From positions 62,001-126,000 of the forward strand of contig CANGJB010000002.1 in the NCBI GenBank assembly GCA_947453945.1: DNA of 64,000 nucleotides, in the 5' to 3' direction. Positions 1-64,000 of the stretch are shown one piece after another (positions within the stretch are counted from its first letter, which is position 1; each line of letters opens with the position of its first letter). Under the pieces are notes generated by a model. It was given only the letters and a program-made list of their open reading frames with translations, did no database searches and had not been told where the DNA came from. A program made the translations under genes and the position numbers. The stretch is from Sphingomonadaceae bacterium (lineage in GTDB: Bacteria; Pseudomonadota; Alphaproteobacteria; Sphingomonadales; Sphingomonadaceae).

Positions 1-1
1 C

Positions 2-733
2 CTGAACGGCACCGAACCGCGCGGCTATGTCGCCGATGCCACCGCCGACTGGCTGATCGCGCAGCTCGACCGTGATGGCCGCCTCGATTCGCAAGCCGAA
101 CTCGAACTCCTCGTCCGCGTGCTGGAAAAGGCGCTCGGCACGCCGGACCGCCTGAAGGAATACGCGCTCGCCCAGATCGAGCGCGCGGTGCTGACCGGCG
201 AAGGCCCGACCCGGGATGGCGGCACCCTTGATGCAGGTTCGATCACCGAAGCCGAATGCAAGCTGCTGCGCCGCGTGATCTTCGCCAGCGGCGGGGATCG
301 CCCGGCCGCGGTCAGCCTGGCCGAGGCCGAGATGCTGTTCCGCCTCAAGGATGCCACGCTGCATGCCGCCAATGCGCCCGAATGGCAGCGCCTGTTCGTG
401 CAGGGCGTGGGCAACTACCTCCAGGGCTGGACCGGCGGACGTGCGATCAGCCGCGACCGCGCGGCAGAGCTCGAAACCTTCATGAACGACCGCACCAGCA
501 GTCTCAGCGCGTTCTTCGGCCGGATGAGCCGGGTGGGCGCGAGAGATTTGCGCAGCGCCGCCCAGGACATGCTCGCCGGTGGTGAGGCCCCCTCGCGCGA
601 CTATGCCGGTGAAGCCCACGCAGACGCCGCGCTAACCTCACCCGAACAGTCCTGGCTCCACGGCCGCATTCAGGCAGACGGCCAGACCGATCCGCTGGAA
701 GCGGCGCTACTGGCATTTCTTGCCGAAGGATGA
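2..733 (+). CDS. Hypothetical protein (5' end truncated by window edge)
   Basis: Open frame continues from the window start through ORF 119..733 (LNGTEPRGYVADATADWLIAQLDRDGRL...MLEKALGTPDRLKEYALAQIE...); no recognised domain. Confidence 0.75.
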   Translation: MNGTEPRGYVADATADWLIAQLDRDGRLDSQAELELLVRVLEKALGTPDRLKEYALAQIERAVLTGEGPTRDGGTLDAGSITEAECKLLRRVIFASGGDRPAAVSLAEAEMLFRLKDATLHAANAPEWQRLFVQGVGNYLQGWTGGRAISRDRAAELETFMNDRTSSLSAFFGRMSRVGARDLRSAAQDMLAGGEAPSRDYAGEAHADAALTSPEQSWLHGRIQADGQTDPLEAALLAFLAEG

Positions 734-822
734 CCGCATTCTTCATGTGTCGTTAGGCATTGAAGGCACAGGAAACGTTTACCCGCACCACTGCATGATC
801 GCGCCATCGCAAGGGGACGCGT

Positions 823-1149
823 ATGCAGATTCCGGCCAGAATGTTGTCGCATGATCAGGCGTTGGACAACCGCCGCGTGCAGCGTCTGCGCGCGGGCGAC
901 GCTGCCTCAGGGCGCGTGCAGCGCATCTTCGATATCTCGCGCTATGGCTGCCAGATCGAAAGCAACGATCTGGCCGATGGCGCCAGTGGCCAGTTTGTCG
1001 AGATCGATTTCGGCACGGTCATCACTCGCGCGATCATCCGCTGGTCCGACCGTGCGCGGCTCGGTCTCGAATTCGCGCGGCCGCTGGGATCGCGCGATGT
1101 CGATGCCCTGCTGGCAGAAACCGCGCCAATCCGCTTGCGCAGGCTTTAG
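823..1149 (+). CDS. PilZ domain-like protein
   Basis: 108 aa; RRVQRLRAGD...FDISRYGCQIES resembles the PilZ RxxxR...D/NxSxxG signature, degenerate. Confidence 0.6.
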   Translation: MQIPARMLSHDQALDNRRVQRLRAGDAASGRVQRIFDISRYGCQIESNDLADGASGQFVEIDFGTVITRAIIRWSDRARLGLEFARPLGSRDVDALLAETAPIRLRRL

Positions 1150-1183
1150 AGCCTGTCGTCATCACCTTGATCTGAAATCTTTT

Positions 1184-1272
1184 CGTCACCCCAGCGAAGG
1201 CGGGGGTCCAGTTTCTACTGCCAAAGCGTGCGGCTGGCTTAGCTCTGGGTTCCCGCCTTCGCGGGAATGACG
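1184..1272. repeat. REP-like/mini-inverted-repeat element
   Basis: Terminal inverted repeat: CGTCACCCCAGCGAAGGCGGGGGTCCAG ... CTGGGTTCCCGCCTTCGCGGGAATGACG; spurious translation gives the typical SFPRRREP...WTPAFAGVT signature. Confidence 0.8.
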
Positions 1273-1304
1273 AAGTATGGCAGGTCGCCTCTTCTGGTGG
1301 AGCC

Positions 1305-2657
1305 CTAAGCTGCAGGCTTGATTGCAGACACCGGTTTGTACTTTGCCGCATCCGTGGTGAATTCGGCGTGGCCCAGGCTGCCGAGATAGCCGCGCACTTT
1401 GCCCACCAGCCTTTGATCCGCGAGATGCCGCACCACAGGTGTTTTGGCCGCCGCGCCGTAGAAACGCATCTGCCCGAGCAGCGTCAGACCCACAGCCGCC
1501 GCGCGCATCCGGTCGATCGCGCGGATCTTCACCCCGAAGCGCGCCGCTGCCTTGTCACTGCCATCGCAGAAGTTCTGCATGAAGTAGACTTTGGCGAACG
1601 AGCGTTCGAGCCGGGCGCGGATCTGGCCTTGCGGGGTCGAAGTATCGATCAGATCGGCTTCCAGCGTCGCGCGCAGCAGGCCGCCGCAAGTCGCTTCGTC
1701 AAACCCGGCCCGCAGCGAAAGCGCGCGCGCGTTCCACGCATCGACAATGCCCTGCGGCGTCTGGGCCAGAAGATCCTCCGGCAGGCCGAGCAGGAAGCAG
1801 CGATAGCGCGAAAGCTCGATCTGCGCGCGCTCTTCGGGCGTGAAGTCGCTGCGGCCTTCCTTCAGCACCTTGGACGAGATGAGAAAGTCCGAAATCAGGC
1901 CGGCAGGCATCTGGTCCACTTGCGGGATCGGAATGCCATAGACCTTCTGGTCCCACTGGCCGCGTGACAGCACGTTGAAGCGCACCATCGAATGCATCAG
2001 CCGCACCATCGCCGCCGCCTTGAAGCCGCGGCCGAAGCGGGCCAGCGCGCCGGGCAGCACCGAAGTGCCGAAGAACGTCGCGGTTTCCTTGATCCGGCGC
2101 GCGGCGGTCTTGTTGGAAAGCGTGCCCGTGAGCGCCATCGGCAGCGCGGCATACTTGTTCATGAAGGTGGCGATGAACGCGCCCCGGATCGCCCAGGGCG
2201 CCACATTGGCAAAAGCCACGCGCTGGAGCCGCGCGCCTTCTTCGACAAGCTGCATGTCCACCCACGCGGGCGTGGCTTCCATGCTGCGAATGAAGGTGAA
2301 AAGCTCGGCCGGCGCGCCCTCCACCGTGTCGAGCCCCTTGTCGCAGGCCTCCACCAGCATATCGACCAACCGCTTGAAGCCAAACTCCGGCATCAGTGCG
2401 GCATAGGGATCGGCCACGGCATCGCCCATCATGGTGTAGGCGGCCACGCGCTCCATCAATTCGCGGTTTTCGAGGAGCCCCGCCGCCACCTTGGGATAGC
2501 TGCGCAACTCGCTGGCGGAGATAAGCTCCTGCGGGTTTTCGGCGTCCAGCAGCAGCCGCTCGGGATGGATTGAGAAGTCGACCGCACCGTACATCGCCGG
2601 ATTGTCGGTGCGCTGCGCTGCGATGCGAGCGCGCAAATAGGCAATGGGGGTGGGCAT
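1305..2657 (-). CDS. MpaB-type/DUF2236 oxygenase family protein
   Basis: 450 aa; central region (WAIRGAFIATFMNKYAALPMALTGTLSN...RIKETATFFGTSVLPG) resembles the DUF2236/MpaB family. Confidence 0.7.
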   Translation of the reverse strand: MPTPIAYLRARIAAQRTDNPAMYGAVDFSIHPERLLLDAENPQELISASELRSYPKVAAGLLENRELMERVAAYTMMGDAVADPYAALMPEFGFKRLVDMLVEACDKGLDTVEGAPAELFTFIRSMEATPAWVDMQLVEEGARLQRVAFANVAPWAIRGAFIATFMNKYAALPMALTGTLSNKTAARRIKETATFFGTSVLPGALARFGRGFKAAAMVRLMHSMVRFNVLSRGQWDQKVYGIPIPQVDQMPAGLISDFLISSKVLKEGRSDFTPEERAQIELSRYRCFLLGLPEDLLAQTPQGIVDAWNARALSLRAGFDEATCGGLLRATLEADLIDTSTPQGQIRARLERSFAKVYFMQNFCDGSDKAAARFGVKIRAIDRMRAAAVGLTLLGQMRFYGAAAKTPVVRHLADQRLVGKVRGYLGSLGHAEFTTDAAKYKPVSAIKPAA

Positions 2658-2665
2658 TTCGCCGG

Positions 2666-3058
2666 TCAGACCGTGAAGCTTTCCCCGCAGCCGCAGGAGC
2701 CCTTGGCGTTGGGGTTCTGGAACACGAAACCGGCGGTGAAATCGTCTTCCTGCCAGTCCATCGTGCTGCCGATCAGATAGAGCACCGAACCGCCATCGAT
2801 GAAGAAGGAGCCGCCCGGCGTCTCGATCCGCTCGTCCATCGGATTGGCCGCGTCCACATAGTCCACCGAATAGGCGAGGCCCGAACAGCCCCGGCGCGGG
2901 GTGGAAAGCTTGACCCCGATCGACCCTTCCGGCGCGCTGGCCATCAGCTTGGCGATCCGCGCCTCGGCGGAAGACGTCAGGATCACCGCTGCTGGGCGCT
3001 GGCGAGTACGGGTGGGAGCTTCTGTGGTCATGGCTTCACCTATATGGGTAGCGCTCAA
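2666..3058 (-). CDS. sufA: HesB/IscA-family A-type Fe-S carrier (SufA-like)
   Basis: 130 aa; ILTSSAEARIAKLM...GCSGLAYSVDYV...NPNAKGSCGCGESF has the C...CGC cysteines of A-type carriers; last gene of the suf cluster. Confidence 0.9.
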   Translation of the reverse strand: MSATHIGEAMTTEAPTRTRQRPAAVILTSSAEARIAKLMASAPEGSIGVKLSTPRRGCSGLAYSVDYVDAANPMDERIETPGGSFFIDGGSVLYLIGSTMDWQEDDFTAGFVFQNPNAKGSCGCGESFTV

Positions 3059-3537
3059 AGCATTCCTAGCTCAAGCTTGGCATCATCGCTCATCTTCTGC
3101 GGATCCCAGGCCGGATCCCACACCAGATTGACCTCGGCATCGCGCACGCCGGGCACTGCCTCGACCCGCAGCTCCACTTCCGCCGGCATCGATTCGGCCA
3201 CCGGGCAGTTGGGCGTTGTCAGCGTCATCGATACCACGACCGAGCCTTCGGCGCTCACGTCCACGCCATAGATCAGCCCCAGATCATAGATATTGACCGG
3301 AATTTCGGGATCGAAAATCTCTTTCAGCGCGGCCACCACGCCTTCGTAGATATCCCCGCCCGGCTCGCCCGGCGCGGCAGCGACGGGCTGCGCGGCCAGG
3401 AAGCCGTCCAGATAATCGCGCTTGCGCTCAAGCTTCTCGACCGGGCTTTCCTCCACGGCCTGCTCCACGAAGGCCCGCTTCGGCGCCTCGACGGCCTCGA
3501 CTTCCTCGACCGCGAACTTGCGTTCTTCACCCATCAT
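3055..3537 (-). CDS. SUF system assembly protein, DUF59/MIP18 family (SufT-like)
   Basis: VVAALKEIFDPEIPVNIYDLGLIYGVDV...MTLTTPNCPVAESMP motif; overlaps sufA by 4 bp. Confidence 0.88.
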   Translation of the reverse strand: MMGEERKFAVEEVEAVEAPKRAFVEQAVEESPVEKLERKRDYLDGFLAAQPVAAAPGEPGGDIYEGVVAALKEIFDPEIPVNIYDLGLIYGVDVSAEGSVVVSMTLTTPNCPVAESMPAEVELRVEAVPGVRDAEVNLVWDPAWDPQKMSDDAKLELGML

Positions 3538-3547
3538 CCGAAGATCC

Positions 3548-4759
3548 TCACCCGAAAATCCTTAGTGTCCGTTCGATCCCGCGCACGAGCGCGGCGATAT
3601 CGCTTTCATCGCTGTAAATGCCGAAGCTGGCGCGCGCGGTAGCGGGCACGCCGAGGTATTCCATCAGCGGCTGGGCACAGTGGTGCCCCGCACGGATCGC
3701 CACGTTCTCCTCGTCGAGGATCGTGCCGAGATCGTGCGGGTGCACGCCTTCCAGCGCGAAGCTGACGATCCCGGCGCTTTCCGCCGGGCCGAACAGCCGC
3801 ACCGAATTGATCCGCCCAAGCGCCTCGCGCGCCTTGCCCACCAGCGCCGCTTCATGCGCGTGGATCGCGGCGAGGCCATGCGCGCTCACGAAATCCGCCG
3901 CCGCGCCAAAGGCAATCGCCTCGACAATCGCGGGGGTACCGGCTTCGAACCGCTGCGGCGCGGGGGCCCAGGTCGTCTCGGCAAAGGTCACGCGGTCGAT
4001 CATCGAACCGCCGCCCTGCCATGGCGGCATGGCATCCAGCAGTTCAGCCTTGGCCCAGAGCGCGCCGATCCCGGTCGGCCCGTAAAGCTTGTGCCCTGAA
4101 AACACATAGAAATCGGGAGCCAGCGCGGCCACATCGACCGGCAGCCGCGCGACCGACTGGCAGCCATCGAGCAGTATCTTCGCGCCCACGCCATGCGCCA
4201 GCGCGACCGCACGCGGCGCATCGAGTACCGAGCCGAGCACGTTGGAGATATGAGCAAAGGCCACCAGCTTGTGCGCCGGGGTCAGCATCCGCTCCGCCGC
4301 ATCAAGGTCGATCCGCCCGTCTTCGGTCAGCGGGCAGACGTCGATTTCAAGGCCGGTCCGGGCGCGAATCAGCTGCCACGGCACGATATTGGAATGATGC
4401 TCCAGCTGCGAAAGCAGCACGCGGTCACCGGGCCTCAGGTTCGCGATACCCCAGGACTGCGCGACCAGATTGATCGCCTCGGTCGCGCCGCGCGTGAACA
4501 CCAGCTCGTGTTCGGCCCCGCCGATCAGCGCAGCCACTTTGCGCCGCGCCTCTTCATAGGCCAGCGTCATTTCGGCCGAACGGGTATAGACCCCCCGGTG
4601 CACGGTCGCATAATCCGCGCCCATCGCTCGGCTCATGGCGTCGATCACCACCTGCGGCTTCTGCGCGGTGGCGGCGGTATCGAGGTAGTGCCAGCGCTGG
4701 CCATCCCTGTTCAGCAGGCCGGGCCATTCCTCGGTGCGGGTGAGAGTGGCCGTGCTCAC
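3548..4759 (-). CDS. sufS: SufS cysteine desulfurase
   Basis: 403 aa; YLDTAATAQKP, VFTRGATEAINLVAQSWG, FSGHKLYGPTGIG, IRAGHHCAQPLM. Confidence 0.95.
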   Translation of the reverse strand: MSTATLTRTEEWPGLLNRDGQRWHYLDTAATAQKPQVVIDAMSRAMGADYATVHRGVYTRSAEMTLAYEEARRKVAALIGGAEHELVFTRGATEAINLVAQSWGIANLRPGDRVLLSQLEHHSNIVPWQLIRARTGLEIDVCPLTEDGRIDLDAAERMLTPAHKLVAFAHISNVLGSVLDAPRAVALAHGVGAKILLDGCQSVARLPVDVAALAPDFYVFSGHKLYGPTGIGALWAKAELLDAMPPWQGGGSMIDRVTFAETTWAPAPQRFEAGTPAIVEAIAFGAAADFVSAHGLAAIHAHEAALVGKAREALGRINSVRLFGPAESAGIVSFALEGVHPHDLGTILDEENVAIRAGHHCAQPLMEYLGVPATARASFGIYSDESDIAALVRGIERTLRIFG

Positions 4760-5490
4760 AGCAAGCCCTCCAGCGCTGCCAGCGCCGCCTCGGTCAGCGC
4801 CTCACCCTCGGGCGCGCCAACAAAGGCTTCCGCGATGAACGCGTGGAGCATCAGCTTCTTGGCTTCGGCAGGCGGGAGCCCGCGCGATTGCAGGTAGAAC
4901 AGGCCTTGCGGATCCAATTCGCCGACAGCGCAGCCATGCGCGCACTTCACGTCGTCGGCATAGATTTCAAGCTCGGGCCGCGCATTGGCGGTCGCGGTGC
5001 GTTCCAGCAGCATCGCGCGGATCGATTGTACGCCGTCCGTGCCCACCGCTCCGCGCGCGACATGGACTTTGCCGAGATAGGTCCCCGTCGCCGTGCCGCC
5101 CAGCACCGAGCGCACGGTCTGCCGGCTCACGGCATCGGGTTCCAGATGGCGAACCTCGGTCACGATCTCCAGCGTCTGCGCGCCGCCGCCCAGCTGCGCC
5201 GCGCCGAAGTGGAACGACGCGCCTTTGCCCAGCGTGGCCGTGACGGAAATGCGCCCATAGGCCCCGCCGGCATTCAGCACGCGCAGATCAAAGCTCGCGC
5301 CATCTTCCAGCGTGATCGCGATATCGCGCACTTCAGCACCGTGGCTAAGCGCCGTGATCGCCAGCGCATCGCTCTGCCCGGCGGACACGTGGATCATCTG
5401 CGATGTAATCGGCCACAGCGGTGCCAGCGCGGCCAGATCGGCGTAGCGGTAAGCTTCATCCTTGCGAGTTGGGAGCGCCAAACTAGCCAC
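4756..5490 (-). CDS. sufD: SufD Fe-S assembly protein
   Basis: 244 aa; YADDVKCAHGCAVGELDPQGLFYLQSRGL signature. Confidence 0.92.
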   Translation of the reverse strand: MASLALPTRKDEAYRYADLAALAPLWPITSQMIHVSAGQSDALAITALSHGAEVRDIAITLEDGASFDLRVLNAGGAYGRISVTATLGKGASFHFGAAQLGGGAQTLEIVTEVRHLEPDAVSRQTVRSVLGGTATGTYLGKVHVARGAVGTDGVQSIRAMLLERTATANARPELEIYADDVKCAHGCAVGELDPQGLFYLQSRGLPPAEAKKLMLHAFIAEAFVGAPEGEALTEAALAALEGLL

Positions 5491-5869
5491 GGGCCACCTC
5501 GCAACGCACCATGGGGATGGGTGCTTCGGAAACCTTGGCTCCGCTCCGCTCCAGCACGTGAAGCACCAGCATCCGCCCGTCCGGGCTCAGCACATAGTCC
5601 GCCGTCAGCGCCACGCCGAAATCATCGTCGCCTTCGCGCACCACGATATGCCGCTCACCCAGCGTCTCGATCGCCTTGACCACGCCCCAGTAATCGCCCT
5701 CGGTGTTCATCGCGGGCGTGACGATGCGGCGGGCATACTTGTCGCCGCACAGCACTGCCGATGGCGCCCATTCGCCAAGGAACGACGCCGGCATGACAGC
5801 AGCGAGGGGCGTGGGCTGCGCAGGTGGGACAGGCTCCGCCGCCGCTGCAAGGGCGATCAGCAGGCTCAT
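5483..5869 (-). CDS. Uncharacterised small protein embedded in suf operon
   Basis: 128 aa, short hydrophobic N-terminus, overlaps sufC and sufD by a few bp on the same strand. Confidence 0.75.
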   Translation of the reverse strand: MSLLIALAAAAEPVPPAQPTPLAAVMPASFLGEWAPSAVLCGDKYARRIVTPAMNTEGDYWGVVKAIETLGERHIVVREGDDDFGVALTADYVLSPDGRMLVLHVLERSGAKVSEAPIPMVRCEVARG

Positions 5870-6609
5870 GCCGCCACCGCCTCATAGCCATGCTCTTCGA
5901 GTTCGAGCGCCAGGTCCGCTCCGCCCGACTTCACGATCCGCCCGCCCGCGAGCACGTGTACGAAGTCCGGCTTCACGTAATCGAGCAGGCGCTGGTAGTG
6001 CGTGATCAGCAGCACGGCCTTGTCCGGCTTGCGCATGATCGCATTGATGCCTTCGCCGCAAATCCGCAGCGCATCGATGTCGAGGCCCGAATCGGTCTCG
6101 TCCAGAATAGCCAGCTTGGGCGCGAGGATGCCCATCTGGACCATCTCGGCGCGCTTCTTCTCGCCGCCCGAAAAGCCCACGTTCACCGGGCGCTTGAGCA
6201 TGTCCATGTCGAAGCGCAGCAGCGCGGCCTGCTCTTTGGCGAGCTTGATGAACGCCGCGCCCGAAAGCGGCTCAAGCCCATGCACCTTGCGCTGCGCATT
6301 GAGCGCCTCGCGCAGGAACTGCAGGTTGGAAACACCGGGGATCTCGACCGGATACTGGAAGCCGAGGAACAGCCCCGCTGCCGCGCGCTCGTGCGGTTCG
6401 AGCGCGAGCAGGTCCTGCCCGTCGAAGTCCACGCTGCCGCCAGTCACTTCGTAGCCAGGACGGCCGCCCAGCGTGTAGCCGAGCGTCGATTTGCCCGCGC
6501 CGTTGGGCCCCATGATCGCATGGATCTCGCCCGCGTTCACGGTGAGCGAAAGGCCCTTGAGGATCGGCTTGTCGGCAACAGTGGCGGAAAGATTGTCGAT
6601 TTTCAGCAT
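5866..6609 (-). CDS. sufC: SufC Fe-S assembly ATPase
   Basis: 247 aa ABC ATPase: GPNGAGKSTLGYTLGGRPGYEVTGG, GFSGGEKKRAEMVQ, LDETDSGLDIDALR. Confidence 0.97.
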   Translation of the reverse strand: MLKIDNLSATVADKPILKGLSLTVNAGEIHAIMGPNGAGKSTLGYTLGGRPGYEVTGGSVDFDGQDLLALEPHERAAAGLFLGFQYPVEIPGVSNLQFLREALNAQRKVHGLEPLSGAAFIKLAKEQAALLRFDMDMLKRPVNVGFSGGEKKRAEMVQMGILAPKLAILDETDSGLDIDALRICGEGINAIMRKPDKAVLLITHYQRLLDYVKPDFVHVLAGGRIVKSGGADLALELEEHGYEAVAA

Positions 6610-7625
6610 CAGTGGTTCCGAGGTGAGCGCGGCGCGGCGCGCCTGGGGGCAGACCGCTTGGCACGGCGGTCGGTGTGGCAGGCGCGCATCGCGTCGGAAA
6701 CGCGTTGCGCGGCGGCAGCCGGATCGGCGAGAACCTGGGCAGCGGCAATGCGCTCCACCCGGTAGCCCACTTCGGCAAGGCTCTTGTCGCGTGCGGCAGT
6801 GAAGGCGGCATCGGTATCGCCTTCAAGCTCGATCACCAGCATCAGCTGCTTGCAGGCAAAATCGACAATCGCCGATCCGATCACGGCCTGCTGCTTGAAG
6901 GTATAGCCGCCGGTTTCCACTCCGCCGAGCGCCTCGGCCAGCGCGATCTGTGCCGCGGTCGGGTTGCGGCGCATCTCGCGGGAGCGTTCGTGCAGCGCAT
7001 CGAGCCGCGATTCCGAGATCTCCCAGCCGCGCCCCTTCTTCTGCAAGGTCGGTGCATCATCCCCGCCGAATCGCACCGAAAGCTTGCGCTTGGCCGGGGC
7101 CTGCGCCGCCGCATCAGCCAATGCCGTCAGGGCAAAGCGCTTATGCACGCGGTCCACCAGTGTCCCGTCCATGAGCGGCACGCCTTCGGTCACAGCGTGA
7201 TCGGCAAAGCCCTGCTTGTCATAGAACGCGAGGCCGCCGGTGTTGTCCGCCCGGATCGTCGCGTTGATGGCCGTGAGCCCAAGCTCCGCCGCCCGCGCGC
7301 ACGTGGCCGCAAACAATGCGCTGCCAATCCCGCGCTGCGTGCCGCCGACTTTCGCAAAGGTCGCGATATCGCCGATGTCGTCGGAAAGCTTGGGATCCTG
7401 CACCAGGGTCTGGAAGCCGAGCAACGTGCCGTCCTCGTCCTCCGCCACAAAGCAGCAGTGCACATCCGGACCGGTCAGATATGTCTCCGCCAGCCGTTCG
7501 GGCGCGAAGGGTTCTTCCAGTGCAGTCGTCCCGCCCGCCGCGATCACCGTGTTGAGCAGCTCCGCGAGGTCAGCTGCGTCGTCAGGCGCCACGGGGCGTA
7601 CCGTCAGGCTCATCACATCACTCAC
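6609..7625 (-). CDS. Fusion protein: N-terminal GNAT acetyltransferase plus C-terminal DUF559 (PD-(D/E)XK-like) domain
   Basis: 338 aa; N-half [26 protein letters not shown]...[42 protein letters not shown] (GNAT), C-half [19 protein letters not shown]...[23 protein letters not shown] (DUF559); between sufB and sufC. Confidence 0.85.
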
Positions 7626-9106
7626 CCGACCGACCCCTCAAGCGAAATCCCCAGCAGCTTCTGCGCCTCGACGGCAAACTCCATCGGCAATTGCTGCAGC
7701 ACTTCGCGCGCAAAGCCGTTCACGATCAAAGCGATGGCGTCTTCCTGCGCCAGCCCGCGCTGCATCGCATAGAACAGCTGATCGTCCGAAATCTTGCTCG
7801 TCGTCGCCTCGTGCTCGATGGTCGCGCTCGGATTGCGCACTTCGATATAGGGCACCGTATGCGCGCCGCAGTCCGCGCCCAGCAGCAAGCTGTCGCACTG
7901 GGTGAAGTTGCGCACGCCCTCCGCCTGCGGGGCCACGCGCACGAGGCCGCGGTAGGTGTTGTTCGAATGCCCGGCGCTGATCCCCTTGCTGACGATGGTC
8001 GAACGGGTGTTCTTGCCGTTGTGGATCATCTTGGTGCCGGTATCGGCCTGCTGGTGGTTGTTGGTCACCGCCACCGAATAGAACTCGCCGACCGAGCCTT
8101 CGCCGTTGAGCACGCAGCTGGGATACTTCCACGTCACCGCAGACCCGGTTTCCACCTGCGTCCACGAAACCTTGCTCCGCGCGCCCTGGCACAGGGCGCG
8201 CTTGGTCACGAAGTTGTAGATCCCGCCCTTGCCCTCGGCATCGCCGGGATACCAATTCTGCACCGTGGAATACTTGATCTCGGCATCGTCGAGCGCGACG
8301 AGTTCGACCACGGCGGCGTGAAGCTGGTTCTCGTCGCGCTGCGGGGCGGTGCAGCCCTCAAGGTACGAGACATAGGCCCCCTTGTCGGCCACGATCAGCG
8401 TGCGTTCGAACTGGCCGGTATTCTCCGCATTGATTCGGAAATAGGTCGAGAGCTCCATCGGGCAGCGCACGCCCTCCGGGATGTAGACAAAGGTGCCGTC
8501 CGAAAAGACCGCGCAATTCAGCGCTGAAAAGTAGTTGTCGTGCATCGGCACGACCTTCCCCAGCCACTTGCGCACCATATCCGGGTATTCGCGAATCGCT
8601 TCGCTGATCGAGCGGAAGATGACGCCCGCCGCTTCCAGCTCCTTGCGGAACGTCGTCGCCACCGAAACGCTGTCGAACACCGCATCGACCGCGACCTTGC
8701 GCGCGCCTTCAACGCCGGCGAGCACTTTCTGCTCCTCCAGCGGAATGCCGAGCTTCTCGTAGATCCGCAGGATTTCGGGATCGACTTCGTCCAGGCTGCC
8801 AAGCTTGGGCTTGGCCTTGGGCGCCGCCCAGTAATAAGCTGCCTGATAATCGATCGGCGGGATGGAAAGCTTGGCCCAGTCGGGCGTCTCCATGGTCAGC
8901 CAGTGGCGATAGGCCTTGAGCCGCCACTCCAGCATCCACTCCGGCTCGTCCTTCTTGGCCGAGATATAGCGCACCGTGTCTTCGGACAGACCCTTGGGGC
9001 CATATTCCTGCTCGATATCGGAAGACCAGCCGTGCTCGTAATCCGCAGCGCGGGCCGCCGCCTCTCGCGCGGCGAGGTCCTTGATCTCCACTTCGCCGTC
9101 ACTCAT
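7622..9106 (-). CDS. sufB: SufB Fe-S scaffold protein
   Basis: [11 protein letters not shown]... start at 9106 preferred over ORF-track start 9265; [42 protein letters not shown] motifs. Confidence 0.97.
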
Positions 9107-9552
9107 GCCGTCATCTCCGGTGTCGCAACCGGCGCCGGGCGCGAAAACTGCGTCAGCGGCACACCTGCCAGCGCCCCGCGCAGCGCGGCGTCGACCATCG
9201 GCCAATGCGGACGCACGGTGCAATCGGCTTCCAGCGTGCAATCGTGGCGGCCATGCAGGCTGCATGGCGCCATAGCGATCGGGCCTTCCACCGCCTCGAC
9301 AATATCTGCCAGCGAGATCGCCGCCGCCGGCCGCGCCAGCTTGAGCCCGCCGCCCAGCCCGCGCACCGATTTGAGCAGCCCGGCAGCCGAAAGCTTGCTC
9401 ACCAGCTTCTGCACCGTGGGCACCGGCAGACCGGTCTCGTCAGCCAGCTGCTGCGCCGAAACCCGCGCCTCGCCCGCGCCGTGGCGCCCGCAATGGCGCG
9501 CGGCGGCGGTCATCGTCACCACGGCATAGTCGGCCATGCTTGAAAGTCGCAT
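9103..9552 (-). CDS. Rrf2-family transcriptional regulator of suf operon
   Basis: [22 protein letters not shown]...[27 protein letters not shown]...C-x7-C-x5-C cysteines near C-terminus; overlaps sufB start; ORF-track start shortened to 9552. Confidence 0.9.
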
Positions 9553-9574
9553 CGCGGCACTTTCCGAAAAAAGG

Positions 9575-9595
9575 AGTCCGAAGCAAAATCGGACT
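9575..9595. promoter_or_regulatory. Inverted repeat, candidate Rrf2/suf operator
   Basis: AGTCCGA-AGCAAAA-TCGGACT, perfect 7-bp arms, 23 bp upstream of the Rrf2 start codon. Confidence 0.65.
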
Positions 9596-9746
9596 GATCT
9601 GTTCCGGTTACCTAGGCGCGCCCGTGCGCGAGTGCAAGGCGCCGCGTGCACGCGGCCTTGAAGGCAAAAAGCTTAAGAGCAACGGGGCAACTTCGCCGGG
9701 CGCCCGCATCCGCCGGGTGCCCAACAACCAGCATGGTTCAGCGAAC

Positions 9747-9780
9747 AAAAAAAAGGCGGCCGTGCCAGGGCACAGCCGCC
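9747..9780 (-). terminator. Intrinsic terminator (minus strand)
   Basis: Minus strand reads GGCGGCTGTGCCCTGGCACGGCCGCC followed by TTTTTTTT. Confidence 0.85.
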
Positions 9781-9900
9781 ATTTAGTCGAGAACTCGCAT
9801 ACATTGCTGCAACGAGCTCTTCGGGTCGCAAGAGTGTGGTACGTTACGATTCGGCCTTTGAATTGTACGGATTCGACAAAATCGGTGGCGCCTGTGCAAC
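9747..9900 (-). ncRNA. Candidate small RNA (approximate limits)
   Basis: Strong minus-strand terminator with no convincing CDS upstream of it; two further stem-loops (CTCTT..AAGAG; GAGCTCG..CGAGTTC) and a CtrA-type box upstream. Confidence 0.4.
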
Positions 9901-9919
9901 AGACGCACGAATTCAATGC

Positions 9920-9935
9920 TTAACTGGGAGTTAAC
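9920..9935. promoter_or_regulatory. CtrA-type binding site
   Basis: TTAA-CTGGGAG-TTAAC, exact match to TTAA-N7-TTAAC; a ctrA gene is present at 29999..30700. Confidence 0.6.
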
Positions 9936-10028
9936 CGACAAATTGGTTACAATTGCCACTTGGCCTGCTTCGCGTGGGCGGCAATAGAACGCTCAACCCG
10001 TGACCGGGCCTGAGGAAAATTCCCAAGC

Positions 10029-11060
10029 ATGCTCTATTCCATTTGCCGTCCCTTGCTGTTTCGCCTTCCCGCCGAGTCTGCCCACCGTCTGACCATCGCC
10101 GCTCTGGCCGCCCTGCCGCGTGCCGGCGGCGCTGCGCCCCAACCGCTGCTGTGCCAGCGAGTCGCGGGCCTGGTGTTCCCCAATCCGGTTGGCATTGCCG
10201 CCGGGTTCGACAAGAACGGCGAAGTGCCCGATGCGCTGCTCGGCCTGGGCTTTGGCTTTGTCGAGGCGGGCACTGTCACCCCGCGCCCGCAGGAGGGCAA
10301 TCCGAAGCCGCGCCTCTTCCGGCTGGTTGAAGACAACGCGGTAATCAACCGCATGGGCTTCAACAACGCGGGGGCGGCAGTCGTCGCGGCCCGGCTCGCC
10401 GCGCGGCAGAACCGGCCCGGTGTCGTCGGCGCCAATATCGGGGCCAACAAGGATTCGGCAGATCGCATTGCCGATTACGCGACGATGACCCGAATCATGG
10501 CACCGCTTGCCAGCTACCTCACGGTCAATATCAGTTCGCCCAACACCCCGGGCCTGCGCGCGCTGCAGGATCCCGCCGCGCTCGCCGATCTGCTCGATGC
10601 GGTGATCGAGGCGCGCGGACAGCTTCCCACGCGCCTGTTCCTCAAGCTCGCGCCCGATCTCACCGCCACCGATATCGATGCGATCTGCAAGATCGCGCTC
10701 GACAAGCGGCTTGATGCGCTGATCATCACCAACACCACAATCAGCCGCCCGCCATTGCGCTCAGCGCTCGCCAGCGAGGCCGGCGGGCTTTCGGGCGAGC
10801 CGCTGCGCAGCCTCGCCTTGCAAGTCCTGCGGGATTTCCGCTCGGCCACGGGCGGCGCGATTCCCCTGATCGGCGTGGGCGGCATGGCCAGCGTCGATGA
10901 TGCCTGGGCCCGCATCCGCGCCGGGGCCAGCCTGATCCAGATCTACAGCGCGCTGGTCTATGAAGGGCCGGGTCTGGTGCGGCGAATCGTCAACGGCCTG
11001 GCAGAACGCGTGCGCGCCGAAGGCATGAGCAGCATTGCCGAGGCGGTCGGCAGCGAATAA
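10029..11060 (+). CDS. pyrD: Quinone-dependent dihydroorotate dehydrogenase
   Basis: 343 aa; NPVGIAAGFDKNGE, GFVEAGTVTPRPQEGNPKPRLFRL, TVNISSPNTPGLRALQ, IITNTTISR. Confidence 0.96.
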   Translation: MLYSICRPLLFRLPAESAHRLTIAALAALPRAGGAAPQPLLCQRVAGLVFPNPVGIAAGFDKNGEVPDALLGLGFGFVEAGTVTPRPQEGNPKPRLFRLVEDNAVINRMGFNNAGAAVVAARLAARQNRPGVVGANIGANKDSADRIADYATMTRIMAPLASYLTVNISSPNTPGLRALQDPAALADLLDAVIEARGQLPTRLFLKLAPDLTATDIDAICKIALDKRLDALIITNTTISRPPLRSALASEAGGLSGEPLRSLALQVLRDFRSATGGAIPLIGVGGMASVDDAWARIRAGASLIQIYSALVYEGPGLVRRIVNGLAERVRAEGMSSIAEAVGSE

Positions 11061-11069
11061 CGCTGCTTC

Positions 11070-12827
11070 ATGTCTTTCCGCTTCGTCCGCTCGCTTGCGC
11101 CCGCCGCGCTGTTTGTTCTGGCTCAGGCCTGTGCGCCGCTGCCCAATGCGGCCCGGCCCGCCACCGCGCTCGCACCCAGCCCGCCGCTTGCGTCGGAGGA
11201 TCCGGGCATCGTCACCGCTGCCGATCCCCGCGCCGCGGCGGCAGGCGCGGAAATGCTGCGCCTCGGCGGATCGGCCACTGATGCCGCGATCGCCACGATG
11301 CTGGCGCTCACGGTGGTGGAGCCGCAAAGTTCTGGGATCGGCGGCGGCGGCTTCCTCATCACTGCCGATGCGGCTGGCACTGTCGAAAGCATCGACGGGC
11401 GCGAGAAGGCGCCTGCCGCCGCCACGCCGGACTGGTTCAAGGTCGATGGCAAAGTTCTGAGCCACAGCGATGCGGTGCCCGGTGGGCGCAGCGTCGGCGT
11501 GCCGGGCAACTTGCGCCTCGCCGCCCTGGCCCATGCGCGCCATGGCAAGCTGCCGTGGCGCGTGCTGTTCGGCCCAGCGATCCGCCTTGCGGGCGATGGC
11601 TTCGTGATCACGCCGCGCCTTGCCAGCACACTGGCCATGGCGCCCGATATCGCCGGGCTCGATCCCGCCGGCCGCGCGCTGTTCTTCGGTGCGGATGGCG
11701 CCCCGCTCCCGGCCGGAACCGTGGTGCGCAACACCGCGCTCGCGGCCACGTTCGCGAAAGTCGCCGCACGGGGCGCAGACAGCTTCTATCTGGGCGACAA
11801 TGCCAAAGCGATTGCCGCCAAAGTCGGCACAAGCCCGCGCAACCCCGCGCCGATGTCCACCGCCGATCTCGCCGCCTACAAGGCGATGCCGCGCGATCCG
11901 GTCTGCGCCCGCTACCGCGTCTGGCGCGTGTGCAGCATGGGCCCGCCGTCAGCCGGCGGCGTCACCGTACTGCAGACGCTCGGGATGCTCGAACGCTTCG
12001 ACCTCAAGACGATGGGCCCCGTCTCGCCCACCGCATGGCACCTCATTGCCGAAGCCGAGCGCCTCGCCTTTGCCGACCGTGACACCTGGCTTGCTGATCC
12101 CGATCTCGTCCCCGTGCCCACGGCGGGCCTGATCGATCCGGCCTATGTCGCCGCGCGCTCCGCCCTGATCTCGGACAAGGCTACCATGGCCAGCGCCGCC
12201 CCCGGCACGCCCGCCGGTGCCGACGCGCGCTTTGCCATGGCCGGGCCGATCCCCGAGAACGGCACGACTCATTTCGCCGCGGTCGACCGTTGGGGCAACG
12301 CGGCCAGCTACACCTCGACCGTGGAAAGCGCGTTTGGCTCCGGCCTCATGGTCGGCGGCTACTACCTCAACAACGAGCTGACCGATTTCAACCTCGATCC
12401 GGACCGTAATGGCAAGCCCACGGCCAACCGCGTCGAAGGCGGCAAGCGCCCGCGCAGTTCGATGAGCCCGGTGGTGGTCTACGGCCCCGACGGCCACTTG
12501 CGCCTGATCGTAGGCGCAGCGGGCGGCTTCACCATTCCGCCGCAGGTGATCCGCGTGATCATCGGCACGCTCGACTGGAACCTCTCCGCGCGCGATGCCA
12601 TCGCACAGGGCATCGCCATGCCGGCCCCCGGCGCGCTGGCGGTCGAGGCGGGCACGCCGCTCGCCGCCATGGTCCCCGCGCTCGAGGCTCTCGGCCATCC
12701 CAAAGTCGTCGCGGTGCCGATGCGCCTCAAGGCCAATGCGATCGAATGGGTCCCCGGAACAGGCGGCAAGAGCCACTGGGTGGGCGCCGCCGATCCGCGC
12801 AGCGAAGGCGCCACTGCCTCGCCCTGA
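11070..12827 (+). CDS. ggt: Gamma-glutamyltransferase
   Basis: 585 aa; signal peptide/lipobox-like N-terminus, MGPPSAGGVTVLQTL, ENGTTHFAAVDRWGNAASYTSTVESAFGS catalytic Thr region. Confidence 0.95.
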   Translation: MSFRFVRSLAPAALFVLAQACAPLPNAARPATALAPSPPLASEDPGIVTAADPRAAAAGAEMLRLGGSATDAAIATMLALTVVEPQSSGIGGGGFLITADAAGTVESIDGREKAPAAATPDWFKVDGKVLSHSDAVPGGRSVGVPGNLRLAALAHARHGKLPWRVLFGPAIRLAGDGFVITPRLASTLAMAPDIAGLDPAGRALFFGADGAPLPAGTVVRNTALAATFAKVAARGADSFYLGDNAKAIAAKVGTSPRNPAPMSTADLAAYKAMPRDPVCARYRVWRVCSMGPPSAGGVTVLQTLGMLERFDLKTMGPVSPTAWHLIAEAERLAFADRDTWLADPDLVPVPTAGLIDPAYVAARSALISDKATMASAAPGTPAGADARFAMAGPIPENGTTHFAAVDRWGNAASYTSTVESAFGSGLMVGGYYLNNELTDFNLDPDRNGKPTANRVEGGKRPRSSMSPVVVYGPDGHLRLIVGAAGGFTIPPQVIRVIIGTLDWNLSARDAIAQGIAMPAPGALAVEAGTPLAAMVPALEALGHPKVVAVPMRLKANAIEWVPGTGGKSHWVGAADPRSEGATASP

Positions 12828-12933
12828 GGCTCTTTCCACAGCCCTGCTTGCCCTTCCCCTACGGCACCCCTAGTTTCGTGCACAAACAGAAGGCCTGCTT
12901 GCCGAGCCCTTCGGGTCAGAGGATCATTGCACC

Positions 12934-14775
12934 GTGCAGCTTGCCGATTTTGCGTCCTATCCCAATCTCGTCGCCATGTTCCTTGATCGCGCGGAGTTCT
13001 TCGGAGACCGCCCCTTCCTCTGGGCCAAGCGCGGTGGCACTTGGGCCTCGCAAAGCTGGCGCGAGGCGGCCGATCAGGTCTCCCTGCTCGCCGAAGCCCT
13101 GCGCGGCCTTGGCCTTGATCCGGGCGACAGGGTCGTGCTTGTTTCGGAAAACCGCCCCGAATGGTGCATGGCCGATCTCGCAATCATGGCCGCCGGGCTC
13201 GTCACCGTGCCCGCCTATGTCACCAACACCGAACGCGACCATCTCCACGTGCTTGAAAACTCCGGTGCCCGCGCGGTCATCGTCTCCAACGCAAAGCTTG
13301 CCCAGCCGCTGCTGACGGCCTGCCTCAGCGCGCGCGGGGTCGAGCATATCATCGGCATCGAGCCGCTGCGCCGGATGCAGTCCGAACGCATCGCCTTTCA
13401 TGATTGGGCCGCGCTAACGAGCGGCGATGCCGCCCCGGCGCGCCTTTCGGTCTCCGCGCGCGTGGCGGCGATCAGCCGTGCCGAAACCGCCTGCATCATC
13501 TACACCAGCGGCACCGGCGGCGCCCCGCGCGGCGTGTGCCAGCACCACGGCGCGATCCTGTGCAATGTCGATGGCGCGGCGCATATCCTTGCCGAAGATC
13601 TCGGCTGGGATCCCACCGGCAAGGACACCGAAGTGTTCCTCTCGTTCCTGCCGCTGAGCCATGCCTATGAACACACCGGCGGCCAGTACCTGCCCATCGG
13701 TATGGGCGCGCAGATCTATTATGCCGAAGGGCTGGAAAAGCTCGCCAGCAATATCGAGGAGACGCGCCCCACGCTCATGGTCGTCGTCCCCCGCCTGTTC
13801 GAAGTGCTGCGCGCGCGCATCATGAAGCAGGTCGAAAAGCAGGGCCGCCTGCCCAACTACCTGATGGACCGCGCCCTCGCGATCGGCGCGCGCAAGGCGG
13901 AAGGCGGCCACAGGCTGCGCCGCCTGATCGATGCGCCGATGGATTTCTTCATCGAACGCACCCTGCGTCCCAAGATCCGCCAGCGCTTCGGCGGCCGGAT
14001 CAAGGCCATGGTCTCGGGCGGGGCGCCGCTCAATCCCGATGTCGGCCTGTTCTTCGATGCGATGGGCCTCACCATGCTGCAGGGCTATGGGCAGACCGAA
14101 TCCGGCCCGGTGATCAGCTGCAACCGGCCCAAGGTGGGCCTTGCGATGGATACCGTTGGCCCGCCGATGCGCGGGGTTGAGGTCAAGATCGCCGAGGACG
14201 GCGAAATCCTCGTGCGCGGCGAACTCGTGATGCACGGCTACTGGCGCAATGACGCGGAAACGCTGCGCGCCATTCCGCAGGACGGCCCGCAGGCCGGCTG
14301 GCTCCACACCGGCGATATCGGCCACTTCGATGCCAAGGGCCGCATCAAGATAACCGACCGCAAGAAGGATATGATCGTCAACGACAAGGGCGACAACGTC
14401 TCCCCCCAGCGGATCGAGGGGATGCTTACGCTTCAGCCCGAAATCGGCCAGGCCATGGTCTCGGGCGACAAGCGGCCCTACATCGTCGGCCTGATCGTCC
14501 CCGATGGCGAATGGGCGCTCGAATGGTCGCGCGCGCAGGGCGAAAAGTTCGACCTCGCCGCCCTGCAGGATCTCCCCGCTTTCCGCACCGCCGTCCGCGC
14601 GGCGGTGGACCGGGTGAACAAGGACCTCTCGGTGATCGAGAAGGTCCGCCAGTTCGCGTTTGCGGACGAGGCCTTCACCATCGACAACGAGGAAATGACC
14701 CCCTCGATGAAAATCCGCCGCCACAAGATCCGCGAACGCTACGGCGCGCGGATCGATGCCTTGTACAGGGGCTGA
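12934..14775 (+). CDS. AMP-dependent long-chain acyl-CoA synthetase
   Basis: 613 aa, GTG start; IIYTSGTGGAPRGVCQ, GYGQTESGPVISCNRP, GWLHTGDIGHFDAKGRIKITDRKKD. Confidence 0.93.
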   Translation: MQLADFASYPNLVAMFLDRAEFFGDRPFLWAKRGGTWASQSWREAADQVSLLAEALRGLGLDPGDRVVLVSENRPEWCMADLAIMAAGLVTVPAYVTNTERDHLHVLENSGARAVIVSNAKLAQPLLTACLSARGVEHIIGIEPLRRMQSERIAFHDWAALTSGDAAPARLSVSARVAAISRAETACIIYTSGTGGAPRGVCQHHGAILCNVDGAAHILAEDLGWDPTGKDTEVFLSFLPLSHAYEHTGGQYLPIGMGAQIYYAEGLEKLASNIEETRPTLMVVVPRLFEVLRARIMKQVEKQGRLPNYLMDRALAIGARKAEGGHRLRRLIDAPMDFFIERTLRPKIRQRFGGRIKAMVSGGAPLNPDVGLFFDAMGLTMLQGYGQTESGPVISCNRPKVGLAMDTVGPPMRGVEVKIAEDGEILVRGELVMHGYWRNDAETLRAIPQDGPQAGWLHTGDIGHFDAKGRIKITDRKKDMIVNDKGDNVSPQRIEGMLTLQPEIGQAMVSGDKRPYIVGLIVPDGEWALEWSRAQGEKFDLAALQDLPAFRTAVRAAVDRVNKDLSVIEKVRQFAFADEAFTIDNEEMTPSMKIRRHKIRERYGARIDALYRG

Positions 14776-14798
14776 GCCGCAGCCGAGGGAACCGCGCC

Positions 14799-15569
14799 AT
14801 GACCACCCCATCCACCCCCGGCGGCGAAAGCGCTGCCCTGATCGTAGGAGCCGGGCCGGGCATTTCGGCCAGCTGCGCGCGGCTCTTTGCCGAGAGCGGC
14901 CTTCGGGTGGCACTTGCCGCGCGCAACCCTGAAAAGCCCGAACTCAAGGCGCTCGAACAGTCGCACGGAACGACGACCTTTGCCTGCGATGCCGCCAATC
15001 CGTCAGACGTCGCCGCGCTGTTCAGCGATGTCACCGCGAAGCTCGGCCGCCCGGTGCTCGTGGTCCACAATATCGATGGCCGCACGGCAGACGCGTTCCA
15101 GAAGTCGGTGAACGAAGTTTCGCCCGATGCCGTTCTTGCCACACTGCAGAACGCGGCATTCAGCGCCTTTCTCGTCGGCCAGATGGCAGCAAAGGCGATG
15201 CTGGAAAACGCGCCCGGCCCCACCGGCGCAAAGGGCACATATATCATCACCAATGCCAGCGCGGCGCTGAAAGGCTTTGCCAAGGGCGCGGCCTTCGCGA
15301 TGGCATGCCACGCCAAGTCCGCGCTCGCGCAAAGCATGGCGCGCGAGCTTGGCCCGCAGGGCATCCATATCGTCAACGTGCCCATCGATTGCGCCATCGG
15401 CCGCCACCAGGAAGACGGCACGCGCAGGCACTGGCTGGCGGGCGAGACGGTCGACGACAATATGGCCGATCCGGACCGCATTGCCGAAACCTACCTCCAG
15501 CTCCACCGCCAGCACCGCTCGACCTGGACCAACGAGGTTGTGCTGCGGCCATGGACGGAGAAGTGGTAG
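14799..15569 (+). CDS. SDR family oxidoreductase
   Basis: MTTPSTPGGESAALIVGAGPGISASCARLFAESGLRVALAARN; ATG at 14799 chosen inside ORF 14511..15569. Confidence 0.85.
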   Translation: MTTPSTPGGESAALIVGAGPGISASCARLFAESGLRVALAARNPEKPELKALEQSHGTTTFACDAANPSDVAALFSDVTAKLGRPVLVVHNIDGRTADAFQKSVNEVSPDAVLATLQNAAFSAFLVGQMAAKAMLENAPGPTGAKGTYIITNASAALKGFAKGAAFAMACHAKSALAQSMARELGPQGIHIVNVPIDCAIGRHQEDGTRRHWLAGETVDDNMADPDRIAETYLQLHRQHRSTWTNEVVLRPWTEKW

Positions 15570-15630
15570 GCGGCACTTCCGCTTCCACAAACCTTGCACA
15601 GCCAGCAGATCGCATTACCGTTGCGTGCCG

Positions 15631-16125
15631 ATGCTGCCCAATTCCTTCCGCTCCCGTCTCCGCGCGTTCCGCGAAATGCGCGGCGATCCGCCCGATCCAA
15701 GTTTCATTGCCGATCTCGAGTTCCTCGAGAACCGCGATCTCGATCTCTCGGTGCGGCTGGGCGCGATGCTCGGCTTCAACGCGCTGATGATCACCATCGG
15801 CACGCATCCGATCTCGGCCAGCCCAGGCGCGCCGCTTTCAGTCGATGCCGCCACCCAGCCCTTGCTCGTGATCGCCAGCCTGATCGGCCTCGCGCCGCTG
15901 ATCGTCTCCTGCGCGTTGGCGCTGCGTGCCATGCTGCTGGGTGAGGAATTCGATGCCGAAGGGCTGGAAGGCGATGCCGCGCTGCGCCAGCGCCTGTTCG
16001 CCAGCTTCGTTCACTCCATTGATGCGCAGGCCCGGCACCTTCGCCTTTCGATCCGCTGGACCATCGCCGGCGGCGCGCTCACGTTGCTGGTCTGGGCCGC
16101 GATCCTGATCGAGAAGATGGTCTGA
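15631..16125 (+). CDS. Hypothetical membrane protein
   Basis: MLPNSFRSRLRAFREMRGDPPDPSF...three hydrophobic segments; internal start of ORF 15277..16125. Confidence 0.7.
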   Translation: MLPNSFRSRLRAFREMRGDPPDPSFIADLEFLENRDLDLSVRLGAMLGFNALMITIGTHPISASPGAPLSVDAATQPLLVIASLIGLAPLIVSCALALRAMLLGEEFDAEGLEGDAALRQRLFASFVHSIDAQARHLRLSIRWTIAGGALTLLVWAAILIEKMV

Positions 16126-16135
16126 CCGGCGCAGC

Positions 16136-17554
16136 CTATCGCGGAGATGCGCCGGGATCGGTCACACCAGCGATCTCGCCAAGTTGCGGCAGTACCACCC
16201 GGAAGTAGGCCATAGCCCGATCGAACTCCGGAAACGGTCCGGTCCCAGTTTCGCGGTTGTAGGCCTTGATCCGGGCATCAACCTGCAGCGCCCGCGTGGC
16301 AATCCGGCGAAAACGGACGACATCATCCGCGGGGCTGAACATCCGGGTCACTTCGACGAGCTTCTCCAACCCCCATTGCGTCTTGTAAACATCTGCCGTC
16401 GGAGCGATCTCTTCATCCGCATTCAGTCCGGATTTCCGCAAAAGCATCTCAGCCTGCGCTTCCTTCAGTGAAAGGATGCGGGGATCGACACCGAGCCACC
16501 GCGTTTCCCAGTCGCCATTGTCCTTGCGGTCCCGCTCGTAGAGCCGGAAGAAATCCTCTGCGGGCATGTCATTATCGTGCAGGAGAGCCGCTGAGGCCTT
16601 GAGCAGGAAATAGGTTTTGGCCTGCCGTTCGAAGGAGACGTCATCCGCGCAGGCTGTCTTTACAGCTTCGTCGGCATAGTCCGGCAGGTCGCAAAAATCG
16701 TCCCCGGCGCCGAACGCGAAGTCCTCGATACGATTGAGGGCCGGTGTGCGCAGTTTGTGCACCAGTGCATCCACGCGCGCGATGGCGTCCGGCTCCAGGC
16801 TCTGTGCGGCATCGAACACGGCCAGCCGCAGGCGGGCATTGTCGATGCTTCTGTCCAATCCTGCGTCACGCAGCAACCGCGCGAGAACTTCAGACGGGCT
16901 GGCAGCGGCTGGTGGATCGCTCACAGGGCCAGTTACCAGTGCAGCGATTTCTGCCCTGTTCGCCTCATTGGCTGCAATCTGTTCGGCAGCGAGACTTCGA
17001 AAGCGCGCCGAACGAAAGGTCTCTGCTTCCCCGATGGCCTGCAATGCCAGCCCCATCGGCGCGCCAAGCTTGCTGATCGGTTGGTGCAGCGCTGCGTCCA
17101 GTTCCGTCAGAATGCGCTGGTTTGTCGCATCGCGATCTTTGGCATCGGTTGCCCGGGCTATGGCGAGGGAGGCACGCTTCATCGCTTGACGGATCGCTCC
17201 CGGCGCTGCCCGCGCCGCTTCCAGCAGATAGCCATCGCGGCGAAGGATGAAATCAAACGCACGCCAAGCGGTGTCTTCGGTACCAAACCGCTGATGCCAG
17301 CGCATCAGATCCTCTGACCAGAGCGGGCCACCGCAAGACTGCATGCCTTTGCTATAGCTCTCCGGCACCGGGATGGTCTCGATGGCGCGAACTTCTTCCG
17401 CCGTGCCATCCCATAGCCTGCCAATTGGAATGCAGATAGGTTCGTCACCTTCGGCTGCGCGGGCCGGCGTGGCTGTCCCGGCCCAAAGCGCCAGAACGGC
17501 GATTGCAGTTACCAAACGTGTCCGGTTCGAAGCTAGTTGCGCCATGGAGCCCAA
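16136..17554 (-). CDS. Hypothetical exported protein
   Basis: 472 aa; N-terminal signal peptide (VTAIAVLALWAGTATPARAAEG); no recognised domain. Confidence 0.7.
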   Translation of the reverse strand: MGSMAQLASNRTRLVTAIAVLALWAGTATPARAAEGDEPICIPIGRLWDGTAEEVRAIETIPVPESYSKGMQSCGGPLWSEDLMRWHQRFGTEDTAWRAFDFILRRDGYLLEAARAAPGAIRQAMKRASLAIARATDAKDRDATNQRILTELDAALHQPISKLGAPMGLALQAIGEAETFRSARFRSLAAEQIAANEANRAEIAALVTGPVSDPPAAASPSEVLARLLRDAGLDRSIDNARLRLAVFDAAQSLEPDAIARVDALVHKLRTPALNRIEDFAFGAGDDFCDLPDYADEAVKTACADDVSFERQAKTYFLLKASAALLHDNDMPAEDFFRLYERDRKDNGDWETRWLGVDPRILSLKEAQAEMLLRKSGLNADEEIAPTADVYKTQWGLEKLVEVTRMFSPADDVVRFRRIATRALQVDARIKAYNRETGTGPFPEFDRAMAYFRVVLPQLGEIAGVTDPGASPR

Positions 17555-17609
17555 TCTAATCTCGTCGGTTCAAGATTTCATTATTCCTTAGGGCTCTTGC
17601 GCGATTCTC

Positions 17610-17683
17610 GCAGCAAAGCTTGTTCGCCAGCTTCTTGCACTCCATCAACGGGCAGGCCCGGCCCCTCACGGCTCGGCGATATT
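17610..17683 (+). pseudogene. Fragment related to the 3' part of CDS 15631..16125
   Basis: Translated remnant FSQQSLFASFLHSINGQARPLT vs LRQRLFASFVHSIDAQARHLR; nucleotide identity obvious over about 45 bp, no start or upstream homology. Confidence 0.6.
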
Positions 17684-19672
17684 GAACGCCCCCGGCATCG
17701 GATCGAGCGCGGCAAGCCATGCTTCCACCGCCGCGCGGTCGCCTTCCACCTTCAGCCCGGCGGCCTCCAGCTGCGCCAGCGGCACCTTCAAGAACAGAAG
17801 CCCCAAGAGCAGGCGGCGCGGACCGATGAGCGTGGCTTGCGGACCGGCGGCCGCGTTCATGCGGGCCAGCATGGCCGTTCCGGTCAGCTCCACGCCCGCC
17901 GTCTCGCCGCGCTCCGGCATCACGAGGTTGATCGCCGTGTGCCGCCCCGCCAGCTTCGCCGGATCGATCCGCGTCGCCACCGAATCGAGCAGGAGCTGCG
18001 TCGGCACAGCCGCGATCATGTCCTGGCTCTGGGTCGAGGAAGCAGCAGCAAGCCGCCCGCTGCGCAGCTCGCTGGCTGCCGCGAGGAACTGGTTGCGCCA
18101 GATCGCGCTTTCCGCCTGATAGCCCTGCTGCTCATAGCTATCGGCCAGCGCCGCGCGCGCCGCCTTGTTGGCAGGATCGGCAAACACCGCCGCGCTAAGC
18201 AGCTCCGAGGCCCAGCGATAATCGCCTGCCTTCATCGCCGTTCGCGCTTGCGCGATCACCTTGGCCGGCCCGCCGATCACCGCCACGAGCCGCTTGGCTC
18301 GCTCCGCCGGCGGCCAGGGGTTCAAGTTCGCCGGCACCGCATCATACCAGCCAAGGTAGAACTGATAGACCGCCTTCGCATTGTGGCTGTAAGTTCCGTA
18401 GTAGCCGTGGTTGAACCAGTCCGCCGCAATCGAGGCTGGCTGCACCAGCACTTCCGCGATCTCAGCCGGAGTCTCGCCCCGGTTCATCAAGCGCAGCGTC
18501 TGATCGTGCAGCACGCGGTAGTTGTCGCGCTGGCTCGCCAACATCCGGCTCACTTCGGCCTGCCCGAAGCGCGGCCAGCAATGGCTTGAAATCACCGCAT
18601 CGCTGCGCCCGCCATAAAGCTGCAACGCTTCATCAAGATAGCCGGCCCAAGCCCGCGTATCGCGCACTTTGGCGCCGCGCGGGGTGAGGATGTTGTGGAG
18701 CGAGCAGGTGCTCATCTCGGCCGAGAGCAGCACTTTCTGCGCAGGCAGATAGACGTTGAGCTCACTCGGCGCCTCAGTGCCCGAAACGATCTGGAATTCC
18801 ATCGGCACGCCATCGACAACCCGTGTCTCGCCGGTCTTGCTGATGGTGTCCGTGGGCGCGATCAGCGTGATCGTGCCGGATGAGACGCCAAGCCCGATGC
18901 CGCTGCCCATCTGCCCTTGCGCGCCAGGCACAAGGCCGCCGCCGAACTGATATTGCGCGCGCCGGCCCATGGCGGCGCCCGCCAGAATGTTCTCGCTCGC
19001 CGCTTCGTCGATGAAATGCGCCGGGGCCAGCACCGCCACCTTGCCCGCTGCCACGTCCGGCTCGGCAATCACGCCGCGCACCCCGCCGAAATGATCGGCA
19101 TGACTGTGGCTGTAGATCACCGCCGAAACCGGCCGCGCACCCAGCTGCGCATTGACCAGCGCAAGCGCCGCTGCCGCCGTTTCGCGCGTGGTCAGCGGAT
19201 CGACCAGCACCCAGCCGGTCTGTCCCCGGATCACGGTCATGTTCGAAACATCGAACCCGCGCACCTGCCACACCCCTTCCGCCACCGCGTAGAGGCCGTG
19301 CTTCCTGAGCAGGCCCACCTCGCGCCACAGCGAGGGGTTCACGCTGGCCGGCGCCGGGCCCTGAACCCAATCATAGGCGGCCATGTTCCACACGGCCTTG
19401 CCAGATGCATCCCGGATCAGCGGATCGGCGCTGCTGGCGACAAACCCCTGCGCGGCAAAGGCGGCATCGCGCCCGTCTTCCTGCGGCAAGGCGGCGGCCA
19501 CCGCCTGCTGCACGGCCAAGGTCGCCGCACTGGCCGGCTTGGGCGCAATGGCCGGATCAGCGGCGGCGGGCGCAGTCTGCGCAGCGGCGGGAAGGGCCGC
19601 CAGAGCCAGCGCGGCCGCAAGGGTTGCGCCGGGCGGCAGCCGATTTGCGCGGACGCGCATCATGGGGTGCAT
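17666..19672 (-). CDS. Alkyl sulfatase-like metallo-beta-lactamase-fold hydrolase
   Basis: 668 aa with signal peptide; VIYSHSHADHFGGVRG metal motif, SAEMSTCSLHNILTPRG, SCP2-like C-terminus; SdsA1/BDS1-type architecture. Confidence 0.9.
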   Translation of the reverse strand: MHPMMRVRANRLPPGATLAAALALAALPAAAQTAPAAADPAIAPKPASAATLAVQQAVAAALPQEDGRDAAFAAQGFVASSADPLIRDASGKAVWNMAAYDWVQGPAPASVNPSLWREVGLLRKHGLYAVAEGVWQVRGFDVSNMTVIRGQTGWVLVDPLTTRETAAAALALVNAQLGARPVSAVIYSHSHADHFGGVRGVIAEPDVAAGKVAVLAPAHFIDEAASENILAGAAMGRRAQYQFGGGLVPGAQGQMGSGIGLGVSSGTITLIAPTDTISKTGETRVVDGVPMEFQIVSGTEAPSELNVYLPAQKVLLSAEMSTCSLHNILTPRGAKVRDTRAWAGYLDEALQLYGGRSDAVISSHCWPRFGQAEVSRMLASQRDNYRVLHDQTLRLMNRGETPAEIAEVLVQPASIAADWFNHGYYGTYSHNAKAVYQFYLGWYDAVPANLNPWPPAERAKRLVAVIGGPAKVIAQARTAMKAGDYRWASELLSAAVFADPANKAARAALADSYEQQGYQAESAIWRNQFLAAASELRSGRLAAASSTQSQDMIAAVPTQLLLDSVATRIDPAKLAGRHTAINLVMPERGETAGVELTGTAMLARMNAAAGPQATLIGPRRLLLGLLFLKVPLAQLEAAGLKVEGDRAAVEAWLAALDPMPGAFNIAEP

Positions 19673-20160
19673 GGATGTCCTCTCCTATCGATCTTTTGGC
19701 GCCAGCTTGTCCGCTCCGGCACGGCCTGACAAGAGGCAGGAAGTCCAGCAAAACAGCTTTCCTACACACCCCCGCGTCTGCATTGTCCGCGGCGCTCTTT
19801 GAACCGTGGTCCGTGCCAAGGCCGCGCCTGCTGTCCATAGCGTTCTGTGCCGCCCGGCTCAGGGGGCAGGCGCGGTGTACCCATCAGTTCATCTCCAACA
19901 CGCTCCTGCCTGGCGCGCCGGGTGGCAACGCCCGCGTGTGGGTGTTTTTACATTTCAGATCAGGCATATAAGTCTATGCTATCGGGGCTCGATGTTTTCC
20001 CTCTGTACCGTGTCAACCGTGTCAACCTGTCGCCATCGCAATCAAATGAAGCCAAACCGCTTCGATTGCGCTAAGGGCCCCGCTTCACCCGGCGCGGGGG
20101 CAGGCCATGACGGCCGCCGCCGCTCGACCGGGCGCCCTTTCCTGATCCCCTGAAAGCACC

Positions 20161-21924
20161 ATGCCCTTTTCCCAGCTCCCCCCCGCCCTCGGCGCCGCCG
20201 TGGCAGCCCGTGGCTATGCCGCGCCCACTCCGGTCCAGGCAGCCGTCCTCGAAGCCGCAGCGCAAGGGCGCGATCTCGTCGTCTCGGCGCAGACCGGCTC
20301 GGGCAAGACCGTCGCGTTCGGCCTTGCCATCGCGGCCGAACTGCTCGGCGGCGAAGACCGCATGCCCCATGCCGGCGCGCCGCTCGCGCTGGTGATCGCC
20401 CCGACGCGGGAGCTTGCGCTGCAGGTCAGCCGCGAACTGGAGTGGCTCTATGAGCAGACCGGCGCGCGCATCGCCACCTGCGTCGGCGGCATGGACGCTT
20501 CACGCGAACGGCGGATGCTGGCGCAAGGCACCCACATCGTCGTCGGCACGCCCGGCCGCCTGCGCGATCACGTCGAACGCGGCGCGCTTCAGCTCTCCTC
20601 GCTGCGCGCTGCCGTGCTCGATGAAGCTGACGAGATGCTCGACATGGGCTTCCGCGAGGACCTCGAGGCGATCCTCGATGCCACTCCGCCCGAGCGCCGC
20701 ACGCTGCTGTTCTCCGCAACGATGCCCGCGCCGATCGTCGCGCTCGCCCGCCGCTACCAGCGTGATGCCCTGCGCATCTCGACCGTGAGCGAAGAACGCG
20801 GCCACGGCGATATCGACTACCAGGCGATGGCTGTCGCCCCTGCCGATATCGAGAATGCCGTCGTCAATCTGCTGCGCTTCCACGAAGCCGAGACCGCTAT
20901 GCTGTTCTGCGCGACGCGCGATAACGTGCGCCGCCTCCATGCCAGCCTGACCGAGCGCGGCTTTGCGGTTGTCGCGCTTTCGGGTGAGCACAGCCAGAAC
21001 GAGCGCAACCATGCGCTGCAGGCCTTGCGTGACCGCCGCGCCCGCGTCTGCGTGGCCACTGACGTCGCCGCGCGCGGGATCGATCTGCCCTCGCTCAGCC
21101 TCGTCGTCCATGTGGAAATTCCGCGCGATGCCGAAACGCTGCAGCACCGTTCGGGCCGCACCGGGCGCGCGGGCAAGAAGGGCACCGCCGTGCTCATCGT
21201 GCCCTATCCGCGCCGCAAGCGGGTGGAAGCCATGCTGCGCGGCGCGCGCATTCCGGCGCAGTGGGTGCAGGCGCCGTCCGCCGCCGATATCCGCACGGCC
21301 GACAATGACCGGATGATGGCCGCGCTGCTCGCGCCGGTCGAAGCCAGCGAGGAAGACCGCGCGCTCGCTGCCCGGCTTCTGACCGAACGCAGCGCCGAAG
21401 ATATCGCCGCCGCGCTCGTGCAGATCCACCGTGCCCGCCTGCCCGAACCCGAAGATATGATGAGCGGCAACGATTCCGGCCCGCCCGCACAGCGCGAACC
21501 GCGCGCCGGTTTTGAGCAGAGCACCTGGTTCCGCGTGAACATCGGCCGCGCGCACAATGCCGATCCGCGCTGGATGCTGCCGCTGCTGTGCCGGCGCGGC
21601 CATGTCAGCCGCACCGAAATCGGCGCGATCCGCATCACCGGGGATGAAACCCTGTTTGAAGTGCCCGCCGCGATTGCCGGACGGTTCCACGATGCCGTGC
21701 GCCGCACCGCTGAGGATGCCGACGAGTTCGAGATCACGATGGTCGATGGCAAGCCGCGCGACGATGCCCGCCGCCAGCGGCGCGACAACGCTCGGCCGAC
21801 CCATGCGCCCAAGCCCTATCGCCACCCGGCGCGGGGAGAGGGCGCAGGCCCGGGCCCGGGCAAGCCGGCCAAGCCCCCGCATCGCAAGGGCACCTGGCGG
21901 GCCAAGCCGGACCGCGCGAAGTAA
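20161..21924 (+). CDS. DEAD-box RNA helicase with DbpA-type RNA-binding domain
   Basis: 587 aa; SAQTGSGKTVAFGLA, PTREL, VLDEADEMLDMGF, SATMP, HRSGRTGRAG; C-terminal FRVNIGRAHNADPRWMLPLLCRRG. Confidence 0.95.
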   Translation: MPFSQLPPALGAAVAARGYAAPTPVQAAVLEAAAQGRDLVVSAQTGSGKTVAFGLAIAAELLGGEDRMPHAGAPLALVIAPTRELALQVSRELEWLYEQTGARIATCVGGMDASRERRMLAQGTHIVVGTPGRLRDHVERGALQLSSLRAAVLDEADEMLDMGFREDLEAILDATPPERRTLLFSATMPAPIVALARRYQRDALRISTVSEERGHGDIDYQAMAVAPADIENAVVNLLRFHEAETAMLFCATRDNVRRLHASLTERGFAVVALSGEHSQNERNHALQALRDRRARVCVATDVAARGIDLPSLSLVVHVEIPRDAETLQHRSGRTGRAGKKGTAVLIVPYPRRKRVEAMLRGARIPAQWVQAPSAADIRTADNDRMMAALLAPVEASEEDRALAARLLTERSAEDIAAALVQIHRARLPEPEDMMSGNDSGPPAQREPRAGFEQSTWFRVNIGRAHNADPRWMLPLLCRRGHVSRTEIGAIRITGDETLFEVPAAIAGRFHDAVRRTAEDADEFEITMVDGKPRDDARRQRRDNARPTHAPKPYRHPARGEGAGPGPGKPAKPPHRKGTWRAKPDRAK

Positions 21925-21927
21925 GCC

Positions 21928-22491
21928 TCAGGCCGCGTCTTCGAGTTCGACGAATTCGGGGAAGAAGCGCGGCGCGCGCTTCGACCAGGCCGGCGCGGTT
22001 GCGGCGGCTTCGCTGATCGACTGGAGCAATTCCTTGCGGCGCTCCGGGCGGATGTGCGGCAGCGCCGCAGCGCCGCAGAATGCGCCCGGAAGCCACGGGC
22101 GCACTTCGGCGCCCAGCAGGCGTTCGTAGAGGAACCGGTAGGCCGAGAAGCATTCGAGGCGGCCCTGCGCCAAGTCGAAGGTGGTGACACGCAGCAGCGG
22201 GCCCATCACGCTTTCGAGGTCTTCCAGCCCGGCACCGCCATGCCCAACGCCCTCGTCGCAGTCGATTTCATTCCTCAGCAGGCTGCGCAGCAGCTTGAGG
22301 TCCTGATAGGTCACGTATTGCGTGCGGATCGAAGCGGCTTCGGAAGGTCCGCGCGCCCAGCGGCGGAACGCATCATGGCGGCCCAGACCGACATCGAGGC
22401 TGCGCCGGATATAGCGCTGCTCACACGGCGAAAATCCGGCGAACTCGCGCATTTCGGACAGAATGGACTGCGATGTCTCGGTCGTGGCCAT
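21928..22491 (-). CDS. Uncharacterised protein
   Basis: 187 aa; MATTETSQSILSEMREFAGFSPCEQRYIRRSLDVGLGRHDAFRRWARG...; no recognised domain. Confidence 0.75.
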   Translation of the reverse strand: MATTETSQSILSEMREFAGFSPCEQRYIRRSLDVGLGRHDAFRRWARGPSEAASIRTQYVTYQDLKLLRSLLRNEIDCDEGVGHGGAGLEDLESVMGPLLRVTTFDLAQGRLECFSAYRFLYERLLGAEVRPWLPGAFCGAAALPHIRPERRKELLQSISEAAATAPAWSKRAPRFFPEFVELEDAA

Positions 22492-22568
22492 GGGCCCGCT
22501 AGCTCCGCTTTGTTGCTGACCAGCGGTTGGATTCCGCCCGGCCTTGTGCAGAGGCTACGCCGCCTTGG

Positions 22569-22584
22569 TTAGGAAGAGGTTAAC
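22569..22584. promoter_or_regulatory. CtrA-like site (one mismatch)
   Basis: TTAG-GAAGAGG-TTAAC plus adjacent TTAA half-site (22588-22591), about 80-100 bp upstream of the minus-strand CDS ending at 22491. Confidence 0.4.
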
Positions 22585-22678
22585 TGGTTAATGCGCGTCG
22601 GGCCGGGTGGTTGCTGCAATGTTTTGAAAGCCATGACACGGTGACAAACGGCCAGCGCGGCGCTAGGGCGGCGCAATC

Positions 22679-23080
22679 ATGACGACCCTGCGCACCTTTG
22701 TTCTGCGTCACCGCTTGCTGGCCGTTTGGCTGGTTGCGGCGGCGCTGTGCCTCAGGATGGTGATGCCGGCCGGCTTCATGGTCGCGCCCGAGGCCAAGGT
22801 CCTGACGATCCGGATCTGCGTCGACAGCCTCGGCCATGACGGGATTGCCCAGATCGCCGTGCCGATGAAGAGCACGGCCGGCAAGACCGGCGGCGCGGCC
22901 AAGGGCGAATGCGCGTTCTCCTCGCTCTCGATGGCATCGACCGCGGGCGCGGATTCCTCGCTGCTGGCGCTCGCGCTCGCCTACATTGTCCTGCTGGGCT
23001 TTGCCTCTGCTCCGGCCCCGCGTCCACGGCGCCTGAGCCGCCTGCGCCCACCCTTGCGCGGACCACCCGCCCACATCTGA
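22679..23080 (+). CDS. DUF2946-like small membrane protein
   Basis: 133 aa; LAVWLVAAALCLRMVMPAGFM...; directly upstream of a TonB receptor and a PepSY gene, typical context. Confidence 0.6.
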   Translation: MTTLRTFVLRHRLLAVWLVAAALCLRMVMPAGFMVAPEAKVLTIRICVDSLGHDGIAQIAVPMKSTAGKTGGAAKGECAFSSLSMASTAGADSSLLALALAYIVLLGFASAPAPRPRRLSRLRPPLRGPPAHI

Positions 23081-23167
23081 CGGAACCGTCGGTCCGGCCA
23101 CCATGCGCCGACCCCCTTTCCCGATGAGCCGCGCGCTGCCTTTGCGCGCGGTGCGGAGTGCTATCCC

Positions 23168-25237
23168 ATGAAGACCTCGATTCTTGCCCTTGCCGCCGTG
23201 CTGGCGGCGACCACCTCTGCGCGCGCAGAAGAAGCCAATCCCCCCGCATCCACCGACAACCGCGACATCATCGTCACCGGCACCAAGCTATCCGGCGATT
23301 TCGGCACCAAGTCCGGCATTCCCATCGCGCGGCTGCCGCAATCGATCCAGATCGTGACCGCCGAGGACATCATCGAACGCGGCGCGCGTTCGGTGGGCGA
23401 TCTGCTGCGCACCGTGCCCAGCGCGAATCCCGGCTTCTCGCGCGTCGGCCCTTATCAGTCGTTCAGCCTCAAGGTGCGCGGCTTTCTGGCCGATCAGATG
23501 CGCAACGGCATCCGCCAGCGCTACTACGAGGATGTCGATGCCTCCGCGCTTTCAAACATCGAGCGGGTCGAAGTGCTCAAGGGTCCCTCGGGCGTGCTCT
23601 ATGGCCAGTCGGCGGTGGGCGGCATCGTCAGCATCGTGACCCGCCAGCCGGAAGAGCGCCAATTCGCGAACTTCGCGCTGACCGCCGGCCAGTTCGATCA
23701 GAAGATGCTGACCTTCGACATGAACACCGGCCTGGCCCCGGGCCTCGCGCTTCGCGTGACGGGCGAAGTCGAGCGATCGGGCACGTTCGTCGATTTTCAG
23801 GACCTCAATCGCAAGAACGTGGCGGTGAACCTGCGCTATGCGCCGTCTGACACTGTGACCGCGCATCTCGTTGCCGAATATGTCGAGCGCGACACGCGGC
23901 GCAATCCGGGCCTGCCGCTGGCGGGGACGGTTAAGGACGGCGTCCCGGCGCTGCGGCGCGGGCTCTATCTGGGCGAACCGGCAGTCGATACGCTGACCGC
24001 CGATGCGCCGCTGGTACAGACCTGGGTGGACGTGCGCCTTGCCGATGGCTGGACCATTACGCCGCGCCTGCAATATCAGGAGTTCAACAGCGCCTTTACG
24101 CAGATCCGCCTGCGCGCACCCGATGCGGCTGATCCGGCCATCATCAATCGCAACGGCCGGCGCGGGCGCGAGGACGATGCCTATACCATCGCGCAGATCG
24201 ATCTGGCCGGGCGCGTGGTGACGGGTCCGTTCACCCACAAGCTGCTGATGGGCTATGAATACGACCGCGAACGCAGCCGGTTCACCCAATACACCGTGAC
24301 CAACGTGCAGCCGATCAACGTGCTGGCGCCGATCTATGGCTTCAACAGCACGGCGTCCGCCAGCACCTTTGCCTTCGACGGGTTCTACAACATCGATGGC
24401 CATGCGCTTTATGCGCAGGATCAGATCGACCTCTCCAGCCGCTGGAACCTGATCGGCGCGGCGCGGCACAGCTGGATCGATGCACGCGACGGCGACTTTG
24501 GCGGTGCCACCAACAACCGCGCCAAGACCAGCACCACGATCTGGCAGGTAGGCTCCACCTACAGCCTGACGAACGCGGTTTCGGTCTATGCCGGGTACAA
24601 CACCGGCTTCGATGTGGAGAACACCGCCGGTGCACGCACCCGCACCGGGACACCGCTGCAACCCGAACGATCGAACCAAGCCGAAGCCGGGTTGCGTTTT
24701 CGCACGGGCACCCTCCGCGCGAGCCTTGCCGTGTTCCAGACCAAGCGCGTCAATGCGGTGACCGCCGATCCGGTCGATCCCGATTTCAGCGTGAACGCGG
24801 GCGAACAGCGCGTGAAGGGCATGGAGATCGAGGGCGAATGGCAGCCGCTGGAATGGTGGGAACTGAGCGCGGGCTACGCGCTGATGGACGGCAAAGTCAC
24901 GCGCAGCAACGACGGGATCGCCGGCAAGCGCATCGCCGATCTGCCGCGCCACAGCCTCACCGCGCGCACCAGCGTGGCTCTGCCGGGCACGCCGATCACA
25001 CTGCGCGGCGGGGTGAACCACGTGACGAGCCGGGCGTTGGTCGATGGCAGCGACGTGACGCTTCCTGCCTATACGCTGGCCAACATCGGCGTGGGTCTGG
25101 CGCTGAAGCCCTTCCGCATCGATGCGACCTTGAGCAATCTGTTCGATGAACGGTATTTCACCGCTTCGGGTAACGCGTTCGCAGTCTATCCGGGCGATCC
25201 CCGCACGTTCAGCGTGCGCGTGTCGGTCGGCTTCTGA
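23168..25237 (+). CDS. TonB-dependent siderophore receptor
   Basis: 689 aa; DIIVTGTKLSGDFGTKSGIPIARLPQSIQIVT plug, NLFDERYFTASGNAFAVYPGDPRTFSVRVSVGF C-terminal barrel signature. Confidence 0.95.
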   Translation: MKTSILALAAVLAATTSARAEEANPPASTDNRDIIVTGTKLSGDFGTKSGIPIARLPQSIQIVTAEDIIERGARSVGDLLRTVPSANPGFSRVGPYQSFSLKVRGFLADQMRNGIRQRYYEDVDASALSNIERVEVLKGPSGVLYGQSAVGGIVSIVTRQPEERQFANFALTAGQFDQKMLTFDMNTGLAPGLALRVTGEVERSGTFVDFQDLNRKNVAVNLRYAPSDTVTAHLVAEYVERDTRRNPGLPLAGTVKDGVPALRRGLYLGEPAVDTLTADAPLVQTWVDVRLADGWTITPRLQYQEFNSAFTQIRLRAPDAADPAIINRNGRRGREDDAYTIAQIDLAGRVVTGPFTHKLLMGYEYDRERSRFTQYTVTNVQPINVLAPIYGFNSTASASTFAFDGFYNIDGHALYAQDQIDLSSRWNLIGAARHSWIDARDGDFGGATNNRAKTSTTIWQVGSTYSLTNAVSVYAGYNTGFDVENTAGARTRTGTPLQPERSNQAEAGLRFRTGTLRASLAVFQTKRVNAVTADPVDPDFSVNAGEQRVKGMEIEGEWQPLEWWELSAGYALMDGKVTRSNDGIAGKRIADLPRHSLTARTSVALPGTPITLRGGVNHVTSRALVDGSDVTLPAYTLANIGVGLALKPFRIDATLSNLFDERYFTASGNAFAVYPGDPRTFSVRVSVGF

Positions 25238-25251
25238 GGGAGGCGCGGTCC

Positions 25252-26628
25252 ATGACAAACGCAGCTGAACCTATCCGGCCGCAAGGCTACCGGACCGTGT
25301 GGCGCTGGCATTTCTACGCCGCGCTGTGGACCGCGCCGCTGCTGATCGTGCTGACGCTCAGCGGCGCGATCTATCTGTTCGACCGCGAGATCGATGCGGC
25401 GTGGAACCGCAGCCTGCAAACCGTCGCGCCCGCGCCGGAGCTGGCCCCGCTGCCGCTCGCCCGGCAGGAGGCGATCGTGAAGGCCGCGCAGCCTGGCGCT
25501 TCCGTGCTGCGTGTGCGCCTGCCTTTCAAGGCGGACGAAGCGGTGATCTGGACCGTACGCCGGGCTGATGGCGCGGCGCAGGACATGTTCCTCGATGCCC
25601 GACGCGGTCGCATCACCGGCACGGCAGACCCGGCGCTCCAGCCGACCAATCTGGTGCGCAAGGTCCACGGCACGCTACTCGCCGGGGAGATCGGCAGCCA
25701 TGTGGTCGAACTTGTCGCATGCTGGACGCTGGTGATGATGGCGACGGGGGTGTGGCTGTGGTGGCCGCGCACGTGGAAAGCGCGGGGTGTTTTCGTCCCG
25801 CGCATTGCCGCCGGAGGGCGGCGCATGTGGCGCGATCTGCATGCCATTCCGTCGATCTTTCTTGCCGTATTCGTGATCCTGCTGGTCATGACCGGGCTGC
25901 CGTGGTCGGCGTTCTGGGGTGCGCAGTTCGCGAAGCTGGGAGAGGCGGTGCCGTTCATCGCGCCCTCGCCCAATTTCCACGGCCCGCCCGAGGTGGACGG
26001 CAAGCCTGCCGGTGATCCCCATGCCATGCACAAGATGATGGCCATGCCTCCCGCCGATCCCAAGCTGCCGTGGACGATCCGCCACAGCCCCGTGCCGCAA
26101 GGTTCGCTTTCGGGCTCGGGCATGGGGCCCGTCGGCATCGCGCGGATCGAGGCGCTGCTGCCCCTGCTAGACCGGGCGCACTTCGGCGAAGGTGTGCGGA
26201 TCATCTATCCGCAGGGGCCGAAGGGCGTGTTCACCGTGTCCTACGTGCCCGACAAGGCCGAGGGCCAGCGCACGCTCTATGTCGATCCCGGCACGGGCCG
26301 GGTGCTCGGCAATGTGGGGTGGGCGGACTACAGCCCGGTCGCCAAGGCGGTCGAATGGGGTGTGATGACGCACATGGGCCGCCAATATGGCCTCGCCAAC
26401 CAGCTCGCCAATCTGGCGGTGTGCCTGATGCTCGTCGGCAGCGTTTCGGCAGGGCTGGTGCTGTGGTGGCGTCGCCGTCCGCAGGGCGAACTCGGCGCGC
26501 CGGTTCTGCAGACGGGAGACCGGATGCCGGTTGGCGTCAAGGCGCTGCTGGCGGTGCTGGCGGTGCTGTTTCCGCTGGTGGGGGCGACAATGCTCCCGGC
26601 GCTCGCGTGGGGACGCTTGCGGCGCTGA
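25252..26628 (+). CDS. PepSY-associated TM domain protein (iron uptake)
   Basis: 458 aa; WRWHFYAALWTAPLLIVLTLSGAIYLFDREID; four TM helices, downstream of siderophore receptor. Confidence 0.92.
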   Translation: MTNAAEPIRPQGYRTVWRWHFYAALWTAPLLIVLTLSGAIYLFDREIDAAWNRSLQTVAPAPELAPLPLARQEAIVKAAQPGASVLRVRLPFKADEAVIWTVRRADGAAQDMFLDARRGRITGTADPALQPTNLVRKVHGTLLAGEIGSHVVELVACWTLVMMATGVWLWWPRTWKARGVFVPRIAAGGRRMWRDLHAIPSIFLAVFVILLVMTGLPWSAFWGAQFAKLGEAVPFIAPSPNFHGPPEVDGKPAGDPHAMHKMMAMPPADPKLPWTIRHSPVPQGSLSGSGMGPVGIARIEALLPLLDRAHFGEGVRIIYPQGPKGVFTVSYVPDKAEGQRTLYVDPGTGRVLGNVGWADYSPVAKAVEWGVMTHMGRQYGLANQLANLAVCLMLVGSVSAGLVLWWRRRPQGELGAPVLQTGDRMPVGVKALLAVLAVLFPLVGATMLPALAWGRLRR

Positions 26629-26730
26629 AGGCATCGGCCCGCGCCCTTTCCCGGCCATCCAACGGCAGCAGTCTGTGGGTAGCCGGGTGGGGGAGCGGGC
26701 CGGTGCCGCCTTCGGCGTGAGCCGAACAAA

Positions 26731-27459
26731 CTAACGCCGACGATAACGGAAGTACCAGACCTCGTGCCCTTGCGCGCGGGCCTTGGCTTCATAACGGGTC
26801 TCGGGCCAGCCACCGGGGCGCTTCTGGAAATCGGCGGGGGCCTGTGCCAGCCAGTCGAACTGGCCGGTATGGCCGCGCATGATCATCAGCGCGTGGCGCA
26901 GATAGACCGGGTGATCGGTGCCGAAGCGAAACTCGCCGCCGGGCTTCAGCTTGCGCGCGATCAGGTCCACCGGCCCGTCGTTCATCATGCGGCGCTTGGC
27001 GTGGCGCGCCTTGGGCCAGGGATCGGGGTGGAGCAGATAGACGAACGAGAGCGCGCCATCGGGCACCCGCGCCAGCACTTCCAGCGCATCACCGTGGTGG
27101 ATGCGCACGTTGCGGATCGGCATCCCGGTAGCGGCGCCATCAGACCCGCGCCCGCCATCGACATGGACCAGCGCCTGCGCCACGCCATTGAGAAAGGGCT
27201 CCGCGCCGATGAAGCCGTGATCGGGCAGCATGTCCGCCCGGCCCGCCATATGTTCGCCGCCGCCGAAGCCGATTTCGAAATGGAGCGGGCAATCCCGGCC
27301 AAACAACGCCTCGGCCGTCACCGGACCTTCCGGTGGTACCGCGATCTGCGGAAGCAGGGTTTCGATCAGCGCCTGCTGGCCGCTGCGCAGCGGCTTGCCC
27401 TTGGCGCGTCCATAAAGACGGTTGATGGTGAGCGGATCGCCCGGCTTGTGCGCGGTCAT
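26731..27459 (-). CDS. trmB: tRNA (guanine-N7-)-methyltransferase
   Basis: 242 aa; LHFEIGFGGGEHMAGRA, FVYLLHPDPWPKARHAKRRMM, FRFGTDHPVYLRHAL. Confidence 0.96.
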   Translation of the reverse strand: MTAHKPGDPLTINRLYGRAKGKPLRSGQQALIETLLPQIAVPPEGPVTAEALFGRDCPLHFEIGFGGGEHMAGRADMLPDHGFIGAEPFLNGVAQALVHVDGGRGSDGAATGMPIRNVRIHHGDALEVLARVPDGALSFVYLLHPDPWPKARHAKRRMMNDGPVDLIARKLKPGGEFRFGTDHPVYLRHALMIMRGHTGQFDWLAQAPADFQKRPGGWPETRYEAKARAQGHEVWYFRYRRR

Positions 27460-27518
27460 GGTGCGGGCCTCTGGCAGCGCGGCGCCAAATGGTCAATGCG
27501 GCCGGTCAATGGTCCCGG

Positions 27519-29897
27519 TCAGAACCCGCGCCTGAAGCCCACGGTCCAGCGGCGCGGTGCACCCGGCCCCAGGAAACGCGGCGAGGAGGCACCCGGCGCT
27601 TCGGCCAGCGGGACCGAGCCGATCTCGCCGAAGGTGCCGAACGTGGCATGGCGGCGATCAAACAGATTGCGCACCTCCGCGAACAGCACGACCTCACGCA
27701 GCAGTTCGACCCGCGCGCGCAGATCGACGAGCATGTAGCCCGGAACCAGTGGCGCGCGGTTCGTATCGTCGCCCAGCAGCACTTGCCCGGACCGGGCAGA
27801 AAGCGTTCCGCCAAGGCTGAAGCGCCGCCACGCACCCACTTTGCCGGCATAGTCGAGATCGAGATTGGCGCTGTGGCGCGGCACGCCGGGCAGACGGTCG
27901 CCCGGCCGCACGGTGATGGCGCCGTCCTCCTCCGCCGCCGGATTGCCGGGGCTGGCGATCCGCACGAGAGAGCGATTGGTCGCATCGCTGAAGGCATAGT
28001 TCGCCCCCACCCGAAACCCGCCGCGCGTGGCGCGGAGCGAAAGTTCGATCCCCTGCCGCCGCGCATTGCCAAGGTTCTGGAAATAGGCGCGGCCGCGCAC
28101 ACCCGAGGCCACGCGGCGGATCTCGTCGCGGCTATCCGCACGGTAGGCCGAGGCCAGCCACGAAACGCGCCAGCCGCCTGCACCGGCCTTGCCAGATGCA
28201 CCCAGTTCCCATGTGCGCGCCACCACTTGCCGCAGCGGCGGATCGGCGACGAAGAAGTTGGCGAGGCTGCACGGCGCTTCCGGATCTGCGCACGAAAGCT
28301 CAGCCGGGGTCGGCGCGCGGTTCGTCTCGGCATAACCGGTGCGCAGCGACAGGCCGGGAGCGGCATCCCAATCCAGCTCCAACCCGGGATTGAGCCGGGT
28401 GAAGCTGTGCCGTCCATTAAGCGCGGTGCCGATCTGGTCATCCAGCCGGATCATCGCGTAGTTGTAACGCAGCCCAGCCTCCAGCCGCAGATCAGGCCCG
28501 AGGGGCAACGTCTCAGCAGCAAAGAAGCCGGCATAGAGGTTGTGCGTGATGACCGAGACCGGTGCGATCGCATTGTCATCCTGCGCAATCACCGGCCCTG
28601 CCGCACGCACCCCGCGCGTTGCATCCAGAGTGCCGAGTTCGGTCGAAGCGGCAAACGCGCTGCGTCCGTAATCGATGCTAGCGCCGATCGTGAGCACGTT
28701 GGACCCGCCCAGCAGTGGCTGCTTGTCGGTGATCTGCACCAGTCCGCCCAGCGCGCGCGAATCCAGCGTGCCGCGATTGAACACGGCGTAGATCGGATCC
28801 CCTGCCAATGCCGAGATGGGACTGCCGAGCCGGTCGGTCAGGATATGGGCTTCCTCCCTACCGTCGATTTCGGATTCCAGGCACAGCAGCCCCGGCTCAT
28901 CTTCACAGGGTTCGATATCGGCGGCATCGCCGTTGAGCGCCCGGCTGCGCTGCCATTGTGCATAGAACGCCGCCTGCAGCCGGGTTGTGGGCGCAAGATC
29001 GGCCCAGGGGTGGAGGCTGACGCGGGCGAAGCGGTTCTCGGTGCGATCAGGGTGCGTGAACACCGCCGCGCGCCGCACCGCCAGCAGCTCTTCTGGCACC
29101 GCGCCATTGCCGGTGAGCCCGGTGCTGGCGAGGATGAGCTTGGCGTGGAGCCCGGCCTCTGTGCCATCATAGCCAAGGTCCGCATAGCCGCTGGCGAGGC
29201 GCGAGGAGCTGAAATCGCGCCAGCCTTGCTCACCGCGCAGCTGCACGGCGGCAAAAGCGCTCCACCGCCCGGCCGCGCCGCCTGCAGCCACACTCACATC
29301 CCGTGCGCCGTAGGCACCCAGCGAGGCCGCACCAGTAAGGCCGGGTTCGCTGCGCCCGGTCGCAGTTTCAAGCACGAGCGCGCCCCCCAAAGCGTTCAGG
29401 CCGTAGACCGGGCTGGAATCGACCAGTTCCACCGAACGCAGCGCCGCATCCGGCACCAGATCAAGCGCGACCGTATCACCGAACGGCAAGTTGAACCGCG
29501 CGCCATCGAGGTAGGCGGCCAGCCCTTGCGCCTGCCCCTGCGCGCCCGAAGCGGTCTGGCCGCGATAGACCACGACCGGTTGCCAGGGATTGCCTTGCGC
29601 ATCCTGTAGGGTGACACCGGGTAGCCGGCGGGTGAGCGCTCCGATCAGATCGGGCCGCCCGCTGCGGGCAAGATCTTCGCGCGAGAGCGTCAACGCGTCA
29701 TCACGGTCCACCCCGCCGCCGGGGGCCGTGACGAGAATGGTCGCATCGTTCTCGTTAACTTCCTGCGCCTGCAGCGGCACGGCAAGGCAGCACGGCGTGG
29801 CGGCGGAGAGCAGAGCGGCGAACCAGGTGCGGGAGGAAGAGAACCGGGCAACGAAGCGCATGGGGGCGCATCTGCCGCCGCGAGTTGATGGCGTCAA
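27519..29897 (-). CDS. TonB-dependent receptor
   Basis: 792 aa; plug VVYRGQTASGAQGQAQGLAAYLDGARFNLPFGDTVALDLVP, C-terminal RRWTVGFRRGF. Confidence 0.92.
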   Translation of the reverse strand: MTPSTRGGRCAPMRFVARFSSSRTWFAALLSAATPCCLAVPLQAQEVNENDATILVTAPGGGVDRDDALTLSREDLARSGRPDLIGALTRRLPGVTLQDAQGNPWQPVVVYRGQTASGAQGQAQGLAAYLDGARFNLPFGDTVALDLVPDAALRSVELVDSSPVYGLNALGGALVLETATGRSEPGLTGAASLGAYGARDVSVAAGGAAGRWSAFAAVQLRGEQGWRDFSSSRLASGYADLGYDGTEAGLHAKLILASTGLTGNGAVPEELLAVRRAAVFTHPDRTENRFARVSLHPWADLAPTTRLQAAFYAQWQRSRALNGDAADIEPCEDEPGLLCLESEIDGREEAHILTDRLGSPISALAGDPIYAVFNRGTLDSRALGGLVQITDKQPLLGGSNVLTIGASIDYGRSAFAASTELGTLDATRGVRAAGPVIAQDDNAIAPVSVITHNLYAGFFAAETLPLGPDLRLEAGLRYNYAMIRLDDQIGTALNGRHSFTRLNPGLELDWDAAPGLSLRTGYAETNRAPTPAELSCADPEAPCSLANFFVADPPLRQVVARTWELGASGKAGAGGWRVSWLASAYRADSRDEIRRVASGVRGRAYFQNLGNARRQGIELSLRATRGGFRVGANYAFSDATNRSLVRIASPGNPAAEEDGAITVRPGDRLPGVPRHSANLDLDYAGKVGAWRRFSLGGTLSARSGQVLLGDDTNRAPLVPGYMLVDLRARVELLREVVLFAEVRNLFDRRHATFGTFGEIGSVPLAEAPGASSPRFLGPGAPRRWTVGFRRGF

Positions 29898-29932
29898 CCG
29901 CTCCTGTCTGGAGAGTGCGCTACAAACGCAAA

Positions 29933-29956
29933 CGGCCCGCCATTGCTGGCGGGCCG
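29933..29956 (-). terminator. Hairpin terminator downstream of ctrA
   Basis: CGGCCCGCCA-TTGC-TGGCGGGCCG, perfect 10-bp stem; minus strand followed by TTTGCGTTTG. Confidence 0.75.
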
Positions 29957-29998
29957 CTCTGCGGGAGGAGGTCGATTACCGGGGGGTATCCGGCCTGA

Positions 29999-30700
29999 TC
30001 AGGCCGCTTCGACATCCAGCTTGTCATCCGGATCGCGCAGCACATAGCCGCGACCCCAGACGGTTTCGATGTAGTTCTCGCCGTCGCAGGCATGGGCCAG
30101 CTTCTTGCGCAGCTTGCAGATGAACACGTCGATGATCTTGAGTTCCGGCTCGTCCATCCCGCCATAGAGATGGTTGAGGAACATTTCCTTGGTCAGCGTG
30201 GTGCCCTTGCGCAGCGAAAGCAGCTCGAGCATCGCGTATTCCTTGCCCGTCAGGTGGACGCGGGCGCTATCGACCTCGACCGTCTTGGCGTCGAGATTGA
30301 CCGAAAGCTTGCCGGTGCGAATGACCGACTGCGAATGGCCCTTCGAGCGGCGCACCACGGCGTGGATGCGGGCGATGAGCTCTTCGCGGTGGAACGGCTT
30401 GGTCACGTAATCATCGGCGCCGAAGCCGAAGCTGCGCACCTTGGAATCCATTTCGGCAATGCCGGAGAGGATCAGCACCGGGGTCTGCACCTTGGCGACG
30501 CGCAGCTTCTTGAGCACGTCATAACCATGCATATCCGGCAGGTTCAGGTCGAGCAGGATGATATCGTAATCATACAGCTTGCCCAGATCGAGGCCTTCTT
30601 CGCCAAGATCGGTTGCATAGACATTGAAGCCTTCGGTGGTGAGCATGAGCTCGATTGCCTTGGCCGTAGTCGGCTCGTCCTCGATCAACAGCACGCGCAT
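29999..30700 (-). CDS. ctrA: Cell-cycle response regulator CtrA
   Basis: 233 aa OmpR-type; [67 protein letters not shown]...[14 protein letters not shown]. Confidence 0.97.
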
Positions 30701-30962
30701 GGATTAGCCCCTTATTGCCATTCCCCGATAGCGATCAGCCCCTCACTCAGGGCCTTCGCCGTCATTAACCATATGACCAATGAACATGAAAGGTTAATTT
30801 ATCGTAAGCGTCGCGACCGGTACTGCGCGCATGAAGCGCCAGCCACATCTACGGAAAGGCGGTAAAAAGTCTTTCCACGTCAACATTTAAGGTCTGTTTT
30901 GCGACTAACGGTAGGCGCCGCAACCCATAACGAAGCGAGAAACCTTTTTAAGGGGACGGCCC

Positions 30963-32003
30963 TTATTTGGCGGTAACGGCGCCCGGCACGCCGATCGCAA
31001 CGGCCACATCGCGCAGCTTGCGCGTGGCCGCAGTATCGGCGCGGAAGGCGGCAATCCCGCCCTGGAACGCCTTGGCCGCCTTGCCGGGCTCTCCCAGCTG
31101 CATCCGGCTGCGCATCAGCATGATCCAGCCTTCGGCATTGGCGGGTTCTTTCGCGAGCTTGGCTTCCAGCCCGTCGACCATGCCGCGGATCATGGCTTGC
31201 TGCTGTGCTTGCGGAAGCGCGGACGCCGCCTTGATCTCCGCCGAGGACGGCCCGGGAATCGCGCCCGGCGCGGCAGATGCGCCATTGCTGCCGGCCGGCG
31301 CGGCAAACTGGGCGGCCGCGAGCCGTTCCTCGTAAGGGATCTTGTGCCGATCCCCTACGTTCTTGATCACCGCGCGAATATCCTCGGCATAAGGCGCGTC
31401 GGAAGGCGTATCCTTGAGCAGCGCGAACCAGGCGTCGATCGCCCGGCGGTGCTGCCCAGCAAGATCGATTGCCACGGCGCGGAAATAGCGCGCGCGGGCA
31501 TCCTTGGGATCGAGCTTGAGCGCCTTCTTGAAGGCGGCCTGCGCATCGCGCGGGATCCTGCCTTCGGTCTTGCTGGCCAGCACCTGAGCTTCACCCAGGA
31601 ACGAAAACGTCTCGGCATTGCTCGGATCGAGCTTGGTCGCTTCCTTGAGGGCGGTTGCTGCCTCGGCAAAATGCTGGGTCTGGAAATAGGACCAGCCGAG
31701 CATGCGCCAGCCAGCAGCATCATCGGGCTTTTCCTTGAGCCGTGCTTCGAGCCGGGCGATCACATCATCGACAGAGGGCGCCTTGCTTTCAGTCGGCGCA
31801 GGCGGCTTGACGATGATCGCTGCGTCGCGCTGTCCGCGCCACACCGCAGTGCCCCCCGCCGCTGCGGCGACTACCGCTGCAAGGGCCAGCACCATCAAGC
31901 CACCTCGCCGCGAACCGGACGAAGCCGAACGGCTGGCGGGCGCTGCGGCAGCCTCGGGAGATACGGCGAGCTGGGCGTTCGGCGTAGGTTCGGCCTCAGT
32001 CAT
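30963..32003 (-). CDS. TPR protein, CcmI/CycH-like cytochrome c biogenesis factor
   Basis: 346 aa; one TM helix then TPRs (GWRMLGWSYFQTQHFAEAATALKEATKLDP; EGWIMLMRSRMQLGE). Confidence 0.7.
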   Translation of the reverse strand: MTEAEPTPNAQLAVSPEAAAAPASRSASSGSRRGGLMVLALAAVVAAAAGGTAVWRGQRDAAIIVKPPAPTESKAPSVDDVIARLEARLKEKPDDAAGWRMLGWSYFQTQHFAEAATALKEATKLDPSNAETFSFLGEAQVLASKTEGRIPRDAQAAFKKALKLDPKDARARYFRAVAIDLAGQHRRAIDAWFALLKDTPSDAPYAEDIRAVIKNVGDRHKIPYEERLAAAQFAAPAGSNGASAAPGAIPGPSSAEIKAASALPQAQQQAMIRGMVDGLEAKLAKEPANAEGWIMLMRSRMQLGEPGKAAKAFQGGIAAFRADTAATRKLRDVAVAIGVPGAVTAK

Positions 32004-32113
32004 CGCGTGCTCCCCGGCGTGCCATGATCGGCGCTACTCTTGCTACGGGCATATCCTCTGCCGACGGTGCCTTGCAAGCCGTGGCGGCCAAGGCAGCGGT
32101 CGCGGTACTATCC

Positions 32114-33670
32114 CTAGCGCACCCCGGCCAGCGTCTTCTGGCGGCGGCGCTGCACCGAACTGCCGAGCCCGATCGCCTCGCGGTATTTGGCCACCGTCCG
32201 CCGCGCGAGATCGAACCCGCGGCCCTTGAGCAGATCGACCAGCGCATCATCCGAAAGCACGGCCTTGGCATCCTCCGCGTCGATCAGCTGGCGGATCGCC
32301 GCTTTCACCGCCTCTGCGGAAACGGCGCTCTCTCCGTCGGACGAGGCGACGCCCGAGGTGAAGAAGTACTTCAGCTCGAACGTGCCGCGCGCGCAGTGGA
32401 GATATTTGTTCGAGGTGACCCGGCTCACGGTCGATTCGTGCATGGAAATCGCCTCGGCGACCGTGCGCAATGTCAGCGGCTTCAGGTGCGCGACACCCAG
32501 CTGGAAGAAGCCTTCCTGCTGCTTCACGATTTCCGCCGCCACTTTCAGGATCGTCTTCTGCCGCTGGTCCAGCGCCTTCAGCAGCCAGTTGGCATCGGCC
32601 AGCCGCTCGCCCAGCCACGCCTTGGCGTCTTTGGCCACGCAGGCATGGCGCATCTCCACATAATAGCGCCGGTTGACGACGAGGCGCGGCAACGTGGCCG
32701 GATTGAGTGCGATGTCCCAGCCCGGCGTCCCGTCGTCACCGATTACGGCCTGGACGAGGATATCGGGCACCACCGCTTCGGCCGGGCCGCTGCCGAAACG
32801 CAGGCCGGGCTTTGGATCATAGCCGCGCAGCTCGCGCAGCATGTCGGCAAAGTCCTCGTCATCGACCTGGCAAAGCCGCTTGAGGCGCGCGATCTCGCCG
32901 CGCGCAAGCAGGTCGAGGTTCTCGATCAGCCGCGCCATGCAGGGATCATGGCGATCGGCTTCGCGCGCCTGCAGAGCAATGCATTCGCCCAAGCTGCGCG
33001 CGCCCACGCCAGTCGGATCGAGCGACTGCACCAGCGCCAGCGCCGCCTGCATGGCCACCAGCGGCAGGCCGAGCGCGCTGCCTGCCTCTTCGAGCGTGGT
33101 GGTGAGGTAGCCCGCTTCTTCGATATGATCGATCAGCCAGCGCGCCGCGAACAACAAGGCCGGATCGGACGTGACCGCGCCGATCTGCGCGTGGAGATGC
33201 TCCGCCAGCGTCTCGCCCGCGCCGCCGCGCTCGTCGATATCGGGGCCCTCACCGCCGCCGTTACCGGCGCCGCTGCTGAAATCACCGCCGAGGCTATCGG
33301 GAAAATCGGCCCGGGCGCCATCGCTGGAAGCACCGTCGCCCGTATCGCGGTCGCGGTCGAGCGCGCCTGCGTCGATATCGAGCGGGCGGTCATCCGCCGC
33401 GCGCCCCTCGCTGACGAGTTGGTCCACCGGCGAGGTTTCAAGGTGCGTGCGGCGCAGCGCTTCGGGCTCGCCTTCGAATCCGGTTTCGGTGCCGCCGCCA
33501 TCCGGAATGCCGTCACCCATTTCGAGCAATGGATTGGAATCCAGTGCATCACCAATGAAGGCTTCGATCTCCAGATTCGAGAGCGCCAGCAGCTTGATCG
33601 CCTGCTGGAGCTGCGGGGTCATGACCAGTGACTGGCTCTGGCGGAGATCGAGCCGCGGACCCAGCGCCAT
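32114..33670 (-). CDS. rpoN: RNA polymerase sigma-54 factor
   Basis: 518 aa; LDLRQSQSLVMTPQLQQAIKLLALSNLEIEAFI, SPVDQLV, RRTVAKYREAIGLGSSVQRRR RpoN box. Confidence 0.97.
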   Translation of the reverse strand: MALGPRLDLRQSQSLVMTPQLQQAIKLLALSNLEIEAFIGDALDSNPLLEMGDGIPDGGGTETGFEGEPEALRRTHLETSPVDQLVSEGRAADDRPLDIDAGALDRDRDTGDGASSDGARADFPDSLGGDFSSGAGNGGGEGPDIDERGGAGETLAEHLHAQIGAVTSDPALLFAARWLIDHIEEAGYLTTTLEEAGSALGLPLVAMQAALALVQSLDPTGVGARSLGECIALQAREADRHDPCMARLIENLDLLARGEIARLKRLCQVDDEDFADMLRELRGYDPKPGLRFGSGPAEAVVPDILVQAVIGDDGTPGWDIALNPATLPRLVVNRRYYVEMRHACVAKDAKAWLGERLADANWLLKALDQRQKTILKVAAEIVKQQEGFFQLGVAHLKPLTLRTVAEAISMHESTVSRVTSNKYLHCARGTFELKYFFTSGVASSDGESAVSAEAVKAAIRQLIDAEDAKAVLSDDALVDLLKGRGFDLARRTVAKYREAIGLGSSVQRRRQKTLAGVR

Positions 33671-33714
33671 TGCCCGCTATCCTCCCGGCTGCGGCGGCAT
33701 CACGCCAGCAAGCA

Positions 33715-34497
33715 TCATAGGGTGAAGCCTTCGCCCAGATAAAGCCGGCGCACATTGGCATCGGCAACCAGCGCTTCGGGGCTGCCGGAAAACAGCACTT
33801 GCCCGCCATAGATGATGCAGGCGCGATCCACGATATCGAGCGTCTCGCGCACGTTGTGATCGGTGATCAGCACGCCGATGCCCCGGTTCTTGAGATCGAT
33901 CACCAGATGGCGGATATCGCTGATCGAAAGCGGGTCGATCCCGGCGAACGGCTCGTCGAGCAGGATGATCGAGGGATTGGCCGCCAGCGCGCGCGCGATT
34001 TCGCAGCGCCGACGCTCGCCGCCCGAGAGCGCCATGGCAGGAGCCGTGCGCAGGCGGGTGAGGCCGAATTCATCGAGCAGGCGATTGAGCTCTGCAGCGC
34101 GGGTCTCCCGGTCGGGCTCGACCAATTCGAGCACCGTCAGGATGTTCTGCTCAACCGTCATGCCCCGGAAGATCGAGGTTTCCTGCGGCAGATAGCCAAG
34201 GCCGAGAATCGCGCGGCGGTACATCGGCAGGCGCGTGATATCGACCCCATCGAGCAAGATGCGCCCTGAATCCGGCCGCACCAGGCCCATGATGGAATAG
34301 AAGCAAGTGGTCTTGCCCGCGCCATTGGGCCCCAGCAGGCCGAGCACCTCGCCCTTGCCGACAGACAGCGAGATATCGGTGAGCACGGCACGCTTGTCGT
34401 AGCTCTTGGCGATGGAGACCACTTCCAGTCCGCCCCGCTCAAGGGCTGCATGGTTGGTCGCACTGGCGGGCATTTCGTCCATAGGAAGATGGTCCAT
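33715..34497 (-). CDS. lptB: LPS export ABC transporter ATP-binding protein
   Basis: GPNGAGKTTCFYSIMGLVRPDSGRI, SGGERRRCEIARAL, LDEPFAGIDPLSI; upstream of rpoN; start at 34497 preferred over 34563. Confidence 0.95.
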   Translation of the reverse strand: MDHLPMDEMPASATNHAALERGGLEVVSIAKSYDKRAVLTDISLSVGKGEVLGLLGPNGAGKTTCFYSIMGLVRPDSGRILLDGVDITRLPMYRRAILGLGYLPQETSIFRGMTVEQNILTVLELVEPDRETRAAELNRLLDEFGLTRLRTAPAMALSGGERRRCEIARALAANPSIILLDEPFAGIDPLSISDIRHLVIDLKNRGIGVLITDHNVRETLDIVDRACIIYGGQVLFSGSPEALVADANVRRLYLGEGFTL

Positions 34498-34674
34498 AGC
34501 CGGGTCCGCGGCCCGGGCAAAGCCCGTCTGCGCGCCTTTGGCAGGATTTATGCATGGTTGCATAATTACCGATCACGCGCGGAGCCGATCCGGCACGGCA
34601 AACACTGCGGTGCTTGAAAGAGGGCGTCAGCCGTGGTCTATTCGCTGCGGAGAGAAAAAACGGGGGCACAACCG

Positions 34675-35058
34675 ATGCGCAAAGCAATTGCCGCGGACCT
34701 GGAAGGCGAAAGCAAGACCATGCAGGGCCATGCCCTCGATTGGCGCAAGCGGATGAGCGACACTGTCGCCTACAGCCTGCTGGCCTACACCAGCCTGCAG
34801 ATCTTCGTGACCTTGCGGACGCTAGAAGGCTCTGGCGGCTCGATGTTGCCGATGATCGCTCTGGTCGTGCTCGTCGCCGGGATCATCCCCATGTTCCGCC
34901 ACTTCGAGCGCCGCTGGGAAGCGCTGAGCGACGCCGAGGCCGCCGACCCTGCGAGGCGCGCCGATTTCCGCCGCGACCAACTGGCAGTCTGGGCCGTCGC
35001 GGTCGGCCTGCCGTTTCTGCTCGCCGCCGTGTTCCGTATGCTTGTCACGCTGTTCTGA
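34675..35058 (+). CDS. Hypothetical membrane protein
   Basis: MRKAIAADLEGESKTMQGHALDWRKRMSDTVAYSLLAYTSLQIFVTLRT...; several hydrophobic segments. Confidence 0.65.
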   Translation: MRKAIAADLEGESKTMQGHALDWRKRMSDTVAYSLLAYTSLQIFVTLRTLEGSGGSMLPMIALVVLVAGIIPMFRHFERRWEALSDAEAADPARRADFRRDQLAVWAVAVGLPFLLAAVFRMLVTLF

Positions 35059-35186
35059 GCGGTCGACCTGATTCGTCGGTCTGCCTGGTCGGTTTGATTG
35101 CAGGGCAGCCACGCGCGGGCTAGACCGCGTGGTGATGGCGCCGGTTCTCCGGGGCCGGCTGATCCCTTGAAAGGCCCTTCACACCG

Positions 35187-36533
35187 ATGCTTTCCCCCCA
35201 AGAGGCCCAGGCGCGCTGCGCGGCGCTGATCGAGCGCGCCCTGCGCGCCGGCGCCGAGGCAGGCGATGCCGTCTATATCGCCGATTCATCCGAAGCCGTC
35301 TCGGTCAGGCTCGGCGCGCTTGAGGATGTCGAGCGCTCCGAATCCGAACATATCGGCCTGCGCGTCTTTGTCGGCGGGGCTTCCGCTTCGATCGGCTCGA
35401 CCGACCTTGGCGATGGCGCGCTGGACGAACTGGCCAGCCGCGCGGTGGATATGGCCCGCGCCGCGCCAGCGGACCGATTTGCCGGACTCGCGCCCGAGGA
35501 GCTTCTGCTGCGCGCGGACGTTGCCGATCTCGATCTGGTCGACGCTGACGAACCCGATCCGCAAACGCTGCGCCGCTGGGCGGAAGAAGCGGAGGACGCC
35601 GCGCGCGCAGTACCCGGCGTGACCAACAGCGAAGGCGGCAGCGCGAGCGCTGGGCGCGGCGTGGTCGCGCTAGCCACCAGCCACGGCTTTGCCGGTGGCT
35701 ATGCAGCAACCAGCCACGGCCGCTCGGCCAGCGTACTTGCCGGGACGGGCGGCGGGATGCAGCGCGACTATTCCTGGCGCAGCGCGCGCCACGCGGCCGA
35801 CCTGCCCTCGCCCGCTGCCATCGGACGCGAAGCTGGGGAACGCACCGTCGCCCGGGTCGATCCGGGCCGCGTGAAAAGCGGCACCTATTCCATCGTGTTC
35901 GATCCGCGTGTCGGCAGTTCGTTGGTCGGGCACCTGCTCGGCGCGATTTCGGGATCGGCCATTGCGCGGCGCGCCAGCTTCCTGCTGGGCAAGGACGGCG
36001 CGCAGATCTTCGATTCCACGATCACCATTGCCGAGGATCCGCTGCGCTTGCGCGGCCCCCGCTCGCGCCCGTTCGATGGCGAGGGGCTGGCAACCGCACC
36101 GCGCCTGCTGGTCGAGAAGGGCTGCCTGACAGGCTGGCTGATGGACACGGCTTCCGCGCGGCAACTTGGCGCTTCCCCCACCGGCCACGCCTCACGCGGG
36201 GGATCGGGCGCACCGCATGTCACCGCGGGCAATCTTGTGCTCCAGCCCGGCACAGTGAGCCGCGAGGCGCTGATGGCCGACATCGCTGACGGGATCTATG
36301 TGACCGAGCTGATCGGCCACGGCGTAAACGGCGTGACCGGTGACTACAGCCGCGGCGCCTCGGGCTTCCGCATCGTCAAGGGCGAGATCGCCGGGCCGAT
36401 TGCCGAATTCACCGTGGCCGGCAACCTGATCGACATGTTCGCCCGGCTAGTCGCGGCGGATGATCTCGAAACCTGGCGCGGCATTGATGTGCCGACGCTC
36501 AGGATCGACGGGCTCAGCGTCGCGGGGGATTGA
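35187..36533 (+). CDS. pmbA: TldD/PmbA family metalloprotease-like protein
   Basis: 448 aa; GDAVYIADSSEAVSVRLGALEDVERSESEHIGLRVFVGGASAS; GVNGVTGDYSRGASGF...GNLIDMF. Confidence 0.93.
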   Translation: MLSPQEAQARCAALIERALRAGAEAGDAVYIADSSEAVSVRLGALEDVERSESEHIGLRVFVGGASASIGSTDLGDGALDELASRAVDMARAAPADRFAGLAPEELLLRADVADLDLVDADEPDPQTLRRWAEEAEDAARAVPGVTNSEGGSASAGRGVVALATSHGFAGGYAATSHGRSASVLAGTGGGMQRDYSWRSARHAADLPSPAAIGREAGERTVARVDPGRVKSGTYSIVFDPRVGSSLVGHLLGAISGSAIARRASFLLGKDGAQIFDSTITIAEDPLRLRGPRSRPFDGEGLATAPRLLVEKGCLTGWLMDTASARQLGASPTGHASRGGSGAPHVTAGNLVLQPGTVSREALMADIADGIYVTELIGHGVNGVTGDYSRGASGFRIVKGEIAGPIAEFTVAGNLIDMFARLVAADDLETWRGIDVPTLRIDGLSVAGD

Positions 36534-36553
36534 GGGCGCCGTCCGGCGCCCTC
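36532..36553. terminator. Bidirectional hairpin between convergent pmbA and ppa
   Basis: GAGGGCGCC-GTCC-GGCGCCCTC perfect 9-bp stem; no clear T-run. Confidence 0.55.
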
Positions 36554-36563
36554 GGCCCGCAGC

Positions 36564-37097
36564 TTACTTGGCCGCCTGAGCGCGCTCGATCGCCTCGATC
36601 GTGATGCGCTTGGCATCATCGGCGCCGCCCCACTTGCCCACGCGCACCCACTTTTCCTTTTCCAGGTCCTTGTAGTGGGTGAAGAAGTGCTCGATCTGCT
36701 GCAGCACGATCTCGGGCAAGTCGCCCTTTTCCGCAACGTCGCTGTAGTAGGGGAAGGTCTTGTCGTCGGGCACACAGATGAGCTTCTCGTCCCCGCCATG
36801 CTCGTCTTCAAGATTGAGCACCGCAATGGGGCGAACGCGCACGACCGATCCGGGCACGAAAGGCGAGCGCGCGATCACTAGCGCGTCGAGCGGGTCCCCA
36901 TCGGGCGAAAGGGTGTGGGGCACGAAGCCATAGTTTGCCGGATAGCGCATCGGCGTGTGCAGGATGCGATCGACAAACAGCGCGCCCGAGGCTTTGTCGA
37001 ACTCATACTTCACTGGCTCACCGCCGACGGGAACCTCGATGACCACATTGAGCGTTTCAGGCGGATTTTCGCCGGTGGGGATCATGTCGATGCGCAT
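36564..37097 (-). CDS. ppa: Inorganic pyrophosphatase
   Basis: MRIDMIPTGENPPETLNVVIEVPVGGEPVKYEFDK...YPANYGFVPHTLSPDGDPLDALV. Confidence 0.97.
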   Translation of the reverse strand: MRIDMIPTGENPPETLNVVIEVPVGGEPVKYEFDKASGALFVDRILHTPMRYPANYGFVPHTLSPDGDPLDALVIARSPFVPGSVVRVRPIAVLNLEDEHGGDEKLICVPDDKTFPYYSDVAEKGDLPEIVLQQIEHFFTHYKDLEKEKWVRVGKWGGADDAKRITIEAIERAQAAK

Positions 37098-37203
37098 GGG
37101 ATGCTTTCGCTGGGCCGCTCGGGCCGGTGGAATTATGCTGCCGGTCTCTAGCGCCGCATCTTGTGCGCTGCAACATTCGCGTAGTGCAAAGTATGCAGAC
37201 CGG

Positions 37204-37875
37204 TCAGAGCCCGCCAATGCCGTTGATGGTGAAAGCGATGACACCGATGTTGAATACGAAGGCGGCGAAGGAATGCACCGTCACGATGCGGCGGATCGAG
37301 CGCGAGGAAATCTCTACGTCCGATGTCTGGAATGTCATGCCGAGAGTTAGCGCAAAATAGGCGAAATCGAGGTAGTCGGGATGTCCGCCGCCCGGAAAAT
37401 CCAGCCCGCCTGCATCCTCGCCCGGTAGCGGGCCTGGTCGGTAGTATTCATGGGCATAGTGCAATGCATAGACCACGTTGGCGAAGAGCCAGGTGAGCAG
37501 CAGCGTGGCGATGAGGCGCGGCAAAGCGCCCGGTTCGCCATGCTTGGCAGCAGGCAGTTCGCCCGCAATCGCCGCCATCACGACCAGCGTGATCACAGTA
37601 CTGATGCCCAGAACCACCGTGCGGTTGGCATCATTTTCCACCGAGTGCCGGCGCATTGTCGTAATATCGCATTCGCGCAGCAACGGCAGCAGCGACACGA
37701 GGAAGCCCAGCACCGCGCAATCGAAACCCACCACCAGCGCATCGGCCGGATCGGCGTAACCGGTCATCCAGGCGCGGGCCGCAGTGCCGGCGAGCAGCAG
37801 TGCCAGGAACAGCACGAAGCGCAGGGGCGCATAGCGCTGGCCGAACACCAGTCTGCCCGCGCCCCCGCTCTCCAT
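37204..37875 (-). CDS. DUF1345 family membrane protein
   Basis: MESGGAGRLVFGQRYAPLRFVLFLALLLAGTAARAW...FAYFALTLGMTFQTSDVEISSRSIRRIVTVHSFAAFVFNIGVIAFTIN. Confidence 0.82.
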   Translation of the reverse strand: MESGGAGRLVFGQRYAPLRFVLFLALLLAGTAARAWMTGYADPADALVVGFDCAVLGFLVSLLPLLRECDITTMRRHSVENDANRTVVLGISTVITLVVMAAIAGELPAAKHGEPGALPRLIATLLLTWLFANVVYALHYAHEYYRPGPLPGEDAGGLDFPGGGHPDYLDFAYFALTLGMTFQTSDVEISSRSIRRIVTVHSFAAFVFNIGVIAFTINGIGGL

Positions 37876-37876
37876 G

Positions 37877-39892
37877 CTACTTCGCCACCGGCTTCTTACC
37901 GACGGGCATTGCCCCAGGCGCGCGCGCGGCCAGAAGCTTGTCGAGCCCGGTGGGCGCAGTTCCCGGAGCGGCGCGTTGCAGCCACGGCCAGCGCAGCCCG
38001 TCATGATAAGGCAGTTGGATCATGCGCACTTGATCGTCCCGCTTCACGATCAGCTCGATCGGCGCGCTCGTGCCCTTCGCTGCGGTGATCGCAGCCTTGA
38101 TCGTTTCCTGATCGTAGGTCTTGCCGTTCACGGCCGTGATCTGCATCCCCGTGACGATCCCGGCGCGGAAAGCCGGGCCATCCCAGCGGCTGCCGGTGAC
38201 TTTGCCATCGTTGTCGATGGCAAGGCCGATGGAGTGGTTGAGCGAGATATACTTGCCCGCGGCCATGCGCGCCTTGTCATAGGGATTGGGCTCTGCCTTC
38301 CACGCCAACTTGTAGCCGCCGCGCTCGATCCCGCCGAGCGGCGAAGGCTGGCCCGGGGTCTGCACGCGGGTCTTGAGGAAGCCCGCCCAATCATAGGGGT
38401 AAACCGCGTTCAGCGTCTGCACCACGTCGCCGAATTCGTAAGTCAGCACGCCCCAGTCGCCATCTTTCATGCCGAAGAAGGCCTTGGCGAAATCGTCGAT
38501 GCCCTTCTTGCCGCCGGTCCCCTCGCGGATGATCGCCTCGGCCTCCAGCCAGATCAGCGCGCCTTCGGTGTAGTATTCCTCGTTCCGCGCGAGCGAGGAA
38601 AACGGCTTGGGCTTGCGGTTGGCAAGGATAGGATCGTGGGTGGTATCCTCCACCGAACGCCATTCGCGGCCCGGATACTGGGTGAACGAACCGGCATAGT
38701 TGGCAAACTGGCCAAGCACCTGCTCCTTGCTCTGCACACCCGAACGCGCTGCGAGCACGAGGCCCCAGAACTGGTTCTGCCCTTCATAGACCCACAGCAG
38801 GTTGTCCTGCATTGGCATGCGGTAGTCCGGCGTCCACAGCTTGGCCGGGCGGCGATACTTGCCATCCCACGAATGCGAGAACTCGTGGGCGATCACATTG
38901 CGGTCCCAATCGCCTGCGGCCCAATCGACCAGCGTGCGCGGCTCGTACTGGTTCTCGCTCGACCGGTGATGCTCCAGCCCGATCCCGCCCATCCGGTCGG
39001 TGAGCGCCAGCAGCAGATCATAGTGATCGAAATGCTTCGCGCCGTAGGCCAGCAACGCCTCGTCCACGAGGTTGCGATAAGTCGCCAGGTTTGCAGGTGC
39101 GATCTTGAGCAGTTCGGGCTTGTCCGCGACGAGATCGAGGAACACGCCTTTGCCCAGATCATGCCGATCAGCATGGAGCCCGGCGAAGATCGGCGAATCG
39201 ACCAGCGTCTCGTAGTCGGTCTCATCCCAGGTGACGACATTGCCCGAAGCCGCCTTGCCATCGAGCGCGGTAAACGCCTGCCAGCCGGCAGGGAACGTGA
39301 CCGTGGGCTTCACCTTGATCTGCCGCACATAGTGCCCGGCAGGATAGAGGCTCATCTTCTCCCACTGCAGGTTGAGCATCTCGCGCGTCATCGTGATGCG
39401 CCCCTCGCTTTCGCGCAGCGGCGAGGTGTGGATGAACTTCGCGATGATCTCGCTCGTGCCTGCGGGCACATCCACATGGAAAGCATAGACATCGACCGGA
39501 TCGCGCACCCAGGTCAGCGGCTTGCCGCCGGCAAAGAAGCGGACATCGACGAGTTCGGCAATGGGGCCATCCGGCCCGTGGTTGCCGGGCAGCCACTTGG
39601 GGTAGAGCAGCGTGAGCTTCGAAAGCCCGGCGGGCAGCGGGATCGTCTCGGTCACGCGGTAGGCACCGGTCGTCGTGTCGCTGGCATCGATGGCGAGCTG
39701 GATCGTACCAGGCCAGGGCTTGTCTTCGGCGTCAGGGATGGTCTGCGCGATCGGCACCGCCATCGGCCGCGAGTTCGCGGGTGGCTGGATCTGCGCGATG
39801 GCGGGGGCAGAGGTGGCAAGGAGCGCTGCGATCAGGGCGAGAACAGGGCGCAGGGTGGCGCGGCGCGAAGGCCGCTTGTGCGTGATGATCAT
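37877..39892 (-). CDS. M61 family metallopeptidase (glycyl aminopeptidase-like) with PDZ
   Basis: [34 protein letters not shown] signal peptide; [17 protein letters not shown] zinc motif; WEGQN-like [10 protein letters not shown]. Confidence 0.92.
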
Positions 39893-39986
39893 CGCCGCTT
39901 CATGGCGCGAAGCGTTGCCAACTGCAACCGGGCTCCCAGTGCGGCCCTTCCCCCGCGCGAGCAATGGCGCTAATCGCGCGGAACCC

Positions 39987-41258
39987 ATGAGCAACGACAC
40001 CCCCAAATCCGCTCCCGCGACCCCGCAAGCGATCCGCGGCACGCAGGACATCTTCGGCCCTGATGCGGAGGCTTTTGCCTTCGTGGTGGAAACCTTCGAA
40101 CGCGTGCGCCGGCTCTATCGTTTCCGCCGCGCCGAAATGCCGGTGTTCGAAAAGACCGCCGTGTTCAGCCGCAGCTTGGGTGAGACGACCGATGTCGTTT
40201 CCAAGGAAATGTACAGCTTCGAGGATCGCGGCGGCGAATCGCTGACCTTGCGCCCCGAATTTACCGCCGGGATCGCGCGCGCCTATCTGACGAATGGCTG
40301 GCAGCAGCACGCGCCGCTCAAGCTCGCCACACATGGCCCGCTGTTCCGCTATGAGCGCCCGCAGAAGGGCCGCTACCGCCAGTTCCACCAGATCGACGCC
40401 GAAATCCTTGGCGCGGGCGAACCGCAGGCCGATGTCGAACTGCTGGTGATGGCCGACCAGATCATCCGAGAGCTGGGTATCGCAGGCGGTGTGACACTGC
40501 ACCTTAACACGCTGGGCGATGCACCGAGCCGCGAGGCATGGCGGGCCGCGCTGGTAGAGTATTTCCGCGCGCATAAGGCGGATCTGAGCGAGGATTCGCA
40601 GGAGCGGCTAGAAAAGAACCCGCTGCGTATCCTTGATAGCAAAGACCCGCGCGACAAGGCCTTCGTGTCCGATGCGCCGATGATCGACACGTTCCTTTCC
40701 CCTGAAGCGCAGTACTTTTTCTGCAAAGTCACCGCCGGTCTGGATGCCGCAGGCGTCAGCTGGGTCCGCGCGCCGACGTTGGTGCGCGGACTGGACTATT
40801 ACCGCCACACCGCGTTCGAATTCGTGACCGACCGACTGGGCGCACAAGGCACCGTGCTCGGCGGCGGGCGCTATGATGGGCTGATCGAAGCGCTCGGCGG
40901 GCCGCATACGCCGGCGGTCGGCTGGGCGGCCGGGATCGAAAGGCTCGCGATGTTGGTGGGGGACAAGGGCGAGGCCGGACCGGATGTGGCTGTAGTCGCC
41001 GAGAATGAAGCCCGCGAGATCGAGGCCCTTGCGCTTGTGGCTGCGTTGCGGCGCGCGGGTCTGGCCGCAGAATTGGTCGCCACAGGCAGCCCGCGCAAGC
41101 GTTTCGATCGCGCCAAGAAGCTGAACCCTGCGGCAATTGTGTCGCTCGACGTGCGCGACGGGAACAATTGGAAGTCTTTCCGGGCCGCGGAAGAGGGCTC
41201 GCCTGTCGCGGCAAGAGCAGGCGAAGTCTACGACGCGTTCTTTGCGGACATTCGGTGA
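39987..41258 (+). CDS. hisS: Histidyl-tRNA synthetase
   Basis: [64 protein letters not shown]; start at 39987. Confidence 0.97.
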
Positions 41259-42325
41259 GCGTTTCCGACACCCGCCTTGCCCAGATCGCGTCCCGCTTCG
41301 CCGAACTGGAGGCGCGGCTCGCATCGGGCACGCTTGAAGGCCCCGCCTTTGTCGCCGCGAGCCGGGACTACGCTGAACTCGAGCCCGTCGCCCGCTCGGC
41401 CAATGCCGTGCGCGCCATGCGGGGCGAACTGGCGGCGCTTTCCGCCAGCACCGATCCCGACCCGGAAATGCGCGCGATGGCCGATGAGGAAATCGCGCGG
41501 ATCAAGGGCGAACTGCCCGAGGCCGAGCGCGCACTGGCGATTGCCATGCTGCCGCGCGACAGCGCCGACAGCCGCCCGGCCATGCTCGAAATCCGCGCGG
41601 GCACGGGCGGCGATGAGGCAGCACTGTTCGCCGCCGATCTCTACCGGATGTACGAGCGCTTTGCCGCCGAGCAGGGCTGGCGAGTCGAGATGGTCTCCGC
41701 GAACGCCAACGAACTGGGCGGTTTCAAGGAAGTCGTCGCCAATGTGGCGGGCACCGGCGTGTTCGCGAGGCTCAAGTACGAAAGCGGCGTCCACCGCGTG
41801 CAGCGCGTGCCCGTCACAGAGAGCGGCGGGCGCATCCACACTAGCGCCGCGACGGTTGCCGTCCTGCCCGAGCCCGACGAAGTGGACGTGCAGATCGAGC
41901 CCGGCGACATCAAGATCGACATCTACCGCGCCAGCGGGGCGGGCGGCCAGCACGTCAACACCACCGATTCGGCCGTGCGGCTGACGCACTTGCCCACCGG
42001 CCTTGTCGTGATCCAGCAGGACCAGCGCAGCCAGCACAAGAACAAGGACAAGGCGATGCAGGTTCTCCGCACGCGCCTTTACGATCTCCGCCGCGCCGAG
42101 GCGCATGGGGCCGAAGCGGAAGCGCGCAAGGCCATGGTCGGCTCGGGCGACCGCTCCGAACGCATCCGCACCTACAACTTCCCGCAAGGCCGCGTGACCG
42201 ACCACCGCATCAACCTCACGCTGCACCGCCTGCCCGAGATCCTCGAAGGCCCCGGCCTTGGCGAACTGATCGACGCACTTTCCGCCGAGGACCAGGTCAA
42301 GCGCCTCGCCGCACTCGATGCCTGA
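41255..42325 (+). CDS. prfA: Peptide chain release factor 1
   Basis: GTG start overlapping hisS stop; [48 protein letters not shown]. Confidence 0.97.
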
Positions 42326-43148
42326 TATCCGCGCCGCGCTGCGAGAGGCCGCCGAGCGGCTTGCCGGGACCAGCGACACCGCGCGGCTCGATGCCGAATT
42401 GCTGATGGCTCATGCGCTTGGCGTCAGCCGTTCCGAACTGCTGCTTCGGCACCTCCATTCCAGACCTCCAGCAGACTTTACGTTCATTCTGGACCGCCGA
42501 CTCAATCATGAGCCGATCGCCTATATCCTTGGCACACAGCCTTTTTACGGGCTCGATCTTGAAGTCAGCCCAGCTGTCCTCATTCCGCGCGGTGATAGCG
42601 AGACATTGATCGAGGTCGCGCGGATAGCGCTTGAAGAGCGCCCGCCGTCACGCATTCTCGATCTCGGAACCGGGTCGGGCGCGCTACTGCTGGCTGCGCT
42701 GGCGCTATGGTCCGGGGCGGAAGGGATCGGTCTGGAACGGTCCGAAGCGGCGCGCGCCATCGCCGCGAGAAATGCGCAAGGCAACGGACTTGTGGCACGC
42801 GCAAGAATCATTGCCGGAGACTGGACGCAAGCCGGATGGACCGACGCGCTTGGCCGGTTCGACGTGATCTTTGCCAATCCGCCCTATGTGGGACAGGACG
42901 CGGCGCTTGCCCCTTCAGTGGTCTCGCATGAGCCCGCCGAGGCGCTTTTCGCCGGGCCCGATGGCCTTGACGATTACCGCCGCCTGATCCCCCATGTGCC
43001 CGGCCTCCTCACCCCAGGCGGCATCGCACTGTTCGAGATCGGGAGCACGCAAGCCGGCGCCGTGGCCGCGCTCGCGCAGAGCGCAGGGTTGACCACCAAG
43101 GTGCACCAGGACCTGGCCGGGCGGCCGCGTTGCGTCGAAATGGCGTAA
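42318..43148 (+). CDS. prmC: Release factor glutamine methyltransferase
   Basis: 276 aa; [58 protein letters not shown]; overlaps prfA. Confidence 0.96.
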
Positions 43149-43455
43149 TTTGATCAAACATTTCGCTTGGCAAGCCTGCTACGCGTCACTAATCAGGCTT
43201 CAGGCAGGGCGACGGATGAAGGCTTCCCGTCCCCGCTGACTCCACCATTTGCATCGATAGTCAGCAAGGCAGGCTGACAGCGCGCAGATGCTGGAAACCA
43301 CGACTGTAACGGTTCGTGGTAAACTATGCGCGGCAGCAGGGTTGTGCGGATCAGACCCGGGGTTGCGCCACGTCAGGCCCACGTTGAACGCCCGGATTGA
43401 TCAGGGCGTTGCACACAACTGGGCCAAGGTTGCACAGAAACAGGAAAGTGCCTGA

Positions 43456-44278
43456 CTTGAACAACAATCGTGGGAACAACCGCCGTCGCGGTCGCGGGAA
43501 CAACAACCGCCCGCAGGGCGGCGGCCAGCAGCTTAACCGGATCGACAGCCGCGCGCGGGGCAATGCCCCCCAGATGCTCGAAAAGTATCGCAAGCTGGCG
43601 CAGGACGCCCACCTCAACGGTGACCGGGTTCAGGCCGAATACTATCTGCAGTTTGCCGATCACTACTTTCGCGTGATCGCCGACAGCCGCCCGCGCGTCG
43701 ATGACCAGCGCCAGCGCCCGGCAGGCGAACGCTGGAACGAGGGCGAGGGCGAGGACGAGAGCATGGACTTCGGCATGGACGCCGATTTCCCCGCGTTTGA
43801 CCGTCAGCCTAGCCGCCGCGAAGAAATCCGCGAGCCCCGGGAAAACCGTGAACCGCGCGAAAATCGCGAACCCCGTGAGCAGCGTGAACCCCGCGAATTC
43901 CGCGAGCCGCGCGAGAACCGTGAGCCCCGCGAAAATCAACGCCCCCGCTTCGAAGCCCCGGCTGCCGCCGAGGTGGCCGTGCGCGCCGATGAGGGCGAAC
44001 CGATCGACGAAGGCAACGGCGACAATCCGTTCGTGCGTGAAGGCCGTTCGCAGCGCGGCTTGCGTCCGCGCACCGATCGCCGCCCGCGCCGTGACGCGGA
44101 ACCGGCCCCTGCGGCCGCGCTCGATCCGATGAGCCTCCCGCCCGCAATCGGCGTCCGCGCCGCGCCGGAACCGGTTGAGCAAGCCCCATCTGCCGAGGCG
44201 CCTGCCGCTGACGCTGCTGCGCCAAAGCGCCGCGGCCGCCCGCGCAAGAACCCGCTGCCCGAGGCTGCCGAAGGCTGA
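43456..44278 (+). CDS. DUF4167 domain-containing protein with RE/NP-rich tandem repeat region
   Basis: NNNRGNNRRRGRGNNNRPQGGGQQLNRIDSRARGNAPQMLEKYRKLAQDAHLNGDRVQAEYYLQFADHYFRVIAD; probable TTG start near 43456. Confidence 0.88.
43826..43941 (+). repeat. Coding tandem repeat (REPRENREPREN...)
   Basis: About eight imperfect repeats of R-E-P-R-E-(N/Q/F). Confidence 0.85.
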
Positions 44279-44287
44279 TAGCAGCGA

Positions 44288-45907
44288 TTGGCAGCGCCTG
44301 AACGGGCCCGCGGCGTGGAGAAGCCCGCGAACCGACGGAAACCGAATGCGCGGCAGTACCCCGCGTGGCTAGCGCCGATTGGCGCGGGCGCGCTGGCCGC
44401 GACCGGCTTCCAGCCGCTCGCCCTTTGGCCGTTCACGCTGGCCGCACTGGCCTTCCTGATTGACCGGATCGAGCATGCCCGCTCGGCCCGGCGCGCGGCG
44501 CTCACTGGCTGGCTGTTCGGGCTCGGGTACTTCACGCTCGGCAACAACTGGATCGCCACGGCCTTCACCTATCAGGCTGAAATGCCCGCCTGGCTCGGGT
44601 GGATCGCGGTCATGCTGCTTGCGGTCTATCTCGCAATCTACCCCGCAATCGCCGCATTCCTTGCCGCATGGCTGGCCCAGCGCTGGCGAGCCGCGTTGCT
44701 GCCGGCGCTGGCGGCTGCGTGGATCCTGAGCGAGTACCTGCGCGCTGCGCTGTTTACCGGCTTTGCCTGGAACCCGCTCGCCTTGGTCTCCCTCGGCGGC
44801 TTTGCCCGCCCAGGCCTGGCCATGGTTGCGCCATGGACAGGCACTTATGCTCTGTCCGGGCTGGTCATGATGCTGGCCGGCTTCTGGCTCTTCGCTTGGC
44901 GCGCGGCGCGGGGCCGGAAGTGGCCCGCCGCGCTTGCCTACGCGGCGCTGCCTGCCACGCTGATGCTGCTGCCGTCGCACGGCAGCGGCGGAGAGGGCCG
45001 CCTGGCCTACACGCTGGTCCAGCCAAATATCGGCCAGGACACGATCAACGACCCGAGCCTCTATGAAAGCCAGTTTCAGGGGATCGCCCGCCTTTCGCTG
45101 CCCACCAAGCCGGGCACGCCGCGCCTGGTGTTGTGGCCCGAAGGCGGGCTGCCCGATTACCTGCGTCCCGGCTACCCGCAGTTCTTCTACAACGCCACGA
45201 CGTTTGGCGCAGACCCGGCACTGGCCCGCCTGCGCATCGGCCGGGTGATCGGGCCCGGAAGCCTGCTGCTGACCGGCGCGACCGATCTTGTGGTACAGAG
45301 CGGCGAGGTTACCGCAGCCAGCAACGTGGTGACTGCGCTTGGCGCGGATGGCGCGATACGCGGCAGCTATGCAAAAGCGCACCTTGTGCCCTACGGCGAA
45401 TACCTGCCGCTGCGCGCGTGGCTTGCCCCGCTCGGCCTTTCGCGTCTCGTTTCAGGGAGCCTCGATTTCCTTGCCGGCCCCGGACCCCGCACCATCGACA
45501 TGGGGCCCCACGGCAAAGTGGGCATCCAGATCTGCTACGAGGTCATCTTCTCTGGCGAAGTGACGGACCGCGCGCACCGGCCGGACTATATCTTCAATCC
45601 CTCGAACGATGGCTGGTTCGGCTCATGGGGCCCGCCGCAGCATCTGGCGCAGGCCCGCATGCGCGCGATCGAGGAAGGCCTCCCCGTGCTGCGCGCCACG
45701 ACCACCGGGATCAGCGCGGTGATCGATGCCGACGGCGTGGTGCGCCAGTCGGTGCCGAGGCTGTCCGCCGGGCGGATCGATGGAAAGGTGCCCCCGGCCC
45801 ATGCCCCCACGCTGTTTGCCCGGCTCGGCAACCTGCTGGCGCTGGGCTGGGCGCTGGTGCTGCTGGCATCCTCGCTCGTGGTTGCAAGGCGGCGCGGAGA
45901 GCGCTAG
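44288..45907 (+). CDS. lnt: Apolipoprotein N-acyltransferase
   Basis: 539 aa; multiple TM, YTLVQPNIGQD, VLWPEGGLPDYL, HLVPYGEYLPLR, ICYEVIFSGEV, NPSNDGWFG. Confidence 0.95.
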   Translation: MAAPERARGVEKPANRRKPNARQYPAWLAPIGAGALAATGFQPLALWPFTLAALAFLIDRIEHARSARRAALTGWLFGLGYFTLGNNWIATAFTYQAEMPAWLGWIAVMLLAVYLAIYPAIAAFLAAWLAQRWRAALLPALAAAWILSEYLRAALFTGFAWNPLALVSLGGFARPGLAMVAPWTGTYALSGLVMMLAGFWLFAWRAARGRKWPAALAYAALPATLMLLPSHGSGGEGRLAYTLVQPNIGQDTINDPSLYESQFQGIARLSLPTKPGTPRLVLWPEGGLPDYLRPGYPQFFYNATTFGADPALARLRIGRVIGPGSLLLTGATDLVVQSGEVTAASNVVTALGADGAIRGSYAKAHLVPYGEYLPLRAWLAPLGLSRLVSGSLDFLAGPGPRTIDMGPHGKVGIQICYEVIFSGEVTDRAHRPDYIFNPSNDGWFGSWGPPQHLAQARMRAIEEGLPVLRATTTGISAVIDADGVVRQSVPRLSAGRIDGKVPPAHAPTLFARLGNLLALGWALVLLASSLVVARRRGER

Positions 45908-45916
45908 GGAACGGAC

Positions 45917-45932
45917 ATAAAGAAATCTTTAT
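45917..45932. promoter_or_regulatory. Palindromic candidate operator of metK (SahR-like)
   Basis: ATAAAGA-AA-TCTTTAT, 7-bp perfect arms, 18 bp upstream of metK ATG. Confidence 0.6.
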
Positions 45933-45950
45933 ATCACACAGGAAGCTCCC

Positions 45951-47156
45951 ATGCGCACTGACTACCTGTTCACGTCCGAAAGCGTTTCCGAAGGCCATCC
46001 GGACAAAGTTGCCGACCAGATCAGCGACGGAATCGTGGACCTTTTCCTCTCCAAGGACCCGGAAGCCCGCATCGCCTGCGAAACGCTGACGACGACGCAA
46101 CTGGTGGTGCTGGCCGGCGAGATCCGCTGCAAGGGTGTCTACGAGGATGGCGCGTGGGCGCCGGGCGCGCAGGAAGAGATCGAAGCAACCGTTCGCGCGA
46201 CGGTGAAGCGCATCGGGTATGAGCAGGACGGCTTCCACTGGGAAACATTCCGCTTTGAAAACAACCTGCACGGCCAGTCCGCGCACATCGCGCAAGGCGT
46301 GGATGCGGCTGACAACAAGGACGAAGGCGCCGGCGACCAGGGCATCATGTTCGGCTATGCCACCGACGAGACGCCGGATCTGATGCCCGCCACGCTCTAC
46401 TACAGCCACAAGATACTCGAGCGCATGGCTGCCGACCGTCATTCGGGCGCGGCCCCGTTCCTTGAGCCCGATGCCAAGAGCCAGGTCACGCTGCGCTACG
46501 AGGGTTCGCTGCCGGTTGCGGCCACCGCCGTCGTCGTCTCGACCCAGCACGCGCCGGGCTATGACGTGGGTGAGAAGGAAGCCGAGCTGCACGCCTATGT
46601 GAAGCGCGTCGTGGCCGAAGTCATCCCGCCAGTGCTGCTGCGCGAGACGAAGTACTATATCAACCCGACGGGTTCGTTCGAGATCGGCGGACCTGACGGC
46701 GACGCAGGCCTTACGGGCCGCAAGATCATCGTCGACACCTACGGCGGCGCGGCCCCGCACGGCGGCGGCGCGTTTTCAGGCAAGGACCCGACCAAGGTCG
46801 ACCGTTCGGCCGCCTATATCACGCGCTACCTTGCCAAGAACGTGGTTGCCGCAGGGCTCGCCACGCGCTGCACGATCCAGATCGCCTATGCCATCGGCGT
46901 CTCGGAGCCCCTCTCGCTCTATGTCGATACGCACGACACGGGCACCGCGGGCGACGACAAGATCGAGCAGGCGATCCTCGGCATTCCGCGCCTCGGCGGC
47001 CTGACCCCGCGCGCGATCCGCACGCATCTGGGCCTCAACAAGCCGATCTACCAGCCAACCGCCGCCTATGGCCACTTCGGCCGCAAGGCGGATGGCGACT
47101 TCTTCCCTTGGGAACGCCTCGATCTGGTGGACGATCTTAAGGCGGCATTTGCCTGA
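45951..47156 (+). CDS. metK: S-adenosylmethionine synthetase
   Basis: 401 aa; [72 protein letters not shown]. Confidence 0.98.
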
Positions 47157-47172
47157 ATTGCAGCACGAATCA

Positions 47173-47205
47173 GCGAATGCGAGACTAACTATATCTCGCA
47201 TTCGC
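47173..47205. terminator. Hairpin downstream of metK
   Basis: GCGAATGCGAGA-CTAACTATA-TCTCGCATTCGC, perfect 12-bp stem; no classical T-run. Confidence 0.6.
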
Positions 47206-47246
47206 CTGAATTAAAAATATACGGCCTTATTTGAGGTGTATATTAT

Positions 47247-47936
47247 CTAAAAAGTATACCTGAAATTCAAGCCGCATATGAGGCCTTGAACAGTTATTGA
47301 AACCAATTCAAATGTCATGGCTGATTTGTAATTTTCATGTTTGATATACCGCCTGAATGCACCATAGTGTATGATTCCAGTTGCAAGTTTAAAGCCTAAT
47401 ATTGCAGAAACTGAGGGCTTTTTTCCCAAAATGGGGTTTCCCTCGGAGCAATTTGGCTTACTCACACAACTGATCGTTTGGGCAGCATCAAGCATTCCGA
47501 GCACTTGATACGCGATTTCCATGGCCTCGAGGGTCTTTATCTTTCGGCGCTTCAGGCGCGTTTGCTCTTGGCCCTCATCTGAAAGCGGGCGTTCAGCCCC
47601 GGACTGACCTTCAGGCGGCAAACTCTCAGAGATAGTCGGACCATAAACGGGTGGTGGAGCGGGTATCGAAACCGCCGCAAATGCACTCTGCAACTGGTCA
47701 AATGGCATTTCCGAGCTCGAATGGAAATTTTTGTACTGCGGATTATGTCCAAATTGACCGTCATTTTGAGCAGATGCGTATGCCGTTGTTCCAAAAGTCG
47801 AAGCGCATAAGGCTATTAACGCGATCAAAGTTTTTAAAAAATTTCCGGGAGTCAGGTTTTTCGGAGATTCTTTGCTAGGATTTATCAGATTTTTTTGCTT
47901 GGAGACTGACTGATATACAAACATATTGATCTCCAA
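47247..47936 (-). CDS. Hypothetical protein in AT-rich islet
   Basis: 229 aa; N-terminal signal/TM segment (LKTLIALIALCASTFGTTAYASA) and C-terminal LDAAQTISCVSKPNCSEGNPILGKKPSVSAILGFKLATG resembling DUF5658-like membrane proteins. Confidence 0.6.
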   Translation of the reverse strand: MEINMFVYQSVSKQKNLINPSKESPKNLTPGNFLKTLIALIALCASTFGTTAYASAQNDGQFGHNPQYKNFHSSSEMPFDQLQSAFAAVSIPAPPPVYGPTISESLPPEGQSGAERPLSDEGQEQTRLKRRKIKTLEAMEIAYQVLGMLDAAQTISCVSKPNCSEGNPILGKKPSVSAILGFKLATGIIHYGAFRRYIKHENYKSAMTFELVSITVQGLICGLNFRYTF

Positions 47937-48162
47937 TTGATTTCAATATTATTAATAAATATGTTATTTGCAGAAATACCGGCATCTTTGCCAATCTACA
48001 CTGCGATCATATTTATAGACAACGTGAACGCGATGGTTTATTGCGCGGTAATCACGTTATAGGTCGGTGTTTAGTAATGAAGCACCGCCACAGGCTTAAG
48101 TACATTTACACTGGGAGGCCGTTGCCCCACTAACGAGCCGTGGGATTTAACCGGGAAGGGTT

Positions 48163-48438
48163 GTGCAATTGGCTAGAATCTCGATTGTGGCGGCGCTTGC
48201 TGCGCCGTTGCTCGTCGTCGCGCCTGCCAGTGCCAAAGAGCCGCAGTCATCCGAAGTGAGTAACTCGGCAGACGCGGCCTCTAAGCCACTGCTAACTTCG
48301 GCAGATCCAGCCGAAGGCAGGCGTCAAGCACCGCTCAAGCAGAACACAAATGAGCCAGCCAAGCGGAAGGAACGCCCGCTTCGTGGCGGGATCCTCGGCG
48401 GCATTCTTTCGGTAGTCTTTTCAACCGTCGGCATTTGA
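48163..48438 (+). CDS. Hypothetical small exported protein
   Basis: GTG start, signal peptide ISIVAALAAPLLVVAPASA, Gly-rich hydrophobic C-terminus RGGILGGILSVVFSTVGI. Confidence 0.55.
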   Translation: MQLARISIVAALAAPLLVVAPASAKEPQSSEVSNSADAASKPLLTSADPAEGRRQAPLKQNTNEPAKRKERPLRGGILGGILSVVFSTVGI

Positions 48439-48523
48439 TAGGTGGTGTTAGGCGGTACGAGCGTCCTCCTTGCCAGCCGCAAGGCGCCTTCAGGTCTGAA
48501 TTGACAGGACTGGAGCTTTCCCG

Positions 48524-48559
48524 GGCTGCAATGACCCACAGCGTCATTGCAGCCTTTTT
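48524..48559 (+). terminator. Strong intrinsic terminator
   Basis: GGCTGCAATGAC-CCACAGC-GTCATTGCAGCC-TTTTT. Confidence 0.88.
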
Positions 48560-48745
48560 CGCTCACCAATCAGGCAAATCCGCGATAACCGCTGGACTTG
48601 CCGCGCGCTGCGCCGGGCATTCTGTGGATGATATAGGCAGCGCGCAGCCGTGGTTTCTTTTGGCCAGTTTAAACAGCATTCACGCGGTCGGCGACGTAGG
48701 GAGCAGCATCGCACCCTTCGCGAACTCCAGCTGAAGCCCCCTTTT

Positions 48746-50047
48746 TTACCCGAACATGCCCTTTCGCGGTCCCAGATAGCCGAACAGGTACGCGCCCACC
48801 TTGCGCATCTGGATTTCCTCCGCGCCTTCGGTGATGCGGTAGCGGCGGTGGTGGCGGTAGATGTGCTCGAACGGCTTGTGGCGCGAATAACCGATGCCGC
48901 CATGGACCTGCATCGCACGGTCTGCCGCTTCGCAGACCAGCCGGTTCGCCCAGTAATTGCACATCGAAACCTTGTCCGAAAGCTCGCGCTCGATGCGCTT
49001 GTGGCCGCCTTCCTCAGCTTCCAGCCGGTCCATGTCCCATGCCGTCTTGCGGATCAGGAGGCGCAGCATCTCGCACTGGGTGGCGAGCTCTACGAGCGGG
49101 AACTGGATCGCCTGGTTGCGCGCGAGCTCCTCGCCGAAGGGCTTGCGTTCCCGCGCATAGCGCACCGATTCCTCGATGCAGAAGGTGGCCGCACCGAGCG
49201 ATGAAGCGGCCTGGCGGATGCGGTTCTGGTGCACGAAGCTTTGCGCGATCGCGAGCCCACCGCCTTCGGGCCCGAGCATCGCGCTTTCCGGCACCCAGAC
49301 ATTGGTGAGCGAGAGCCGCGGGTGGTCCGTCGGCATGTTGAAGGTCCACATGTATTCCTCGATCACCAGCCCCTCGGTGGGGTTGGGCACGAGGAGGCAG
49401 GTGATCCCGCGCGCGTTCCCGGGCTCGCCTTCGGTCCGCGCAAAGACCGCGCAGTGGCTGGCGATGTGCATGCCGGTGATCCACATCTTCTCGCCGTCGA
49501 TCCGCCAGCCGGGCACGCCATCGCGGGTTTCGCGCACCGCGCGGGTTTCCATGTGGGTCGCGTCAGACCCGTGGCGCGCCTCGGTAAGGCCGAAGGACAC
49601 GCGCCGCGTGCGCGCGAAGCCGCCGAGGATGAATTCCTCTTGCTGCTCGGGCGTTCCGAAATGCTCGAACATGTTCACGAACGGGAAGTTGCCGACGATC
49701 GAATGCTCGTTCTGCAGATCGTTGTGGAGACCAAGGCCCTTCTGCGTGAAGTGATCGCGGATCACCGCCATCCAGAGGTTCTTACCGTCCTTGCCGCCGT
49801 ATTTCTTGGGCGCGGAAAAGCGCCAGTGGCCGGCAGCATCGGCGCGGCGGGTCGCCTCGATCAGCAGCGCTTCCCATTCGTGGCGCGGGAGGCCCTGATC
49901 TTCGAAATTGGTGCGCGCCCATTCACGGCGGTGGTCGAAGAAGCGGATGTTGTCGTCCGCCTGTTCGAGCGGCTTGATCTCGCTATCGATAAAGGCGTCG
50001 AGCTCGGCGAGGTAGTCGACGAGCTCCTGCGGCAGATCGAAGTTCAT
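48746..50047 (-). CDS. Acyl-CoA dehydrogenase
   Basis: 433 aa; FGLTEARHGSDATHMETRAV, WITGMHIASHCAVFARTEG, VHGGIGYSRHKPFEHIYRHHRRYRITEGAEEIQMRKVGAYLFG. Confidence 0.95.
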   Translation of the reverse strand: MNFDLPQELVDYLAELDAFIDSEIKPLEQADDNIRFFDHRREWARTNFEDQGLPRHEWEALLIEATRRADAAGHWRFSAPKKYGGKDGKNLWMAVIRDHFTQKGLGLHNDLQNEHSIVGNFPFVNMFEHFGTPEQQEEFILGGFARTRRVSFGLTEARHGSDATHMETRAVRETRDGVPGWRIDGEKMWITGMHIASHCAVFARTEGEPGNARGITCLLVPNPTEGLVIEEYMWTFNMPTDHPRLSLTNVWVPESAMLGPEGGGLAIAQSFVHQNRIRQAASSLGAATFCIEESVRYARERKPFGEELARNQAIQFPLVELATQCEMLRLLIRKTAWDMDRLEAEEGGHKRIERELSDKVSMCNYWANRLVCEAADRAMQVHGGIGYSRHKPFEHIYRHHRRYRITEGAEEIQMRKVGAYLFGYLGPRKGMFG

Positions 50048-51447
50048 TCCGTTCTCTCCCAGATGCGGCGCGCTTCGGCGAGCGCGGGGTATTTCGGCAT
50101 GTCGGCGGCCAGCGTATCGAGCACACGGCGGCGCAATTCAGCGAGAAGGCCAGGCTGTGCCAGCGTGGCGCGCCCATCAAGGAGCGCCTCGCTCAGTGCC
50201 TTGTCGTGCGGGCTGGGTCGGCCGGCGAGTTCGCGGCGCACGATCCCGAGCGCGTTCTGCGCGACGGCGAGTTCGAACCGCTCGCGCCCGGCCATATGCG
50301 GCTTGACCGTGGCGGCGAGCCATTCGGAGACGGCGGTGAGGATTTCAGCGGCGCTGGGTTCGCCTTCACTGGCAGCTGGCGGCGCAGGCGATGGCGGCAG
50401 GGACCGCGCGCGCTCAGCTTCAGGCGCATCGCTTTCCAGCAGTAGCAGGAGATCAAGGTCCTGCTCGGCGGCGCGACGCGCCACGACCACCCGTTCGAGC
50501 GAGCGGTCGGCGCCGCTGCGCCAGCCCTTGCCCATCGACAGCGCGGAGAGCGCCCACCACACCGTGCGGTAGATAAGCCAGAACCGGAAGCGCGCCGGAT
50601 CGAACGCGGTGCCACCTGCCGCCTGATAGGCGCGGGCAAGGTCTTCGATCTGCCCGAGGCCGAAGCCGCGCTTATCCAGCCGGCCGAAGCGCCAGACGGT
50701 CATGCAGCCAAAAGCGAGATCCTCATGCGCATCGCCGAGGTGGGCGAGTTCCCAATCGAGCACGGCTGATAGGTGGCCGCTTTCGACCATAATATTGCCG
50801 ATTCGCAGATCGCCGTGGAGAACCACGCGCGGCGCGGGCGGTGGCAGGTTGGCGCGCAGCCACGCAAGGCCCAGCGCAATGGGAGGCCGGTCCCCGCCCG
50901 CTTCGGTAAATTGTGCAGCCAGCGCCTCCACCCCGGCCGCGGGTTCGAGCACGGGCAGGAAGGAGAGGTCCCCCGGATCGAGCGCGTGAACCCGCGCCAT
51001 CGCACCGGCTATCTGATCCAGCAACTCGGGCGGGGAGGACAGCGCGTTATCGGGATCGGGCGAGCCCGGCGCGCAACGCATGATGAAGCCGAGCCCGAGA
51101 TCATCCTCGGGCATAAGTTCGGCCACGACTTCGGGCGCGATCACGCCGCCGGCGCGCGCACAGCGGATCACGGCGGCCTCCTGCGCCATATCGAGATGGC
51201 GTCCCACAACCCATTCAGCCGAAGGCGCGCGGCGCAGGACAAACGCTTCAGTGCCGATTTCAAAGCGCCAGCTTTGCATGTTAGCGCCGCCGGACAAGCG
51301 CATCAGGCCGGTGACAGCGCCCTGCCAGCCAGCGCGCGCCATGACGCGCCCGAGCCCGATGGCGAGCCCGTGGGCCGGCTCCCCCGCCTGTTCGGGGCCC
51401 AGACTTTGCCGCGGGTCTGCCGCCATCTGCTCCTCTCGCGCAGCCAT
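50044..51447 (-). CDS. Phosphotransferase family protein (ACAD10/11-like kinase domain)
   Basis: MAAREEQMAADPRQ...; VVLHGDLRIGNIMVESGHLSAVLDWELAHLGDAHEDLAF; overlaps the acyl-CoA dehydrogenase; start uncertain. Confidence 0.88.
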   Translation of the reverse strand: MAAREEQMAADPRQSLGPEQAGEPAHGLAIGLGRVMARAGWQGAVTGLMRLSGGANMQSWRFEIGTEAFVLRRAPSAEWVVGRHLDMAQEAAVIRCARAGGVIAPEVVAELMPEDDLGLGFIMRCAPGSPDPDNALSSPPELLDQIAGAMARVHALDPGDLSFLPVLEPAAGVEALAAQFTEAGGDRPPIALGLAWLRANLPPPAPRVVLHGDLRIGNIMVESGHLSAVLDWELAHLGDAHEDLAFGCMTVWRFGRLDKRGFGLGQIEDLARAYQAAGGTAFDPARFRFWLIYRTVWWALSALSMGKGWRSGADRSLERVVVARRAAEQDLDLLLLLESDAPEAERARSLPPSPAPPAASEGEPSAAEILTAVSEWLAATVKPHMAGRERFELAVAQNALGIVRRELAGRPSPHDKALSEALLDGRATLAQPGLLAELRRRVLDTLAADMPKYPALAEARRIWERTE

Positions 51448-51686
51448 GCAGGCCACCTGTTTTCTGTTCGTTGCGAGCACTATCCTTAATCGGGCGGTTA
51501 ATGTCCAGCGTCCGGTTCGGACTGACACTCCAGAGCCGTGCTTTGGTCCGATCTCCTGCCCGGATCGTCCGGCACGGCAGGCCGCACGGCACACACGACC
51601 ATCTGCCGCAAACAGCACTTGCAGCGGAATCACAAACAGTTAGGCTACTAATAGATCCTAAACGGATTGTGGGCTAAGGGATCGAA

Positions 51687-52664
51687 ATGGCGTCGGGCGC
51701 AAACAAAATGAGCAAATGGGTCGCGGCTGCGCTGTGGTGCGCTGCGCCGTTGCTGCTGGCCACCGCCCCGGCTGAGGCGCGGCCCGGCACTGGCCTGCAG
51801 AGCGCGCGTGACGCGGCGATCGAACAGCAGGTTGCCGCGATTGTTGCGCAGGGCCGTGGCCGTATCGGTGTTGCCGCGGTTGATCTCGATGGCGGCGGGC
51901 AGATCATGATCAACGGCGATATGCCGTTTCCAATGGCCAGCACCGCCAAGATCGCGGTTGCCGCCACGTATCTTTCCGGCGTGGAGCAAGGCCGTCTGCG
52001 GCTTGACCAGTCGTTCCCGATGATGGTGCCCGTGGCAGAATCCACCGGATCGCGCGGCGCTGTCGCCAAGGTCCGCCCGGGCGAGGTGATGACGGCGCAG
52101 AGCTTGATGGAACTTTCCATCACCCGCAGTGACAACCACGCAACCGATGGCCTGATCGCTGCAGTGGGCGGCATCGGCGCGGTCAACACCTGGCTCAGCC
52201 GCATCGGCGTGGCGGGCCAGCATCTTGATCACACGATGGCGACTCTGGTGCGCGACGATGGCCGGGTCAATCCGGCGACAACGCTCGATACCCGCACCAG
52301 CAGCACACCGCGCGCGATGGTATCGCTGCTCGCCGCGATCGATCGGGGAGGCGCGCTCAGCCCGGAAAGCCGCGCGGTGCTGCTCGATACGATGACCCGC
52401 ACGAGCACTGGAAGGAACCGCATTCGCAGCGGCCTGCCTGAAGGCGTGATCTTTGCACACAAGACCGGCACGCTGGCCGGCGTTACCGATGATGTCGGGA
52501 TCGTGCGTCTGCCCGATGGCCGGCACCTTGCCATCGCCGTTTTCGTGACAGGCCCGGAAGGCCACACGGCCCATGCCGGCATGATCGCGCAGATCGCCCG
52601 CGTGCTCTATTATGGCTACAGCGAGCCCCAGCTGCCCAGCGGGTTTGAGACAGCGCGCCGCTGA
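51687..52664 (+). CDS. Class A beta-lactamase-like serine hydrolase
   Basis: 325 aa; signal peptide, MASTAKIAV (SxxK), TRSDNHATD (SDN), AHKTGTLAGVTDDVG (KTG). Confidence 0.9.
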   Translation: MASGANKMSKWVAAALWCAAPLLLATAPAEARPGTGLQSARDAAIEQQVAAIVAQGRGRIGVAAVDLDGGGQIMINGDMPFPMASTAKIAVAATYLSGVEQGRLRLDQSFPMMVPVAESTGSRGAVAKVRPGEVMTAQSLMELSITRSDNHATDGLIAAVGGIGAVNTWLSRIGVAGQHLDHTMATLVRDDGRVNPATTLDTRTSSTPRAMVSLLAAIDRGGALSPESRAVLLDTMTRTSTGRNRIRSGLPEGVIFAHKTGTLAGVTDDVGIVRLPDGRHLAIAVFVTGPEGHTAHAGMIAQIARVLYYGYSEPQLPSGFETARR

Positions 52665-52754
52665 ATTGACAGAAATACCGGTTTTTGCTGCGGAACCTTC
52701 GTGTCCGCTGCGAAGCCGTGCGCCCGCCGAATAACCGCGCGTCCGCCGCACAAA

Positions 52755-52792
52755 AGAGAAGGGGCGCAACCGCTTTCGCGATCACGCCCCTC
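52755..52792 (-). terminator. Intrinsic terminator of small lipoprotein gene
   Basis: Minus strand GAGGGGCGTGATCGCGAAAGCGGTTGCGCCCCTTCTCTTTT. Confidence 0.7.
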
Positions 52793-52823
52793 TATCTCTA
52801 TTCAAACCCTTGACGGGGTTGAA

Positions 52824-53018
52824 TTACATCTTCGGAGCTTCGCTCGAAGCGTCAGCAGCAGGAGCCGAAGCTTCCGAAGCGTCAGCAGCCGGAGCCGAAG
52901 CGTCGGCAGCAGCTTCCGATTCCACTGCTTCAGTGGCGGGGGCTTCCGGAGCCTTTTCCGAGCAACCGGCGAGAGCGAAGGCGGTGCCGGCGACTGCGGC
53001 GAGGAGGAGCTTGCGCAT
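52824..53018 (-). CDS. Small Ala/Ser/Glu-rich lipoprotein
   Basis: MRKLLLAAVAGTAFALAGCSEKAPEAP... lipobox LAGC; repeats SAPAADASEASAPAADAS. Confidence 0.8.
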   Translation of the reverse strand: MRKLLLAAVAGTAFALAGCSEKAPEAPATEAVESEAAADASAPAADASEASAPAADASSEAPKM

Positions 53019-53307
53019 GCGTTACAATCCCTGGATTGAAGTGGACCGCGCCGGGCCCGCAGCCCGCCGCAAAGCCTACTCTGGCGGTAGACTTCTCGCC
53101 CCAATTAATCGGCAATTCACCTGCTTGCAAGTCTTAGGAGCAGCAAAGCCGTCATGGAGCTGTTATATTACTGATTTATAAGATTTTTTGCAGTCTCGCA
53201 AGTGGGCCCGTAGGCCATTTTTCCCAAGGTGAATCGCCAAAAGCTTGCTGCAACGCCGCATCGCGAAGCGCTTTCGCTGCCCGCGCCGAGGCGCTACCAC
53301 GGCTCGC

Positions 53308-56160
53308 ATGAACACCATCGACCCGCCCGTTGTGCAGCCCATCTCCGATGCCCGGCACCTCTATCTCATCGATGGGTCTGCCTATATTTTCCGCGCCTAT
53401 CACCGCCTCCCGCCGCTGACCAATCCGGCCGGTGTGCCGGTGGGCGCGGTCTATGGCTACACCACCATGCTGTGGAAACTGGCGGAAGATCTGCACAAGG
53501 CGGACGGGCCGACCCACCTTGCGGTGATCCTCGACAAGGGCTCGATCACTTTCCGCAACGACCTCTACGACCAGTACAAGGCGAACCGTCCGCCGCCGCC
53601 CGAAGACCTCGTTCCCCAGTTTCCGCTGATCCGCGATGCGACGCGCGCCTTCAGCCTGGCCTGCATCGAGGAAGCTGGGCTCGAAGCGGACGACCTCATT
53701 GCCTCCTATGCTCTTGCAGCAGCAGAACGCGGGTGGGATGTGACGATCGTCTCATCCGACAAGGACTTGATGCAGCTTGTCGGCCGCCCGTACGAAGGCG
53801 GCGGCTACATCGACATGCTCGATACGATGAAGAACCAGCGAATCGATCTGCCCGAGGTGATGGAGAAGTTCGGGGTCGAACCAGAACGCGTCGGCGATGT
53901 GCTGGCGCTGATGGGCGATGCGGTGGACAATGTGCCCGGCATCCGCGGCATCGGTCCCAAGACCGCGACCAAGCTGATCCAGGAGCACGGCACACTGGAA
54001 GGCGCGTTAGCCGCCGCACCAACGATGAAGCCGGGCAAGCTGCGCGACAGCCTGATCGAGCAGGCGGACATGGCACGGCTTTCGCGCCAGCTCGTCCAGC
54101 TCAAGGAAGATTGCGCACTGCCGGTCCCGCTGGACGATTTCGAGCTGACCGCGATCCCGCCCGCACCGCTGGCCGCATTCCTTTCCGAGCATGGCTTCAC
54201 CAGCCTGCTGCGCAAGCTGGGCACGGCACCGTCAGACGCTCAGGCCACGACAGGCAACTCCGGCGCGCCATCGGATCAAAGCGCTGCCTCGCGGCAGAGC
54301 CTGCCCGAATGGCCGGCCATCGATACCAGCGCCTATCGCTGCCTGCAGACGCTGGAGGAAATCGGCGAATGGGTCGCGCGCGCCTTTGCCGCGCGCGTTG
54401 TGGCGGTCGATACCGAGACCAGCGCGCTTGATGCGATGCAGGCGGATCTTGTCGGCGTCAGTCTGGCGCTCGGGCCCGGCGATGCCTGCTACATCCCGCT
54501 AGGCCACCGCGGCAGCGACATGTTTGCCGAAGCGCCCGTGCAGGCCCCGCGCGAGGCTGCTTTGGCGCTGCTGAAGCCGCTGCTCGAAAGCGACGCGGTC
54601 CTCAAGATCGGGCAGAACATCAAGTACGATATCAATGTGCTGGCGCGCTACGGCGTGATGGTCACCCCGATCGACGATACCATGGTGATGAGCTTCTGCC
54701 TCGATGCCGGGCGCAGCGAAACAGGCGTGGGCGGGCACGGGATGGACGAACTGGCGCAGCGCCTGCTTGCCCACACCACGATTGCCTTCAAGGACTTGTG
54801 CGGCACCGGCAAGAAGGCGATCTCTTTCGCCGAAGTGCCGTTAGCAGATGCCACGCGCTATGCCGCCGAAGACGCCGAAGTCACGTGGCGGCTTCACGCG
54901 CTGCTGGCCCCGCGCCTTGCCGAGGAAGGCGGCACGCGCATCTACGAGCGCGTTGACAGGCCGCTGGTGCCAGTTGTCGCAGGCATGGAGCGGCGCGGCA
55001 TCCGGGTGGACCGCGAACGGCTGGCGGGCCTTTCCGCGCAGTTCGCCGAAACCATCGCGGGCCTTGAAAAAGTCATCCACGAGAAGGCCGGCCAGCCCTT
55101 TACCATCGGCAGCCCCAAGCAGCTGGGCGAGATCCTGTTCGACAAGCTCGGTTACAAGGGCGGCAAGAAGGGCAAGACCGGGCAATACTCCACCGACCAG
55201 TCCGTGCTGGAGGGCCTCGCCGCGCAAGGGGCGGAAGTCGCCACGCTGGTGCTGGAATGGCGCCAGCTCTCGAAGCTCAAATCGACTTACACCGACGCGC
55301 TGCAGTCTGCGATCAATCCGGCCACGGGCCGCGTGCACACCAGCTACAGCCTGGTCGGCGCGCAGACTGGCCGGCTTTCCTCCAACGATCCCAACTTGCA
55401 GAACATCCCGATCCGCACCGAAATCGGCCGCCAAATCCGTGATGCCTTCGTGGCAGAGCCGGGCAACGTGCTGCTGGCGGCGGATTACAGCCAGATCGAG
55501 CTGCGCCTTGCTGCGCACATGGCCGATGTGCCGGCGCTGCGCGAAGCATTCGCTGCGGGCGAGGACATCCATTCGCGCACCGCACGCGAACTGTTCGGCA
55601 CGGTGGACCGCGATACGCGCGGGCGCGCCAAAACGATCAACTTCGCAATCCTCTATGGCATCAGTCGCTGGGGGCTGGCCGGGCGGCTGGGCGTCAGCTC
55701 GGAGGAAGCGCAGGCGATGATCGACCGCTATTTCGAGCGGTTCCCGGGCATCCAGCGCTATATCCATGAAACGCTGGAGAGCGTGCGGGCCAAGGGCTAT
55801 TCCGAGACGCTGTTCGGCCGCAAGACGTGGTTCCCGCGCATCAATTCCAAGAATCAGGCCGAGCGCCAGGGCAGCGAGCGCGCCGCGATCAACGCGCCGA
55901 TCCAGGGCACCAGCGCTGATATCATCAAGCGCGCGATGGCGCGGATGGAGCCCGCACTGGCAGCGGCCGGTCTCGGGCACGTGCGGATGCTGCTGCAAGT
56001 GCACGACGAACTCGTGTTCGAACTGCCCGAAGCGGATGTCGCCGCAGCCCGGCCGGTGATCGAGGCGGTCATGGCTGGCGCAGCCCAGCCTGCGGTCAGC
56101 CTGACCGTGCCGCTAGGCGTGGAAATCGGCAGTGGTTCAAGCTGGGGGGCAGCGCACTAG
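53308..56160 (+). CDS. polA: DNA polymerase I
   Basis: 5'-exonuclease (LYLIDGSAYIFRAYHRLPPL), 3'-5' exo (VVAVDTETSALDAM), polymerase (LLAADYSQIELRLAAHMAD, LLQVHDELVFELPE). Confidence 0.98.
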   Translation: MNTIDPPVVQPISDARHLYLIDGSAYIFRAYHRLPPLTNPAGVPVGAVYGYTTMLWKLAEDLHKADGPTHLAVILDKGSITFRNDLYDQYKANRPPPPEDLVPQFPLIRDATRAFSLACIEEAGLEADDLIASYALAAAERGWDVTIVSSDKDLMQLVGRPYEGGGYIDMLDTMKNQRIDLPEVMEKFGVEPERVGDVLALMGDAVDNVPGIRGIGPKTATKLIQEHGTLEGALAAAPTMKPGKLRDSLIEQADMARLSRQLVQLKEDCALPVPLDDFELTAIPPAPLAAFLSEHGFTSLLRKLGTAPSDAQATTGNSGAPSDQSAASRQSLPEWPAIDTSAYRCLQTLEEIGEWVARAFAARVVAVDTETSALDAMQADLVGVSLALGPGDACYIPLGHRGSDMFAEAPVQAPREAALALLKPLLESDAVLKIGQNIKYDINVLARYGVMVTPIDDTMVMSFCLDAGRSETGVGGHGMDELAQRLLAHTTIAFKDLCGTGKKAISFAEVPLADATRYAAEDAEVTWRLHALLAPRLAEEGGTRIYERVDRPLVPVVAGMERRGIRVDRERLAGLSAQFAETIAGLEKVIHEKAGQPFTIGSPKQLGEILFDKLGYKGGKKGKTGQYSTDQSVLEGLAAQGAEVATLVLEWRQLSKLKSTYTDALQSAINPATGRVHTSYSLVGAQTGRLSSNDPNLQNIPIRTEIGRQIRDAFVAEPGNVLLAADYSQIELRLAAHMADVPALREAFAAGEDIHSRTARELFGTVDRDTRGRAKTINFAILYGISRWGLAGRLGVSSEEAQAMIDRYFERFPGIQRYIHETLESVRAKGYSETLFGRKTWFPRINSKNQAERQGSERAAINAPIQGTSADIIKRAMARMEPALAAAGLGHVRMLLQVHDELVFELPEADVAAARPVIEAVMAGAAQPAVSLTVPLGVEIGSGSSWGAAH

Positions 56161-56162
56161 AC

Positions 56163-56867
56163 TTACTCGAACGGGACGAACGGTTCGATATCCTTGGTCC
56201 GCAGCCAGAGCATTTGCTCGTTGGGCACCGAATTGGTCAGCGCATAGAGGGCCTCGGCCTCCTGTGTGCCGAGGCCCATGTCGCGGTAGTAGTCGAGGTA
56301 GGTGCGATTCGCCGGGGCATCAGCGGGGAAATCACCCGGCTGGTGGCCGTTCTCGTCTCTCCAGGCGTGGACCCCGAATTCCGCATCGGGCGCGGCGCGG
56401 CGCGTGGTTCCGGCGAGGAACAGCTCGAGGCCGCCCGATCGCACTGAACCGCCCGAGGGCACATCGGTCGCGAGCCCATGAAGCCGGATCAGCCGACCAA
56501 GCACAAGGTTGGCGCCATCATCCGATGTGCCGGGGCAATCGACCAGTTCGAGCACCCGGATGCCGGGATGCGCCTGCAGCATATCCTTGAACTGCGCAGG
56601 GGAGAGGCTGTCGATTTCCCCCACAAGCGCAGCGTGCGATCCATCGACCACGGCGAACGGGCCAAAGCGCGGCAGGCCTGCAATGGCCTTCGCGATGCGC
56701 TGGGTTCGCGGCTCCTCCACCACAGTGCGTGTGGTGGTGACTTCGGTCCAGCGGGTACCATGCGAATCGAACCAGACCCGCGTCGCCACCTGCTGCGCGG
56801 AAAGCGGCGCGGCAGTGGAGGCCGCGCCGGCGAGGCTGATCAGCACGGCGCAGGCGATTCGGTTCAT
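56163..56867 (-). CDS. Exported protein with possible ClpP/crotonase-like fold (COG3904-like)
   Basis: MNRIACAVLISLAGAASTAAPLSAQQ signal peptide; SVRSGGLELFLAGTTRRAAPDAEFGVHAW resembles the S...H arrangement of periplasmic ClpP-like proteins. Confidence 0.6.
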   Translation of the reverse strand: MNRIACAVLISLAGAASTAAPLSAQQVATRVWFDSHGTRWTEVTTTRTVVEEPRTQRIAKAIAGLPRFGPFAVVDGSHAALVGEIDSLSPAQFKDMLQAHPGIRVLELVDCPGTSDDGANLVLGRLIRLHGLATDVPSGGSVRSGGLELFLAGTTRRAAPDAEFGVHAWRDENGHQPGDFPADAPANRTYLDYYRDMGLGTQEAEALYALTNSVPNEQMLWLRTKDIEPFVPFE

Positions 56868-57023
56868 ACGGTACTTATCCTCCACACTTGGTTGCCATTT
56901 TTCCAGCGAAAGGCGGTAAACCGTGCTTAACGCCTTTTGCCTCCATATTGGCGAGACCGGCCTCCCGCCCCTATCCCCCATCCGTAGCCGCCCTTAGGCT
57001 GCACACTCGGTTTGGGGGTTCAC

Positions 57024-58532
57024 ATGGTCGCGCTGGTATCAACGGTCGCATATCTGGGGCTGGAGGCCCGCGCGGTCGAAGTGCAGTGCCAGATCGCGCC
57101 GGGACTTCCCGCCTTCCGCGTCGTCGGCCTGCCCGACAAGGCGGTGGGCGAAAGCCGCGAGCGGGTGCATTCCGCGCTCGCCGCGCTCGGCCTTGCGCTG
57201 CCGCCCAAGCGCATCACCGTAAACCTTTCACCCGCAGACCTGCCCAAGGAAGGCTCGCACTACGATCTGCCGATTGCCCTCGCGCTGCTGGCGGCGATGG
57301 GCGTGGTCGATCTTGAAGCGATTGCAGACTTCGTCGCGGTGGGGGAACTCGCACTCGATGGCCGCGTGATCGCCAGCCCCGGCGTGCTGCTGGCTGCGCT
57401 GCACGCCAGCGGGATCGAGAAGGGCCTGATCTGCCCAGCGGGACAAGGCACGGAGGCGCGCTGGGCGAGCGGGGTCGAAATTGTCGCCGCGCCCGATCTG
57501 ATCGGCCTGCTCAACCACCTCAAGGGTACGCTGCGCCTGCCCGTGCCCGAACCGGGGGAAGTCGCCCCGCCGCAACGCCGGGCAGATCTCAAACAGGTCA
57601 AAGGCCAGGAAACCGCCAAGCGCGCGCTGGAGATCGCGGCGGCGGGTGGGCACAACCTCCTGATGATCGGGCCGCCGGGTGCGGGCAAATCGCTGATGGC
57701 CTCGTGCCTGCCCGGGATCCTGCCGGAACTCACCCCTGCCGAGGCGCTGGAAACCTCGCTGGTGGCATCGGTGGCCGGACTGCTGGAGGAAGGCCGCATT
57801 AGCCGCGCGCGGCCCTTCCGCAGCCCGCACCACTCCGCCTCGATGGCCGCGCTGACCGGCGGCGGGCTGAAAGTGCGGCCCGGCGAAGTGAGCCTTGCCC
57901 ATCTGGGCGTGCTGTTTCTGGATGAGCTGCCCGAGTTTCAGCGCGCGGTGCTCGATTCGCTGCGTCAGCCGCTGGAGACGGGCGAAGTCACCGTCGCGCG
58001 CGCCAATGCGCACGTGACCTTCCCGGCGCGCGTGCAGCTGATCGCGGCGATGAACCCCTGCCGCTGCGGGCATCTCGGCGATCCGGCGCTGGGCTGCAGC
58101 CGCGCGCCGCGCTGTGCGGGGGACTATCAATCCAAGGTTTCCGGCCCGCTGCTCGACCGGATCGATCTGCACGTGGAAGTGGACCCCGTTTCCGCCGCCG
58201 ATCTGGCCCTGCCGCCACCCGCCGAAGGATCAGACGCGGTGGCCGCGCGCGTGGCGGCTGCGCGGCGCGTGCAGACCGCACGGCTGGACGGAAGCGGGCG
58301 GCGCACCAATGCCGAACTGGAAGGCGATCTTCTGGAACGCTTCGCCACGCCGGATGAACCGGGGCGCAAGCTGCTGGCGCAGGCAGCGGAGGCGATGCGT
58401 CTTTCCGCGCGCGGCTATACCCGCATGCTTCGCGTGGCGCGCACGATTGCCGATCTGGCAGGGGCGGAGACGATCGGGCGGGTGCATGTGGCCGAGGCAC
58501 TGAGCTATCGGCGGATCGCGCCCAGATCCTGA
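57024..58532 (+). CDS. YifB/ComM family Mg-chelatase-like AAA ATPase
   Basis: MVALVSTVAYLGLEARAVEVQCQIAPGLPAFRVVGLPDKAVGESRERVHSAL; GPPGAGKSLMASCLPGILP. Confidence 0.96.
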   Translation: MVALVSTVAYLGLEARAVEVQCQIAPGLPAFRVVGLPDKAVGESRERVHSALAALGLALPPKRITVNLSPADLPKEGSHYDLPIALALLAAMGVVDLEAIADFVAVGELALDGRVIASPGVLLAALHASGIEKGLICPAGQGTEARWASGVEIVAAPDLIGLLNHLKGTLRLPVPEPGEVAPPQRRADLKQVKGQETAKRALEIAAAGGHNLLMIGPPGAGKSLMASCLPGILPELTPAEALETSLVASVAGLLEEGRISRARPFRSPHHSASMAALTGGGLKVRPGEVSLAHLGVLFLDELPEFQRAVLDSLRQPLETGEVTVARANAHVTFPARVQLIAAMNPCRCGHLGDPALGCSRAPRCAGDYQSKVSGPLLDRIDLHVEVDPVSAADLALPPPAEGSDAVAARVAAARRVQTARLDGSGRRTNAELEGDLLERFATPDEPGRKLLAQAAEAMRLSARGYTRMLRVARTIADLAGAETIGRVHVAEALSYRRIAPRS

Positions 58533-58540
58533 CAACGCGC

Positions 58541-59287
58541 CTAGCGCCCCGCCATCGCCTTGGCCTTGGGCAGATACGTCCGCCCGATGCGCAGCAGTTC
58601 ACCATCCACCAGCTGCGCCGACCATACGCCCAGCCCATCATGCTTCAGCCCCGCAATGCGATCGCGGCGCACGATCGTGGAGCGGTGGAGGCGGATGAAG
58701 CATTCGGGATCGAGCCGATCTTCCAGCCGCTGGATGGTGTGAAGTAGCAGGTAGCTGCGCCCTCCTCCGTCCTTCTGGCCCACATGCAGCCGCACATAGT
58801 CGCGCTCGGCGTCGATCCGGTCGATATCGCCCGCGGCGATGCGGATCAGTTCGCTGCGATGGGGAACCCAGAATTCCTCGATCCACCGGCTTTCGGCAGG
58901 CGTCTCCGCAGCAGCAGGCGCTGCCGCATCGCGCCGCGAAAGCGCCCGGTCTACCGCGCGTTCAAGCCGGTCCTGCGCGACCGGCTTGAGCACATAGTCC
59001 ACCGCTTCCAGGTCGAAGGCTTCGACCGCGAAGTGATCGTGCGCGGTCACGAAGATCACCGAGGGGCGCGGCGATTGCTTCGCCAGCCCGCGCGCCACGC
59101 CGAGGCCATCGACTTCGGGCATCGTCATGTCGAGCAGCACCAGTTCGGGCGCCAGCGCCTCACATAGCCGAAGCGCGGCGGCGCCGTCGCTCGCGGTGCC
59201 GACCACGTTCAGGGCGGGGATGCGCGCGCAGAGGATCTGCATGCGCTCCACCGCGAGTGGTTCATCATCGACGATCAGCGTGCGCAT
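58541..59287 (-). CDS. LytTR family response regulator
   Basis: 248 aa; MRTLIVDDEPLAVERMQ...VLLDMTMPEVDGLG; C-terminal LytTR RDYVRLHVGQKDGGGRSYLLLHTIQRLEDRLDPECFIRLHRSTIV. Confidence 0.94.
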   Translation of the reverse strand: MRTLIVDDEPLAVERMQILCARIPALNVVGTASDGAAALRLCEALAPELVLLDMTMPEVDGLGVARGLAKQSPRPSVIFVTAHDHFAVEAFDLEAVDYVLKPVAQDRLERAVDRALSRRDAAAPAAAETPAESRWIEEFWVPHRSELIRIAAGDIDRIDAERDYVRLHVGQKDGGGRSYLLLHTIQRLEDRLDPECFIRLHRSTIVRRDRIAGLKHDGLGVWSAQLVDGELLRIGRTYLPKAKAMAGR

Positions 59288-59307
59288 CTGCCCCCCCGTT
59301 CATATCC

Positions 59308-60708
59308 TCAATCGCAGATCGACCGCACCAGCGGGATCGTGAGCACGGTGGCATAGCCACCGGCAGGCAAAGGCCCGCTCTCCACGCGCGCGTCCGCGCC
59401 AAAGCGCGCGGCCAAGCGGCTGCGCACGTTTTCAAGGCCAATGCCGGTTCCGCCGTTCTTGCTGCTCTTGCCTGGCCCGTCGTCTGCCACCGTCAGCACC
59501 AACTTGCCGCCAGCCTCTTGCGCCGCGATGCGGATGGTGACTGGGCGGGTGCTCTCCGAAACTCCGTACTTGATCGAATTCTCCACCAGCGGTTGGAGGA
59601 TCATGCCGGGCACGCAGGCGTTTTCCAGAGTTTCCGGAACATCGAATTCGCAGACCAGTCGTTCGGGAAAGCGCACCGCTTCGATCTCAAGATAGTGGCG
59701 CTGCAGCGCGATCTCGTCGGCCAGCGGCACATCGGCGGTGGGATCGCCCGCCAGGCTGTGGCGATAGAAGCTGGAGATCGTCTGGATCATCTTCTCCGCC
59801 TGTTCGCTACGCCCCACCATGACCAGCGCGGACAGCGAGTTCAGCGTGTTGAACAGGAAGTGCGGATTGACCTGATAGCGCAGTGACCGCAGCTCCGCCG
59901 CCTTGGCCGCGCGCTTGTATTCGCCCTCGCGCCGCTCCGAAGCGCGCGCCACTTCGGCATTGCCGAGCGCAACATAGAGCGCGGCCCATGCGATCAAGAG
60001 GAAATACCGGCCCATCGCGATATCGGTAAGCTGCAACCATAGGCCCTCGTCGACGGTCCAGCCGAGAATCTTGGCGTTGGACAAAGGCGGCGCGCCTGCT
60101 GGCAGCGGCGGCAGCGCGGCGGTCTGGGGCAGGCGCGGAGGTTCCGGAGGGGCGGGGGGCGCTGGCGGCGCTGGCGGCGCTGGCATATCGGATACTTCGA
60201 CCAGAACGTTGCCGGCAACATCATGGCGGACGCGAACGGTCGCCTGCCCACCGGCTTGCCCTGCGGCACGGACCGCGGCTTCTGCTGCTGTCTGTCCGGC
60301 CTGGGCCGCTGCTTGAGCCGCTGCCTTGGCCGCCTGCTCGGCCTTGCGGGCTTCCTGCTCGATCTGCTGCTGCTGCAGGGGCGCGAAACACTGCTGATTG
60401 ATCGCTGCAAGAACCACCGCCGCAGGCAGCATGATGATAACCGCTGCGCTGATCCTCTGCGCACTGCCCCGCCCATCGAACCGGCGCAGAACCGGCCAGA
60501 CGAGCAAGGTGATCGCAATCCCCGCAAGGGTGACCAGCGCCCGCCGCCACAGCAGCTCGTGAAACGCGCCGAGATCAACAATCAGGCCGCGCAGAGTAAC
60601 GAGGACGAAATACGTCAGCCACAATGCGGCAGACGACAAAAGCACGGCCCGCGCTGGGACATGCTGAGGGCCCGGCAGATCATCAACAGGTGCAGGAAGC
60701 GTGGCCAT
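59308..60708 (-). CDS. LytS-type sensor histidine kinase with low-complexity extracytoplasmic loop
   Basis: 466 aa; LRYQVNPHFLFNTLNSLSALV, MILQPLVENSIKYGV, GTGIGLENVRSRLAARFG; Ala/Gln-rich and Pro-rich insert between TM helices. Confidence 0.94.
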   Translation of the reverse strand: MATLPAPVDDLPGPQHVPARAVLLSSAALWLTYFVLVTLRGLIVDLGAFHELLWRRALVTLAGIAITLLVWPVLRRFDGRGSAQRISAAVIIMLPAAVVLAAINQQCFAPLQQQQIEQEARKAEQAAKAAAQAAAQAGQTAAEAAVRAAGQAGGQATVRVRHDVAGNVLVEVSDMPAPPAPPAPPAPPEPPRLPQTAALPPLPAGAPPLSNAKILGWTVDEGLWLQLTDIAMGRYFLLIAWAALYVALGNAEVARASERREGEYKRAAKAAELRSLRYQVNPHFLFNTLNSLSALVMVGRSEQAEKMIQTISSFYRHSLAGDPTADVPLADEIALQRHYLEIEAVRFPERLVCEFDVPETLENACVPGMILQPLVENSIKYGVSESTRPVTIRIAAQEAGGKLVLTVADDGPGKSSKNGGTGIGLENVRSRLAARFGADARVESGPLPAGGYATVLTIPLVRSICD

Positions 60709-60796
60709 TTCCCCGCGTTTAAGCCCAAAGCACGCCCAAACACCAGCCGGGTGGTCGAACCCGGTTGGCGGTTGGTCGATTGCTCTTGGCTTCAGA

Positions 60797-62320
60797 TCAG
60801 GCTGGCAGCAGCCCTTCTTCCGCGATCTTCTTCTTCCACACGAGCGGGGCGAGCTGGTGCACGTTCTGCCCGGTCGAATCGACCGCGACCGTTACCGGCA
60901 TATCCTCGACGGTGAACTCGTAGATCGCCTCCATGCCGAGATCGGCAAAGCCCACGACTTCGGAATGCTTGATCGCGCGGCTGACGAGATAAGCCGCGCC
61001 GCCGACCGCCATGAGATAGGCGGACTTGTGCTTCGCGATCGATTCGGTCGCCGCTACGCCGCGCTCCGCCTTGCCGACTGAGGCGAGCAGGCCGAGGTTC
61101 AGCATCGTGTCGGAAAACTTGTCCATGCGCGTGGCGGTGGTGGGGCCTGCGGGGCCGACGACTTCCTCGCGCACCGGATCCACTGGCCCCACGTAGTAGA
61201 TTACGCGGCCCTTGAAATCGACGGGCAGTTCCTCGCCCTTGGCCAGCATGTCCTGAATGCGCTTGTGCGCGGCATCGCGGCCGGTGAGCATCTTGCCGTT
61301 GAGCAGGAGGCGGTCGCCCTGCTTCCAGCCCTGCACTTCCTCAGCCGTCAGCGTATCGAGGTTGACGCGCTTGGCCGCTACATCGGGCGTCCAGTGGACA
61401 TCGGGCCATTCGTCGAGCTTGGGCGCTTCAAGGAAGGCAGGGCCCGAACCATCGAGCGTGAAATGCGCGTGGCGGGTGGCCGCGCAATTGGGGATCATGC
61501 CGACCGGCTTGCCCGCGGCATGGCAGGGCGCGTCCATGATCTTCACGTCAAGGATGGTGGAAAGCCCGCCCAGCCCTTGCGCGCCGATGCCGAGCGCGTT
61601 GACCTTGTCGAAGATCTCGATACGCAGCGCCTCGATATCGGTCTGGGGCCCGCGCAGTTTCAACTGCGCCATATCGATCGGCTCCATCAGCGCCTGCTTG
61701 GCGAGCAGCATGCAGTGCTCTGCAGTGCCCCCGATGCCAATGCCGAGCATGCCCGGCGGGCACCAGCCCGCGCCCATCTGCGGCAGCATTTCCACCACCC
61801 AGTCGACGATCGAATCGCTGGGGTTCATCATCTTGAACTTGGACTTGTTTTCGCTGCCGCCGCCCTTGGCCGCGACATCGATCGACACCGTGTTGCCGCG
61901 CACCATCTCGACATGGAGCACACTGGGCGTGTTATCGCGCGTGTTGCGCCGGGTGAAGGCGGGATCGGCGAGGATCGAGCCGCGCAGCTTGTTGTCAGGG
62001 TTGAGATAGGCCCGCCGCACACCCTCATCGACCACCATTTGCAACGAATGCTCGCTCTCGAGCCGGCAATTCTGGCCCCATTTGACGAAGACGTTGACGA
62101 TGCCGGTGTCCTGGCAGATCGGCCGATGCCCTTCGGCGCACATGCGGCTGTTCGTCAGGATCTGGGCGATCGCATCCTTGGCGGCTGGCCCTGCTTCCGC
62201 CTTGTAGGCTTCGCCCAGCGCGCGGATGTAGTCCATCGGGTGGAAGTAGCTGATGAATTGAAGCGCGTCGGCCACGCTTTCGATGAGGTCTTCCTCGCGG
62301 ATCGTCGTCATTTCAGCCAT
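60797..62320 (-). CDS. Class I fumarate hydratase
   Basis: MAEMTTIREEDLIESVADALQFISYFHP; CQDTGIVNVFVKWGQN, GIGIGGTAEHCMLLAKQAL, DSTGQNVHQLAPLVW. Confidence 0.95.
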   Translation of the reverse strand: MAEMTTIREEDLIESVADALQFISYFHPMDYIRALGEAYKAEAGPAAKDAIAQILTNSRMCAEGHRPICQDTGIVNVFVKWGQNCRLESEHSLQMVVDEGVRRAYLNPDNKLRGSILADPAFTRRNTRDNTPSVLHVEMVRGNTVSIDVAAKGGGSENKSKFKMMNPSDSIVDWVVEMLPQMGAGWCPPGMLGIGIGGTAEHCMLLAKQALMEPIDMAQLKLRGPQTDIEALRIEIFDKVNALGIGAQGLGGLSTILDVKIMDAPCHAAGKPVGMIPNCAATRHAHFTLDGSGPAFLEAPKLDEWPDVHWTPDVAAKRVNLDTLTAEEVQGWKQGDRLLLNGKMLTGRDAAHKRIQDMLAKGEELPVDFKGRVIYYVGPVDPVREEVVGPAGPTTATRMDKFSDTMLNLGLLASVGKAERGVAATESIAKHKSAYLMAVGGAAYLVSRAIKHSEVVGFADLGMEAIYEFTVEDMPVTVAVDSTGQNVHQLAPLVWKKKIAEEGLLPA

Positions 62321-62533
62321 GTGCGGTGCATCCTTCTGTCCGGCGGCGGGCCCTTCGCTGCGCGGGGGCCACAATCGATGAACCGGGGTTTAGCCATCGA
62401 CCAGCGTCATGCAAAGCGCTTGGCGCGCCGGGGACGATATTCTAAGGGCTTGGCAGGACTTGGCCGTACTTGATCGTGCGGACCATGGTACGGATTGCGC
62501 CGGTTTGCCCGGCAATGCGGTTTGGCCGCGCGA

Positions 62534-63151
62534 ATGAGGGATTTCATGACGGTAGTGGAAGAACGCGCGAACGTTGCAGATGCCGGGACGGAAGCCGCGC
62601 GCCGCGCGATGATCGACAGCCAGCTGCGTGTGAGCGGGATCAACGATCTGGCCATTCTCGCCGCTTTCCTGGTTGTTCCGCGCGAGGATTTCGTGCCCGA
62701 GGCGCGCCGCGCAGTGGCTTATGCCGACCGTGCCGTAGCACTGGGCGATGGCCAGGTGCTTTCCCCTGCGCTGACCTATGGCCAGATGCTGACCGCTGCG
62801 GAACCTGTAGCTGAGGAGAGCGTGCTGGTGATCGGCAACCCCGGCGGCTATCTGGCCGCACTCGCCGCGAAGCTGGGCACGAAGGTTATGCTTGTTGCGG
62901 CGACAGGCGATTGGGCGAAGGCCGGCGAGCATTCGCTCGTCCTGGTCGACGGCGCGATCGAAGATCTGTCGGCCGCGATGGCCGCTGTGGTTGCGGCCGA
63001 CGGCCGACTGGTGACCGGTGTGGTCGAGCGGGGCGTCACCCGCCTCGCGCTCGGCCGCAAGGTTGCAGGCGCGCTTAGCCTGACCGTGCTCGCCGAAGCC
63101 GATTTTGCGCCGCTCGCTGCGTTTGCCGCGCGCCCGAAGTGGAGCTTCTGA
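62534..63151 (+). CDS. Protein-L-isoaspartate O-methyltransferase family protein
   Basis: ARRAMIDSQLRVSGINDLAILAAFLVVPREDFVPEARRAVAYADRAVALGDGQVLSPALTYGQMLTA; upstream of tolC. Confidence 0.9.
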   Translation: MRDFMTVVEERANVADAGTEAARRAMIDSQLRVSGINDLAILAAFLVVPREDFVPEARRAVAYADRAVALGDGQVLSPALTYGQMLTAAEPVAEESVLVIGNPGGYLAALAAKLGTKVMLVAATGDWAKAGEHSLVLVDGAIEDLSAAMAAVVAADGRLVTGVVERGVTRLALGRKVAGALSLTVLAEADFAPLAAFAARPKWSF

Positions 63152-63156
63152 GCCCG

Positions 63157-64000
63157 ATGATGCAGTCCATGGTGCGTCGGCTGAGGGCCGGCCCGGCACT
63201 GGCGGCGCTGGCCATCGCCGTGGCGGCAGCCCCGGTTCGCGCTGACGACCTGCAAGGCGCGCTGGCCGCAGCCTATGCCACCAATCCCGATCTCGCCGCT
63301 GCGCGCGCCACCCAGCGCGCCACCGACGAAGGCGTGCCGATCGCTCGCGCACCGGGCCTGCCGAGCCTTTCAGGCACGGCGACCTACACCGAATTCCTCA
63401 AGCAGGGTCCGAACAACTTCCTCGCCCCCAAGCGTGCGTTTTCGGCCGACCCCACGCTCTCTGTGCCGATCTTCTCTGGCGGGGCAGTCAGGAACGGGCT
63501 TGCCGCCGCAAAGATCCGCGTCGAGGCCGGGCAGGCCGGGCTGCGCGGCACCGAAGCGGGTGTGTTCAGCCAGGTTGTGGCCGCCTACATGGACGTGATC
63601 CGCGATGCCGCGACGGTGGGGCTCAATCGCAACAACGTGGCTGTGCTGGAGGTCAATCTCAAGGCCACCAGCGACCGGTTCGAGATCGGTGATGTGACCC
63701 GCACCGATGTGGCGCAGTCCAATTCGCGCCTCGCTCTCGCGCGCGCAGATTTGCGCAACGCCGAAGCCGCACTCGTCGGAAGCCGCGAACGCTATGTGCA
63801 GGTCGTCGGCCAGGCCCCGCTGGATCTCCAGCCGCCGCCGCCGCTTGCCGGGCTGCCCGCCACGCCCGAAGAAGCCGTGCAGGTCGCGCTCGACAGCAAT
63901 CCTGATCTGCTCGCGGCCCGCCAGCGCGCCAAGGCGGCAGGCTTTGATGCCAAGGCGGCCGGGGCAGGCCGCTTCCCCACGATCTCGCTCTACTCCTCGG
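63157..64000 (+). CDS. tolC: TolC family outer membrane efflux protein (3' truncated by window edge)
   Basis: MMQSMVRRLRAGPALAALAIAVAAAPVRADDLQGALAAAYATNPDLAAARA...DRFEIGDVTRTDVAQSNSRLALARADLRNAEAALV; open to window end. Confidence 0.92.
   Translation, partial: MMQSMVRRLRAGPALAALAIAVAAAPVRADDLQGALAAAYATNPDLAAARATQRATDEGVPIARAPGLPSLSGTATYTEFLKQGPNNFLAPKRAFSADPTLSVPIFSGGAVRNGLAAAKIRVEAGQAGLRGTEAGVFSQVVAAYMDVIRDAATVGLNRNNVAVLEVNLKATSDRFEIGDVTRTDVAQSNSRLALARADLRNAEAALVGSRERYVQVVGQAPLDLQPPPPLAGLPATPEEAVQVALDSNPDLLAARQRAKAAGFDAKAAGAGRFPTISLYSS

Follow-up and report, generated by a model that had tools for sequence, protein, structure and literature searches.

Several families of bacterial small RNAs (sRNAs) offer points of comparison for the gene described here. 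AbcR/alpha-r15, LhrC and Qrr are families of Hfq-dependent sRNAs whose several copies have a seed in common. The suhB/MmgR family (RF00519) consists of alphaproteobacterial intergenic sRNAs, about 80 nt long, in which an upstream hairpin is followed by a linker rich in pyrimidines, with ACUU at its end, and then by a GC-rich terminator and its U-tail. In Caulobacter, CcnA is encoded at the replication origin, is tied to CtrA, and pairs through a C-rich exposed stretch with GGGG in the 5′ UTRs of its targets (PMC8959179).

The sRNA gene reported here lies in a 64,000-nt stretch of Sphingomonadaceae DNA, called the window. The RNA is laid out like suhB/MmgR and occurs in the same genomes, but its core sequence, hairpin and locus are different and separate suhB genes are present. 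With CcnA, compared by description only (PMC8959179), it shares the C-rich exposed stretch of an alphaproteobacterial noncoding RNA, whereas the replication-origin locus and the tie to CtrA are CcnA's, and no match to the new sRNA turned up in the sampled alphaproteobacteria outside its own family. As with AbcR/alpha-r15, LhrC and Qrr, some genomes have several copies of it, alike in the core and different outside it; we claim no sequence relation to these families, and the window's genome has a single copy. Searches of the open-access literature by sequence and for sRNAs of sphingomonads and of Zymomonas returned no description of it. We conclude that the RNA represents a genuine new family, absent from Rfam, within a kind of sRNA already known. 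The original prediction was of a CtrA-controlled structured small RNA between suf and pyrD; its structural half stands and its CtrA half fails. Sphingomonads are important pollutant degraders and plant associates, and a widespread single-locus sRNA with an invariant core provides a defined entry point to their RNA regulation.

A conserved RNA gene between rrf2 and pyrD

The gene is flanked downstream by an rrf2-type regulator gene on the same, minus strand (9103..9552; Pfam Rrf2, E 3.5e-28) and upstream by the divergent pyrD (10029..11060, plus strand), which was recognized as an ORF and by synteny and named from its own sequence, without a family search. The boundaries of the RNA follow from conserved motifs: the predicted transcript of about 108 nt (9748..9855, minus strand) starts at about 9855, as judged from the position of the −10 element, and ends in a T-run that is present in 87/88 loci. 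The strong minus-strand intrinsic terminator of the original prediction was recovered as GGCGGCTGTGCCCTGGCACGGCCGCC-T8 (9747..9780), with a hairpin of 11 pairs at 9780–9755, and is the strongest of 4 matches in 2 kb (shuffle mean 1.8). The region folds far better than its own shuffles, with a z of −3.6 for 9747–9905 and of −4.55 for 9748–9855.

The terminator had been described as having no convincing CDS behind it, and this was borne out. Neither long ORF (9608..9916 and 9540..9923) has a Pfam match, no reading frame is open across relatives, and the variable columns are spread 23/23/20 over the codon positions in the ORF frame, without periodicity. The tblastn similarity merely mirrors DNA conservation, and we rejected the coding explanation; ORF 9608..9916 in particular, which had been set against the RNA as a potential conserved protein, gave no sign of being one by Pfam, frames or codon positions. 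The Rfam search suggested at the outset yielded no match at the curated cut-offs in the window or in 20 other members, the best sub-threshold match being suhB (18.7 bits vs a cut-off of 41 bits).

A DNA search matched 14 of 61 related genomes, every one in the same genus, and aligning these matches revealed two features, the invariant core TGCGACCCGAAGRGCTC and, upstream, a conserved element with TACAAT at its end. A covariance model built from 13 sequences (R1) matched 185/196 genomes of the genus, which is Novosphingobium by the named matches. A second model built from 94 sequences (R2) aligns to 9860–9742 of the minus strand with 89.9 bits (E 6e-24) and, of 299 genomes from the order, matched 172, which with two exceptions fall within one GTDB family, Sphingomonadaceae (including Erythrobacteraceae); the two matches outside are weak (E 1e-4 and 9e-4). 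In a class-wide sample of 289 genomes R2 matched the 5 that belong to Sphingomonadaceae and 0/284 alphaproteobacteria from outside the family, with filters that are stricter in large searches and may conceal weak homologues elsewhere. By these models the sRNA family does not extend beyond Sphingomonadaceae as GTDB defines it.

Scanning named genomes for the pattern yielded 88 loci, from Novosphingobium, Qipengyuania, Croceibacterium, Alteraurantiacibacter, Altererythrobacter, Erythrobacter and other sphingomonads. Species with the sRNA include N. nitrogenifigens, N. subterraneum and N. taihuense. The sRNA is adjoined by divergent pyrD and/or downstream rrf2-sufB in 88/88 of them, by both pyrD and rrf2 in 80, and on a single side in 8, where the examined stretch may have ended. 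Deep relatives retain the core though their leader and terminator sequences are unrelated, and many of them adjoin pyrD. On this comparative evidence the predicted minus-strand transcript is probably real, and the description "structured small RNA" is well supported by synteny, covariation, a fixed promoter and the terminator in well over 150 species.

The fold and the invariant core

The center of the RNA is a hairpin, GAGCUCG...CGAGUUC (9788..9823, minus strand), closed below by CGA/UCG with a bulged A and supported by covariation over 94 sequences and by the minimum free energy fold. Standard pairs fill 92.1% of the pair cells of these 94 distinct sequences, vs 78.1% after shuffling and at most 45.6% with the partners slid by one column, in an alignment (A3) that was fitted to the model and so favors model pairs. 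Double changes occur at 21/25 pairs, and the covariation score is 0.388 vs 0.150 shuffled and at most 0.09 slid; helix 2, the terminator, is 97.7% paired and has double changes in all 7 pairs. We regard both the central hairpin and the terminator helix as firm despite the model-fitted alignment, given the outcome of the slid control and how freely the terminator changes in sequence. The covariance analysis of aligned orthologous regions, proposed as a check, thus showed strong covariation in both.

The original prediction had named two stem-loops, and one of them, GAGCTCG...CGAGTTC, is this covarying hairpin. The letters of the other, CTCTTGCGACCCGAAGAG, are present, but its pairing lacks covariation and takes bases of the supported hairpin: its stem (CTCTT/AAGAG) forms at least 4 of 5 pairs in 65 of 144 sequences, compared with a shuffled mean of 64.9. 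We therefore rejected it.

Across the family alignments a 16-nt core, UGCGACCCGAAGGGCU, is nearly invariant. The near-invariant stretch UGCGACCCGAAGRG (9817..9830, minus strand; alignments A1 and A3) has a single-stranded 5′ part, which we propose as the seed. The supported fold leaves UGCGACC mostly unpaired ahead of the hairpin; the window's own sequence may also allow some of it to pair with the leader, a pairing that is not conserved. The G-U pairs within the invariant stretch are preserved in about 90% of sequences.

Extra copies of the gene exist elsewhere in some genomes. These paralogues retain the core and the hairpin while the leader and terminator have diverged, a pattern suggesting that the core is what does the work. 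Several genomes contain 3–9 model matches, partly with the same TGTCG promoter element and without pyrD synteny.

The promoter and a likely base-pairing function

A conserved promoter, TGTCGAATCCGTACAAT (9862..9878, minus strand), combines an upstream element TGTCG with a −10 box TACAAT, as seen in a logo of 129 sequences. The original prediction had missed this promoter, whose position makes the transcript shorter, at about 9855–9748. In the 129 sequences the element reads TGTCG-N2-T-N-C-N-TACAAT and lies 31–33 nt ahead of the core; it is also present in many non-syntenic paralogues, and the exact TGTCG-N6-TACAAT occurs once in the 3.26-Mb genome. Across the family as a whole (129 promoter sequences) there is no conserved −35 box, so a bound activator, or an unusual contact around −22, is probably required. 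The spacing of its fixed part, 6 bp from the −10, together with the absence of a conserved −35, suggests that this 17-bp element is served by an activator.

Two cell-cycle regulators were considered for this promoter. A GANTC site (CcrM/GcrA type) falls within the promoter element in 57/129 sequences, many of them Novosphingobium, and at this frequency GANTC/GcrA was set aside as the conserved promoter determinant. The SciP half motif GCGAC (PMC4287350) shares bases with TGTCGC, but most Novosphingobium sequences read TGTCGA, and SciP sites are found between −60 and −90; SciP was rejected as the promoter factor. Since GcrA and SciP-family (DUF1153) proteins are encoded in the genome and many Novosphingobium promoters contain GANTC, a cell-cycle input to the sRNA is possible.

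We consider it likely that the gene encodes a stand-alone base-pairing regulatory RNA, about 108 nt long, and that this RNA represents here a Sphingomonadaceae-confined family with its own type of promoter. RNA polymerase would begin at the fixed promoter TGTCG-N6-TACAAT, probably with a bound activator, or else an unusual contact near −22, in place of the missing −35 box. The RNA would then present a variable 5′ leader, the single-stranded UGCGACC, the conserved hairpin, a short U/C-rich linker, and the terminator with its U-tail. This is the layout of Hfq-dependent sRNAs, which suggests that the RNA is probably Hfq-dependent and trans-acting. The UGCGACC(CGAA) stretch would pair with mRNAs and alter their translation or stability.

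A search for targets by complementary words produced a weak, inconsistent signal and was set aside. The 10-mer TCGGGTCGCA, complementary to the core, was not enriched in four genomes (4 sites vs 24 control in the window's genome), and thus no general target class was found in these four. The 14-mer CCTTTCGGGTCGCA, able to pair over 14 nt of the core with a single G-U, occurred 47 times vs 18 for the reversed control in 196 genus genomes, among the matches listed. The window's genome lacks it, and in the order a 13-nt version shows no enrichment; we treat the enrichment as a lead, not a result. Part of the sites fall in apparent UTRs, for example, in two genomes, just 3′ of a gene that is ahpF-like by our reading of its protein sequence, and also beside terminators. 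The sites could be target sites, sponge sites or a REP-like element. In Novosphingobium the apparent UTR sites of this 14-mer are both 5′ and 3′ of genes, and many lie within a small hairpin or just ahead of a terminator.

More tentatively, and with rather low expectations, we suggest a family-wide regulon in which one or more RNAs with an invariant antisense core of 14–16 nt would be turned on when a dedicated activator acts at TGTCG (about −22) and would pair over the whole core with matching sites in mRNA UTRs, including 3′ UTRs by terminators.

The lack of target enrichment across four genomes would also fit a structural or protein-titrating RNA, in which the invariant UGCGACCCGAAGGGCUC and the hairpin bind a regulatory protein and mRNA pairing is unnecessary. 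Such a role could explain why the invariant stretch includes paired bases and keeps its G-U pairs, which is more than a plain seed needs. However, the strongest invariance is in the single-stranded GCGACC, the 3′ module resembles that of Hfq-type sRNAs, and there are mostly one or two copies per genome. We judge this explanation unlikely.

Neighboring genes, the CtrA-type box and suhB

The position of the RNA, on the same strand as rrf2 and about 170–350 nt from it in most loci, is what a 5′ leader or attenuator of the rrf2-suf operon would show, with the terminator as the switch and the RNA sensing a signal for Fe-S assembly. The RNA is not contiguous with rrf2 in all members: in many genomes a co-directional ORF of about 260–340 aa separates the two, and non-syntenic paralogues exist. 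Moreover, a conserved candidate promoter/operator block, CCTAGATAACCGGA...TCAGTCCGATT, lies directly before rrf2 in at least a subset of loci (16/88 by a strict pattern), and no antiterminator pairing was seen. Attenuation is thus a very improbable account of the locus. In five loci the co-directional ORF between the sRNA and rrf2 has about 316–338 aa and its sequence resembles a putative AraC-type regulator. Just before rrf2 in the window, CCTAGGTAACCGGAACAGATCAGTCCGATT (9575–9631, minus strand) is conserved in a subset of relatives and resembles the regulator's own promoter and operator.

The original prediction assigned the RNA to CtrA, as a CtrA-activated and cell-cycle-regulated sRNA. The exact TTAA-N7-TTAAC box on which this was based is indeed present as TTAACTGGGAGTTAAC (9920–9935, plus strand), the only one in the window and seen 0 times in 100 shuffles. 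It is retained in 8 of the 9 closest named relatives while the letters of the spacer vary, a sign of function. Over the whole family, however, the box is found in 8/88 loci (vs 7/2769 background windows), restricted to a Novosphingobium subclade, and is thus not conserved together with the near-invariant promoter of the sRNA. Its distance upstream is about 72 bases from the predicted sRNA start but about 32 from a likely pyrD start, for which the likely −10 is TACAAT at 9948–9953; a Caulobacter study of transcription start sites gives, as an example, a CtrA motif at −32 of one promoter (PMC4287350). Given the sRNA's independent promoter, the subclade-only distribution of the box and its closer fit to pyrD, the link of the sRNA to cell-cycle control is weak, and activation of the sRNA by CtrA appears highly unlikely. 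We infer that the box belongs to pyrD, and most likely it ties pyrimidine synthesis, rather than the sRNA, to the cell cycle. Beside the box, the block CCGACAAATTGGTTRCAATTG (9936–9960, plus strand) is conserved in the closest clade and resembles a pyrD promoter.

That the RNA is a distant member of the suhB/MmgR (alpha-r8) family is barely credible: suhB was its best sub-threshold match in Rfam, the 3′ ends with ACUU and a terminator are similar, and R2 scores 20 bits on one true suhB copy, but the match falls short of the cut-off, the CCUCCC stretch of suhB is unrelated to the core, and two bona fide suhB copies are found elsewhere in the same genome. Genomes of the genus contain up to seven suhB matches each.
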